A stretch of DNA of 44,333 nucleotides from a virus, in the IMG/VR virus record IMGVR_UViG_3300044624_003294, positions 1 through 44,333 of that record, one strand, 5' to 3'. The translations under genes were made by a program, and so were the position numbers. Positions 1 to 44,333 of the stretch are shown here, piece by piece. Position 1 is the first letter of the stretch. Every line of letters starts with the position of its first letter. The notes beneath the pieces were generated by a model. That model made no database searches. It saw only the letters and a program-made list of their open reading frames with translations, and had not been told where the DNA came from.

Positions 1-1
1 T

Positions 2-412
2 CATTTTTTAGTTAATGAACAACATTCTTCATCCTGGATAAATCACAAAAAATGTCAAGAATTTTATCAAGCTAATATCTTAAAATTTCCATTAAAAGTA
101 GGATTTTTAGGTCTATCATCTACAGATGATAAAAATATACATGCTATAAAATTAAATAATACAATTGACTCTATAAGTGGAATAGATGTAATTCACAGTG
201 AGTTAGAAAAACAACACTTAGATTATTGTTGCACAATATTTTCAAAAAAAGCAATTAATATTACTACACAGTATATTGAATATGTTCATGTTAATTTATT
301 TTTAGAATCTACGATAAAATTTGGATATACTCATACTTTAGATAATTTTTCTAAAAACGATATAATAATAAAATTTAATGACGGAATAATCGGTCAAATA
401 GTAAATTATTGA
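2..412 (+). CDS. C-terminal part of an unidentified protein (cut by window edge)
   Basis: An open frame runs from the left edge to a TGA at 410-412, giving about 136 codons with no start inside the window. The coding is very AT-rich (many Asn, Ile, Lys), like the other isolated plus-strand genes at 12864 and 32211. Its end overlaps the end of the convergent minus-strand gene by seven bases, as expected for two real genes packed tail to tail. No family is recognised. Confidence 0.6.
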   Translation, partial: HFLVNEQHSSSWINHKKCQEFYQANILKFPLKVGFLGLSSTDDKNIHAIKLNNTIDSISGIDVIHSELEKQHLDYCCTIFSKKAINITTQYIEYVHVNLFLESTIKFGYTHTLDNFSKNDIIIKFNDGIIGQIVNY

Positions 413-645
413 TTTTTAATTTTTGCTTTTTTACCTGATAGATAATCATGCTTTTGATAAAATTCAAAAACTTGAGCAATGTCATCTAAACGATCATACA
501 TGTTTTGATTAATAACTATTCCAGCAACTTGACACATTTTCATTGCTCGAGTTTTTGCATCGTCTTTAGAATCTAAAGTAATTGTGAATGGTTCTGTTTT
601 TCCAATTGGAACTAATTTTTTCTTTTTAAACGGCCAAAATTTCAT
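406..645 (-). CDS. small hypothetical protein
   Basis: 79 residues with a basic N-terminus (FWPFKKKK) and no recognised domain. The start is the ATG at 645, preceded by a purine-rich GAGGGG ribosome-binding site; a TTG just upstream is less likely. The first 20 bases overlap the end of the polynucleotide kinase gene, so it is probably translated from the same message. It is the last gene of the minus-strand early block before the convergent gene at the window edge. Confidence 0.6.
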   Translation of the reverse strand: MKFWPFKKKKLVPIGKTEPFTITLDSKDDAKTRAMKMCQVAGIVINQNMYDRLDDIAQVFEFYQKHDYLSGKKAKIKNQ

Positions 646-1078
646 CAAACCCCTCTTCCTTTGTTGGTGGTTGAAGTTGATTAATCATACTAAGAATAAC
701 GGGTTCAGGAATAGTTTTACCTGGGCGACTTGCTAAACGATCACGCAAATCTTGAGGCACAGAAAAGTACACTCCAACTTTTTTGTAACTTTTTGGGACA
801 CGACTTAATTTGCTCTTACGTGCCTTTGCAGTAAGATTAGTTTGATCCCAAATAATGTCGCGCTCGTTACGCACTGCTTGAAGAAGATCCTTCTCCATCT
901 GTTCAGTAGCGTAGCCAATAGTATCTTGAAATACTTCGCTATAAGTTTTTCCGTGTTTTTCAGCAGCACGTTCGATATAATTGTCAGTACTTAGAACAAC
1001 AGCATCATGTTTGTTATTCTTAATCCATGTAGTTTTGCCTGAACCGGGAACTCCTACAAGCATGTATAATGTTGGCAT
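626..1078 (-). CDS. polynucleotide 5'-kinase, half of a split T4 PNKP
   Basis: A 150-residue P-loop kinase resembling the N-terminal kinase domain of T4 polynucleotide kinase/phosphatase. It would phosphorylate 5'-OH RNA or DNA ends made by anticodon nucleases. The Walker A motif GVPGSGKT is at residues 9-16, the catalytic-type Asp in STDN is near residue 32, and a DQTNL motif and a lid rich in Arg and Lys follow. The C-terminal sequence around TIPEPVILSM aligns with the end of the T4 kinase domain, and the protein stops where T4 PNKP would continue into its phosphatase. That phosphatase is a separate gene at 9091. A generic AAA_33 kinase is the alternative. Confidence 0.75.
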   Translation of the reverse strand: MPTLYMLVGVPGSGKTTWIKNNKHDAVVLSTDNYIERAAEKHGKTYSEVFQDTIGYATEQMEKDLLQAVRNERDIIWDQTNLTAKARKSKLSRVPKSYKKVGVYFSVPQDLRDRLASRPGKTIPEPVILSMINQLQPPTKEEGFDEILAV

Positions 1079-1089
1079 TTTAAATCCTT

Positions 1090-1497
1090 TTATTTGTCAT
1101 AGCAGTAGAAACTTACGCTCTCGCTGTAGTAACCATTACTAGTGCCGTACCAACGAATATCAACATAACCTTTAATAGTTGCTAACTTGTAAAATGTCCA
1201 AGTCCAGCTTTCGTCGTACCTATCTTTGGGTTCATTTGGCATTAAAGCGTGTAGTATTTTAGAATTATTAGATGCACTCCAAGAGTTGCTTGCTTCTTCA
1301 GCAAGAGTAATTGGTGAACTAATTAAATCATTTAGATCACCTACTATACTTTCGATAAGCACACGTTCGCAGCAGTCTTGATCATGTGTTAATTTATACT
1401 GATGTGTATCAGTATAAAAAACAATATCTTGATCATCGTTAATAACTTCAACTTTAGTTAAAATTTTTCCGAGCAAGGTTTCAAAAGGAACTAACAT
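1090..1497 (-). CDS. hypothetical protein, DUF7448-like
   Basis: 135 residues. The order of motifs (a DQDCCE segment near residue 41, then GDLNDLI, a conserved TWTFYKLAT stretch and a [13 protein letters not shown]-terminus) matches a widespread phage family that I recall as DUF7448. Its function is unknown. The two adjacent cysteines and conserved acidic residues could bind a metal, but nothing shows this directly. It sits directly behind the small gene at 1504 with a six-base gap, in the same operon. Confidence 0.65.
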
Positions 1498-1503
1498 GTA
1501 AAT

Positions 1504-1779
1504 TTACTTTTTGTTTCGTAAAATATACATGGTTACAAGTGAAGGGTCAAGTTTTACTGTTTGATTAGCATAAGTGTTAGCGTTACTTCTAGCACCAACT
1601 CTACAGATTGTAAGCATTTTTGGATTAAGTTTAATTACCTTAGCAATCATTGTTTCCCTAGTACCATAAGGAGCAACAACATAATCGCCTGGAAATAATT
1701 CTACTCCAAGTTTGTCGTAATGCTGTGGTACTTTACTTGTCTTTGCAGACTGCGTCAAACCAGTCATCTGGATGTCCAT
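1504..1779 (-). CDS. hypothetical small protein
   Basis: 91 residues with a probable small beta-barrel region (LFPGDYVVAPYGTRETMIAKVIKLNP) reminiscent of SH3-like or KOW-type folds. That reading is inference only. Its start overlaps the end of the next gene upstream (1733) by 47 bases. An AAAGGG sits close to the first ATG. No family is recognised. Confidence 0.55.
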   Translation of the reverse strand: MDIQMTGLTQSAKTSKVPQHYDKLGVELFPGDYVVAPYGTRETMIAKVIKLNPKMLTICRVGARSNANTYANQTVKLDPSLVTMYILRNKK

Positions 1780-1960
1780 GACCCTTTAACCATCCTTCGG
1801 GTGTTACTTCAAGTTTACCAAGACGAACGCCTTCGCTTTTCATATCTTCCCAAGTTTGTTCCATGTCTTTTTGAAACTCTGCCCAGCTAGCCCAAGGGAA
1901 GTCTTCCGGAAGTGTTTCGTCATCATCACGAAAATACTTTGTTGTCATAATACTAGTCAT
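1733..1960 (-). CDS. hypothetical acidic small protein
   Basis: 75 residues, rich in Asp, Glu and Trp. The ATG at 1960 is chosen because AAGGAAG lies seven bases upstream; a longer frame from a TTG at 1978 has no such signal. The start overlaps the stop of the preceding gene by eight bases, which suggests translational coupling. No domain is recognised. Confidence 0.6.
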   Translation of the reverse strand: MTSIMTTKYFRDDDETLPEDFPWASWAEFQKDMEQTWEDMKSEGVRLGKLEVTPEGWLKGHGHPDDWFDAVCKDK

Positions 1961-2138
1961 TGTTATCTTCCTTATCAAATTCTTCTAGGTGGTCATACCA
2001 CCATTTTAATTTTTGTCTAACTTCATGAACTGTATCCATAGCAATCATATCGCCTAATACTAGCTCTAATACTTTATTATGCATTAGACGTTGATGCTTT
2101 TCAATCGCTAATTTGGCTGCACGATCTAAGGGGCCCAA
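1953..2138 (-). CDS. hypothetical small protein, probable TTG start
   Basis: About 61 residues, predicted helical, ending in an acidic tail. There is no ATG near the 5' end of the frame. The TTG at 2138 is the best start because GGAAG lies about seven bases upstream, inside the end of the preceding gene. A TTG at 2153 is possible. It lies in a run of overlapping genes (1504-2455). Function unknown. Confidence 0.45.
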   Translation of the reverse strand: MGPLDRAAKLAIEKHQRLMHNKVLELVLGDMIAMDTVHEVRQKLKWWYDHLEEFDKEDNND

Positions 2139-2455
2139 TCCATTTCTTCCCAATTGCGATTATCGAGCAATTCAACTTGATCAGGGTACATGGTTTTCAT
2201 TTGATCCCACGTAGGAGCAGTGCTCATTTTCAATCCGTATGATTCTGGCCAGCAGTTATATACAGAACCGCTTGAACCATAAAATTTCCAACGATCATTT
2301 GATGCATCATATTCGGCTCGAGTGATGCCGCTATTTAATCGCCAACTAGTACCATTAAGATATCCGCCTGACCAACCACCAAGAACCTTGTAAAAGGTTT
2401 GATCTTTATTAGTCATCTTAATAACAACCCAACTATCAGGATTATATTCAGTCAT
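2126..2455 (-). CDS. hypothetical protein
   Basis: 109 residues, rich in Trp, Gly and Tyr (GWSGGYLNG, WRLNSGI, YGSSGSVYNCW). This looks like a compact beta-rich domain. Part of the pattern (motifs such as SSWRLNSGIT-x-) recurs in phage small proteins of unknown function. The start follows the stop of the GGQ release-factor-like gene directly, with GAGGAAAAG as ribosome-binding site formed by that gene's last codons. It is therefore likely co-translated with it. Confidence 0.6.
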   Translation of the reverse strand: MTEYNPDSWVVIKMTNKDQTFYKVLGGWSGGYLNGTSWRLNSGITRAEYDASNDRWKFYGSSGSVYNCWPESYGLKMSTAPTWDQMKTMYPDQVELLDNRNWEEMDWAP

Positions 2456-2833
2456 TTACTTTTCCTCAAATGGCGCTTCTTCAATTGGGACCCAGCGCCC
2501 GTTAACTTTGCCTTCAATGTTTAAATTAACATCATTCATAGTTTTGTCAATCTTCTCTTCAATGGTAAGTTGGTCACCCATTCGTCTTGCTGTTTCTAGT
2601 TTATGCCAAAGTTTGAACTCTTTAGATTCAGCCATCTTCCTAAACGCGATTCGTTTATTTTCGTGCTGACTACGAGTAAGATCACTTTCGCCACTAGCAC
2701 CGCTAGCACGATGGACACAGCGAACCTTTGACTCAGTCTTGTTGCGCTTTTGACCACCAGGACCTGTACCTCGCAAGTATTGCCAATCGCAATCATTTGC
2801 GGTTACTGTAAAAAGTAATTCTTTAGACATCAT
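2456..2833 (-). CDS. peptide chain release factor-like protein (GGQ domain)
   Basis: 125 residues made up almost entirely of an RF-1 type peptidyl-tRNA hydrolase domain. GTGPGGQKRNKT carries the catalytic GGQ at residues 26-28, followed by a basic C-terminal helix. In cellular relatives (RF1/RF2 domain 3, ArfB, PrfH) the GGQ loop enters the peptidyl-transferase centre and hydrolyses peptidyl-tRNA. No codon-recognition domain is present, so the length fits a stop-codon-independent rescue or damaged-ribosome factor better than a true release factor. It lies three genes from a PTH2 peptidyl-tRNA hydrolase, within the RNA-repair and translation block. The ribosome-binding site is GGAA before the tandem ATGs. 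Confidence 0.85.
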   Translation of the reverse strand: MMSKELLFTVTANDCDWQYLRGTGPGGQKRNKTESKVRCVHRASGASGESDLTRSQHENKRIAFRKMAESKEFKLWHKLETARRMGDQLTIEEKIDKTMNDVNLNIEGKVNGRWVPIEEAPFEEK

Positions 2834-2841
2834 TATTTCCT

Positions 2842-3033
2842 TTAGTAGATTGGAAACCTTCTAGGTGGAGGTCGCTTTGGTTCATATTCTTTGCGAAGTG
2901 CAGCCATAATCTTTTCGTCTTCTTCTCTTTTCTTTTGGATTGCTTCTAGCTTTCTAGAATTGTATTCATAGGACATATAGAAAATACCAAAACACACTAA
3001 GGCAAGAAGCATGAATTGTTCAAATATACTCAT
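2842..3033 (-). CDS. small single-span membrane protein
   Basis: 63 residues from the ATG at 3033. One hydrophobic segment (FMLLALVCFGIFYMSYEY) is followed by a highly charged coiled-coil-like tail and a proline/arginine-rich end (PKRPPPRRF). A longer frame from 3063 would overlap the preceding secreted-protein gene. The architecture resembles spanin or holin accessory proteins, but no specific family is recognised. Confidence 0.5.
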   Translation of the reverse strand: MSIFEQFMLLALVCFGIFYMSYEYNSRKLEAIQKKREEDEKIMAALRKEYEPKRPPPRRFPIY

Positions 3034-3037
3034 TTTC

Positions 3038-3235
3038 TTAGGATGTATATGGGCCGGCGTCATGTACAGACTTGCCGTTGCTACAATTATCCTGTGGCAG
3101 AGGCTTTAGTTTATACTGTGGCCATTCGCACTTTCTATCAACTACGGGTGCAGCTTCTGCAATTACCGGTGAAGCCATGATTGCAGCACCTGTTAAAGCA
3201 CTTATTAGTATAGCTGTATTAAATTTCTTTTTCAT
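3038..3235 (-). CDS. small secreted protein with signal peptide
   Basis: 65 residues. A lysine-rich N-terminus (MKKK), a hydrophobic core and an AEA-AP cleavage site near residue 29 form a clear Sec signal peptide. The mature part is only about 36 residues with two cysteines (CEWP and DNCS) that could form a disulphide in the periplasm. AAGAAGG lies upstream. The role is unknown; export suggests an envelope or superinfection function. Confidence 0.65.
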   Translation of the reverse strand: MKKKFNTAILISALTGAAIMASPVIAEAAPVVDRKCEWPQYKLKPLPQDNCSNGKSVHDAGPYTS

Positions 3236-3255
3236 TTAGATTTACCTTCTTTAAA

Positions 3256-3735
3256 TTATGGATGTAGTGGGAACTTACTAACAATAGGTTCCAACTTATT
3301 CTTAAAATAGAAAATGTAAGCAGCGGTCACTTCTTGTCTGCAACACAGGAAACGACCATCCTCAAGATCATACGGAATCTTAGTGTGAACCTTAGGATCA
3401 ATTAGCTTAACAATTTCCTTGTCAACAATGTAAGGATAAGTTGGATCAATTACTAGTTCAGCAACAGCACCAGCTTCTGCTGCCTCAGCAACAGCATGTA
3501 CAACTTCGTTCCACTCACCCTTTAGATTGATTTGCGTACCAAACCCAAATGGCGTTTCCGCCATCCAAGTTTGGACATCGTACCTCAGTTCCTTACCGGC
3601 CCGCATAGGTTGAATTGCTGCCTTATTAATAAAAGCATTAGCAGCATGTCCGCTATGAGCCTGCGCTTTGCCAGGGTTCATGCTAGGCAGATCAGTATTA
3701 ACAAACACGTACAGGACAGAATAGTTATCTTCCAT
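3256..3735 (-). CDS. PTH2-type peptidyl-tRNA hydrolase-like protein
   Basis: 159 residues. The N-terminal strand followed by NPGKAQAHSGHAANAF at about residues 20-35 matches the Pth2 signature (G-K-x-x-A-Q-x-x-H-A), the archaeal and eukaryotic type of peptidyl-tRNA hydrolase. Members cleave the ester bond of peptidyl-tRNA released from stalled ribosomes. The start overlaps the stop of the RNA ligase gene as TAATG, with AAGGAG upstream, so the two are translationally coupled. It is longer than typical Pth2 (about 115-120 residues), with extra sequence in the second half. Whether the active site is complete cannot be judged without a structure comparison. Confidence 0.75.
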   Translation of the reverse strand: MEDNYSVLYVFVNTDLPSMNPGKAQAHSGHAANAFINKAAIQPMRAGKELRYDVQTWMAETPFGFGTQINLKGEWNEVVHAVAEAAEAGAVAELVIDPTYPYIVDKEIVKLIDPKVHTKIPYDLEDGRFLCCRQEVTAAYIFYFKNKLEPIVSKFPLHP

Positions 3736-4982
3736 TATTCATCTCCTTCAAAAGAGTAGGACCATTCATGTCCTCCCCAAACCTTACGGACTTCATTTAC
3801 TTTAGATTGAGTACCAATGTTCTTACGAACATGATCCACAAGCATGTCCTTGCCATCCCGTCCAGCAAAGCGACCAAATGCATACTGCGGAGCAAACGGA
3901 AAAGTTTTTTCAATCACAGGCTTCCACTCTAATGCATACTGCTTACGGTCTACACCAGCCTGCACAACATTCTGATAATGGTCCTCATAAGCCGCAAGCG
4001 ACTCATTAAATCCTTCCCAGAACTTGTCTTGGAACTTGAGCAAACGAGCCTGATCCTCAACCTGCAAGAACGGCAGCACATCGTCAACTTTTTCGTTCAC
4101 AATGTAATCAAGCACGTTCTTTTCACGAGTGATTGCATCCTTGCTCTTGTGACGCAGCACATACCAATCAGCCTTAACCTTAAGCATGTGACCATCAAAG
4201 AAGCGAATAACTACGCCTTCAGCATCTTCCATACCACGCACGATATCAAGAATGTTTGCAGAATCATAATCATACGCCTTTACAACAGGCATATCGTAAC
4301 GCTTACCATATGCCTGCAGAAGTTCATGCCGCGCATAATAGCCACTCTCGTTATGACGCAGTGCAGTGAGAACTAGCTGATCCTCAGGATAGCTGACTAC
4401 AATACGGTTCTTGTTGCTGCACCATTCAAACACAGGCGTCCAACCAGAGTCCAAATTTTCCTTAGCAAACTCTACATACTTAGGATGAGTAGCAACAAAC
4501 GTTTCCGCTTCCATGCTGGTATCAGTAATGCCCATCTTGGTCATCCAACGAACATGCCCCTTAACGTAGCAAGGGCTTACCATAGAACCATCAAGCTTTT
4601 CTAAAATCATATGAGGGCGATCAAAGCTGATGTTTTCAAATCGAGTTTCATCACGCTCATTCATGTTAAAGAACTTGTGGTAACGACGATTGATTACGTT
4701 GCCTTCAAGGTCAAACACAAGACCTCGGCACTCTCGCCGAATGGCAGCAGCACTTACAAAGTCCGGGCAACGCTGAGAACCGCAGTCCCCAATCTCAGTC
4801 TTATATTCCTTGCAGCCCGGACAGAAGTCCTCACCAGTTACAGGCGGAAAGCTGTCTTCCATCATAACAGCATAGTTAACGACCTGATAGCCGTCCTTCT
4901 TTGCCACAATGAACTCGTCCCTATCTGCAATCGCAGGTAGTACATCATCAATATGATTAATTACAGGAAAAGCGTACCGCAT
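3735..4982 (-). CDS. rnlA: RNA ligase 1-like (T4 gp63 / RnlA type)
   Basis: 415 residues. The adenylation lysine is K129 in EKLDGS (motif I). A FEW-NRIVV region (motif IIIa, about 185-196), EGVVIRF (motif IV, 255-261) and LKVKADWY (motif V, 267-274) complete the nucleotidyltransferase core. ECRGLVFDLEG-KFFNMNE matches T4 Rnl1 upstream of motif I. The enzyme would seal 5'-phosphate and 3'-OH RNA ends, classically broken tRNA anticodon loops. An unusual N-terminal insertion has four cysteines (C54, C57, C67, C72), likely a zinc knuckle absent from T4 Rnl1. It is the first gene behind the strong promoter at 5010-5037, with AGGA eight bases before the ATG. Confidence 0.9.
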   Translation of the reverse strand: MRYAFPVINHIDDVLPAIADRDEFIVAKKDGYQVVNYAVMMEDSFPPVTGEDFCPGCKEYKTEIGDCGSQRCPDFVSAAAIRRECRGLVFDLEGNVINRRYHKFFNMNERDETRFENISFDRPHMILEKLDGSMVSPCYVKGHVRWMTKMGITDTSMEAETFVATHPKYVEFAKENLDSGWTPVFEWCSNKNRIVVSYPEDQLVLTALRHNESGYYARHELLQAYGKRYDMPVVKAYDYDSANILDIVRGMEDAEGVVIRFFDGHMLKVKADWYVLRHKSKDAITREKNVLDYIVNEKVDDVLPFLQVEDQARLLKFQDKFWEGFNESLAAYEDHYQNVVQAGVDRKQYALEWKPVIEKTFPFAPQYAFGRFAGRDGKDMLVDHVRKNIGTQSKVNEVRKVWGGHEWSYSFEGDE

Positions 4983-5009
4983 CGTGTTGTCCTAACTTGT
5001 TATATTGCT

Positions 5010-5037
5010 ATAATAGCACCTTTACAGCAGGTGTCAA
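5010..5037 (-). promoter_or_regulatory. sigma70-like promoter for the RNA ligase operon
   Basis: On the minus strand a consensus TTGACA is followed by a 16-base spacer ending in TGC and then TATTAT. This gives an extended -10 (TGC-TATTAT). It lies about 30 bases upstream of the RNA ligase ATG. The same architecture recurs before several other minus-strand genes. Confidence 0.75.
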
Positions 5038-5044
5038 CCGGTTA

Positions 5045-5551
5045 CTAAACCATTAAATTTGGGACCAAATCCGTGATCAATTTTGGCATGTAATCTTGGA
5101 CCTCTACGCTACAGTTAATGTGCCGATCTGTTGGACTTGCATTTTGGTGAATATGTCCGTGAAGGTTGTATTGTACTTTATACAAGCCGCTTTCATGAAC
5201 TGGTACGTGAGTTAGCAAGCAATTATATTCTGGGAACATACGCCACATGCTAATTTTTTGAAAATGCTTTTGTAGATTTTGATCTTTGCCGTGATCGTGA
5301 TTGCCTAGTAGCAAACGCTTGCGGCCTTTTAGTCGAGGTAGGACTTCATGTCCTTTTCCAAAGTAGACATCGCCAAGATGATAGACAATGTCATCATCGT
5401 TTACTGTTTTGTTCCAACGATCAACCATGTACTCATTCATATCATGAATGTCACTAAAGTTACGAATTAGTTCGTTGGTATTACTGTCACGGAATTTCAA
5501 AATGTTTTCGTGACCAAAGTGTGTATCTGAAACTACAAATATTCTTGACAT
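5045..5551 (-). CDS. calcineurin-like metallophosphatase
   Basis: 168 residues with all motifs of the two-metal phosphoesterase fold in order: DTHFGH (residues 9-14), GDVYFG (near 60), GNHDHG (near 84), then THVP and HGHIH towards the C-terminus. Members hydrolyse phosphomonoesters, phosphodiesters or 2',3'-cyclic phosphates. Its place beside RNA ligase suggests a role in RNA end processing, but that is inference from neighbourhood only. The promoter at 5558-5585 has its -10 just six bases before the ATG and there is no Shine-Dalgarno, so the message may be leaderless. Confidence 0.85.
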   Translation of the reverse strand: MSRIFVVSDTHFGHENILKFRDSNTNELIRNFSDIHDMNEYMVDRWNKTVNDDDIVYHLGDVYFGKGHEVLPRLKGRKRLLLGNHDHGKDQNLQKHFQKISMWRMFPEYNCLLTHVPVHESGLYKVQYNLHGHIHQNASPTDRHINCSVEVQDYMPKLITDLVPNLMV

Positions 5552-5557
5552 AAGTCT

Positions 5558-5585
5558 AGTATAGCACGTTAAGAATTATTTGCAA
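5558..5585 (-). promoter_or_regulatory. sigma70-like promoter before the metallophosphatase
   Basis: TTGCAA, a 16-base spacer ending in TGC, then TATACT. The spacing and extended -10 match the promoter at 5010. The -10 ends six bases before the ATG at 5551, so transcription would begin at or next to the start codon. Confidence 0.55.
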
Positions 5586-6603
5586 ATAATTGTTGGACCA
5601 TCTTAGCACCCTGGGCAATAGATTTCTTATCTGCTTCAGCTCTTGCTTTGGCTTCAGGTGTTTCTGCTTTATCACGTTTTGGTGCATCAATAGCACCTTG
5701 TGCTTTTGCCATATATATTTGTACAAACTTGTTTAAAAATTCTTCTGCGTTGGAATATGGAGCAAGTATACCTTTACCATACATTCCGTTCATTTCAAAA
5801 CTACGTGCCATTCCTTTTACAGCATTAACAAGATTGCTAATTTTTACCTCTTTAAGGTCACTGCCAGGATGTTTGATCAATAGCGGATCAATTTTAGCGT
5901 TCTTTGGATCCTTGCCAATAATGTCTTTATATTCGTTGTTGAAAATATCACGCACAAATGTTTCTACATTAGTTGTAATAGTCTTTAGTTCATAATCTTT
6001 TTTAGTTGCAGCGTATGGCACACGACGACCATTTTGCTCCTTATATTGCACTCCTGAATGTTGCAAGTTGAGCATAAGCATTTCGCCAATTACAGCAAAC
6101 ATATTGCCATTAAGCATACCTTTAACGCCACGCTCTGGTGTTGCTCTGTAGCGTCCCCAAGTAGCAAGTGGTTCTGGATGCGGCATCATATCTATCTGCA
6201 CCCAAGCATCATCGCCTATTTTTAAAATTGGATGTCCAGGGGTTGATTCAGGATGTACATAATTTGGATTGGTTGCTTTGGCAAACTCGCCAAATTGCTT
6301 ATTCCAAAAATACTGTATTTGTCCGGTAGTCATGTTTGGTTTATCTTTTAACTCTGGGACAACAATTTGTAAATCAATATCACCGTAAATCTTATCTTCA
6401 GGATCTACATCGTGATATGCACTGCTACCTGTTGGATGTCCTATCTTAACAGTTGGAATACCCGTTTGTTTAGCATAGACATTAAAGTCAGCAATAAACT
6501 TTTCCATTATTGCCAAAGCTTTTTTGACGGTACTTGGATGAATAACAGTACCTTGGGTTACAGTAGTGGTCCAACCACCTTCAAATAATTCAATCAGTAG
6601 CAT
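5569..6603 (-). CDS. nucleotidyltransferase-fold protein with capsid-targeting-like N-terminus
   Basis: 344 residues. A Pol beta-type nucleotidyltransferase signature is visible: GHPTGSSAYHD (GS at 59-61), GDIDLQI with D75 and D77, and a third carboxylate D138 in VQIDMM. Such enzymes transfer NMP to RNA, protein or small molecules; the target is unknown. The N-terminus MLLIELFEGG looks like a T4 capsid-targeting peptide with an L-F-E prohead-protease site, as in several other proteins here. The C-terminus is rich in Ala, Lys and Glu. An ATAAATA box lies four bases before the ATG and there is no Shine-Dalgarno, which fits late and possibly leaderless expression. Confidence 0.65.
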   Translation of the reverse strand: MLLIELFEGGWTTTVTQGTVIHPSTVKKALAIMEKFIADFNVYAKQTGIPTVKIGHPTGSSAYHDVDPEDKIYGDIDLQIVVPELKDKPNMTTGQIQYFWNKQFGEFAKATNPNYVHPESTPGHPILKIGDDAWVQIDMMPHPEPLATWGRYRATPERGVKGMLNGNMFAVIGEMLMLNLQHSGVQYKEQNGRRVPYAATKKDYELKTITTNVETFVRDIFNNEYKDIIGKDPKNAKIDPLLIKHPGSDLKEVKISNLVNAVKGMARSFEMNGMYGKGILAPYSNAEEFLNKFVQIYMAKAQGAIDAPKRDKAETPEAKARAEADKKSIAQGAKMVQQLFANNS

Positions 6604-6607
6604 ACTA

Positions 6608-6615
6608 TATTTATG
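6608..6615 (-). promoter_or_regulatory. T4-late-like promoter box (CATAAATA)
   Basis: The octamer CATAAATA on the minus strand lies four bases before the ATG at 6603. T4 late promoters use TATAAATA as the sole core element with the start site about six bases downstream, which would here fall on the start codon. Confidence 0.6.
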
Positions 6616-6616
6616 G

Positions 6617-6642
6617 CAAAAGGGCCCGTTAGGACCCTTTTG
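6617..6642. terminator. hairpin terminator, roughly symmetrical
   Basis: CAAAAGGG and CCCTTTTG arms enclose a short loop, with an internal GG/CC extension, giving a strong stem with T-rich flanks on either strand. It stands between the nucleotidyltransferase-like gene and the TAXI gene, and would stop minus-strand transcription before the late gene downstream reads on, or isolate the two transcripts. Confidence 0.5.
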
Positions 6643-6661
6643 AGTTTAATGTTAAATGCTA

Positions 6662-7588
6662 TTACTTTAGTTCGCCAAAGGTCTTCTTAATAGCAGGCTT
6701 AGCCTTTGCTACAGCAGTAATAAAGTCCTCTAGAGCTTTTTGATTACCGTTAAAGTATTCGGTGTTAATGTAAACACCTGCTTGCCAAGCAACTGTGTCT
6801 GAACCACTAAACCAACCAGACTGGAGGTTAATTGGATAAGTGCCACTTGGAATTGTCTGCCAACGATATAGCGTTTTGCCATCAATGTTGGTAGCATCGT
6901 TAAAGTCCATGTCATTAGCACCAACTAGGTTGATACTATCACCAAAGTCTGTATCGACTTGGATAACTGTGGCATTGCCAACAGCAGCAGGCACTAGCAT
7001 ACAAGTTGTGGTATTACTAGCAACGCTTGCCATTGCAATTGCGCCTTCCTCGTTAGTGACTTGAACTTCTGCATAGCTCTTGTCTTCTGCGATGAAATTC
7101 TGCCAAATTAGCCAAGCACCAGACCCGCTTGCACCGAGCGCAATACTCTTATTATTATCCCCGGCGAGATCGCTGAGATCATCAACGCCTGATTCCTTGC
7201 TACAAAGTACATGAAGGAATTCACGTGGTCCAGAACCAATAATACGTAGCTTGGTAGCAGCAGCAGGGTTCTTACGCTTTAGAAGAACAGCACCATCTGG
7301 CTGACCAATAAATGCATGGCAAGATTCACCATTAGCTACAGTTTCAGGCGTAGCAGTTGTTAGCACCGTGCGTTCAATATTGTCCCATGTGCCCTTGCTG
7401 GTAACAACATTAATTTCAGCATTGCGACTATCACGCATGAAGCTAGCAATATACTGTCCTGTTTCGTTATAGGGCTTACCTTCGCCACCAGTACAAAGGT
7501 TGATCTTCATCTTCTCAGCAGCGTTAGCACTTCCTACAAAAAGAGCAAGACCAACAGCAGCACTAACCATAAAAGCAGACTTAAGCAT
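6662..7588 (-). CDS. TAXI-type periplasmic solute-binding protein
   Basis: 308 residues from the ATG at 7588, chosen because AAGGA sits nine bases upstream; an ATG at 7594 is too close. The signal peptide (LKSAFMVSAAVGLALFV, cleavage at ANA-AE) is clear. The mature N-terminus (INLCTGGEGKPYNETGQYIA) resembles the TAXI/NMT1 family of TRAP-transporter receptors, which bind small organic acids in the periplasm. No membrane permease is encoded nearby, so the phage would either feed a host transporter or use the protein as a scavenging or blocking decoy. Its start overlaps the upstream SWIM gene. A phage-borne binding protein of this type is unusual. Confidence 0.7.
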   Translation of the reverse strand: MLKSAFMVSAAVGLALFVGSANAAEKMKINLCTGGEGKPYNETGQYIASFMRDSRNAEINVVTSKGTWDNIERTVLTTATPETVANGESCHAFIGQPDGAVLLKRKNPAAATKLRIIGSGPREFLHVLCSKESGVDDLSDLAGDNNKSIALGASGSGAWLIWQNFIAEDKSYAEVQVTNEEGAIAMASVASNTTTCMLVPAAVGNATVIQVDTDFGDSINLVGANDMDFNDATNIDGKTLYRWQTIPSGTYPINLQSGWFSGSDTVAWQAGVYINTEYFNGNQKALEDFITAVAKAKPAIKKTFGELK

Positions 7589-7982
7589 TAACATTTTCCT
7601 TCTTTTCATCAACGTGCTTGCAGGACCGCCGGAATTGGAAGCCTGGGCATGTACATTCATAACGACCGTGGTCCAGTGTCACGGTATAAGTTTTATCCTT
7701 AGACCCCTGGACGGTCCAAGTTTTTGATTCAGTCTTGCTTGGAGCAACAACTGTATCTTCAAATCCTACTATACGCTCTAGATCAATTACACGCAAGTCA
7801 AATTTTGGATCATCATTGGTTAGCCCAATTTGACCAGGCTTAATAGCACGATGATTGCTAACCACTTGACCTGTGTAGACGTTAAACTCTGGAATGTGTA
7901 CATAACTCGCATATGCTTTCCTCATTGGCCAAATTGGATTACGAACTTTGATTGTAACAGTTTCACCAGCGTTAAGCTGCAT
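7581..7982 (-). CDS. SWIM zinc-finger protein
   Basis: 133 residues. The C-terminus carries YECTCPGFQFRRSCKHV, a C-x-C-xn-C-x-H SWIM finger, a zinc-binding module that mediates DNA or protein binding. The N-terminal part looks beta-rich. The start at 7982 is supported by AAGGAG eight bases upstream; a GTG at 7991 is the alternative. It overlaps the neighbours on both sides by 8-11 bases. Confidence 0.7.
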   Translation of the reverse strand: MQLNAGETVTIKVRNPIWPMRKAYASYVHIPEFNVYTGQVVSNHRAIKPGQIGLTNDDPKFDLRVIDLERIVGFEDTVVAPSKTESKTWTVQGSKDKTYTVTLDHGRYECTCPGFQFRRSCKHVDEKKENVNA

Positions 7983-8265
7983 TACGGTCACTCCTTAACC
8001 AAGTATCAACAATTTCTTTACTGCCCCATGCGCCAGGCGGCATACGGTGGGTTAACCACATTGCATAATCGGGTAGCTTCTCTTGGTTCCAACTATCAGC
8101 ACGACAAGCGGCACCCACAAAGTCATTGCATAGCATATGATATACAAACCCACCTGGTTCTAGCTTGTGGTAATAGTAATTTTCAATAGACATTTGAGTA
8201 TAGTCGTAAAAGCTATAACCTGTAAAGTCCAAAGGATAAAGTGCCGTATAAACTTTGTCAGTCAT
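7972..8265 (-). CDS. hypothetical protein
   Basis: 97 residues, rich in Tyr and Trp, with no recognised domain. The ATG overlaps the stop of the preceding gene (8258), and its own end overlaps the SWIM gene start, so the three are probably translated from one message. Confidence 0.55.
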   Translation of the reverse strand: MTDKVYTALYPLDFTGYSFYDYTQMSIENYYYHKLEPGGFVYHMLCNDFVGAACRADSWNQEKLPDYAMWLTHRMPPGAWGSKEIVDTWLRSDRNAA

Positions 8266-8449
8266 TTTGAATCCATCTTAGTGCGAACAGTGTTGCATCA
8301 TTCTCATGTTCAAAATATACTTTAACACGAAGTACGCCTTCGTCAATCTTCCAATTGGAAAAATCTAAAATATTATAATGATAGTTTGGGCAATTTTCTT
8401 TTGCCCAAACTATTGCTTCATGGGAATATGGGATGATCACTGTTGGCAT
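8258..8449 (-). CDS. hypothetical small protein
   Basis: 63 residues with a plausible small alpha/beta fold (VIIPYSHEAIVWAKENC at the start, RVKVYFEHENDATLFALRW later). The second half resembles a ferredoxin-like strand and helix. No family is recognised. It follows the secreted repeat protein gene after 23 bases. Confidence 0.55.
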   Translation of the reverse strand: MPTVIIPYSHEAIVWAKENCPNYHYNILDFSNWKIDEGVLRVKVYFEHENDATLFALRWIQND

Positions 8450-8472
8450 TTTAGCAGTGATAAGAGATACTA

Positions 8473-8967
8473 TTACGTCCCAGGACCGTATAGACCAGTC
8501 GAAGGATCAAAACCCTTTATGTCATTGCTGTTGCTCTGAGGAGGACTTGTGTTATTACCGCCACCGTTGTTATTGTCAGGCTGGCTACTATTGTCTGTGT
8601 CAGTATCGGGGCCAATACCAGGATCTTCACCGCCAGTATCCGGTTCAGAGCCGGTGTCTTCGTTGCCAGTATTTGAATCAGTATCGGGGCCAGTACCAGG
8701 ATCTTCACCGCCAGTATCTGGTTCATTGTTATTGGTGCCACCACCAACATTGGTATTGTTATTTCTTGACTTAGTTGACTTCATGTCAAGTTTGAAGTCT
8801 GGAAGCTTTGCGTTGGAACCAGCACCGTTATTGCAGCTAGTCCATTCCTTGCGAAGCACCTTAAAACATTGCTTGTCAAGACCGCCAAAGGCAGCACTGG
8901 CATGAGCAAGCGGTGTGAAAGCAGTAGCAGTCAATGCTAATGCGCCAATTAGAATAGTGAACTTCAT
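8473..8967 (-). CDS. secreted low-complexity protein with Asp/Gly/Thr repeats
   Basis: 164 residues. A Sec signal peptide ends at AHASA-AF near residue 26. Two cysteines follow (QCFKVL and TSCNNG), then a long disordered acidic stretch built on a repeat of the form EPDTGGEDPGTGPDTD and Asn/Gly runs. The repeat is also seen in DNA as two 48-bp copies, at 8600-8647 and 8678-8725. It is probably exported to the periplasm or cell surface. Function unknown. The acidic repeats could bind calcium, but they do not match a standard RTX nonapeptide. Confidence 0.7.
   Translation of the reverse strand: MKFTILIGALALTATAFTPLAHASAAFGGLDKQCFKVLRKEWTSCNNGAGSNAKLPDFKLDMKSTKSRNNNTNVGGGTNNNEPDTGGEDPGTGPDTDSNTGNEDTGSEPDTGGEDPGIGPDTDTDNSSQPDNNNGGGNNTSPPQSNSNDIKGFDPSTGLYGPGT
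8600..8725. repeat. two 48-bp near-identical direct repeats inside the secreted protein gene
   Basis: The segments 8600-8647 and 8678-8725 differ at only a few positions and start 78 bp apart, an in-frame multiple of three. They encode the Asp/Gly/Thr repeat and can expand or contract by recombination without breaking the frame. Confidence 0.85.
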
Positions 8968-9012
8968 TTCATTTCTCCTCTTTAAACTTTAAGCATGACT
9001 GCTTAGTAATTA

Positions 9013-9040
9013 ACAGTAGCATACAAATTTTAATTGTCAA
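9013..9040 (-). promoter_or_regulatory. sigma70-like promoter for the secreted-protein operon
   Basis: TTGACA on the minus strand, a 16-base spacer ending in TGC, then TACTGT. It lies about 45 bases upstream of the ATG at 8967. The -10 is weak but the spacing equals the other early promoters. Confidence 0.55.
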
Positions 9041-9090
9041 ATAATTTAACCTGCTTAGCCAAAATATTATTACTACTAAAACCCCAGGAA

Positions 9091-9531
9091 CTAAAAGTCC
9101 CCAGGGGCAACTTGCAGCACTCGCACACCCTCAGCACGGATAGCGTCCACCACCTGCTTACGGTCATCAAACCACAGGAAGGGCTCACCAAACTCCCTAC
9201 GGATATCCGCCAGCAGCTCAACTTTCACGATGTTGTCTGCGCGGAAATCCTTGAGAGCCCTCATGTACAGAGCGTTAAACTCCACACCAAAGTCCTTCAT
9301 CTGCTTCTCGGTCACTCCTCGGCTTTCCTCACCTCGACCCGAACACAGGATCACCTTGTTGCCTTGAGCAACAAAAGTCTGTGCTAGAAAAACAATTTCC
9401 TCATGCGGCGTGTCCTGCGGGATAGCAGCATTGAACGCCTTAAAGTTCTTTGGCTTGCTAGCTACAAACGCACGACGATGCTCGATGTTTGCCAGCGTAC
9501 CATCGATATCAAAAACAATAACCTTGTTCAT
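9091..9531 (-). CDS. polynucleotide 3'-phosphatase (HAD), half of a split T4 PNKP
   Basis: 146 residues. FDIDGTLA at residues 7-14 is the HAD motif I with nucleophile D8 and acid D10. A CSGRG motif II, a DFRADNIVK region and a WFDDRKQVV motif IV follow. The last residues, LQVAPGDF, align with the very C-terminus of T4 PNKP. It would remove 3'-phosphate or 2',3'-cyclic phosphate from broken RNA ends. The matching kinase is a separate gene 8 kb away at 626. GAGG lies before the ATG. Base composition here is clearly more GC-rich than elsewhere in the window. Confidence 0.8.
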   Translation of the reverse strand: MNKVIVFDIDGTLANIEHRRAFVASKPKNFKAFNAAIPQDTPHEEIVFLAQTFVAQGNKVILCSGRGEESRGVTEKQMKDFGVEFNALYMRALKDFRADNIVKVELLADIRREFGEPFLWFDDRKQVVDAIRAEGVRVLQVAPGDF

Positions 9532-9542
9532 TAATACCTCAC

Positions 9543-9800
9543 TTAAAAATTAGGATTAAACTTTCTAAATTCTTTAATTCGTGTAGATCGCTTAATACTA
9601 TCTTGCACTTCCCGCGCCCAACTATCTGGCGTGTAGCCTAGTTCATAAGCGTGTTTAGGAGCAAGCGTAAATTCGTCAAAACGATCAAGTCCAATTGCCT
9701 TAAATCGCCTCTGCGCCTCTTGGCACCAATCAACATAATTTACAGTGCGGTTGGTGTACACAAGGTTTCGTTCAGTAAGTGTTACGGTATCTTTAACCAT
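9543..9800 (-). CDS. hypothetical protein
   Basis: 85 residues, basic, with no recognised domain. AAAAAGG lies ahead of the ATG. It sits 11 bases upstream of the phosphatase gene in the same direction, so it is likely to share its message. Confidence 0.55.
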   Translation of the reverse strand: MVKDTVTLTERNLVYTNRTVNYVDWCQEAQRRFKAIGLDRFDEFTLAPKHAYELGYTPDSWAREVQDSIKRSTRIKEFRKFNPNF

Positions 9801-9813
9801 TTGTCAATCCTTT

Positions 9814-10053
9814 TTAAAGCCATTCTAGTTCATTAGGGTTATCAATAAAATACGGATTGGTCCCAAATCCAACCTCGTACCTGTTCGCAAACGTATAAGG
9901 CACTCCTTCAAAAAATGCCATTAGCATAAATGTCAGTGGAGCGAACAACCAAGCTACGGGGTTCCACCAGCGCCAAACAAAACCGTAAGTGTCGCCGTCC
10001 TTATACACTCGAATTACACGCAGGTAAGCAAACAGTTTGCCAAGCGTATTCAT
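9814..10053 (-). CDS. small membrane protein
   Basis: 79 residues with one strong hydrophobic stretch (NPVAWLFAPLTFMLMAFFEGV) after a basic N-terminus. The ATG overlaps the stop of the preceding gene as TAATG, with AAGGAGG formed by its last codons, which indicates translational coupling. Function unknown. Confidence 0.6.
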   Translation of the reverse strand: MNTLGKLFAYLRVIRVYKDGDTYGFVWRWWNPVAWLFAPLTFMLMAFFEGVPYTFANRYEVGFGTNPYFIDNPNELEWL

Positions 10054-10799
10054 TAAACCTCCTTAACATAGTTAAGCTGGGTAATAGCAGCGTTAGTATC
10101 GCGGTCCTTAGTGTGGCCCTTGACCTTACCCTTTACGCTAACACTAGCACCAACGGGATAAGTCTTGCCGCTCCACCAAGTAAAGAGGTTACCTTCAAAC
10201 TTGGCATCAACGCGATACTTACCAAAGTCGCTCAAGCTACCAACAGCCAGCACCTCAGCATTATTAAGCGCAACATGGTTACCAACCGTGCCAACATGCT
10301 TACTGTCGCTGTTGGCCTTTACTTCCATAAGAGCTTCCTTAGCACGACCACGCTGGGCGCTAGCAATCAAGCTAGAGATAACAGCAACGTCGTAGTTGGT
10401 CTCAACCTGTTCCTTGTTAGCCAAAGTAATAGCAGTCTGTTCAAAGTCGTTAGCAGTACCGCCAATCATCTTAACAAGGTTGTTCTGCCAGTAGGCACGA
10501 GCCTCAGCGCCAGCAGCAACGTCCTCTTCAGTCCAACCCTGGTTAGTGTCCAGCAACTGGCGCACCAGCACCTTGTTAGCTTCCTTGTTAAGCACGGTAC
10601 GCTCCGAAGTCTCGTCGTAGGAGTAAGTAGCTTCCTTAAGGTAAGAGCCGTTAATGCGCTGGGCAGCAGCCGCAGCACTCCAAACATCCTCAGACTTAAA
10701 CATAAAAGTAGGAGCAGCCTTCTTATAGCCCTTGGTAAAACGGGGCGTATAGTTGGAGCGGCCAAAACCACGCGGATAAGACGGAATAAAAATGCCCAT
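10053..10799 (-). CDS. conserved-type hypothetical protein, first gene of its operon
   Basis: 248 residues. The N-terminus is rich in Gly, Tyr and Arg. The middle is helical with many Ala, Glu and Lys, and the C-terminal 60 residues look like a small beta-barrel (AKFEGNLFTWW, VSVKGKVKGHTKD), possibly OB-like. That would suggest nucleic-acid binding, by inference only. It has strong coding composition, GGAG before the ATG and a good promoter at 10833-10860, so it is probably highly expressed early. Confidence 0.65.
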   Translation of the reverse strand: MGIFIPSYPRGFGRSNYTPRFTKGYKKAAPTFMFKSEDVWSAAAAAQRINGSYLKEATYSYDETSERTVLNKEANKVLVRQLLDTNQGWTEEDVAAGAEARAYWQNNLVKMIGGTANDFEQTAITLANKEQVETNYDVAVISSLIASAQRGRAKEALMEVKANSDSKHVGTVGNHVALNNAEVLAVGSLSDFGKYRVDAKFEGNLFTWWSGKTYPVGASVSVKGKVKGHTKDRDTNAAITQLNYVKEV

Positions 10800-10832
10800 G
10801 TGCTAAACTCCTTGCTTTGCTGTTATGTACAC

Positions 10833-10860
10833 ATAATAGCAGAAATTGAGTAGGCGTCAA
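10833..10860 (-). promoter_or_regulatory. sigma70-like promoter
   Basis: TTGACG, a 16-base spacer ending in TGC, then TATTAT on the minus strand, about 33 bases before the ATG at 10799. Apart from the last -35 base it has the same hexamers as the RNA ligase promoter. Confidence 0.75.
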
Positions 10861-10875
10861 CCGCTATTTTTAGGG

Positions 10876-10930
10876 GCTAAGTGCTTGATTTTACTAGAGA
10901 AAAATTCTCTAATGATTTCAAACACTTAGC
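10876..10930. other. inverted repeat with 8-bp arms at the end of the cREC operon
   Basis: GCTAAGTG at 10876-10883 and CACTTAGC at 10923-10930 are perfect complements, and a second inner stem AGAGA/TCTCT lies between them. The stop codon of the cREC gene is inside the distal arm. It may act as a transcription end or mRNA 3' stabiliser; no long U run follows. Confidence 0.5.
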
Positions 10931-11243
10931 TTTCGTAGCCGATATGCTTAATAGCAGCGTCCATTTTGCCGCGAATATTAGCAGCGCCAATTGGATTTTG
11001 GCTGTGAACATAGTAGCCAAAACTCTTGGGAAACTTCAACATCTTGTTCAACATACAGCCAATTAACCAATCCGCAAAAGCGGCACCGGTTGGGCCATCC
11101 CCGAGGTCATGGTCAAAACTGATGTAAGCAGGAAGCCCGTGCTTACGCACAAGCTCACATGCTTCATTATAATCCCGCGCAATAAACCATTCATCCTCGC
11201 GGATAGGAAAACGCTCGTCATCAATAAAGAGACGCCAAGACAT
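10926..11243 (-). CDS. receiver-like protein of the cREC (cyclic-phosphate processing) type
   Basis: 105 residues from the ATG at 11243. LFIDDERFP at the start, then ARDYNEA and YISFDHDLGDGPTG form a receiver-like fold with acidic residues at the strand ends. As I recall, this pattern matches the family described as a cyclic-phosphate-processing receiver domain and predicted to work with RNA repair enzymes. No histidine kinase is nearby. RNA ligase, split PNKP and metallophosphatase in the same region make a role in RNA repair plausible. The start overlaps the stop of the 31-residue membrane peptide gene as TAATG. Confidence 0.7.
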   Translation of the reverse strand: MSWRLFIDDERFPIREDEWFIARDYNEACELVRKHGLPAYISFDHDLGDGPTGAAFADWLIGCMLNKMLKFPKSFGYYVHSQNPIGAANIRGKMDAAIKHIGYES

Positions 11244-11338
11244 TAGAACACCCACGAAAAAACTGTTGACCAAAAGAAGATTAGAAACCCAATCACAGCG
11301 ACAAATAGCGAGATACGCATGATAATTTCAAGTGTCAT
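11243..11338 (-). CDS. 31-residue membrane peptide
   Basis: A very short frame: a six-residue head, then an uninterrupted hydrophobic span (FVAVIGFLIFFW) to the end. The start overlaps the preceding gene as ATGA and the stop overlaps the next as TAATG. It is therefore locked into a chain of coupled genes, the main reason to accept it. Function unknown. Confidence 0.5.
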   Translation of the reverse strand: MTLEIIMRISLFVAVIGFLIFFWSTVFSWVF

Positions 11339-11490
11339 TGGTCCTCGTCCTCAAAGAACTCATTCGCTTTCATCATAGCTTTGACTTTGGCTTCGCCCAT
11401 GTACTTTGCACAAGCCATGATGACAAGATCCTTGTCAAGCAAACCTTCCTCAACCATTTCAAGAAGCTTGTCAGTATATTCACTACTCAT
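11335..11490 (-). CDS. 51-residue hypothetical protein
   Basis: An acidic helical peptide (LLEMVEEGLLDKDLV near the start, EFFEDEDQ at the end). GGAG lies eight bases before the ATG at 11490; an ATG at 11496 overlapping the previous stop is the alternative. The composition resembles other tiny early T4-like proteins. No family is recognised. Confidence 0.55.
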   Translation of the reverse strand: MSSEYTDKLLEMVEEGLLDKDLVIMACAKYMGEAKVKAMMKANEFFEDEDQ

Positions 11491-11495
11491 GCACA

Positions 11496-11660
11496 TCACT
11501 CCAGGTTAAGGAATTTACGGGCTTGCGGTACAGTCTGACGCCAGAGGTCTTCGGGAAGCTTTTCGCCTAGCGGATCTTTCTGCAGGTTCATCTTTTCTGC
11601 TGCAAATTGCCTAGCAAGTGGTTCAACTAACTGTTCAAGTTGTTCTTTAAATTTTTCCAT
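11496..11660 (-). CDS. 54-residue hypothetical protein
   Basis: A charged helical peptide with start ATG overlapping the previous stop (TAATG at 11660). Motifs such as LARQFAAEKMNLQKDP and DLWRQTVPQARKFL give it protein-like character. No family is recognised. Part of the five-gene coupled operon ending with cREC. Confidence 0.55.
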   Translation of the reverse strand: MEKFKEQLEQLVEPLARQFAAEKMNLQKDPLGEKLPEDLWRQTVPQARKFLNLE

Positions 11661-11902
11661 TAATACTCTCCCTGTAGCAGCGCCTTCTTTGCTTCATTAA
11701 GCATCTTAGTCTTGGTGCGGAGAGGTGCGCCACGCAGCTCGCCATCACAACAAAGATTCTCGGGGCTAAGGTCACCTTCCAGTGCATCAAGCAACTCGCG
11801 AGCTTCCTTGGGAGAAATGTTAGCAGGATCAATCTGTGGCTGGTTAAACCACATGCGCTGCATATTACGCTGGGCAATATATTGTGCAAGGTACTTGTTC
11901 AT
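11660..11902 (-). CDS. 80-residue hypothetical protein, first gene of the cREC operon
   Basis: Start ATG at 11902, six bases after AAGGAG; an ATG at 11908 is too close to that site. It contains NISPKEARELLDALEGD and two adjacent cysteines (NLCCDGE). The promoter at 11926-11953 lies just upstream. No known domain. Confidence 0.6.
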   Translation of the reverse strand: MNKYLAQYIAQRNMQRMWFNQPQIDPANISPKEARELLDALEGDLSPENLCCDGELRGAPLRTKTKMLNEAKKALLQGEY

Positions 11903-11925
11903 ACTCATCTCCTTGTTATACCAAC

Positions 11926-11953
11926 ATAATAAACTAAGTTATAGACTCGTCAA
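11926..11953 (-). promoter_or_regulatory. sigma70-like promoter for the cREC operon
   Basis: TTGACG, a 16-base spacer, then TATTAT. No TGC before the -10 here, but spacing and hexamers agree with the neighbours. It lies about 23 bases before the first ATG. Confidence 0.7.
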
Positions 11954-11956
11954 CTA

Positions 11957-12199
11957 TTATTTTAGATCACCCCACTCATATACACGCCATAAACCAAAAG
12001 TAGCAAGACCAAACAAGCACAACCAAAGCAAGTATGCTCCGCCTGTAGTGCTTGTAAAATAACCTGCTATAAAGACAGATAAAAAGGGTGACCAAAACAA
12101 CCAAAAGAGTGTAGCAAGTATTACGCACGGAAGTCGTGCTTCTCGCTTTTTATGACGGAGTTCCAAACGACGCCAAGCATGTGGATTATGAATACGCAA
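11957..12199 (-). CDS. small membrane protein, probable TTG start
   Basis: About 80 residues with two hydrophobic segments (LPCVILATLFWLFWSPFLSV and AYLLWLCLFGLATFGLW) after a basic N-terminus. The frame has no ATG. The TTG at 12199 lies nine bases after AAGAGG; a TTG at 12208 touches that site. Two-span topology would suit a holin or envelope protein, but no lysis family is recognised. Confidence 0.45.
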   Translation of the reverse strand: MRIHNPHAWRRLELRHKKREARLPCVILATLFWLFWSPFLSVFIAGYFTSTTGGAYLLWLCLFGLATFGLWRVYEWGDLK

Positions 12200-12234
12200 T
12201 ATTTGCAACCTCTTTTTTATTTGGATAAAAGAAT

Positions 12235-12263
12235 GCCCTGCTAAGTGTTTAGCTTAACAGGGC
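12235..12263 (-). terminator. rho-independent terminator
   Basis: GCCCTG and CAGGGC arms with an inner TAAG/CTTA stem and a short loop. On the minus strand the stem is followed by a T-rich stretch. It ends the transcript of the basic protein gene at 12272. Confidence 0.6.
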
Positions 12264-12271
12264 TAGTTGGA

Positions 12272-12685
12272 TTAGGCTACAGCAGCAAGCTTGGCAGCCT
12301 TCTCGGCAGCCCGCTTCTCACGCTTGCGAGCAGCATCCTTAAGACGCTTAAGCGCAAGCTTGGCAGCCGGGGAGAGAGGAGCATCAATCACCTCAACCTT
12401 AACTTCAGGCTGTACTTCAACCTTTTCCTCAACCTTAGCTTTAACCTTTACACTCTTAACCTGCTTGTTACCAATCTGGGCAGCAAGCTGGGGATGGTTA
12501 AGTTCAATCCAATTAAGCGCAGCCTGCTTGGACATGGGCTTAGTATCAAAAAGCACAACTTCTACGTGACCGCAGCGGGTAAGACGCTTGGCACGGGCTT
12601 CTGCCTTACCATTGGCAACACGAAGCTTCATAGCATCGCGCTCACGGATACGGCTAACACCAACGACGGAAAAAAGCTTAGACAT
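12272..12685 (-). CDS. basic Ala/Lys-rich hypothetical protein
   Basis: 137 residues from the ATG at 12685, after GAGGTG; longer frames to 12727 lack a binding site. The first 80 residues look globular. A Val/Lys/Glu linker and a strongly basic helical tail (AAKLALKRLKDAARKREKRA) follow, suggesting nucleic-acid or ribosome binding. It is a single-gene transcript with its own promoter and terminator. No family is recognised. Confidence 0.65.
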   Translation of the reverse strand: MSKLFSVVGVSRIRERDAMKLRVANGKAEARAKRLTRCGHVEVVLFDTKPMSKQAALNWIELNHPQLAAQIGNKQVKSVKVKAKVEEKVEVQPEVKVEVIDAPLSPAAKLALKRLKDAARKREKRAAEKAAKLAAVA

Positions 12686-12733
12686 GTAACACCTCATTAT
12701 TTGCTTGGGACTATCCCCAAAGCTCATATTGTG

Positions 12734-12761
12734 ATAATAGCACCGTTTGATATTGGGTCAA
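12734..12761 (-). promoter_or_regulatory. sigma70-like promoter
   Basis: TTGACC, a 16-base spacer ending in TGC, then TATTAT, about 48 bases before the ATG at 12685. Another instance of the window's standard early promoter. Confidence 0.7.
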
Positions 12762-12863
12762 CCAGAAAAATGCAGAAAAATGCCAAAAAGATTCTCTTGC
12801 AAAATCAATGACTTAGCGAGCCAGAAAATTTACTTCAATGATTTCAATAATTTAAATATATCC

Positions 12864-14006
12864 ATGCATCTCCCAATGAATCTCCCAGTTTTTACTAGAT
12901 TTGATCAGTTGCAAGGACTGTATAATAAAGTACGATTCATCTCGGGTCCAGAAATTGAGGTATTTGCAGACTACGACAAAATACTTAAACAGCACAAAGA
13001 AGAAGGAATTCGAACTTGCGTGTTAATACACTGCAACGATATGGTTATTGTTACCCATTATTTTAGAAATTTTTATAGTAGATTAAAAAAAGATTTGATT
13101 AAAAATCCAAATTTTGAAATAATATTAGTCACAGTTTTTGACTATCAAAGTCATTGCCCGATGCCGTTAACTTTACCAAATTTTACATGGATTTATTATC
13201 CTGAATATAACGGAATTTATTGGGAAATATATTGCGATACAACACCAATAGACTTAAATGAGGATGTTGAATATTACTTTTTAAGTATGAATAAAAGAGC
13301 TTGTATGTTTAGGCAAGCTCTAGCTTATAAATTTTACGACAAAAATTGGATTGAAACCAGTATTTTTACCTACCTAGCTGAAAATAAAAGACATACAAAA
13401 CTATTTGATATTGAAACTTACAAAAATATTGAAAAGAAAGTAATTGAAAATAATTTGTATACTATTCCTAAAAAATCAATAATGATTACAAGAGATGATT
13501 CTTTATTAGAGGATTATAAACAAAAACCGTTAATTCAAAAAACAGTTACAGATAAAAAAATTGCCATAGATCCAAGCTGGGAAATTAATCGAAATTGGTA
13601 TTCAAAAACCTATTGTAATATTTTAATCGAAACCGACCCTGACAATTCCATCGTTAACTTAAGTGAAAAAACTTTTCGATCAATTATGATGCAGCATCCT
13701 TTATATTTGCTTGCTGCACCTGAAACGTATGGATATTTAGAATCACTCAATCTTAAACTATTGCCTGAAAATTTATTATGGAATCATGGCAAAGTATTTT
13801 CAAGATTTAACACATTTCTAAATTATTTAGATAATTTAAAACCCAATTCATTATTACAAGCACAGGAATTAAGAAAAGAAAAACATCAACATACTATTCA
13901 CTTAAGAAACTGTTATTATGACTTGTATAAACGTATGCTAATTAAACAATTTAAAATAGAAGAATTAATTTTGAAAAAGTTTAAATTTCTTAAAAAGCAC
14001 TACTAG
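12864..14006 (+). CDS. putative glycosyltransferase-like protein
   Basis: About 380 residues from the ATG at 12864. The frame is open further upstream, but that part overlaps the minus-strand promoter and lacks a binding site. The segment YCNILIETDPDN-NLSEKTFRSIMMQHPLYLL matches a pattern seen in phage and capsule proteins of glycosyltransferase or exostosin type (ETxx..-SEKTFKP-..PF). That family match is from memory. It is the only plus-strand gene for many kilobases, is markedly AT-rich, and could be a recently acquired cargo gene. A non-enzymatic role cannot be excluded. Confidence 0.5.
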   Translation: MHLPMNLPVFTRFDQLQGLYNKVRFISGPEIEVFADYDKILKQHKEEGIRTCVLIHCNDMVIVTHYFRNFYSRLKKDLIKNPNFEIILVTVFDYQSHCPMPLTLPNFTWIYYPEYNGIYWEIYCDTTPIDLNEDVEYYFLSMNKRACMFRQALAYKFYDKNWIETSIFTYLAENKRHTKLFDIETYKNIEKKVIENNLYTIPKKSIMITRDDSLLEDYKQKPLIQKTVTDKKIAIDPSWEINRNWYSKTYCNILIETDPDNSIVNLSEKTFRSIMMQHPLYLLAAPETYGYLESLNLKLLPENLLWNHGKVFSRFNTFLNYLDNLKPNSLLQAQELRKEKHQHTIHLRNCYYDLYKRMLIKQFKIEELILKKFKFLKKHY

Positions 14007-14305
14007 ATGGAACCGCCTGATTTTTTCATAAAATCTAGCAACTGCTTTTCATATGCGCCCATAAAATAGTTCATCAATTGGCTCCAATCGTTGTTTTCAT
14101 TCATAGTATTCTTAACTACTTTTTGTCCGTCAATATCAAGAATGATTTGATTTTCTTCATCACGCTTCTTTAGACCAACACTAAACCCAACTAGTTCATC
14201 GTAACGAACATTCTTTGGATCTGTCATATAACCTTTGATGTGCGTCTTAGTTGGATCGCGTGGTTTAGCTAGGTACTTGGCAAAAATATAACGATGTTTT
14301 TTCAT
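14003..14305 (-). CDS. hypothetical protein after the clamp loader
   Basis: 100 residues from the ATG at 14305, after GAGGAATAAG. Basic N-terminus, then KGYMTDPKNVRYDELVGFSVGL and a C-terminal helix. In T4 the gene after 44 is 62, the small clamp-loader subunit, but this protein is only about half the length of gp62 and no similarity is obvious. It overlaps the convergent gene by four bases. Confidence 0.6.
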   Translation of the reverse strand: MKKHRYIFAKYLAKPRDPTKTHIKGYMTDPKNVRYDELVGFSVGLKKRDEENQIILDIDGQKVVKNTMNENNDWSQLMNYFMGAYEKQLLDFMKKSGGSI

Positions 14306-14306
14306 C

Positions 14307-15233
14307 TTATTCCTCAATTGTAGTAAGTTCAACTAGAGTTGCTGCAAGATTAATTTCAGCATCAGCAATTAATGCATGGTTAGCAATACCGTCTCTAATT
14401 TTAAGAATTGCTTGATCTTGGCCTTCGGGAGTTTTAGCCCAAAGATGTAAGTTGTCATACATCCAACGGAACATTTCATCCATTTCATCTGGTCTAACAT
14501 TTGCACAAGCAAGCTTACGAGCTTCCATAATTTTACCTGCTTTAAACAGATCAACCATCTTAACTCTATAATCCATGGTATTAGAATTAGTTTCTTTTGG
14601 ATTTGAAAGCTTGCTATCAACACTAGCTAACTGTAGATTATTAATACATTTACGTAGATCTGGATAAGCCGCAGTTACGTAAATGTCAAGTGTGTCTAAA
14701 TCAAATTCAACACCTTCAGAAACAAGAATCGTTGCACACCTAGCAGTAAATTCAGTGTGGTCAACTTTTTCAACATGAAAGCCTTGACTACGTGAATGAA
14801 TAGCTGGAATTAGCTTATTGGGATAGTTACAAGTTAAAATAAATCGAACACTATCACTGTACTGTTCCATTAAGTTACGTAGTGCAGGTTGAACGCTGTT
14901 AGGATTTAGATAATCAGCTTCGTCAATTAGCACAACTTTAAATGGACCAAACGGAACAGTTTGGCAAAAGTTAATAAGCTTGTCAATCCATTCAATCTTA
15001 CGACCTTCTTTAGAACCGTTTGCTTCTAACACATCATAACGTTCAACACCAATCTCATTTACCAAAATTTTTGCAAGTGTAGTTTTGCCAACACCAGGTG
15101 ATCCGCTTAGTAGAATATGCGGAATTGACTTTTCCTTAATCCATTGTTCAACTTGCGCCTTTTGATCTTGATCACGCCACACGTAATCATCAATTGTTTT
15201 TGGCCTATATGATTCTACCCAAAGCTGCTTCAT
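14307..15233 (-). CDS. 44: clamp loader ATPase subunit (T4 gp44-like)
   Basis: 308 residues, AAA+ ATPase. Walker A GSPGVGKTT at 44-52, Walker B VVLIDEAD at 100-107, sensor 1 ILTCNY, and an SRSQ arginine-finger region (about 147-150). N-terminal WVESYRPKTIDDYV is the typical RFC/gp44 opening. With gp62 it opens and loads the sliding clamp onto primed DNA. The size agrees with T4 gp44 (319 residues). AGAGG lies before the ATG. The small coiled-coil gene just upstream shares its transcript. Confidence 0.92.
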   Translation of the reverse strand: MKQLWVESYRPKTIDDYVWRDQDQKAQVEQWIKEKSIPHILLSGSPGVGKTTLAKILVNEIGVERYDVLEANGSKEGRKIEWIDKLINFCQTVPFGPFKVVLIDEADYLNPNSVQPALRNLMEQYSDSVRFILTCNYPNKLIPAIHSRSQGFHVEKVDHTEFTARCATILVSEGVEFDLDTLDIYVTAAYPDLRKCINNLQLASVDSKLSNPKETNSNTMDYRVKMVDLFKAGKIMEARKLACANVRPDEMDEMFRWMYDNLHLWAKTPEGQDQAILKIRDGIANHALIADAEINLAATLVELTTIEE

Positions 15234-15242
15234 GTGTTCCTC

Positions 15243-15404
15243 TTAATAGCGTTGTCCTAAGTTTACATTCTGTTCACGCTGCAAAGCAATAACTTGATCG
15301 GTTAACTCAGCAATACGTTTATATGCTTTGTTTAATTCAGCTTGAAGGTCAGCAACATTCTTTCTAAGAATATCTAGTTCGGTCATTATCTCTTGTTGGG
15401 TCAT
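15243..15404 (-). CDS. 53-residue coiled-coil peptide
   Basis: A small frame between the GroES and gp44 genes. It is almost entirely heptad-like (ELDILRKNVADLQAELNKAY then RIAELTDQVIAL), so a coiled coil is likely. The ATG overlaps the GroES stop as ATGA, which supports translation. The role is unknown; it may be an accessory to replication or the chaperonin by position only. Confidence 0.65.
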   Translation of the reverse strand: MTQQEIMTELDILRKNVADLQAELNKAYKRIAELTDQVIALQREQNVNLGQRY

Positions 15405-15748
15405 GATGCGTTTACATTCTCATCGACACCTGGATGATCATCGCTTACGAGAAGAACATCTTTGTTGTCTACTCTTCGAATGGTAATTGTGTTACCTTCG
15501 TAGGTAACATCTACACCACGTGTCCAACGACCGTGACTTACTAAGACATACTGTCCTTCTTTGACATCTTGTTGTTCATGTCCAACTGCATAAACCCTAG
15601 CCCAACGTGGTCTAATTCCTCGAACTTCCCCGTTGTCTCCTGGAAGAATGATTCCGCTACGTGTTTTACGCTCTCCAAAATTCATTTCTTCTACAAGTAT
15701 GTGATCTCGAACTGGTATTACTCTACCTTCAACGTGTGTGACTGGCAT
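15401..15748 (-). CDS. GroES-like co-chaperonin (gp31 type)
   Basis: 115 residues. VIPVRDHILVEEM at the start, TRSGIILPG as the mobile-loop region, then ARVYAVGHEQQDVKEGQYVLVSHGRW form the GroES beta-barrel pattern. Phage co-chaperonins such as T4 gp31 replace host GroES on GroEL to fold the large capsid protein. The start overlaps the previous stop as TAATG, with AAAAGG upstream. Confidence 0.85.
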   Translation of the reverse strand: MPVTHVEGRVIPVRDHILVEEMNFGERKTRSGIILPGDNGEVRGIRPRWARVYAVGHEQQDVKEGQYVLVSHGRWTRGVDVTYEGNTITIRRVDNKDVLLVSDDHPGVDENVNAS

Positions 15749-16221
15749 TAATCAATCCTTTTTACTTTTTTCTCTGTTGATTGTGTTTTAGCAATTGCTG
15801 CTGCTAATCCACCTTTTAATTTTGTTTCACTTTTTGTTTCAGTTGCTTCAGTTGATTTAGATTTAGACTTTTTAGTTTTTGTCTTAACTGGCTCAACGTC
15901 TACTATATCTGGTCTAGCATCGTCTGGTGTAAATTCAGATTTCTTGCTACTCATCGGAAGTGGATCGCTTTTTCTACGAGTTGGATTGCTACGAGTTGGA
16001 ATAGAGCTTTGTTGAGGAATATTCTCAGTTGGTGTTGCTCTAGTTTTATAAAACTCATCCATAATCATTTCTCGAGTTTTAATAATTTTTCCACCAGGCC
16101 CAAGCTGGTCGCCTCGAGCATTTACACGCATGTTTCCTAATGCAGGAACAAGTTCATTCTGTAAACGAATTGTTTCCATATCTAGACTACGACCTTGTGC
16201 TGTTCTATAAATTTTACCCAT
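15748..16221 (-). CDS. hypothetical protein with disordered basic tail
   Basis: 157 residues from the ATG at 16221, which has GAGGAG seven bases upstream; the frame is open to 16236. The first 65 residues look conserved and globular (MGKIYRTAQGRSLDMETI then ARGDQLGPGGKII). The rest is low-complexity, rich in Ser, Lys, Thr and Pro. I recall the N-terminal pattern from other marine T4-like phages without a function. Confidence 0.65.
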   Translation of the reverse strand: MGKIYRTAQGRSLDMETIRLQNELVPALGNMRVNARGDQLGPGGKIIKTREMIMDEFYKTRATPTENIPQQSSIPTRSNPTRRKSDPLPMSSKKSEFTPDDARPDIVDVEPVKTKTKKSKSKSTEATETKSETKLKGGLAAAIAKTQSTEKKVKRID

Positions 16222-16238
16222 TATTAATCTCCTCAATT

Positions 16239-16267
16239 AATATAATACATTTGGTAATTAAAATCAA
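16239..16267 (-). promoter_or_regulatory. possible sigma70-like promoter
   Basis: TTGATT, a 17-base spacer, then TATATT about 18 bases before the ATG at 16221. It overlaps the end of the Pol III alpha-like gene. A moderate match in an AT-rich context. Confidence 0.4.
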
Positions 16268-16794
16268 TTTTCTAATAATTCTTTAAAAAATTCTTCTAAG
16301 GGAAGTTGATATTCAATACTATTAATTCGATGCACACCAATTTTATACAATACAAAACTAGCCGTCGAACTACCACGCCCAACTCCCCAAACAATGTTGT
16401 TTTGTCGCATGGTATCTACTAAGTATTTAAGATACTGCAACAATGGAAGTAAATCTCTTGCAGCATATTCTAACAATTCTTTTCCGCATCGCTGCAACTC
16501 AACCTCATTATTATTACATTCATTTAGTATCCATGCAGCAATATCAAAATTTTTGTACTCATCAGGTATGAGCCAATTAGTTTGATTTTGTTTATGCCAT
16601 TCTTCTACAGGTAATCCAATTATTGGAAGTTCATTTATTTTTGACAACTCGCTATAATTTATATCGATAGCTTTGTTATGTTTGCTAGCATCGTCTACAT
16701 AGATGTGCGACAAATCAATCGCAGGATTATTATAAAGGACTTCAATTAAATCCTTTTCTTGTATAATCCTACGATTGTATTTGTCTAGCTGCAT
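16264..16794 (-). CDS. DNA polymerase III alpha (C-family) palm-like fragment
   Basis: 176 residues. WGVGRGSSTASFVLYKIGV at 136-154, followed by INSIEYQLPLEEFF, matches the DnaE/PolC palm signature (G-x-GRGS-x-x-S-x-x-x-Y-x-x-G-I then L-F-E-R-F). In full polymerases this region binds the incoming nucleotide. Here the protein ends soon after, so catalytic Asp residues are missing and it cannot be an active polymerase. It may be a regulator, a decoy that binds host Pol III parts, or a primer or nucleotide-binding protein. The start is coupled to the upstream gene by TAATG. Confidence 0.65.
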   Translation of the reverse strand: MQLDKYNRRIIQEKDLIEVLYNNPAIDLSHIYVDDASKHNKAIDINYSELSKINELPIIGLPVEEWHKQNQTNWLIPDEYKNFDIAAWILNECNNNEVELQRCGKELLEYAARDLLPLLQYLKYLVDTMRQNNIVWGVGRGSSTASFVLYKIGVHRINSIEYQLPLEEFFKELLEN

Positions 16795-17456
16795 TACTTT
16801 TTGCCGCCGTCAATAATTTTTGGTTTCCACCCTTTTTTAATTATAGGTTTGTGATTTGGAACTATTAAATTATCTACAGGATTGGGTATTTCGCTCTTTT
16901 CCCAATCTAATCCATGATTTTTCCAGTCGTCAACGTCTCGGATAATTTCGTGTTTCTTTTTACCTTGTATCCAAAGATCAGTTGTACCTGCATCACTACG
17001 CATAAACCATGCAGGTTCACCTGTTAATTTACGAACTGGATTGTCTATTAACCAAATTACATCTTTCATTAGATCTGCATCAAAATGAAATTCAACACCT
17101 TCACTAATTCTACTGCTAATAGTGATACCATCAAATGATAACCGATCTTCGGCAATGCACATAAACTTACTAAGAGTAGCAATAGCGATTGTACTATCAA
17201 CAGCTTCATCTGGTAAAGTAATTTTATGACAAAGAATTTTGTCGTTTAGTTTACTAAATGTACCTTCTTCAACATGCATAAACAATGCTTCTTGATATGC
17301 TACATCAATTAGAAATTTACATCTATCAAATGCAATTTGTTCTTGATCAGGGTCATTTGATTCACCGTTAAACCCAACTTTAATTTCCCATTCGTTTGGA
17401 ATTAAAATGTTGTCTAAAAACATCATGCCATTCCAACGTGCAGTCCATGTAAACAT
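16794..17456 (-). CDS. hypothetical protein
   Basis: 220 residues, rich in Asp and Trp, without recognised motifs. It starts within the stop of the previous gene (TGATG) and ends within the next start (TAATG). This coupling to the Pol III alpha-like gene suggests a joint function. The DNILIPNEWEIKVGF and ISEGVEFHFDADLMKD segments suggest alternating strands and helices. Confidence 0.6.
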   Translation of the reverse strand: MFTWTARWNGMMFLDNILIPNEWEIKVGFNGESNDPDQEQIAFDRCKFLIDVAYQEALFMHVEEGTFSKLNDKILCHKITLPDEAVDSTIAIATLSKFMCIAEDRLSFDGITISSRISEGVEFHFDADLMKDVIWLIDNPVRKLTGEPAWFMRSDAGTTDLWIQGKKKHEIIRDVDDWKNHGLDWEKSEIPNPVDNLIVPNHKPIIKKGWKPKIIDGGKK

Positions 17457-17692
17457 CAGTTAATATCAATCCTATCAGTTAATTTTTTATTTTGTTGAGC
17501 AAACTTTTCCTGCGCTATTTGAGCTCTTCTAGTTTGTTCGTTTTTATATGACTCTAGTAACATACGCAATTGATAGCTAATATTTGGATCTGACATATAG
17601 TATGCTACTTTAAGTCTGTCGTATAGTTCGTTTAATTTCTTCAACAGCTCTTCATCGCTTAATTGAGTTAGATCACCTGCTAATGGATGCAT
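17456..17692 (-). CDS. small hypothetical helical protein
   Basis: 78 residues from the ATG at 17692, eight bases after AAAAGG; an ATG at 17698 is the alternative. Predicted mostly helical (LTQLSDEELLKKLNELYDRL). No family is recognised. It overlaps the upstream zinc-ribbon gene by 20 bases. Confidence 0.55.
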   Translation of the reverse strand: MHPLAGDLTQLSDEELLKKLNELYDRLKVAYYMSDPNISYQLRMLLESYKNEQTRRAQIAQEKFAQQNKKLTDRIDIN

Positions 17693-17924
17693 TGTCATAT
17701 CCTTTTACGAAATCGAGGAACAGTTTGTTTTCATGCAGTTCTTCTTCTGTTAGTCCACAGTCCCATGCGTTCCACTGTGGTTTTTTGTTCCCACAGTATT
17801 TACAATACCAAAACATCATGCTCGAGTCGTAACTAGCTACTACACGACACTCTTCACAAACAGGGGGACCTAGTCCCATAGACTCATAAGTCTCCTTGCT
17901 TGCGATTCTCACTGTGCCATACAT
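17673..17924 (-). CDS. small zinc-ribbon protein
   Basis: 83 residues with two Cys pairs, VCEEC and YCKYCGNKKP, about 20 residues apart. This is a zinc ribbon likely to bind nucleic acid or protein. GGAG lies before the ATG. Its start overlaps the end of the MazG gene by about 40 bases. Confidence 0.7.
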   Translation of the reverse strand: MYGTVRIASKETYESMGLGPPVCEECRVVASYDSSMMFWYCKYCGNKKPQWNAWDCGLTEEELHENKLFLDFVKGYDNASISR

Positions 17925-18321
17925 TAAACTCTCCTCCTGGATAGCGTGCTTTTAGCTTTTCAACATTCTCAGCAACTACATCATTTGGATCAAGTCCAAG
18001 TGCAGTACATGCATTAATCCAATACCACATGATATCACCAAGCTCACGCTTCATATGGAACACATTATCATCGTTAAGTGGTTTGCCCTGGAAGAACATC
18101 TTTTTAACAATTTCGTTAAACTCACCGCCTTCGCTCGCTAGGCCAATACCAGCAGTTAGCAGTAGCGGAACATTGATTTGTGGTCCGTGCTTTTGTTCGC
18201 TATCAATGTAATTTGCATCTAAATCATCTAATCGATTCATAAATTCAGTAAGGTCTTTACTGGGTGCGCTTGTTACTGCTAATACAAATTCTCGATACTT
18301 GTTTAAATCAACCTGTGTCAT
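17884..18321 (-). CDS. mazG: MazG-type nucleotide pyrophosphohydrolase
   Basis: 145 residues. The all-alpha NTP pyrophosphatase pattern is clear: ASEGGEFNEIVKK (E-x-x-E helix, about 78-90) and KRELGDIMWYW (E-x-x-D, about 107-117). Phage MazG proteins hydrolyse dNTPs or (p)ppGpp-like nucleotides and are common in marine T4-like phages. TAGGAG lies before the ATG. Confidence 0.85.
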   Translation of the reverse strand: MTQVDLNKYREFVLAVTSAPSKDLTEFMNRLDDLDANYIDSEQKHGPQINVPLLLTAGIGLASEGGEFNEIVKKMFFQGKPLNDDNVFHMKRELGDIMWYWINACTALGLDPNDVVAENVEKLKARYPGGEFNVWHSENRKQGDL

Positions 18322-18370
18322 GCTTTACTCCTAAACATAACATTAGCAAGTGTTATGCAATAATGCAAAT

Positions 18371-18400
18371 AAAAACCCGGCAGCCTGAACTACCGGGGTG
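18371..18400 (-). terminator. rho-independent terminator of the tail-fibre operon
   Basis: On the minus strand CCCGG and CCGGG arms (18393-18397 and 18376-18380) enclose a 12-base loop, followed directly by TTTTTATTT. It stops transcription from the tail-fibre genes before MazG. A second weaker AAAGC/GCTTT hairpin with a T run sits at 18417-18429. Confidence 0.75.
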
Positions 18401-18440
18401 CTTTTGTCTCAACAAAAAAGCGGGGCTTTATTGTTCGTCC

Positions 18441-19196
18441 TTATGAATAAGGTATTAGTGCTACACGTTTCCAAATTAATGTAGAACCTGCATCGTAGTC
18501 GTTTGTACAAACATAAAAAAATGCATCGTCTACTGCAATCATACCAGCCTTATCGCCTGGTCGACCTGCTGCTGCTGGGGTTCTTTGTTGTAACTGTATT
18601 TGTTCACTGTGGAAGTAATCTCTAGCACGGCTCAAATCTGAAATGTGAATGTCGGTTCCACCGTTTTCAGTTACAAATTCAAAAATGTATGTACCTGTAG
18701 TAAAGAATGAAATAGTATCAACACCATCAAATCCAGCAAGTCCTTGTGTGCCATATGTTATATTAGACGGTAAAACAACTGTATCAACTGTATCAGTTAT
18801 CGTTACTTCTAAACGTATTCTTCCTACTTTACCTGCTGCTGGAAAACCAGCAAAAGCAAGTGCTAGATTACCGCTTGAACTTACAACATAGTAATGAGCA
18901 CTAGTATGATCTAATGTTACAGTACCGCTTGTAGTACCTAAATCAACTCTGCTTTCTCTTAAATCTTTAACTTCAGCTGATCTAAAAATAGTACCAGCCA
19001 TATTGTTATCAACTGTAGTTCCTGTTAGAGCAGTCTTAAGAACAACCTTGGCTTGTAAATCTTCAACTTCTGATTTAGTATACACAAAATTATTTTTAAT
19101 GTTAGTAAAGTTAGTTCTAAAACCTTGACTATCATTATCTTGGCCTGCTACAGGATATGTACCGTCGATGTTATTTGGATTAACATTTGATGCCAT
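18441..19196 (-). CDS. tail fibre protein
   Basis: 251 residues. The N-terminus (DNDSQGFRTNFTNIKNNF) is a version of the attachment motif shared with the fibre genes at 24577 and 26558. The middle is beta-rich (TSGTVTLDHTSAHYYVVSSSG). The C-terminus GDKAGMIAVDDAFFYVCTND-x-IWKRVAL is nearly the same as in 26558. An AATAAATA late box and AAAGG lie upstream. It probably forms part of a trimeric fibre or tip. Confidence 0.75.
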   Translation of the reverse strand: MASNVNPNNIDGTYPVAGQDNDSQGFRTNFTNIKNNFVYTKSEVEDLQAKVVLKTALTGTTVDNNMAGTIFRSAEVKDLRESRVDLGTTSGTVTLDHTSAHYYVVSSSGNLALAFAGFPAAGKVGRIRLEVTITDTVDTVVLPSNITYGTQGLAGFDGVDTISFFTTGTYIFEFVTENGGTDIHISDLSRARDYFHSEQIQLQQRTPAAAGRPGDKAGMIAVDDAFFYVCTNDYDAGSTLIWKRVALIPYS

Positions 19197-19209
19197 TTAT
19201 TTTTTTCCT

Positions 19210-19452
19210 TTATACCATATTTATTATAGCTAAAGTGGTCTTAAGTTCATCTGTGGTATTTGCAGCATTAATCTTATCGCCTATAGCTCTTAGTTCATCT
19301 CTGCGGCGCAATGCAAACTTTAATGCAGTTGCGTCGTTGTCTAACTGTGCATCTCTAATAGCAATATCATTTTTTTCAAATGCTGCCTTGCGAGCATCTG
19401 CTATTTTATCACGCCAAATCTTTTTAGCTTTGTCCATATTAATTGTAATCAT
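19210..19452 (-). CDS. tail assembly chaperone-like small protein
   Basis: 80 residues, helical and charged (MDKAKKIWRDKIADARKAAF then NAANTTDELKTTL). It resembles the C-terminal half of phage tail-fibre assembly proteins, where a VNMDKAKEIHRD-type sequence follows the domain seen in the previous gene. Here the two parts are separate genes overlapping as TAATG. Confidence 0.6.
   Translation of the reverse strand: MITINMDKAKKIWRDKIADARKAAFEKNDIAIRDAQLDNDATALKFALRRRDELRAIGDKINAANTTDELKTTLAIINMV
19218..19226 (-). promoter_or_regulatory. T4-late-like promoter box (TAATAAATA)
   Basis: TAATAAATA on the minus strand, 21 bases before the ATG at 19196, leaving room for the Shine-Dalgarno AAAGGA in a normal leader. 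It lies inside the end of the upstream gene. Confidence 0.5.
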
Positions 19453-19664
19453 TATTCTCTTTCGCCTACCCCATCTTTATTTGAGAAATCATATTCCCAT
19501 GCATCAAAAAAGGTATCATCTCTTGGTAAATCGCTATCATTTACAATTTTAAATGGTTGTCCTTTTGGGACAAATTTCTTGCCAGCAGCAACTAAATCAC
19601 TATATTTAGGATTTACTGCTGCTACTGCTACTCCCCCTGAGGGACTTGGATAAATTATCTTCAT
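19452..19664 (-). CDS. tail assembly-associated small protein
   Basis: 70 residues. MKIIYPSPSGGVAV, IVNDSDLPRDDTFFDAWEYDF and an acidic end match the N-terminal half of a family of phage tail-fibre assembly proteins that also appears fused to the helical part encoded just downstream. It lies between fibre genes, which supports that role. Confidence 0.6.
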   Translation of the reverse strand: MKIIYPSPSGGVAVAAVNPKYSDLVAAGKKFVPKGQPFKIVNDSDLPRDDTFFDAWEYDFSNKDGVGERE

Positions 19665-19674
19665 TTGTTAATCC

Positions 19675-21393
19675 TTATTGACTTAATACTACCAGTGCCA
19701 TTCTAGTGCCTTCACTAGTAGTGGTAATTGAAAAACTTGTTGCGCCGATACTTGGAGCCGCAGTTAAATTAGTTCCGTTTGAACCAACTACAGCCATTGC
19801 TCCACTTGTAATTGGATATTCAGTTGTAAATGTATAATTGTTTGTGCTAGATCGAGCCACGAAATCAATGTTGAAAGCATCATAAATTGCTAGACCTGCA
19901 AGTGTACCATTCCATGCGACCCACATCTTAGGACTGTTATAGCTTCTAATTCCGTTTGTTGATCCCATAGTGAAATCGCCAACGTTCGCATAACCTGTAG
20001 CAACGCTAGAATTTAAAGATAGTCTTCCGGTAGAATCACCAATTAAAATTCCGCCAACGTTAATGGTAGTGTTAACTACTAATCCACCGTTAATTTCAGT
20101 ATCGCTTGCAACATACAAATCGCTATCAATTGTAACTGGGGATACCCCATCGCTACTTGTGATTGAATTATCTAGTTTTACTAGACCATTAAATGTTATG
20201 TTGGCATTTGAAAACACTAGGCCATTTGGAATTGAGATATTACTTGCACGGAACTGAACACTATCGCTCGAACTTGATCCTAAAATAGTATTGTCGTTAA
20301 CTTGTAGTGTTCTTGTAACTATATTGTTAGATACAGTTATATTTGCTGCAATTATTTCTCCGGCATTTAACGTTCCTGAGAAATTTGCAGCTTGAATGTC
20401 ACCATTAACATACAAGCCGTCGGCGCTTATTTCGATGATATTTTGTCCAGCAACGCTGAATCCAATTATATTTTCATCAACGCGATACATGCCAGTATTT
20501 GAGTCACTTATAAAGGTAATGCTTGGAGTAAGTTCGGATCCATTACCAATTTCAATTTGACCATCGCTAGTCAAGCGTAAAACGCTTGTTGCATTAACTT
20601 CAAAAGTTAATCTACCATCAGGTTTTATAATATAAGCTTCTACCCCGTCAGTTGATAATTGTAAATCATCAAATGGGCCAATTAATAGTCCACTGCCTGC
20701 TAGTGTTAAACTGCCATTGATTGATCCACTTACATCGTTTCTTAAATAAGAGCCAGATGGAATATTTCCAAGGGCAACAGCATTTGTTGCATTTCCAACA
20801 AATTGTTGAGAATTAACATTTGCTATGTTAAATCCTGGTTTTACAGTAGTAAATCCAGATATTGATACTTGAGGTGTCCATTGTGCATCTCTGCATTGAA
20901 TAGCAACTACACTGTTTTGTTGATAATGAACTAAACAAATATGATTTATATTAAGCACATCTCTTATTGTTTCAGGAAAAACTCCAGTTTTTGCTTGGCT
21001 TAAACTATACTGTGGACTTACTACTATCCAAGCTGTACCTGAATACATTTTTAATTGGCCGTCAGCAGTATCGTACCACAAATCTCCTTGTTTTGGTAAA
21101 TTTGGTTGTGCTGCCGATGTAGTTAGACTAGCAAGGCCAATAAAACCACTTGAGCGATACACATTAATTGCACCAGTTGTAGTATTATACCAAAGTTGTC
21201 CAACTATTGGAGTTGTTGGTGCTGAAGAATTAGCAAAATTCTCAAGTAATTTTACGAAATTTTCGTTTACCAATTCGCCATAGTTTCTATACAAACGACC
21301 AATTAATGATAAATTGGTAGTACTGGTGTCGATAGCTCCATCTTGAATAGTAACTAATTCGATACCATCTGTTTTGTTTATTGTAACTGCCAT
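19675..21393 (-). CDS. tail fibre protein
   Basis: 572 residues. NYGELVNENFVKLLENFANS and TPIVGQLWYNTTTGAINVY near the start, then QGDLWYDTADGQLKMYSGTAW, are the repeated fibre motifs of marine T4-like phages. The middle is composed of short beta repeats. FISDSNTGMYRVDENIIGFSV is typical of phage fibre shafts. GGAGA lies before the ATG. Function: receptor contact or fibre shaft. Confidence 0.8.
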   Translation of the reverse strand: MAVTINKTDGIELVTIQDGAIDTSTTNLSLIGRLYRNYGELVNENFVKLLENFANSSAPTTPIVGQLWYNTTTGAINVYRSSGFIGLASLTTSAAQPNLPKQGDLWYDTADGQLKMYSGTAWIVVSPQYSLSQAKTGVFPETIRDVLNINHICLVHYQQNSVVAIQCRDAQWTPQVSISGFTTVKPGFNIANVNSQQFVGNATNAVALGNIPSGSYLRNDVSGSINGSLTLAGSGLLIGPFDDLQLSTDGVEAYIIKPDGRLTFEVNATSVLRLTSDGQIEIGNGSELTPSITFISDSNTGMYRVDENIIGFSVAGQNIIEISADGLYVNGDIQAANFSGTLNAGEIIAANITVSNNIVTRTLQVNDNTILGSSSSDSVQFRASNISIPNGLVFSNANITFNGLVKLDNSITSSDGVSPVTIDSDLYVASDTEINGGLVVNTTINVGGILIGDSTGRLSLNSSVATGYANVGDFTMGSTNGIRSYNSPKMWVAWNGTLAGLAIYDAFNIDFVARSSTNNYTFTTEYPITSGAMAVVGSNGTNLTAAPSIGATSFSITTTSEGTRMALVVLSQ

Positions 21394-21404
21394 TCAATCT
21401 TCTC

Positions 21405-24400
21405 CTAGGCGAATATGTTTACACGTGGAAATACAAGGTATTTATCACCTTCGTCGGGGGTTTGATAAATGCTTATGTTTTCAACAAAACGTGTGCTTCC
21501 GCCGTCAAATATTGTTTCTATTCCTCGAGCTTGCTCTGATATAATTCTATAACTTGGTACTGTTTCCCCAATATCAAATCTAGTTAGTGGGCCGTATCTA
21601 ACAATTTTACCGCCATATACAGAGCCATTATTAACTGCAATTCTTTGTCCTGCAATAACTCTTTCAACAAATTCTAATCTAATTAAGTTAAATTCATCAA
21701 TAGTGACTTCCCAAACACCTGCTCGTTCGTTGTCAATTTCAGGATCTTCTTGATTTTCGTTATATCCCGGAACAATGCGGTATTCATCCCACCCAATATT
21801 TGGATCATCCCAGACATTACCATCATCCCAAGTAGTTAAATTTTGTATCCAACCGTTATCGGGCTCAATATATCCAGGGTACTGTTCTTGTCTAGCAAAT
21901 ATAATTCTTTTACCTTCATACACGGTAATAGCAGAATCAAATCCGCCCAAAACATCATCTATATAATCTCTATTCATGCCATCAATTTTATTGAATGGCA
22001 CATTTACTGCATAGTCTGCTTCTAGTAATTCACTGCTTGCATAATTTATTATCACAGTTGCGCTGGCATCTGGGGCAGTTTCAAAAACAATTGCACTACC
22101 ATCTCGATAAAAATCGATATCTTCAACTTGTACGCTACGATCTAAAGTAAGTGTCGAATCTTCACCTAAAATGTATTTTTCTATAACAACAGTTAAAATA
22201 CCTGTTTCAATTTGAATATCAGTGTCGAATGAAACAGTAGATCCATCCGCAGCAAATGAAAATACTAGTACATCGCTGCCTTGGCGGATGTCAGCATCAA
22301 ATGTAGTTAAGTTACTATCAAGGTACGTATTAGTGATTGCATTATAGTTTGCGCTTAAGTTACAATCCCAGATGTATCTATCAACTTCAAAACTAATATC
22401 TTTTAAATCGTACTCAAATAGTCTATTGATTAAAAACTTAACTTGATTTCCAGTGCCTGGTTTTAGATAAGCTAATACCATTGCAGGTATCCAATATGGA
22501 ATTCGTCCATCTTCTTGTTTACTTTTCATCCAAGTTGGCAATACTTCAAAATCAACAAATCCTAATGTATCACGAATCTGTGTACGCATTGATTGCAATG
22601 CATTTGGATATACAATCCTGTCATAACCATTAACAGTAAAATAATTTAAATCGATAGTTGGGTCGAGGCTATCAACATGTACATTACGTTTAATTTTTGT
22701 TCTTAAGTCTACACTTTTAGATAATGACCCGTTGTCGTCTTTCATTGGCAAATATAATACTTCATATTTCACATTTCCATTAACATCAAGTGCTCGTGCA
22801 ACCTCAGGCTTGCCAAGCAATAGTTTTTTACGATAGTGGTTGATTGCCATTGCTTGAACATATTCACTTGCAGTGCTTGGATTAATACCCGACAACACTA
22901 AGACGTCTAGGGATCTTTGCTTACCAAAATACGGATCGCCATTTCTATAAACAAAATTATCAGGAATGATGTCAGAGTTAAAAACAACTTGATTGTAAAC
23001 TTCTTTATCTTCTAAACCAGGTAACGCTCTCAAATACAATGATTCATATGGTCTATTATATGTCGATAGCAATTTAATAGTGAATGTCTTGTATGTGATA
23101 AGAACGTTGTCAATGTCGTTGGCACGAACAGTAAAGGTGTAGTTTTTATCAACTGTAGTTTCAGTTAATAATGCTCCAAACTCTCTAACATTTTTATCAA
23201 ATGTTAATGTATTTTTATCAAAACTTGTTACTTCAAAACTTGCTCTTCCAACAATTAATCCATTATCGAGTAATCGCAAACCTTGTGGTAAACGACTTTT
23301 TGATCCAATTTCTAAAGTATAAATTAATTTTTTATTTAACGCATTGGCTGCTTCAACTGATAGCTCACTTACTTCACCCGCAGTAACGTTTCCTAAGTCT
23401 GATGGACTTAACCAATTTACTACATATTTTAAATCACCAACAATTGTTATTTTAAATCTAACGATTTCTGATTTATACTCTGTATAATTTCTCTTATACG
23501 CATAAATTCCAAATTCATATTCTTTCTGAGCTGGTGTTATTCTCGGAATATAACCATAAAGCCAACCAGTTTCTTCTGATATCATTAATCCTGGGGGTAA
23601 CTCAAACTCTCCTATGTCAAGTAAAGTACTATCAAAGCCATTGGTTTCATTATCGAAACCAATATTTTCAGATACTAGCATTGAAAAAGAAACAGCGTCG
23701 TAATCATAATCTACTGCTTTAAATTGATAAGCAAAGTAATTGTCGTGTGCATAGGTACCTAGATCAGTGCTCGGTGTTGCAATAATTGGATTTCTTTTAT
23801 TATCTAAATCAGCAGTTATTATCTCATAATATCCGTTAACAGTGATTGTTTCATTATCTGCTGTTAAGGAATCTTTGCTTATAATATAAATGTTAAATTT
23901 TCGTGAAACAACATCTTTACCGTCAGTAACGCTGACATCAAATTCAAATCTTTTACTAGTATTTCTAGCGTTAAAGTCCCAGGGATTTTCATCCCACCCA
24001 ATTTCAGTGCTCCACCCAACTAATGATCCGACTTCTAAAAATTCGTTTGGTTGAACAAACCCTGAGATTATTCCAGTATTTTTACTTAGGCTTAATCCAT
24101 TTGGTAATGCACCATTTGAAATGTAATATGTAAGAGTTTCTCTATCTAAATCTATAGCTGTGATTTGAAATTCTGCATAATTTCCATCAAACACTATTCC
24201 TAATTCTTCAATATTTGACACAATAGTTGGTGCGTCTTGCCCAGTTACAGTTAAACTAAATGTTCTATCTGCTACTTGACTTGTTCTTAAATTAATAGCT
24301 CGGCAACAAAAAGTATTTGTTACATCTTCGGCAACATCAAACGGCACACCCCTAAATCTATACAAATCTTTAGGTTGTCCACTTACAAGTCCCGTAGTTT

Positions 24401-24563
24401 GATTTAAAACAATTCCAGGAGGCAACGAACCTGCAATTATTTTATATTGCAGATTTGGAGCAGAATCATCAGGAACTATAGCTTGAAGATTAAGCTCGTA
24501 AAACTCTTGTTCTTGTATTGTACCTAAATTGCCTTTAGGGGTTTTCCAGATTGGTGCAGCCAT
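21405..24563 (-). CDS. large tail protein with Ig-like (He_PIG) repeats
   Basis: 1052 residues. At least four repeats of putative-Ig / dystroglycan-like type carry LPPGIVLNQTTGLVSGQP, LPNGLSLSKNTGIISGF, LPPGLMISEETGWLYGYIP and LPQGLRLLDNGLIVGRAS within the first 450 residues. The second half lacks these and is rich in Asp and Tyr. Such proteins are long tail fibres or baseplate adhesins that bind surface glycans. There is no Shine-Dalgarno; an AATAAATA box lies five bases before the ATG. Confidence 0.75.
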   Translation of the reverse strand: MAAPIWKTPKGNLGTIQEQEFYELNLQAIVPDDSAPNLQYKIIAGSLPPGIVLNQTTGLVSGQPKDLYRFRGVPFDVAEDVTNTFCCRAINLRTSQVADRTFSLTVTGQDAPTIVSNIEELGIVFDGNYAEFQITAIDLDRETLTYYISNGALPNGLSLSKNTGIISGFVQPNEFLEVGSLVGWSTEIGWDENPWDFNARNTSKRFEFDVSVTDGKDVVSRKFNIYIISKDSLTADNETITVNGYYEIITADLDNKRNPIIATPSTDLGTYAHDNYFAYQFKAVDYDYDAVSFSMLVSENIGFDNETNGFDSTLLDIGEFELPPGLMISEETGWLYGYIPRITPAQKEYEFGIYAYKRNYTEYKSEIVRFKITIVGDLKYVVNWLSPSDLGNVTAGEVSELSVEAANALNKKLIYTLEIGSKSRLPQGLRLLDNGLIVGRASFEVTSFDKNTLTFDKNVREFGALLTETTVDKNYTFTVRANDIDNVLITYKTFTIKLLSTYNRPYESLYLRALPGLEDKEVYNQVVFNSDIIPDNFVYRNGDPYFGKQRSLDVLVLSGINPSTASEYVQAMAINHYRKKLLLGKPEVARALDVNGNVKYEVLYLPMKDDNGSLSKSVDLRTKIKRNVHVDSLDPTIDLNYFTVNGYDRIVYPNALQSMRTQIRDTLGFVDFEVLPTWMKSKQEDGRIPYWIPAMVLAYLKPGTGNQVKFLINRLFEYDLKDISFEVDRYIWDCNLSANYNAITNTYLDSNLTTFDADIRQGSDVLVFSFAADGSTVSFDTDIQIETGILTVVIEKYILGEDSTLTLDRSVQVEDIDFYRDGSAIVFETAPDASATVIINYASSELLEADYAVNVPFNKIDGMNRDYIDDVLGGFDSAITVYEGKRIIFARQEQYPGYIEPDNGWIQNLTTWDDGNVWDDPNIGWDEYRIVPGYNENQEDPEIDNERAGVWEVTIDEFNLIRLEFVERVIAGQRIAVNNGSVYGGKIVRYGPLTRFDIGETVPSYRIISEQARGIETIFDGGSTRFVENISIYQTPDEGDKYLVFPRVNIFA

Positions 24564-24568
24564 ACAAC

Positions 24569-24576
24569 TATTTATT
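24569..24576 (-). promoter_or_regulatory. T4-late-like promoter box (AATAAATA)
   Basis: AATAAATA on the minus strand, five bases before the ATG of the large fibre gene. Its 3' end abuts the stop of the upstream fibre gene. No Shine-Dalgarno is present, so the mRNA may start at the ATG. Confidence 0.55.
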
Positions 24577-26547
24577 TTAAATAGTTGAAACTAGAAACCA
24601 TCCGTTTGAATCACAAGCTAAAGAATGTGCTGTATTTGGATCAATACTCGCAATAATTGCACTCGTATCTTCATCTACTAAGTTATAGCTATATGTTGAT
24701 GAACGATTATTGAAAATAATAACCCTCCCAACAGCATTTCCGCTATCACTTGACAAGTAAATGTTAATATCACTAGCAGTTGGGGTATATGAGTATATAG
24801 TTTTAACTGGATTCAATATAAAATCGTCGCTTATATTACCTTCAGTGATTCCACCTTTTACGTGTTGAGTTGTCTTTATTACACCGTGTACTTGTAATTT
24901 TTCTCCGGTATCTGCGAACCCATCTTTATCAGTTACACCTGAACCAATAATCCAATTCTTAGTGTGTCCTTTAATTCGACCTGCTTCAGCTGTGTATCGT
25001 ATACCGTTAGTATGAAATAAAACATCATGGCCTGTCATAGTACCGATAGTTAATTTACTGCCGTTATTGTAAACATAGCTATCGCCGCTTTGCCCTATAG
25101 TAAATGGATAGTTTGCATCTAGAAGCTGACGAATAGTAATTGTTTGTCCAGCAGCAGGAACATTATAGAATTTAATTTTATCAAATTGAACGGTATAATC
25201 AATGCCTGCAGATTGTAATATGCCATTTACTTTAACTTCAACACTGTCAGAAGCTAGTGCAATCGTAGGAGCAAAAGCTGCTTTTGCTGTGCTACTATTA
25301 AGACTATGTGTTCCAATATAATAAACAGCGTCACCAGTTGATGTAAATGTTTCTAATACGTGATCTTTTGGTGTAGCATTAGACCAATCTGTTTCATTAT
25401 AAACATCCCCACTCGATGACCCTTGTTCAAATATTCCAGTAGTTCCTTCAAATATATTACATACACGAATTCTAATTTCAGCTATATTTGCAGGATTTTC
25501 AACTATTTCATCAATTTGTCCTCGAGCTAAAATACTTGAGCCGTCATTAAGATCATATTGAACAACAGTATCTCCAATTTGCCATGTAGTAGCATCACTG
25601 CTGTCATCAAAATATATGTACTGTAAGCTACCGTCCCAACCAGTATTATTTTGTCCGATATCACAGAAGTTATAAAAATCTGAACCATCGTTAGTGAAAA
25701 CAACAATATCTGAACAGGCAAATTTTCCGCTGCCTTTATTTTGAACACCAATTTGTGTAAAATTATCTGCGTTACCAGTAGCTTGTAATACCGGGTTAAC
25801 CATCGGAGTAGATCCAGCACCTACAATTAATTTTGTTGAAACATAAACGTTTCCAGTACCATTTGGTCTAAACTCAATTGTGCCATTTACGGCGCCTGTT
25901 GAAATTTGATTATCTCTAATAAGCAAATCTCCTAGGAATGAGTCCCCAACAGTTGTTAATGTAGAGAATCTTGCTTCAGCTGGAGTTGCATCCCCAATGA
26001 TGGTGCTATTAATTTTTCCACCGTTAATATTTGCGTTTGGTGTATAAATGTTTGCAGAATTTATAGTTCCACCAATATACACATTGCGGTATTTTAAACT
26101 AGGAGTACCAATATCAAATGTATTATCAAATGTTGGTATAATGTCATCATAAACAGTAGAATTTAAAATTAATCTATCGACATTAGAATCAGCGCCAATA
26201 GTTACGCTTCCTTTTACCTTGAGATTGCCTTCCATTAACATACGATTGTTTACGTCAACTTCTTCAGTGTTAATTTTTACATTTCCAGCAAAAAATGTAT
26301 CTTTTGTAATATAGGTAGTAGCAGCAATAGTTAAATTACCAACGTTATTAGTGGTAATTGTCATATCGCCCCCAATACCTAATACATTGCCTGATACACC
26401 AATACTTGTGCCAGTTTGAGTTTGATCGCCACCTGTACGTGAATAAAGTTCAATTAAATTTTCGTTAACTTTTGACATGGCATCGCGAAGCTTATCGCCA
26501 GTACCATCGTTTGCATTGGTTCCTAGATTAATATTCTGACGTGCCAT
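24577..26547 (-). CDS. tail fibre protein
   Basis: 656 residues. It begins LGTNANDGTGDKLRDAMSKV-NLIELYSRTGGD, a T4-like fibre attachment motif also found in the next gene. Then long beta-helix-like stretches (IYTPNANINGGKINSTIIGD) and a C-terminal domain with SDINIYLSSDSGNAVGRVII. GGTAAGGAA lies before the ATG. Likely a structural fibre subunit. Confidence 0.8.
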   Translation of the reverse strand: MARQNINLGTNANDGTGDKLRDAMSKVNENLIELYSRTGGDQTQTGTSIGVSGNVLGIGGDMTITTNNVGNLTIAATTYITKDTFFAGNVKINTEEVDVNNRMLMEGNLKVKGSVTIGADSNVDRLILNSTVYDDIIPTFDNTFDIGTPSLKYRNVYIGGTINSANIYTPNANINGGKINSTIIGDATPAEARFSTLTTVGDSFLGDLLIRDNQISTGAVNGTIEFRPNGTGNVYVSTKLIVGAGSTPMVNPVLQATGNADNFTQIGVQNKGSGKFACSDIVVFTNDGSDFYNFCDIGQNNTGWDGSLQYIYFDDSSDATTWQIGDTVVQYDLNDGSSILARGQIDEIVENPANIAEIRIRVCNIFEGTTGIFEQGSSSGDVYNETDWSNATPKDHVLETFTSTGDAVYYIGTHSLNSSTAKAAFAPTIALASDSVEVKVNGILQSAGIDYTVQFDKIKFYNVPAAGQTITIRQLLDANYPFTIGQSGDSYVYNNGSKLTIGTMTGHDVLFHTNGIRYTAEAGRIKGHTKNWIIGSGVTDKDGFADTGEKLQVHGVIKTTQHVKGGITEGNISDDFILNPVKTIYSYTPTASDINIYLSSDSGNAVGRVIIFNNRSSTYSYNLVDEDTSAIIASIDPNTAHSLACDSNGWFLVSTI

Positions 26548-26557
26548 TTAAAATTCC

Positions 26558-26947
26558 TTACCAAGTGCTACCAATAGCAGCTCTTTTCCAAATATTTGTT
26601 GATCCATTGTAATCAGCAGTGCAGACATAAATGTAGCTTGCATTCCATGCAATCATACCTGCTTTATCGCCTGCTGCTCCAACAGAACTTGCAGGTGTTT
26701 TGCTTGTATTGATAGTAATGCTGTCGTCAACAACTACTACACGTCCTGCGGCGTTTGGAACTAGCTCAATGTTGCCGTTTGAATTAAGTGCTTCAATTTG
26801 ATTATCGCTAATATCTAAATTAGACCCAGCAGCACCTCTAGCGTAGAGCTCTGCAAAATTTTGATTGCACTTTGTAAATGCTGTTCGAAGAGGATCGCCG
26901 GTGCCGTCATTTGCAGTGCCGCCAATACTAATTACTTGTTGTGCCAT
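26558..26947 (-). CDS. short tail fibre protein
   Basis: 129 residues with the shared N-terminal motif (NDGTGDPLRTAFTKCNQNFAEL) and the shared C-terminal module (GDKAGMIAWNASYIYVCTAD then IWKRAA). It is effectively the two end modules of the larger fibres joined without a shaft. AAGGG before the ATG; a CATAAATA box at 26971. Confidence 0.75.
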   Translation of the reverse strand: MAQQVISIGGTANDGTGDPLRTAFTKCNQNFAELYARGAAGSNLDISDNQIEALNSNGNIELVPNAAGRVVVVDDSITINTSKTPASSVGAAGDKAGMIAWNASYIYVCTADYNGSTNIWKRAAIGSTW

Positions 26948-26970
26948 AAATATCTACCCTTTTATTTAGA

Positions 26971-26978
26971 TATTTATG
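26971..26978 (-). promoter_or_regulatory. T4-late-like promoter box (CATAAATA)
   Basis: CATAAATA on the minus strand, 23 bases before the ATG at 26947, with a Shine-Dalgarno between. It heads the tail-fibre operon that runs to the terminator near 18380. Confidence 0.55.
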
Positions 26979-26986
26979 CGTTTCGA

Positions 26987-27319
26987 TTATACTGCGAAAC
27001 TTTTACCGCACCCACAACTTGATGTTTCGTTTGGATTTCTAAGCTTTAGTGCGCTGCCCGCTAGATCTGTCACATAGTCCAATTCAGTACCAGCAACATA
27101 CATAAAGCTCATGCCATCAACTAGGAAGTTTCTACCAAACCCAAGATCTATTTCAAAGTCCATAGGATCTTTTTCTTCAGTGAAGGAATAGTCATAGCTG
27201 AATCCAGCACATCCGCCGCCCTTTACACTGAGCTTAACATAGCGACTTCCGCCGCCATTGTTGGCTTTTAGAAGCTGATCGTTTAGATAATTCTTGGCTG
27301 TTTCAGTAATAGTGATCAT
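26987..27319 (-). CDS. A-type iron-sulfur carrier (IscA/ErpA/HesB family)
   Basis: 110 residues. KGGGCAGFSY (C37) and SSCGCGKSF (C102 and C104) are the three conserved cysteines of A-type Fe-S carriers, which deliver clusters to apo-proteins. Such genes occur in marine T4-like phages. Two radical SAM proteins in this window need 4Fe-4S clusters, so it may support them. That link is inference. Promoter at 27326-27354. Confidence 0.9.
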   Translation of the reverse strand: MITITETAKNYLNDQLLKANNGGGSRYVKLSVKGGGCAGFSYDYSFTEEKDPMDFEIDLGFGRNFLVDGMSFMYVAGTELDYVTDLAGSALKLRNPNETSSCGCGKSFAV

Positions 27320-27325
27320 GATTGT

Positions 27326-27354
27326 ATTGTATTTAATAGTTATACACAGGTCAA
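27326..27354 (-). promoter_or_regulatory. sigma70-like promoter for the Fe-S carrier
   Basis: TTGACC, a 17-base spacer, TACAAT on the minus strand. The -10 ends seven bases before the ATG, so the leader is very short or absent. Confidence 0.55.
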
Positions 27355-27416
27355 TATTGGCGTAGAGTTTTATTATATTTTAATTCTAATAGATATGTGC
27401 TTAACTACTACTGTTG

Positions 27417-27432
27417 CTGGGCATAGTCCCAG
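27417..27432 (+). promoter_or_regulatory. small hairpin before the lysin gene
   Basis: CTGGG and CCCAG arms with a six-base loop in the 5' leader, ending 18 bases before the lysin ATG and before its AAAGGA ribosome-binding site. It could stabilise the message or modulate expression. No known riboswitch is recognised. Confidence 0.35.
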
Positions 27433-27450
27433 GGACAGAAAGGACAGAAA

Positions 27451-27903
27451 ATGACAAGACACATGGTTTCAGCCATGGTCTTGGCGCTATTTGTCAGTTT
27501 TGCCACTGGGCATTCTGATCAAGCTACAGCCACAACTGTAGCCGCAGCCAAGACCTATCAAGGAATGACGGAGGGTAAGCATAGCGGATCCCTTAGTAAA
27601 CTCCTTAAGGTAAATCCAAGGAAGACCCCTTGGTGTGCAGCATTTGCTAATGCTATACTAAAGAAGAAGGGAAAGAAAGGGACAGGCAGTTTAGCTGCAA
27701 GAAGCTTCTTTGCCTGGGGCAAGAAAGTATCCAAGCCACAGCAGGGTGATATTGTTATCATCAAAACAAAGCGTGGTTATCATGTTGGATTCTTTGTTGG
27801 CTTTAAGGGCGACAAGGTCTTGGTGATTGGAGGCAATCAGAGCAATAGCGTTAAGATCACAGCCTATTCTAGAAAAAGCGTAGCTCAATTTAGAAGAGGG
27901 TGA
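27451..27903 (+). CDS. exported NlpC/P60-like endolysin (TIGR02594 type)
   Basis: 150 residues. Residues 1-27 look like a signal peptide or signal-arrest sequence (VSAMVLALFVSFATG). The enzyme domain has TPWCAAFANAIL with C62, GDIVIIKTKRGYHVGFFVG with H111, and VIGGNQSNSV with N129, a Cys-His peptidase pattern found in phage amidase and endolysin proteins of the TIGR02594 family. It would cut peptide cross-links in the cell wall. AAAGGA lies upstream; a strong terminator follows. Export by Sec would make a holin less necessary. Confidence 0.75.
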   Translation: MTRHMVSAMVLALFVSFATGHSDQATATTVAAAKTYQGMTEGKHSGSLSKLLKVNPRKTPWCAAFANAILKKKGKKGTGSLAARSFFAWGKKVSKPQQGDIVIIKTKRGYHVGFFVGFKGDKVLVIGGNQSNSVKITAYSRKSVAQFRRG

Positions 27904-27910
27904 TAAAAGG

Positions 27911-27939
27911 GAGGGGTAGGCAACTGCCCCTCTTTTTTT
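27911..27939 (+). terminator. rho-independent terminator after the lysin
   Basis: GAGGGG at 27911-27916 and CCCCTC at 27927-27932 form a six-pair stem with a ten-base loop, followed by seven T. The late box of the next gene begins right at the end of the T run. Confidence 0.85.
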
Positions 27940-27946
27940 ATAAATA
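27939..27946 (+). promoter_or_regulatory. T4-late promoter box (TATAAATA)
   Basis: A perfect TATAAATA, the T4 late consensus, five bases before the ATG of the kinase-like gene. There is no ribosome-binding site between, so transcription would begin at about the start codon. Confidence 0.7.
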
Positions 27947-27951
27947 TTTCT

Positions 27952-28518
27952 ATGAAGATAGATGAATTAGTTGGGTATAAGAATAAACCAGAGTATAAAG
28001 CAGTAAAAGATACTGGTTTTATGTTTGGGTATGGCGGGCTAAAAGACAAGCTCGATGAATTAGGTTACCAAAAGTATAACTTAGGCAGCGGATTATATGC
28101 TTCAGTTTATGCTAGACCTGAAGACAACTTTGTAATCAAAATATTCAGTCCAGATATGGGATATAAAAGATATTTGGACTATATGCAGACAAATATTCAA
28201 AATCCTTACGTTCCTAAATTACGTGGTAAACCAGTTAAGCTTCCTAACAATTTTACACTAGTAAGAATTGAAAAGCTTAAAGAAATTGATTTTGAATTGT
28301 TTAAAGAAATTAAATATTTACAGAATCCAAAAGAAGGTGATCACGTTTATAGAGCTATTAGAAAAAAGTTTGAAGACAAGTATCCTCAATTTTTAAACTT
28401 ATTAGATGATTTGGCATCAATGTCAAAACGCGGATCGGGTATAGCGTTAGATATACACCCGGGCAACATTATGATGCGTAATAACTTGCCAGTAATCACA
28501 GATCCATTTGTAGGTTAA
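27952..28518 (+). CDS. miniature protein-kinase-fold protein
   Basis: 188 residues. A glycine-rich loop [10 protein letters not shown] (G45 and G47), a VIKIF lysine (K63), a catalytic-loop-like [10 protein letters not shown] (D167, H169, N172) and a DPF in place of DFG (D184) make a recognisable but very short kinase-like core. The N-terminus MKIDELVG fits the capsid-targeting-like motif shared by other late genes here, with I-D-E as a possible prohead-protease site. The target could be host proteins if it is packaged and ejected. Possibly inactive, given the shortened C-lobe. Confidence 0.65.
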
Positions 28519-28742
28519 CGATGGCGGAAACTAATACGACCTTTGTTTAGGTCATATGGAGTCATTTCAACTTCCACTTTATCGCCACTAATAACCTTAA
28601 TACGATTTTGTTTCATCTTACCAGAAAGGTAAGCTACTATTTCGTGTTTCTTGTTGGGCATATCTAGTATGACCCTAAACATGTTGTTTGGCAGAATCTC
28701 ATTGACAATGCCGTCAAATTTAATTGTATCTTCTTTGCTCAT
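28515..28742 (-). CDS. infA: translation initiation factor IF-1 homologue
   Basis: 75 residues, full length for IF-1 and alignable end to end: [20 protein letters not shown] at the start, [15 protein letters not shown] in the middle and [20 protein letters not shown] near the end. This is the S1-like OB fold that binds the ribosomal A site during initiation. There are small changes around residue 28 relative to cellular IF-1. There is no Shine-Dalgarno; a TAATAAATA box lies six bases before the ATG, so it looks late and leaderless. It overlaps the convergent kinase-like gene by four bases. Confidence 0.92.
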
Positions 28743-28747
28743 TATAG

Positions 28748-28885
28748 TTATTTATTAAGAACTTTTGCTGTTGATGTAGTTAAGGAACAATTCCAATTAG
28801 GACAGTTTAGCAACGCAGAAATATATAAATCCTGCGTCGCTATAGATTTTTTACATTTTTTACATTTTTCTTTTGACTTAACCAC
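28748..28885 (-). CDS. possible small zinc-finger protein, GTG start
   Basis: About 45 residues with EKCKKCKKS and NCPNWNCS, four cysteines in a treble-clef-like spacing. There is no ATG in the right place. A GTG at 28885 overlapping the stop of the preceding gene (GTGGTTAA) is the best start, but it lacks a binding site. The frame is otherwise protein-like. Low to moderate certainty. Confidence 0.4.
28749..28757 (-). promoter_or_regulatory. T4-late-like promoter box (TAATAAATA) before infA
   Basis: TAATAAATA on the minus strand, six bases before the infA ATG. It also contains the stop codon of the upstream small zinc-finger frame. Confidence 0.55.
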
Positions 28886-29273
28886 GTCGACTTTTTGTGC
28901 CAACTGTTTTAAGGTCAGTGTCAGGAGTACAGTATTGTAGTCCGCCTTTGTTATAAAGCGGCATAACACGACTCGCTTTATCGAGAATAGCTTTTTGAAT
29001 GTGTGCCGGTTCTTTATGTAGATTAGCCATAACACCTGACTGTGTGCCAGAACCTACAACGTTACTATATTGGACCTTAGTGTATTCGTACTTTGGCATT
29101 TCAGCACGATGATTTTCCTTAGCAACACGGGCTTGAACACTAGCACGATCAAGTCCACGTGCCTTAAGCCATGCAGCATGTTCTGCATCTGCCTTAATTT
29201 GCCTTGCAGACTTTTTCTTCTTCTTACCTGAAGCATTAGTAGTAAGATATGGCCCAACCATATGCATTGTCAT
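28878..29273 (-). CDS. hypothetical basic protein
   Basis: 131 residues, Lys-rich near the start (SGKKKKKSARQIKADAEHAA). The rest is helical with KYEYTKVQYSNVVGSGTQSG and a C-terminal YNKGGLQYCTPD segment. No family is named. The start lies within the last bases of the membrane protein gene, so the two are coupled. Confidence 0.6.
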   Translation of the reverse strand: MTMHMVGPYLTTNASGKKKKKSARQIKADAEHAAWLKARGLDRASVQARVAKENHRAEMPKYEYTKVQYSNVVGSGTQSGVMANLHKEPAHIQKAILDKASRVMPLYNKGGLQYCTPDTDLKTVGTKSRRG

Positions 29274-29527
29274 TAGACAGTGCTTTCCTTCTTAAGGGTT
29301 TCCATTACACGTTCGTTATTACGAATTTCATTCTTACGCTTAAACTCAGCGATAGAAAATGTAAACCATCCAACGTAACCAACAGCAAAAGTTCCAACAA
29401 GAACTAAGGCAGCAACGGGAGGGAGTTGGGTAATAACATACATGGAACCAAAGAATGCAGCAATTGCTAAAATAGCAGTGCCAAGTACTTTGCCCCAAAG
29501 AAGGAAGAAACGCTTATCGTAGTTCAT
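29273..29527 (-). CDS. small two-span membrane protein
   Basis: 84 residues with two hydrophobic segments (GTAILAIAAFFGSMYVI and ALVLVGTFAVGYVGWFTF) and a charged C-terminal tail. The topology would fit a holin or an envelope protein; the basis is hydrophobicity only. Confidence 0.6.
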   Translation of the reverse strand: MNYDKRFFLLWGKVLGTAILAIAAFFGSMYVITQLPPVAALVLVGTFAVGYVGWFTFSIAEFKRKNEIRNNERVMETLKKESTV

Positions 29528-29598
29528 ATTTTAACTCCAATTGACTATGCTACTAACATAGCATCTTTAAGTTTTTTGTCTATTGTAAATTTGGCAAT

Positions 29599-29751
29599 TT
29601 ACTTGCAAACTTTGTCCAATTCAGCAATTGTTTCAGTTAACCATTCTTCAATGGTTCGTTTATCTTCTTTGCCTTTTTCCTTATTAATTTTAAGAAGGAT
29701 TAGGTCTTGTCTTAATAGTTCTCGTTTAATCCATAGTGAACCGTGCGCCAT
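29599..29751 (-). CDS. 50-residue hypothetical protein
   Basis: A helical charged peptide (WIKRELLRQDLILLKINKEK then IEEWLTETIAELDKV). AAGGAA lies seven bases before the ATG, formed by the last codons of the previous gene, so coupling is likely. No family is recognised. Confidence 0.55.
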   Translation of the reverse strand: MAHGSLWIKRELLRQDLILLKINKEKGKEDKRTIEEWLTETIAELDKVCK

Positions 29752-29753
29752 CT

Positions 29754-29957
29754 TTATTCCTTAGCAGTGAGAATATCTTTTGCAAGTTGACGTTTAAATG
29801 CAAAAATCTCGTCTTTAATTTTAAGGCGTTCTTGCTTTAAACGCATTAATTCAGCGTCATCAAAACTTTCGCTTTCTTGTAATTGGCCAATTTGCTTGTC
29901 CAATTCACGATGTTTACGGCTCAACGCATCTAAATGATTTTCTTGTTTAATATTCAT
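29754..29957 (-). CDS. YdcH/DUF465-like small coiled-coil protein
   Basis: 67 residues: HLDALSRKHRELDKQIGQLQ then LKQERLKIKDEIFAFKRQ. The L-x-x-x-H-x-x-L-D-x-x-I pattern and LKxxKLxLKDEI tail are those of the DUF465 (YdcH) family, small helical hairpins common in proteobacteria. Function unknown. Confidence 0.65.
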   Translation of the reverse strand: MNIKQENHLDALSRKHRELDKQIGQLQESESFDDAELMRLKQERLKIKDEIFAFKRQLAKDILTAKE

Positions 29958-30202
29958 TTTAATCCTTCTCTTGCTAAAAAATCTAAATCGTAGACAAACA
30001 TTGTTACAGCTTCATCCCATTTTTGGGCAAATTCTATCGCTTGTACAATTGTAGTATTACGTTTTTCGTCATAAGAAAAGGAGCGTGTACGCCAAAACTG
30101 CGTCGCTCCTTTAATAGTATTATCATGCCAACTGGGTTCAAAAGCTACATCGCAACGCACATCATATTTGTTTGTACGCTTATCGATTACGTTTGCAATC
30201 AT
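29954..30202 (-). CDS. hypothetical protein
   Basis: 82 residues, beginning ANVIDKRTNKYDVRCDVAFE, probably a small alpha/beta fold. It overlaps the next gene by four bases (ATGA). It is the first gene after the tRNA pair on this strand. No family is recognised. Confidence 0.55.
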   Translation of the reverse strand: MIANVIDKRTNKYDVRCDVAFEPSWHDNTIKGATQFWRTRSFSYDEKRNTTIVQAIEFAQKWDEAVTMFVYDLDFLAREGLK

Positions 30203-30222
30203 TTAGAACCTCTTTAATAAAT

Positions 30223-30299
30223 TGGTAGCCGTTAACGGGTTCGAACCGCTGACATTTTGGATGTAAACCAAACGCTCTACCAGACTGAGCTAAACGGCT
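30223..30299 (-). tRNA. tRNA-Val (UAC)
   Basis: Cloverleaf on the minus strand: acceptor AGCCGTT/AACGGCT, D-arm GCTC/GAGC, anticodon stem TTTGG/CCAAA with loop TTTACAT (anticodon TAC), T-arm GGTTCGAACCC, and encoded CCA. Confidence 0.9.
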
Positions 30300-30301
30300 A
30301 T

Positions 30302-30375
30302 TGGAGCGGGTGAAGGGAATCGAACCCTCGTCTTTAGCTTGGAAGGCTACGGCTCTACCATTGAGCTACACCCGC
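30302..30375 (-). tRNA. tRNA-Gly (UCC)
   Basis: Acceptor GCGGGTG/CACCCGC, anticodon loop CTTCCAA (anticodon TCC), T-loop GGTTCGATTCC, encoded CCA. One G-A mismatch sits at the base of the anticodon stem. Two bases from tRNA-Val, probably processed from the same transcript. Confidence 0.9.
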
Positions 30376-30426
30376 TTGTTATATTTTTAATAATATGTTT
30401 TATTTAATCCTAAGTCAACAATAATT

Positions 30427-30435
30427 TAATAAATA
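30427..30435 (+). promoter_or_regulatory. T4-late-like promoter box (TAATAAATA)
   Basis: TAATAAATA 14 bases before the ATG at 30450, with a GGGAG ribosome-binding site between. This fits a late virion gene. Confidence 0.6.
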
Positions 30436-30449
30436 GATGGGAGAACAAA

Positions 30450-30902
30450 ATGGCACAAAGAACATTAAAGATAGCACTTTCAAGCAGCGTAGCAGATCCA
30501 GCTGCTGTAGCTACAATTTGGTTAGATAACCAAGTAATTCAAAGTAATTTATCTATAACCAATAATATTAATTCCCCTTATGTTGTTGAACATACATTTG
30601 AAGCAACTGGTTTACACCAATTAAAAATTAGCATGGTTAATGATTTCTTAGACCAAACAAAAGATTTGAATCTAAATGTCAACTATGTTGCATTATCAAA
30701 CGAAGATGGAACATATCCTGCATACACATACCTTGCTACATCCACTGATGTAAATTACCGCACAACAGATTATAGTAGCATACTAACAGATACTATTTGG
30801 GAAGCAGGAAAAAGTTTTGATTTAAGTTTTGATACTAATGCTTTAGTTACATGGTATGATATGTATCAGTACGATATTGATAATCTACCACCAAATGTTT
30901 AA
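30450..30902 (+). CDS. probable virion beta-sandwich protein
   Basis: 150 residues. TLKIALSSSVADPAAVATIW then VVEHTFEATGLHQLKISMVNDF resembles the calcium-dependent xylan-binding-type carbohydrate module pattern (paired strands ending in a ND). By inference it is a decoration or adhesin protein. The late promoter box and GGGAG support expression in the late phase. It lies alone on the plus strand between tRNA clusters. Confidence 0.55.
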   Translation: MAQRTLKIALSSSVADPAAVATIWLDNQVIQSNLSITNNINSPYVVEHTFEATGLHQLKISMVNDFLDQTKDLNLNVNYVALSNEDGTYPAYTYLATSTDVNYRTTDYSSILTDTIWEAGKSFDLSFDTNALVTWYDMYQYDIDNLPPNV

Positions 30903-30906
30903 TTAA

Positions 30907-30982
30907 TGGTGCTGTTAGAGAGATTCGAACTCCCGACCTGATGATTACTAATCAACTGCTCTACCAACTGAGCTATAACAGC
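30907..30982 (-). tRNA. tRNA-Thr (AGU)
   Basis: Acceptor GCTGTTA/TAACAGC, D-arm GCTC/GAGC, loop TTAGTAA giving anticodon AGT, T-arm GAGTTCGAATCTC, encoded CCA. There is a T-T mismatch in the anticodon stem. A34 in a Thr tRNA is unusual for bacteria. It closely resembles the neighbouring tRNA-Thr (UGU), suggesting duplication. Confidence 0.8.
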
Positions 30983-30986
30983 ATTA

Positions 30987-31062
<76 letters not shown>

Positions 31063-31063
31063 A

Positions 31064-31276
31064 TTAACCTAAAAGACTTTTATAAAATGTACTGATGTCT
31101 GCACCAAACAGTGTTATGCTAATAAACAATACAAGCACTGCTCCAATACTCATCCACAACCACCTATTGCTAGGATTATTAGAAAATAAAGCAATTGCAA
31201 TTACTTCATTTCCCATAAGTCTCAGAGACAATTCAAATTTACGATCATCGTCTTCTGGATTAGTTGGATCAGACAT
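31064..31276 (-). CDS. small C-terminally anchored membrane protein
   Basis: 70 residues from the ATG at 31276, after GGAAG. A soluble acidic first half (DPTNPEDDDRKFEL) is followed by one hydrophobic segment (WMSIGAVLVLFISITLFG). Its end is two bases from tRNA-Thr. Function unknown. Confidence 0.55.
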   Translation of the reverse strand: MSDPTNPEDDDRKFELSLRLMGNEVIAIALFSNNPSNRWLWMSIGAVLVLFISITLFGADISTFYKSLLG

Positions 31277-31331
31277 CACACTTCCTATGTACTAAATATA
31301 CTTATACATTATCAGAAAAGGTTTGTCAACA

Positions 31332-31511
31332 ATGGTTTGTAGAAGTTGTGGTATTGGACCAAAAAAAAATTATAAATCATCTAATAAACCAAAAGCAGAA
31401 ATAGTTTCTGCAAAATCTCATCCAGCTAAAGGTGTTATTGACAATACAAAAAGAAAAGTGTCCGTACCAACACGTTCGCCAGCACGGACATTTCCAACCT
31501 TAGGTGAGTAA
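31332..31511 (+). CDS. 59-residue hypothetical protein
   Basis: Starts at the ATG of 31332 with an upstream AAAGG. One CRSCG motif near the N-terminus, then a basic Ser/Lys/Pro-rich disordered tail. The stop abuts the end of the convergent transporter gene without overlap. The protein is too simple to assign, and the gene call is moderate. Confidence 0.45.
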   Translation: MVCRSCGIGPKKNYKSSNKPKAEIVSAKSHPAKGVIDNTKRKVSVPTRSPARTFPTLGE

Positions 31512-32123
31512 TTAAGACTTTGCAAGCTTATTTTTTAGATAAGCTAAAAGTATACCATATGCTGGCAAGAATACTACCCAACCAATTACAAGCTTAGTAA
31601 TGGTTTGATTCCATGCTACTAAATGCCAATTTTCTGCCATAAATGCGTCTGCACCGTTGGCAAATCCAACATAGAAGAATGTGTAGGTGTCGATAAAGTT
31701 AGCAGCAACCATACTAATTGCAGGTGCCCACCACCAGCCTGTCATACGTTCACGGATATACTGGAACACATAAACATCAAGCATAGTGCCAACTAGATAA
31801 GCAGTACCGCTTGCAAAACCAATTCTAAAAGCTACGCTGGATGGCGCACCTTCTGCTAGAATTACTAGGATAGATACAATTACTGCGGGAATATAAGAAA
31901 ATGCTACAACTGCTCGTCCAAGCTCTTTACCAAGTAATCGAACAGTTAGATCTGTTGCGACAATTACTAGTGGGAAAGTGAAGGCAGCATAAGTCAATGG
32001 ATGACCAGCAAGTTCAAAAGGAATAGTTACTAGGAAATTGCTGATAGCAATGACTAGCGTGTGAAACAATACTAGTTTGGCAACTAGCGTACGGTCCACC
32101 CCTTCAAGTAGTTTAGATATCAT
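31512..32123 (-). CDS. YhhQ/QueT-type queuosine precursor transporter
   Basis: 203 residues, six hydrophobic spans. FTFPLVIVATDLTVRLLGKELGRAVVAFSY and FRIGFASGTAYLVGTMLDVYVF match the YhhQ (DUF165, vitamin-uptake-like) family, which imports preQ0, preQ1 or queuine. YhhQ genes occur in phages that place 7-deazaguanine in DNA or maintain Q in tRNA. No dpd-type or que-type modification genes are in this window. A promoter lies at 32171-32199. Confidence 0.85.
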   Translation of the reverse strand: MISKLLEGVDRTLVAKLVLFHTLVIAISNFLVTIPFELAGHPLTYAAFTFPLVIVATDLTVRLLGKELGRAVVAFSYIPAVIVSILVILAEGAPSSVAFRIGFASGTAYLVGTMLDVYVFQYIRERMTGWWWAPAISMVAANFIDTYTFFYVGFANGADAFMAENWHLVAWNQTITKLVIGWVVFLPAYGILLAYLKNKLAKS

Positions 32124-32170
32124 TTAATTTTTCTCTTTCTGCTAGGAAAAGATATAAGCCTAACTATGAA

Positions 32171-32199
32171 ATAGTATTAATTTAAGATAACACAGTCAA
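32171..32199 (-). promoter_or_regulatory. sigma70-like promoter for the transporter
   Basis: TTGACT, a 17-base spacer, TACTAT on the minus strand, about 48 bases before the ATG at 32123. It overlaps the late box of the divergent gene at 32211. No preQ1-type riboswitch pseudoknot is obvious in the short leader. Confidence 0.5.
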
Positions 32200-32205
32200 T
32201 AAATA
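32197..32205 (+). promoter_or_regulatory. T4-late-like promoter box (CAATAAATA)
   Basis: CAATAAATA five bases before the ATG at 32211, with no Shine-Dalgarno. The transporter promoter on the other strand uses some of the same bases. Confidence 0.5.
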
Positions 32206-32210
32206 TTTTG

Positions 32211-33086
32211 ATGCATCCTAACTTAAGTATTTTTGTTAACAATAGCTTGATTGAACAGGATTTATTTGAATATTTTTATTTGAATAAATTTAAATTAAAT
32301 TACTTTTATGAAAATATATTTGATTTCGTAAAACAAGATAAGAATGAAATTGTACAAGAATTTTATAAAAATTATAAATCTGATTTTAATAATGCAAAAA
32401 GAAAATTTTTGTGCGATACATTACTTTTTCAAAATATAAGAACACCTTTTTGTTTTACTGCCGTAAACAATAAAAGTTATGTTATATCCAAAGGAAATAA
32501 TAAAATAATAGCATGTGCAGTAAACAATATAGAGTATAATTATATATTGGTTCTGCTTAAAGAGCACACCGGTTTACAAATTAATAGCTTAGATGAATTA
32601 TACAAGTATTTGAAGTACCTTGATCCAAGCGCAAATTCATTTAAAATTGAAATAGATGGATTAATTTTGCTTCCGTTTATTCATATTATCGAAAATGAAC
32701 ATACAGTAAGAAATTGGTTTGTATGGGATACAGAATACGAAAAATTATTAGAGTCGTGTGTTATAGATGAAGATTCTATTGTAGTATTATCTGGTAATCT
32801 ACAAGCAGATAACACAATAAAAAATGCAGTATTTGATAAACGAAAAATTAGCAACATCAATAATTTTATTAATCTAGCAGAGACATATCCTAAATTCTGC
32901 AATTATTTTCTATTTTCTGATAAACCGTATTGTATTTCATTAAGTTATTTAGAATTTATTCAATGTAATTTGTTTTTAAAAGAAAAAATTAAAATTGGAT
33001 ATGATAAACAAAACAATTTATGGATTTATAATAGAAAAAACGTAAATGGAATTGATTGTTTTATTAATGTTCCACAGCACTTATAA
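32211..33086 (+). CDS. hypothetical AT-rich protein
   Basis: 291 residues from the ATG at 32211; an upstream TTG is in frame but less likely. Very rich in Asn, Ile, Lys, Phe and Tyr. No recognised motif. Structure and base composition resemble the plus-strand genes at the left edge and at 12864. These may be a class of acquired cargo genes. Confidence 0.6.
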   Translation: MHPNLSIFVNNSLIEQDLFEYFYLNKFKLNYFYENIFDFVKQDKNEIVQEFYKNYKSDFNNAKRKFLCDTLLFQNIRTPFCFTAVNNKSYVISKGNNKIIACAVNNIEYNYILVLLKEHTGLQINSLDELYKYLKYLDPSANSFKIEIDGLILLPFIHIIENEHTVRNWFVWDTEYEKLLESCVIDEDSIVVLSGNLQADNTIKNAVFDKRKISNINNFINLAETYPKFCNYFLFSDKPYCISLSYLEFIQCNLFLKEKIKIGYDKQNNLWIYNRKNVNGIDCFINVPQHL

Positions 33087-33110
33087 ATGAATTTTGTAAT
33101 TGATTATTCT

Positions 33111-33144
33111 GAGACGGTTCGCTGCGATCTAATGGATCCGTCTC
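33111..33144. other. strong hairpin after the 32211 gene
   Basis: GAGACGG at 33111-33117 and CCGTCTC at 33138-33144 form a seven-pair stem, with an inner GATC/GATC pairing. A T run comes only about 20 bases later on the plus strand, so it may be a processing stem or a weak terminator. It ends 45 bases before tRNA-Arg. Confidence 0.45.
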
Positions 33145-33188
33145 ACTCTAGTATACATATTTTTGAAAACGTTAACTACGTTAAAGTA

Positions 33189-33265
33189 TGGCGATCTCTG
33201 AGGGACTCGAACCCACGACCCCAAGTTTAGGAAACTTGTGCTCTATCCAGCTGAGCTAAGAGACC
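33189..33265 (-). tRNA. tRNA-Arg (CCU)
   Basis: Acceptor GGTCTCT/AGAGATC with one G-T pair, anticodon stem CAAGT/ACTTG with loop TTCCTAA (anticodon CCT), T-arm GGGTTCGAGTCCC, discriminator G and encoded CCA. Confidence 0.92.
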
Positions 33266-33266
33266 T

Positions 33267-34106
33267 TTAGTTTTTGTTTGTAATATTCAAATATTGATTT
33301 AGATATACAGGTCGTATAAACAAAGCAGGTGCACTAAACCAAACTTCTGTAGTTGCAGGTGCACTAAAATTACTAAGAGATTCTATTGTAAATTCATATT
33401 TTTTAGGATTTAATAACTTATTAAATCCATCAACTAGTGTTGTATATTTAAGTAAAGACTCAGTAAAATAACTTCCATCTTCGGCTATTTGTTTAAAATG
33501 CTTTTTATACTTCAGTTTTAAGTTATCTAATAGTGTTAGAGTTTGAAAAAATTCTTTTTTTGTATCTGGCAAATGTGGAGGCAATTTTATTTTTTTATCC
33601 TTACTCTCCAATAAATATTTTAAATTATCATAAAAATCATTAAAGTCATCGTTTATACTATCAGGTCCGCCAAATTCATGCATTGAGTCAAACCAATCGT
33701 CAGAAGGACATATTCCAATTACTGGATCTCCAAATGGCAAAACAACAAAATAATCACCATAATGTCTCGCATCTTTATAATTTGTAGTACAAATTAATGA
33801 ACGATTTCTTGGAGGATATGCTGACCAACTTGGCAAATTGCTTTGTAATAAATTCATATAATTGAAAGTGTTAGCAGCTTTGCGTTCAACTTTTGTTGGA
33901 TCAACTAACAACATAGAACTTTTGTTTGGAACACCACGATAAATAATTTTTCCATTAAGATAAGCGTTAATTGCCGTTTTTAATTTAGGTTTATGTTTTT
34001 TGAAAAAAGTTTCCAATTCTCTTTCTGGTGCAGGTTTAGAAACTTTTTTCGCATATTCCTTTCTTTCAGGATCAGTTACAGCTTCTGTTAAATCAAGAAT
34101 TTTCAT
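33267..34106 (-). CDS. ADP-ribosyltransferase-like protein, divergent paralogue
   Basis: 279 residues. MKILDLTEAVTD matches the capsid-targeting-like motif with L-T-E as a possible prohead-protease site. IIYRGVP (R57), RSLICTTN and a C-terminal TTEVWFSAPALFI give the R, S-T and E positions of the ART fold, in the same order as the genes at 38203 and 41353. This suggests mono-ADP-ribosyl transfer, as with T4 Alt. There is no Shine-Dalgarno; TAATAAATA lies four bases before the ATG. The ART assignment is inferred from motif order, not from strong identity. Confidence 0.5.
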   Translation of the reverse strand: MKILDLTEAVTDPERKEYAKKVSKPAPERELETFFKKHKPKLKTAINAYLNGKIIYRGVPNKSSMLLVDPTKVERKAANTFNYMNLLQSNLPSWSAYPPRNRSLICTTNYKDARHYGDYFVVLPFGDPVIGICPSDDWFDSMHEFGGPDSINDDFNDFYDNLKYLLESKDKKIKLPPHLPDTKKEFFQTLTLLDNLKLKYKKHFKQIAEDGSYFTESLLKYTTLVDGFNKLLNPKKYEFTIESLSNFSAPATTEVWFSAPALFIRPVYLNQYLNITNKN

Positions 34107-34109
34107 ACT

Positions 34110-35231
34110 TTATTTATTAGAGTTTGGTGGTTCGTATACTTTATTGTGTGTATTATTTACGCGAATAAACGATGTGCGCTTACTAAGTTCTTTTAACTTA
34201 CTAGCACCAACATATGTACAAGTTGAGCGTAGTCCGCCTAAAATATCTTGAATAGTTGTTTCAATAGGCCCTTTAAAAGGAATTAAAACTTCTCGGCCTT
34301 CACTAGCACGATAATTTTTTAAACCACCAAAGTGTTTTTCATTTGCAGCTTGGCTACTCATACCATAAAACTTTACATATAATTCTTCCCTATTGATATG
34401 ATATCCGTGCTCATCAAGTTCATTTGTTTGATACATTTTTTTAACAATAGCGCCACCGCCTTCATCATGCCCTGCTAACATGCCCCCAAGCATAACAAAG
34501 TCTGCGCCGGCGCCAAATGCTTTTGCTACATCACCAGGACTAGTGCAACCACCGTCAGCACTAATATGTCCACCGAGGCCATGAGCTGCATCTGCACATT
34601 CGACGATCGCAGAAAGCTGGGGATAGCCCACGCCAGTCTTAATACGAGTAGTACAAACACTACCAGGGCCAATACCGACTTTAACAATGTCTGCTCCATT
34701 TAAAATTAACTCTTCTGTCATTTCACCAGTAACAACATTACCAGCAATGATGGTTAGATTTGGATATTTGTCTCTAAATTTCCACACAAAGTCAACAAAC
34801 TTTTCACTGTAGCCATTAGCAACATCAATACAAATAAAATTGATACTGCGATTAACACCATCAGGATCTTTTGTTAATTCATAAACTTTATCAAACTTTT
34901 CTAAATCAGTTTGAGTAATTCCTAGGCTATATGCCCAATTGTTTTGTTTGTTAAATCCAAGAGTATAAATCCATTCCTGCAGATCTTCAACGGAATAATG
35001 TTTAACTAAACAAGTAAACATACCATACTGTGCTAAAACTTCGGCAATAGTAAAAGTACCAACGCCATCCATGTTAGCAGCCATGATTGGAATACCTTTA
35101 TATGTTTGCTTGCTATTACGAAAAACGAACTCTCGTTCTAAACTAACTTCACTTCTGCTAGCAAGTGTTGAACGCTTGGGACGAATTAATACATCTGAAA
35201 AATCTAATTTGAGGTCAGTCTCAATACGCAA
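34110..35231 (-). CDS. guaC: GMP reductase
   Basis: 373 residues, alignable from the first residue with E. coli GuaC ([20 protein letters not shown]). [24 protein letters not shown] with catalytic C193, and [20 protein letters not shown] are IMPDH/GMPR signatures, and MDGVGTF near residue 54 fits GMPR. It converts GMP to IMP with NADPH. The start is a TTG, eight bases after AGGAA; no ATG is available nearby and the homology begins exactly there. About 25 residues longer than E. coli GuaC. It follows tRNA-Ser by 16 bases. Confidence 0.92.
34111..34119 (-). promoter_or_regulatory. T4-late-like promoter box (TAATAAATA)
   Basis: TAATAAATA on the minus strand, four bases before the ATG at 34106, overlapping the stop codon of GMP reductase. 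Confidence 0.6.
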
Positions 35232-35247
35232 AATAATTTCCTATTGT

Positions 35248-35335
35248 TGGCGGAAGGGGTGAGATTCGAACTCACGGTACCCTGCGGTACTTCGGTTTTC
35301 AAGACCGACGCGATAGGCCACTCTGCCACCCTTCC
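35248..35335 (-). tRNA. tRNA-Ser (UGA)
   Basis: A long tRNA with a variable arm (about 16 bases with paired GTACC/GGTAC). Acceptor GGAAGGG/CCCTTCC, anticodon stem TCGGT/ACCGA with loop CTTGAAA (anticodon TGA), T-arm GAGTTCGAATCTC, discriminator G, encoded CCA. Confidence 0.93.
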
Positions 35336-35553
35336 AATATCAACAATATAAACTAAACACTTAAGTTTAGCAATTAATAATTGCCGGTAACACAAACTGC
35401 GAATAGTCCTGTGCTCAACCTGGTGCCCGGCAGCACCGCCCTCCAAAACAACCCACCTAGCTTATTTTCCACTTTAGACTAGAGGGTGGAGGCCTAGTGA
35501 TATAATGCGACTAGTGGAAATTCATAGCCATTGCATTAGGAATCGCTCTAGGG
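35336..35553 (-). ncRNA. structured 218-base non-coding stretch before tRNA-Ser
   Basis: No plausible gene. Reading the minus strand, several arms can pair: CTAGT/ACTAG, GTGC/GCAC, CACA/TGTG and a longer-range TGCCGG/CCGGCA. The last competes with the GTGC hairpin. An imperfect CCACT/AGTGG pair encloses the first. It lies between the radical SAM gene and tRNA-Ser in the same orientation, so it may be a processed leader or a separate small RNA. No known family was recognised. Confidence 0.4.
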
Positions 35554-37086
35554 TTATCTTAGTAATGTTTTTATTTTTGCAAATTCGTAATAATATTCTT
35601 CTAGAGAAACTAATTTATCATCAACTTGAACTGAAAATGTTTTTGTATTATCTATTATCTTTGCAAATTCGTTACATTCTTCTTTAAGTCGATTTCGTAA
35701 TTTATCAACAAGATCAACAAATTTTATTTTTTTGTAATATGCATGTAAAAAATTATATACCGATGCCAATGCAAACATGGTTAAAATATCTGAAAAATCA
35801 GCAGAAATAGAAGAAGTAATCATTCTTGTTTTATACCAACCTTGTAATCCATTCTTGACTGCAAAATTAATTTCATCGTATGATTTAAAATCTTTCTTTA
35901 TGAAGATTATTTCATCAAATTTAATTTGATGTTTCTTTTGATAGTCTGCTTTGTAAGCAGGACTACCAGGTAACATCATCCAAAGATTAGCTTCTAAATA
36001 ATTTATACCGATATTTTCTAATTCTAATAGTGTATCTATCCAAGTATCTATAGTTTGGCCTGGAAGTCCAATAATTAATTCTGCTCTTAATTCGAGATCG
36101 GGGTGCTTTTGTTGCAATTCTTTTATTAACTTTTTATGTTCACTCCACGGCGGACTTGGGCGATCTATATTTTTTAAAACATCTTCATTTAAATCTTGTA
36201 AACTAATAACAAATCTACCTTCTGGAAAGTATTGATAACTTAATGACATTAATTCGTATGCAGTTTTTTTATTAAGCTTTGGTAAGTTCATTGCAGTGAA
36301 TTGTAACTTGGGCAATGCATATTTGTGTATTTCAATGTCTTCTTTATACATTCCCCAGTTTGCATCAATTACTCTAACTTCTGCCCCTAATTCAGAGAAA
36401 AAATCAATTTCTTCTTTCCAATTTGATCTACGTCTCTTTACTTTATTGTGTAAACTATTATTCCAATCACAAAAGCTACAGGAATACGGACAACCTCTTG
36501 CCATTTCCCAATAAATTACTGAATTGTCTTTTCCAAAAAAATTAATAGTTTCTGCAACTTCTTTTTGTAAGTCTAACCAAGGACTAATTTTAGAGAATTC
36601 ATCATCTTGAAAAATTCGAAAAGGAAAGATTTTATTTGGAGTTACAATGTTATAAGCATTAATCAATTCTTTCTTTTCTATTATTGAATCTAATAAAGTA
36701 ACAAATGCTTCTTCCCCGTCACCATAAACAACATAATCAAACATATTGTTATTATCAAAAAATGTTGGGTTTCGATGAGCATCTAAATCGGGGCCGCCAG
36801 CGATTATTATAACATTTGGCATTTTTTCTTTTATCATTTTAGCCAAATGAGTTAACTGAGCTCTGTTCCAAATAAAAATACTTAAACAAAGAACATCAAT
36901 TTTTTCATGTTGAATATTATCAAAAATTTCCTGTACAGATTTATTTCGATCGTATATTGTTTCTCCCCATTCAACTTTGTTTTTATTATTTCCTCGAAGG
37001 TTATAATACGATTTCAAAATAAAATAGATTGGACTTATAAAGATTTTAGTGCCTGGAGAACCAGTGGCTATAATTTTTACTTTCAT
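35554..37086 (-). CDS. B12-domain-type radical SAM protein
   Basis: 510 residues. An N-terminal Rossmann-like part (VLCLSIFIWNRAQLTHLA, IIIAGGPDLDAHRNP, YVVYGDGEEAF) looks like the cobalamin-binding domain of B12-dependent radical SAM enzymes but lacks the DxHxxG histidine. CPYSCSFC at 199-206 is the C-x3-C-x2-C that holds the 4Fe-4S cluster. Later ELIIGLPGQTIDTW is the usual ELP-type motif. The reaction is unknown. It is next to a second radical SAM gene, 27 bases apart. Confidence 0.8.
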   Translation of the reverse strand: MKVKIIATGSPGTKIFISPIYFILKSYYNLRGNNKNKVEWGETIYDRNKSVQEIFDNIQHEKIDVLCLSIFIWNRAQLTHLAKMIKEKMPNVIIIAGGPDLDAHRNPTFFDNNNMFDYVVYGDGEEAFVTLLDSIIEKKELINAYNIVTPNKIFPFRIFQDDEFSKISPWLDLQKEVAETINFFGKDNSVIYWEMARGCPYSCSFCDWNNSLHNKVKRRRSNWKEEIDFFSELGAEVRVIDANWGMYKEDIEIHKYALPKLQFTAMNLPKLNKKTAYELMSLSYQYFPEGRFVISLQDLNEDVLKNIDRPSPPWSEHKKLIKELQQKHPDLELRAELIIGLPGQTIDTWIDTLLELENIGINYLEANLWMMLPGSPAYKADYQKKHQIKFDEIIFIKKDFKSYDEINFAVKNGLQGWYKTRMITSSISADFSDILTMFALASVYNFLHAYYKKIKFVDLVDKLRNRLKEECNEFAKIIDNTKTFSVQVDDKLVSLEEYYYEFAKIKTLLR

Positions 37087-37113
37087 ACTATTATATATTC
37101 TTCTTTAAACAGT

Positions 37114-38193
37114 TCATTTTTCTTGTACTTGCCAATTTTCAAAATTAAAATAATGTTGACGATGAGAATTAAGATATTCAGTATGAGACTGCAATAATTT
37201 TATATCGTGAGTAGGATTTGCTTTTAAACTAAGTTTTAACATTGTTTGCAATTGTTCATTGTCTTTAGTTTCATCGATTGCTTTTTCAATAACCCACTTT
37301 GGTGCATTACGAACTGCTAGTAACTCTGGATGTAAAAGTAAATTAAAATTGATATTTGATTTAAACAATTTAACTAAATCTTTTAAATTTAATAAATTAT
37401 GAGCTTGGACAACTGACGTAACTATACATGAAACATTTTCAATTTTTTGCATTTTTAAATAATTGGTTGCTATTTGTTTAAAACTTAAATTCTGTCTAAT
37501 CCATTCATTTGTTATACCTGTGCCATCGATGCTAAAAATAACCTGTATTTTTAAAAATTTTTCAAAAATAGCTAATTGTTTTTTATTGGGGAAAGTATTG
37601 CCGTTTGTAAGTATTAATAATTCTAAATCTTTATTAGCAACTGTATCAAGGAAATTCCATAATTTTTTATCTAAAAATGGCTCACCGCCGAGTATTTTTA
37701 ATCTTTTTGAAATTGAAATCGCATCTTTTAAATTTTGAATTGCATCTTTATCAAATGGCAATTCTATCCCTTCATTGCCTAGGGTAAAATAATTTTGGTC
37801 TGGATCCGGAAATTCTTTAAGTCTGTTTGCAATACTAGTACTCCATCGCGGTCCACACATAATACAATCGCTGTCACAGATTGATCCACTGTTAAAATGA
37901 ACTATTGGACTTGTTCCATTTTCTTTTTCGATATTGATTTCAGATAAACGAGTGCTCGGTAATCCAACTTTTTCTAACCACAAACAACCTTCGCAGCCCA
38001 CAGGCCATTGCTCTTTATCAACAGATTGTATCAGTTTTTGACGATATTCACTGTTTAAAAAATCTTTTAAACTAGTTGAAGAAATACCTAATTTACTAGA
38101 TAGATTTAAATTACGTACACTGCAAACATCATAATCTCTGTTAGGAGTAAATGCTATACCGTTTTTAATTCTTGGACAATAAAATTTAGTCAT
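37114..38193 (-). CDS. radical SAM protein with twitch/SPASM-type architecture
   Basis: 359 residues. GSICDSDCIMCGPRW carries C106, C110 and C113 (C-x3-C-x2-C). ILGGEPFL is the GGE SAM-binding motif, and ILTNGN and VIFSIDGTG follow as in SPASM/twitch enzymes. An N-terminal extension has extra cysteines (VGCEGCLW) for a possible auxiliary cluster. Such proteins modify peptides or small molecules, and the family is seen in marine phages without a known substrate. There is no Shine-Dalgarno and the start is close to the end of the ART-like gene. Confidence 0.8.
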   Translation of the reverse strand: MTKFYCPRIKNGIAFTPNRDYDVCSVRNLNLSSKLGISSTSLKDFLNSEYRQKLIQSVDKEQWPVGCEGCLWLEKVGLPSTRLSEINIEKENGTSPIVHFNSGSICDSDCIMCGPRWSTSIANRLKEFPDPDQNYFTLGNEGIELPFDKDAIQNLKDAISISKRLKILGGEPFLDKKLWNFLDTVANKDLELLILTNGNTFPNKKQLAIFEKFLKIQVIFSIDGTGITNEWIRQNLSFKQIATNYLKMQKIENVSCIVTSVVQAHNLLNLKDLVKLFKSNINFNLLLHPELLAVRNAPKWVIEKAIDETKDNEQLQTMLKLSLKANPTHDIKLLQSHTEYLNSHRQHYFNFENWQVQEK

Positions 38194-38202
38194 ATTTAAT
38201 AA

Positions 38203-39183
38203 TTAAAAATATATATTGCTTGCTTCTATTTTTAATGCCTTAAGTATATATTCACCTAATTTTGATTCGGTACTTATGGCATAATATTCGCCAGCGATCA
38301 TGACTTCGTTTCCGCTTTCCACTGCTCCAACGAAATCTTTGTTTGTTGCTTCAAGATCATCGTTTATAAAAATGTAGTTTATCAATTTTTTTAAAGTTAT
38401 GCTTTTTGCTTTTGGATAACCTAACTTGGCAATTGCTGCAATAAATTTATCTATTTCATGTGCTGCATCATATGGATCGTCGTATTTCCAATTTAAGTCT
38501 TTTTTTGTCTTTTTATAATACCATTCACTAACATCCATTATTATTTCTTCAATATATCCTATGTCTAAAACTTCACCAATGCTGTCTAAAACTAGATCAG
38601 GATTTCCTGGTGTCCAGTGAAAAGCAAATCCATTTTTTGGAAAAATGTAATATAGATCTCCATAACTTGAAGCTTGACTGCCGTCGCTGGTAGTAAAAAT
38701 ACTGTTTGATCTTAATGCTTTAAAGCCCATTGATTTGAGTGCCATGTCATAAAGTTTTTGAGCAGCAGCACTGCTGTCTTTTGGTTCTCTGTTATTATAG
38801 CTGCGTCCCATAAATGCTTTTGGTTTACCGTTTGTCCCGCGAAGCAATACTGTATCTGTTTTGCGATAGACCGAAATAACTTGGCTACATTCTTTTGCTA
38901 TGTTTTTTACTAACGCATCTACTGCTGGATTTTTAGCCTGTTTGGTATTTTGTAGTTTTACAATTTCTTGTTTAGTATTGTTAATTTCGTTTCTTATTTT
39001 TTGAATTAAACTATCAAATTCTTTTTTGGCAAGTTTAAGTACATCTGATCCCATTGTAGATGCCTTGTCAAAATGATATTGGGTATTATTGAGCTTTTCT
39101 AACTTATTTTCTAATGCTTCAAGTCCTTTAAGCTTTTCAAACTTTATTTTTAAATCTTTTATCTGTCCTGGTTTTAATGGCAT
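38203..39183 (-). CDS. ADP-ribosyltransferase-like protein without targeting peptide
   Basis: 326 residues. N-terminal helices with PGQIKDLK as in its paralogues, a coiled-coil segment (about 55-80), then LLRGT (R115), SIFTTSDGSQASSYGD (163-178) and GNEVMIAGEYYAIS with E293. These occupy the R, S-T and E positions of the ART fold. The paralogues at 40308 and 41353 have an extra 5' peptide (capsid-targeting-like) before PGQ. Here an in-frame stop lies a few codons upstream, so it is truly missing. The intact triad suggests activity. Confidence 0.55.
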   Translation of the reverse strand: MPLKPGQIKDLKIKFEKLKGLEALENKLEKLNNTQYHFDKASTMGSDVLKLAKKEFDSLIQKIRNEINNTKQEIVKLQNTKQAKNPAVDALVKNIAKECSQVISVYRKTDTVLLRGTNGKPKAFMGRSYNNREPKDSSAAAQKLYDMALKSMGFKALRSNSIFTTSDGSQASSYGDLYYIFPKNGFAFHWTPGNPDLVLDSIGEVLDIGYIEEIIMDVSEWYYKKTKKDLNWKYDDPYDAAHEIDKFIAAIAKLGYPKAKSITLKKLINYIFINDDLEATNKDFVGAVESGNEVMIAGEYYAISTESKLGEYILKALKIEASNIYF

Positions 39184-39207
39184 TTTCCAATTATCCTGTT
39201 GATGAAA

Positions 39208-39216
39208 TATTTATTT
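39208..39216 (-). promoter_or_regulatory. T4-late-like box (AAATAAATA)
   Basis: AAATAAATA on the minus strand, about 24 bases before the ATG at 39183, with AGGA in between. A weaker match to the late consensus. Confidence 0.4.
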
Positions 39217-39232
39217 GTTATATACTATTAGC

Positions 39233-39634
39233 ATGAAAATTAAAAAAACAAAAGCGGCATTCATCCCATATTACAAGGACCAAGTACTAGTTGCTCTCAG
39301 TAGCAATCCAATGTTTGGTGGTCCGCACTTTGCTCTTTGTAAAGGGCAAATTGACGAAGGTGAAACTGTTGAACAAGCAGCTATCCGTGAAGCGGAAGAA
39401 GAACTGGGCCTTAGACAAAGTAACCTAGCTGGTCCAGTTAAGCATCTTGGTAACTTTAGGACATTTGGATATATTCTGTCCGTTTACTTTGCTGAAGTAA
39501 AAGATCCTGATGCATTTAATTTACCTTGCTGGGAAATTGCTGAGACTAAGTGGATGACTTGGCAGGAATTTCGTTCTGTTGGGCGGGAGCAGCATCGTCC
39601 GATTGTTGATTCATTTTTCCAGCAGTTGACTTAG
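39233..39634 (+). CDS. Nudix hydrolase
   Basis: 133 residues from the ATG at 39233. The Nudix box runs from G38 to L60 and fits G-x5-E-x7-REUxEExGU exactly (DEGE, then IREAEEELGL). Members hydrolyse nucleoside diphosphate derivatives such as NADH, ADP-ribose, Ap4A or mRNA caps. Given the ART-like proteins around it, ADP-ribose or NAD metabolism is an attractive guess. Its last 89 bases overlap the end of the convergent P-loop kinase gene. Confidence 0.88.
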   Translation: MKIKKTKAAFIPYYKDQVLVALSSNPMFGGPHFALCKGQIDEGETVEQAAIREAEEELGLRQSNLAGPVKHLGNFRTFGYILSVYFAEVKDPDAFNLPCWEIAETKWMTWQEFRSVGREQHRPIVDSFFQQLT

Positions 39635-40274
39635 CAGCTAGTTGTGCTTGCATCCATTCCTTAGCAGCAGGTTTACTTGGCTTTTGTGCTAACCAACGAT
39701 CCATTGTGCTAGCCACATATTTTATATTTGGATTTGGTCTGTTATTATCTACAATGAAGAATTGACCACCAAACATAGCTTGTAGCGCACCCAATCCTTT
39801 TTGAGTCTTTTCCCAAGCATCTTGAACAAATGATGGATCTATTTCACGACCAAGATCTTTACCTGCACTCTTGGCTCTGTTTATAACTCTATCCATGCTT
39901 ACATCTAAACTTGTGTTTACAAACACCATAGCAGTATCATACCCGAGGCTTTCTAAATCAGCTTTAACTTGTGCCATACGCTCTGGATTCTTAGCAGTGC
40001 CATCAATAATTAAACCTAATCGTCCTGCTAGAAAGTTCTTTTCTTGAACTTTGTATAGTTCCCAATAACGGCTATAATTGCCCTGCTTTCCTAGACCTTT
40101 ATATAACTGCCAAAAGCTATCAACATTTAAGACCTTAAGCCCAGTACCTCCAAATAGCTTATTTGCTATTGTACTTTTGCCCGCACCTGGGCTTCCAGCC
40201 ATAAAAACAGCTTTAAAAATGTGTGGATCGTAAACGCCTTCTTCTACAGGCGCGATTAATTCAGTAATAAGCAT
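39546..40274 (-). CDS. zeta-toxin-like P-loop kinase with capsid-targeting-like N-terminus
   Basis: 242 residues from the ATG at 40274. MLITELIAPVEEG strongly recalls the N-terminus of the T4 Alt protein (MELITELFDE). Walker A GSPGAGKST at 27-35 follows AVFMA, and LIIDGTAKNPERMAQV and FVNTSLDVSMDRV fit zeta-toxin or AAA_33-type kinases that phosphorylate nucleotide sugars, nucleic acids or nucleosides. The C-terminus is low-complexity (Ala, Gln, Ser). TAATAAATA lies eight bases before the ATG; no Shine-Dalgarno. Confidence 0.7.
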   Translation of the reverse strand: MLITELIAPVEEGVYDPHIFKAVFMAGSPGAGKSTIANKLFGGTGLKVLNVDSFWQLYKGLGKQGNYSRYWELYKVQEKNFLAGRLGLIIDGTAKNPERMAQVKADLESLGYDTAMVFVNTSLDVSMDRVINRAKSAGKDLGREIDPSFVQDAWEKTQKGLGALQAMFGGQFFIVDNNRPNPNIKYVASTMDRWLAQKPSKPAAKEWMQAQLAAKSTAGKMNQQSDDAAPAQQNEIPAKSST

Positions 40275-40282
40275 AGCAGCAT

Positions 40283-40291
40283 TATTTATTA
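40283..40291 (-). promoter_or_regulatory. T4-late-like promoter box (TAATAAATA), leftward
   Basis: TAATAAATA on the minus strand, eight bases before the kinase ATG at 40274. With the box at 40295 it forms a divergent pair only three bases apart. Confidence 0.55.
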
Positions 40292-40294
40292 CTA

Positions 40295-40303
40295 TAATAA
40301 ATA
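40295..40303 (+). promoter_or_regulatory. T4-late-like promoter box (TAATAAATA), rightward
   Basis: TAATAAATA on the plus strand, four bases before the ATG at 40308. No Shine-Dalgarno. Confidence 0.6.
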
Positions 40304-40307
40304 TTAC

Positions 40308-41342
40308 ATGCGTTACAATGATCTCATAACAACTCCTGCTGAGCTTTTTGAAGCACAACTAACCCCTGGGCAAGTCAAAGCAATTAAACTTCAAATTAAT
40401 GACTACGAAGAAGAATTACGAAAACTCAATCGTAAAAAGAACGAATTAGATGACAAGTTTATGTATGGCACTTTTCCTAAAGAGCTGAAAGATAAAGTTG
40501 ATGCTTATGTTGCTGCATACACAAAAGCTATTGATGAGCTCAAGGATAAAATAAAACAAGCTAATGTTAACCCTCAGTTTGATAACTTTATAGCTGGTAT
40601 TAAAAAGAATTGTAGTGACATAGTGAGTACATATCAATATAGAGGTAGAGTTTTTTACTCTGGATTTAAAAACGCCGGACAACCTGCATTGTATGGTAAA
40701 CCTTCTGCTCATTTAAATCTAGATGATTACCGCGGGGCTCGCAATGGTGCTGAAATTCAAAATCTAATTGAACTCTTATATGATAACATGAGTTTTGAAA
40801 ATGCAGTCTTTGCCACATCTGATAGTTACGAAGCTAGCAGTGATGGTAGAACTCCATACATTATTTTCCCTCGCAATGATTTTAAATATTTTTGGCCACA
40901 GGAGATAACCACACTAGGGTATCCATCACATGCATTAAATAAGTTATTTGATCCTGACTTGTTAAGAGATGCTTGGAAAGTATTTGTGGGCGATACAAAA
41001 ATGTTTGCTGAATTTAAAAAAGCAGGGGCAGAACTTAGTTATCCAGCAGAAGAATATATTGGCACAGCAGATGGATTTATGGGCAGGTACGAGTGGGAAA
41101 GTCAAATACGGGCTTTAAATAAAATGTTTGAAAACGGTACATTGCCAGATGGTTGGGATAGAATGACTAGTTGGACTAGTTGGGTCAGTAGAGAAAGTTT
41201 TAATACTATATTTGACATGAAAACAGATGATCTTGAACGAGTATTAAGTTATGGTCATGATTGCATCATTAACACTAGTGGCATCTATGCTATACACAGC
41301 AAATTTAAGAATCAAGTTTTTAAAGCATTAAACATAAGCTAG
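40308..41342 (+). CDS. ADP-ribosyltransferase-like protein, apparently inactive
   Basis: 344 residues. MRYNDLITTPAELFEAQLTPG includes a capsid-targeting-like start with L-F-E as a possible prohead-protease site, then the shared PGQVKAIKLQI helix. The motifs align with its paralogues but are altered: VFYSGF has S118 where others have Arg, AVFATSD replaces the S-T motif, and GHDCIINTSGIYAI has Asp for Glu. That suggests a pseudo-enzyme, possibly structural or a partner to the gene 10 bases downstream. Confidence 0.55.
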   Translation: MRYNDLITTPAELFEAQLTPGQVKAIKLQINDYEEELRKLNRKKNELDDKFMYGTFPKELKDKVDAYVAAYTKAIDELKDKIKQANVNPQFDNFIAGIKKNCSDIVSTYQYRGRVFYSGFKNAGQPALYGKPSAHLNLDDYRGARNGAEIQNLIELLYDNMSFENAVFATSDSYEASSDGRTPYIIFPRNDFKYFWPQEITTLGYPSHALNKLFDPDLLRDAWKVFVGDTKMFAEFKKAGAELSYPAEEYIGTADGFMGRYEWESQIRALNKMFENGTLPDGWDRMTSWTSWVSRESFNTIFDMKTDDLERVLSYGHDCIINTSGIYAIHSKFKNQVFKALNIS

Positions 41343-41352
41343 GAATTTTTGA

Positions 41353-42405
41353 ATGTTATTACAAGACCTTTTTGAAAAAATTGAACCTGGTCAGAGGAAA
41401 GCTATTCAGCTACAGATTGACAAGTATGAACGAGCAATAAGAGATATTGAAGATCAAGAAGCAAACTTGTCGTCTTTAGATTACGACGATTATAAAATTG
41501 CAGGTGCTGAAAAAGAACTTGAGGATCTCAAGCAATCATATCAAAAGTATGTGGATGATTTAAAATCCAAACTTGCCTCAGCCAAGCAAGGTAAAGGTGC
41601 TGATAGTTTTGAGAAATATATGGCTGCTATTGTCCGTCACTGCCCAACTATCGTTGCTGCCTGTAAGTCAACTGGTAAACTTTTATATAGAGGCACTAAA
41701 GAAGATGCTCCTGCATTTTATGGCAAACCATTTAATGAAAGAGTTGCTAAAGATAGCAGCAGTACGATGCATGATGCTTGGAATCATGCAATGGATCAAA
41801 TGGGCGTCGTAGCTAGACGTGATAACAGTATCTTCACTACTACTAGTAGAAGTTTAGCAAGCAACTTTGGCACTCAAGTTTATATCGTGTTCTTTAGAGA
41901 TCCATTCCATTTTACATGGAGCGACACTGATCGTGATTTGGTATTATCTACCGAGATGATGATTAGAATGGTCAATCCAGAAACTGTTAAAGAAATAATG
42001 GGTTATGTATGGCAAAACGATGAACTAAGAGAAGCTTATAAGACGGTATATAGATACATTAGGATGGAAGGCGCTAGCTACGAAGTAGAGTTTAATGTCG
42101 ATGAATACCCAATTGAAATATTCAATGGTATTTTTAAGAAATACAATTTTCAGCACAGTTTTGAGGCATTAGTACAGATATTGCCTAAACTTCCCCCAGA
42201 GTTTCAAAAGTATAAAGATTTTAATGCCTGGGTTGATCCGCAAACAGTAATTGAAGAATTTGGTCTTCACATAGATGAAGATTTAGAAGGTGCCTTTGAA
42301 AAAGGATATGAAATTACTATTAGAGCTGAATACTACGCTATTAGAGCAGACCTTGAAAAGAAGGTTAAACAATATCTTGGAATGAGTCAGTATTCTAATT
42401 ACTAG
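41353..42405 (+). CDS. ADP-ribosyltransferase-like protein with targeting peptide
   Basis: 350 residues. MLLQDLFEKIEPGQRK has a capsid-targeting-like peptide with an L-F-E site. A coiled coil spans about 20-78. LLYRGTKED (R113), SIFTTTSRSLASNFG (159-173) and GYEITIRAEYYAI (E320) give the R, S-T-S and E positions of ARTs, as in T4 Alt (LYR, STS, EVILPRG). It would transfer ADP-ribose from NAD to host or phage proteins. AGGAA lies ahead of the ATG; it shares the message with the inactive paralogue before it. Confidence 0.6.
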   Translation: MLLQDLFEKIEPGQRKAIQLQIDKYERAIRDIEDQEANLSSLDYDDYKIAGAEKELEDLKQSYQKYVDDLKSKLASAKQGKGADSFEKYMAAIVRHCPTIVAACKSTGKLLYRGTKEDAPAFYGKPFNERVAKDSSSTMHDAWNHAMDQMGVVARRDNSIFTTTSRSLASNFGTQVYIVFFRDPFHFTWSDTDRDLVLSTEMMIRMVNPETVKEIMGYVWQNDELREAYKTVYRYIRMEGASYEVEFNVDEYPIEIFNGIFKKYNFQHSFEALVQILPKLPPEFQKYKDFNAWVDPQTVIEEFGLHIDEDLEGAFEKGYEITIRAEYYAIRADLEKKVKQYLGMSQYSNY

Positions 42406-42406
42406 T

Positions 42407-42754
42407 TTACTTTTTCTTTTTGTGGCCAACTACTACCATGTTCACTACACAAACTCCTTTACAGCCAATTTTTCTAGCAGCAGCCTTGCTTAGATCAATA
42501 GTTCTGCCTTTTGTAAAAGGTCCACGATCATTGATGCGTACCGTGACGCTACGACCTTTATAAGTTACACGAACTAATGTGCCAAACTTTAAAGTCTTAT
42601 GTGCGGCAGTCATTGCATTTTGATTAAATCGTTCACCGCTAGCAGTTTTGCGTCCATGAAATCCAGGACCATACCAACTTGCTTTAACTTTTGCAGCTTC
42701 TGCTGGAATAATAAAAAGTCCTATTGCTAGAAAAATAGATAGTAACAGTCTCAT
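42407..42754 (-). CDS. exported RlpA-like protein (double-psi beta-barrel)
   Basis: 115 residues from the ATG at 42754, with AAAGGA upstream; the longer frame to 42793 lacks this. Signal peptide [56 protein letters not shown] and [21 protein letters not shown] are classic RlpA motifs; relatives cleave denuded glycan strands of peptidoglycan at septa. Likely a lysis or envelope-remodelling protein in the periplasm. It lies just after the giant RNA's terminator. Confidence 0.88.
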
Positions 42755-42784
42755 TTGTTTTTCCTTTCGTTTGAGACTGAAGCA

Positions 42785-42830
42785 CAAAAACAAAAAGCGC
42801 CGTTAGTTGATATTACTCAAACTAGGCGCC
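42785..42830 (-). terminator. rho-independent terminator of the giant non-coding RNA
   Basis: GCGCC/GGCGC and TAGTT/AACTA arms form a long stem, followed on the minus strand by TTTTTGTTTTTG. It ends the minus-strand transcript that begins near 43875 and separates it from the RlpA gene. Confidence 0.75.
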
Positions 42831-43194
42831 TGTTTATTAAAGTGTTTCAGCGTATGGTGAGATTACCCATACAGTGCTAAGTCTTCGGACCTTACGACCT
42901 AACCTTGCGAGTTAGCTTAATCCGACATCCACTCTCTCCGGCCACGAAGGGCATTTGTGAGAAAGTATCCTAGCAGTGTCGCCGTTTTTAGAGTCAGGCA
43001 TTAGACTCGTCGTTGAATGCTACTCCACACTATCTACACCGTTAGCCTTGCGAGCTATTCACTTCCGCTAAGAAGTTACGACGCTTCCTGTATGAACTAA
43101 CTAGACCTTGCGGGTTTCGTTAGGCTTAGTTACCTTGCGGCCTAAGCATTTGACACCTTACACATTCAACCGGAGCAGTCTTTGCAATTTTATA

Positions 43195-43266
43195 ATCAAC
43201 AGAGGGAGTTGAACCCACTACCGATCGCTTATCAATGCGATTGCTCTACCAATGAGCTATGTTTGC
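43195..43266 (-). tRNA. degenerate tRNA-like element, Ile (GAU)-like, inside the giant RNA
   Basis: The D-arm (GCTC/GAGC), anticodon stem ATCGC/GCGAT and a T-loop of GGTTCAACTCC are present. But only about four of seven acceptor pairs form, the anticodon loop has eight bases (ATTGATAA), and there is no encoded CCA. It is more likely a structural module of the giant RNA than a working tRNA. Confidence 0.55.
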
Positions 43267-43867
43267 AACCTACTGTGACGTGCTGCTCCAGTTGCTTCAT
43301 ATCTTGTTAGATACAAAATACAACACGCCCTCTCGCCTTTTGCCTTGCGGGCTACTAAGCGTCACTTCTAGTTTTGGATGTTTCACTCTCTTGAGCTACT
43401 CAACCCTCTACTATTGTGATGGTAATTTGCCTTTCCACGCGAATGGTCAGACTATTACCTACCTGTTAGTATTCAAGTACACGTTACTTTGGCTTGTGTA
43501 GGCTAAAGCGCCAACCCTATTTGACCTCACCGAACGGCTCTGGTCATGTCCTTTCGGACCTACACAGTAACTTTCTACTCTACTGCCATCCTACTGGCAG
43601 GACTTGCTTTCGCTAGTGCGAGTCAAGTCTAACTCAGGCTTGTTTAGGTGGACATATTGCTATGCGCTGCTATGTAGGCTTTGCAGCTTTGGGCACATCG
43701 CTGTGCTTATCCTAACGAGGCTAAACCCCCAAACTTGAAACAGTATTTGCCTGGCATATGAGGCGCGATCCTCATATTTTATGCGAATGGCAACTATCGT
43801 CTATACAGATAACTTTTGCCTACTGTTAACTCTGCGCTGTAATTTCTAACTTTCGTTATTTGCTACA

Positions 43868-43922
43868 GCGTCTATTTTCTTAATATACAGTCTTTTATTT
43901 TATTTGCAATTACTATTTTGGA
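43868..43922. repeat. 55-bp imperfect direct repeat, copy A
   Basis: About 46 of 55 positions match copy B at 43982-44036, ungapped. It holds the promoter nearest the giant RNA and ends with TTTTGGA, the same bases that form the CCA end of tRNA-Arg in copy B. Confidence 0.8.
43882..43909 (-). promoter_or_regulatory. promoter nearest the giant RNA
   Basis: TTGCAA, a 16-base spacer ending in CTG, then TATATT on the minus strand. The start site would fall near 43875, just before the first GNRA-capped stem of the RNA. Confidence 0.6.
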
Positions 43923-43981
43923 CTTTTATAACTTTTTTAATTTTGCTATATTTTTCGTGCTGCGGAGTGTTCGTATCCTTA

Positions 43982-44036
43982 GCTTCTATTTTGATAATAT
44001 ACAGTCTTTTGTTTTTAATGCAACAACTATTTTGGA
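43982..44036. repeat. 55-bp imperfect direct repeat, copy B
   Basis: Partner of the repeat at 43868, starting 114 bp away. It runs directly into the 3' end of tRNA-Arg, suggesting that a tRNA end and promoter were duplicated together. Confidence 0.8.
43996..44023 (-). promoter_or_regulatory. upstream tandem promoter of the giant RNA
   Basis: TTGCAT, a 16-base spacer ending in CTG, then TATATT in repeat copy B, ten bases past the tRNA-Arg CCA. It provides a second start for the giant RNA independent of tRNA transcription. Confidence 0.5.
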
Positions 44037-44109
44037 GCCTCTGGAGAGATTCGAACTCCCGACACTTGCGTTCGAAGCGCAATGCTCTGATCCACTGAGC
44101 TACAGAGGC
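44033..44109 (-). tRNA. tRNA-Arg (UCG)
   Basis: Acceptor GCCTCTG/CAGAGGC, anticodon stem TTGCG/CGCAA with loop CTTCGAA (anticodon TCG), T-arm GAGTTCGAATCTC, discriminator T and encoded CCA. The stop codon of the next gene upstream is inside its 5' end region. Confidence 0.93.
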
Positions 44110-44333
44110 GTGTTAGGTAAACTATCATGTCCTAAAAAATCAATAATTTTATTATCAGATAAGTCAAGTTGTTGAATTTCCTGCAACACAACATCTTTGT
44201 ATTTTTGAACATATTTTAATACAAGATCACCAAAATCATCACTATGTTTACTGATAGCAGAAATACCGCCGTTTTTGACATGAATTCGCAAATCATCTTT
44301 TTTTATGCATTGACTTAACTGGGCTAATGAATT
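44100..44333 (-). CDS. C-terminal part of an unidentified protein (cut by window edge)
   Basis: Open to the right edge, at least 77 codons. Contains QYIKKDDL-type charged sequence, VKNGGISAISKHSDDFGDLV and a C-terminal DLSDNKIIDFLGHDSLPNTPL. The stop TAG lies at 44100-44102 within the tRNA-Arg 5' region, so processing must separate the two. A short frame starting at a TTG inside is not needed. No family is recognised. Confidence 0.5.
   Translation of the reverse strand, partial: NSLAQLSQCIKKDDLRIHVKNGGISAISKHSDDFGDLVLKYVQKYKDVVLQEIQQLDLSDNKIIDFLGHDSLPNTPL

What the first reader, a model, noticed from the sequence alone, without database searches (positions are those of the whole stretch)
42785..43875. 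Giant phage non-coding RNA of GOLLD/ROOL type with its own promoters and terminator
About 1.1 kb without a gene shows a complete transcription unit on the minus strand: tandem promoters, a 5' stem with a GAAA tetraloop, five CGCAAGG stem-loops, many local hairpins, an internal tRNA-like element and a strong terminator. Giant ornate RNAs of phages are often next to tRNAs; this one is directly after tRNA-Arg. It may be a divergent member or a new class.
Basis: partly seen in the sequence, partly recalled or inferred. Interest (0 to 1): 0.88.

Follow-up and report, generated by a model that had tools for sequence, protein, structure and literature searches.

The report
Phage GOLLD RNA with tRNA-like insert
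This phage carries a roughly 1,100-nucleotide RNA of the known GOLLD family, whose studied relative builds hollow RNA cages; in its variable linker it holds a tRNA-shaped piece that comparison with related phages shows is kept in shape but is probably unfit for protein synthesis, so it looks like a tRNA mimic, not a tRNA gene.

Summary
Window 42854-43329 (-) matches Rfam GOLLD (RF02032) over the whole model: 184 bits, cut-off 150, E 8.5e-52. The RNA runs from about 43875 to 42786, with a conserved promoter-like segment, a 5' hairpin, a variable 5' domain, the conserved 3' domain and a terminator. In 25 related full-length RNAs, 158 of 212 predicted pairs have changes on both sides; column shuffles destroy this. 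So this is a new, divergent member of a known family, not a new class.

The less expected part is the insert at 43194-43266. Relatives carry a tRNA-like module in the same place. Across 29 distinct modules the anticodon, D, T and inner acceptor stems are 96-100% paired with covariation, while the three outer acceptor pairs are at shuffle level (45% against 44%) and none is followed by CCA. Stand-alone tRNAs on the same contigs have CCA in 174 of 178 cases. Two RNAs differing at 2 of 834 backbone columns carry different modules, so the module moves as a cassette. I read it as a tRNA mimic, expected inside the RNA cage; its partner is unknown.

The parts
42786..43875 (-). whole GOLLD RNA, about 1,090 nt; start and end predicted from promoter-like site and terminator
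   Evidence: ends not measured
43882..43909 (-). proximal promoter-like site: TTGCAA, 16 nt, TATATT
   Evidence: chance-level as a pattern; conserved in the sister phage
43867..43922 (-). promoter-bearing segment, first copy of a direct repeat
43981..44036 (-). second copy of that segment (84% identical), absent from the sister phage
43835..43870 (-). 5' leader hairpin with GAAA loop; the sister has CGCUGU..ACAGCG with a GCAA loop
   Evidence: (z -4.5)
43330..43739 (-). 5' domain of GOLLD (not covered by the Rfam model)
   Evidence: 88 pairs, 71 with compensatory changes; energy -73.6 against -0.2 in column shuffles
42854..43329 (-). 3' domain of GOLLD, Rfam RF02032, model 1-416
   Evidence: 184 bits, cut-off 150, E 8.5e-52
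43194..43266 (-). tRNA-like module in the linker: 4-bp inner acceptor, D, anticodon and T arms; outer acceptor pairs not kept; no CCA
43229..43236 (-). 8-nt anticodon loop AUUGAUAA of the module (AUUUCAA, 7 nt, in the sister)
42786..42829 (-). Rho-independent terminator: GCGCC/GGCGC stem and U tract
44033..44109 (-). stand-alone tRNA-Arg(TCG) upstream

Best explanation
A GOLLD noncoding RNA of a large T4-related phage. Shown here: membership by the covariance model, and two covarying domains. Inferred: it is made from its own promoter during infection, ends at its own terminator, and like the solved env-38 GOLLD assembles with itself into a closed cage. Shown by comparison: the linker, which in env-38 is disordered and lies inside the cage, here carries a tRNA-shaped module under selection for its D, anticodon, T and inner acceptor stems but not for a chargeable acceptor end. 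Inferred mechanism: each subunit holds a tRNA mimic, probably facing the cage interior, as bait or ligand for a factor that recognises the tRNA body or anticodon arm. Modules are exchanged as cassettes, so the ligand changes while the scaffold stays.
For: Full-length RF02032 match. 212 predicted pairs, 158 with both-side changes in 25 RNAs; energies -73.6 and -124.5 for the two domains against -0.2 and -4.2 in column shuffles. 28 further tRNA-bearing loci all pass the GOLLD cut-off, as do Sinorhizobium phage Phosso and a Thalassospira contig. Module stems: anticodon 145/145, D 114/116, T 141/145, inner acceptor 111/116 paired, 0 of 2000 shuffles as good; outer acceptor 39/87, shuffle mean 44%. 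CCA 0 of 29 against 174 of 178 stand-alone tRNAs on the same contigs. Loops other than 7 nt: 5 of 27 against 3 of 178, Fisher p 0.001. Cassette exchange: L268/L270 differ at 2 of 834 columns outside the slot and 31 inside; L269/L270 share a 92% identical slot on 67% identical backbones. Cage and interior linker: PMC12286853.
Against: No expression data for this phage. Cage assembly is inferred from one solved member (env-38) whose 5' domain may differ: the 5' profile of this subgroup finds only its first ~48 nt in GOLLDs without a tRNA-like module. Four modules (L247, L269, L270 and the Thalassospira one) keep 7 acceptor pairs counting G-U (one search read by eye), so some could be processed. 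Related sequences are not independent. No binding partner is known.
Confidence: 0.68

Rival explanations
1. The embedded element is a real tRNA gene carried inside the GOLLD transcript, excised and charged to serve translation (the cage as tRNA carrier).
For: It scores as a tRNA (41.8 bits); some relatives have 7 acceptor pairs; PMC12286853 speaks of phage tRNAs in the GOLLD linker.
Against: No CCA in 29 of 29 against 174 of 178 neighbours; outer acceptor pairs at shuffle level; loops of 8 and 9 nt, here AUUGAUAA; the module in a Mycobacterium GOLLD was called pseudo and was not detected on blots (PMC6582537).
Confidence: 0.12
2. The element is a decaying former tRNA with no role, tolerated because the linker is unconstrained.
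For: The linker is the most variable part of GOLLD; many GOLLDs have an A-rich linker there instead (consensus); outer acceptor and anticodon loop look unconstrained.
Against: Anticodon stem 145/145 paired with 52 double-change cells; D, T and inner acceptor likewise, 0 of 2000 shuffles as good. Recent insertion with no time to decay is unlikely: the nearest stand-alone tRNAs held are mostly 70-84% alike or match only short pieces.
Confidence: 0.13
3. The module is specifically a decoy against host anticodon nucleases or other tRNA-directed defences (a special case of the best explanation).
For: Loop identity and length vary most, and cassettes are exchanged. Lys-UUU, Asn-GUU and Arg-UCU make up 17 of 24 seven-nt loops against 26 of 306 stand-alone tRNAs. 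The window encodes a T4-type RNA ligase 1 and a kinase-like protein of the sort that mends cut tRNAs. Phage tRNAs are linked to evading such nucleases (PMC10264068).
Against: Indirect only; modules are related by descent, so the enrichment is not a clean test; no nuclease is known for this host.
Confidence: 0.2
4. The region is a chance collection of hairpins or a hidden coding region.
For: Single-sequence fold only z -1.8; promoter patterns at chance level.
Against: Covariance-model match and covariation; no protein match.
Confidence: 0.01

Closest known systems
GOLLD RNA (Rfam RF02032)
   Same: Full-length match to the conserved 3' domain, variable 5' domain, phage location beside tRNAs, variable linker at the expected place.
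   Different: 184 bits where GOLLDs without tRNA-like modules score 260-320; own 5' domain type; tRNA-like module in the linker; 5' leader hairpin.
Sister RNA in IMG/VR contig 3300047548_001285 (L089/L148)
   Same: 86% identical over about 900 nt, same module position, promoter segment and terminator type.
   Different: 7-nt UUC loop, compensated T stem, single promoter segment, no 85-nt leader insert.
GOLLD of Sinorhizobium phage Phosso (PV764938.1, 33533-34001), Bacteriophage DSS3_MAL1 and the CcrMagneto/phiCbK-type Caulobacter phages
   Same: GOLLD over cut-off with a tRNA-like module lacking CCA.
   Different: Modules with other anticodons; annotated only as tRNA-Arg, tRNA-Lys or nothing.
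ROOL RNA
   Same: Large phage RNA near tRNAs that forms cages (PMC12286853).
   Different: No ROOL match at any threshold used.

Membership tests
GOLLD (RF02032) | Covariance-model match over the curated cut-off | tested here: met
   184 bits against 150, model 1-416; single match in the record
GOLLD (RF02032) | Covarying conserved 3' domain with a variable 5' domain | tested here: met
   5' profile weak outside the subgroup
GOLLD (RF02032) | Phage or prophage location, often near tRNAs | tested here: met
   virus record, tRNA-Arg upstream
GOLLD (RF02032) | Self-assembly into a 14-mer cage with kissing-loop and A-minor bridges | not testable with these tools
   shown for env-38 only (PMC12286853); bridges not mapped here
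GOLLD (RF02032) | Expression rising during lysis | not testable with these tools
   no RNA data for this phage
ROOL | Rfam ROOL model match | tested here: not met
   no hit in 42700-44200 up to E 5
Functional tRNA | tRNA fold by covariance model | tested here: met
   41.8 bits, cut-off 29
Functional tRNA | 7-bp acceptor stem | tested here: not met
   G-U, C-A, A-G at pairs 1-3; outer pairs at shuffle level in the family
Functional tRNA | Encoded CCA, as in the neighbouring stand-alone tRNAs | tested here: not met
   0 of 29 against 174 of 178
Functional tRNA | 7-nt anticodon loop | tested here: not met
   8 nt here

The most novel reading that the evidence does not exclude
GOLLD cages of this subgroup are bait chambers: each subunit displays a charge-incompetent tRNA mimic, swapped as a cassette between phages, that captures or blocks a host factor acting on tRNA, such as an anticodon nuclease or a tRNA-modifying or tRNA-charging enzyme.
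Probability: 0.22. Interest if true: 0.85.

Novelty: new member of a known kind. Interest (0 to 1): 0.5.

Why it matters
GOLLD has had no function since its discovery, and its cage structure (2025) raised the question of what the interior linker is for. The comparison here says that in one subgroup the linker holds a selected tRNA mimic, exchanged as a module, not a tRNA gene. That gives a concrete test in cultured phages (Caulobacter phages of the phiCbK type, Sinorhizobium phage Phosso, DSS3_MAL1): delete or swap the module and ask what binds it.

Tried and rejected
The first GOLLD pattern mixed true GOLLDs with many chance hits; 27 of the 50 records checked were GOLLD. A genome-contig scan gave 118 stretches, of which profile search kept one, Thalassospira L300. 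I considered an alternative outer clamp (GGUU pairing with GAUU) closing the module; constrained folds do not show it consistently, so I do not claim it. I looked for recent capture of neighbouring tRNAs as the source of the modules; nearest matches are distant. I considered pattern bias against CCA: the scan allows 12-42 nt between T loop and GCAA, enough for a full acceptor and CCA. ARAGORN needs acceptor pairing to call a tRNA, so the acceptor pairing of the stand-alone controls is inflated; the CCA contrast and the inner/outer contrast within the modules do not depend on it. Pseudomonas phage 30-3, which has the closest clamp loader, has no GOLLD.

Full report
Observation. The 'tandem promoters' are a duplicated 56-nt segment. 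Promoter patterns alone are at chance level, but the proximal segment is conserved in a sister phage.

Identity. The Rfam GOLLD model matches 42854-43329 in full, 184 bits against a cut-off of 150, E 8.5e-52; nothing else large matches. The window is a 44-kb virus fragment with T4-type genes: a clamp loader nearest to those of Pseudomonas phage PA5oct relatives and Phosso at 45-53% identity, RNA ligase 1, and baseplate wedge proteins.

Relatives. A pattern scan of IMG/VR gave 27 records with GOLLD over the cut-off, one of them a close sister (L089/L148, 86% over about 900 nt). A second pattern for a tRNA T arm followed by the conserved GCAA..CU..GUUG gave 26 more viral contigs; these and two cultured phages, DSS3_MAL1 and CcrMagneto, all pass the cut-off. 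Sinorhizobium phage Phosso carries one in an unannotated gap. A Thalassospira contig carries another.

Structure. I aligned 25 full-length RNAs. RNAalifold predicts 212 pairs, 158 with changes on both sides in at least one sequence. Taken apart, the 5' domain has 88 pairs (71 compensatory, -73.6 kcal/mol) and the 3' domain 125 (86, -124.5); shuffled columns give -0.2 and -4.2 on average. The 5' domain, which Rfam does not model, is therefore also a selected RNA structure. Its profile matches non-tRNA GOLLDs only over the first 48 or so positions, which fits the published statement that the 5' region is less conserved (PMC12286853).

The module. At the position of the GOLLD linker these RNAs carry a tRNA-like module. 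In 29 distinct modules the anticodon stem is paired in 145 of 145 cells, D in 114 of 116, T in 141 of 145, inner acceptor in 111 of 116; none of 2000 shuffles does as well. The outer three acceptor pairs are paired in 39 of 87, the shuffle mean being 44%. CCA follows in none, against 174 of 178 stand-alone class I tRNAs from the same contigs. Loops of 8 or 9 nt occur in 5 of 27, against 3 of 178 non-7-nt loops in the controls. In this window the module has mismatches at acceptor pairs 2 and 3 and an 8-nt loop, AUUGAUAA; the sister has a 7-nt loop and a compensated T stem. Two of the 29 (Phosso and CcrMagneto) were parsed by eye because the script's T-loop pattern missed one and the other was fetched later.

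Cassette exchange. L268 and L270 differ at 2 of 834 aligned columns outside the slot and 31 within it. L270's slot is 92% identical to that of L269, whose backbone is only 67% identical. The window's slot is 87% identical to that of L265 on a 59% backbone.

Reading. In the env-38 structure the corresponding linker is disordered and lies inside a 14-subunit cage (PMC12286853). By inference, the module would face the interior. The authors suggested that covalently linked tRNAs might be held there. The data here argue that in this subgroup these are tRNA mimics and not tRNA genes: the body is kept, the chargeable end is not. A Mycobacterium case was earlier called a pseudo-tRNA with no detected product (PMC6582537). 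What the mimic binds is unknown. A defence-related role is one option: loops of the Lys-UUU, Asn-GUU and Arg-UCU type dominate (17 of 24 seven-nt loops), and the window encodes RNA ligase 1 and a kinase-like protein; this remains speculative.

Novelty. The locus is a new member of a known family. Embedded tRNAs in GOLLD were already reported. The quantified mimic character and the cassette exchange are, as far as the papers I could search go, not described; the original 2009 description, the 2020 Mycobacterium GOLLD survey and a parallel cryo-EM paper were not read here.

Noticed in passing
window 33267-42405: A run of metabolic genes rare in phages: IMP dehydrogenase/GMP reductase-like (34110-35231), B12-binding radical SAM (35554-37086), a weak radical SAM (37114-38193), a kinase/zeta-like P-loop protein (39546-40358), and several proteins of phrog_11975.
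   Followed up: partly
window 31512-32123: A Vut_1 (PF02592) transporter; from memory this family includes queuosine-precursor transporters, which would tie to tRNA modification.
   Followed up: no
window 6662-7660: A periplasmic-binding-protein-like gene (NMT1_3, PF16868; phrog_6856), unusual cargo for a phage.
   Followed up: no
window 30907-30982: A tRNA-Thr with anticodon AGT beside a tRNA-Thr(TGT); an A34 tRNA-Thr is unusual for bacteria and their phages.
   Followed up: no
window 42407-42793: A DPBB/RlpA-like lytic transglycosylase gene directly downstream of the GOLLD terminator.
   Followed up: no
L149 (MN602268.1 4875-10091), L150 (JX100812.1 98810-104022), L276 (PV764938.1 32000-35500): GOLLD RNAs in cultured phages DSS3_MAL1, CcrMagneto and Phosso are unannotated; only the embedded tRNA-like part (or nothing) is listed. 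ARAGORN also calls permuted tmRNAs near the first two.
   Followed up: partly
L268 and L270 (IMG/VR): Two GOLLD RNAs almost identical except for the tRNA-like module, while the stretch including their flanks is only 86% alike.
   Followed up: partly
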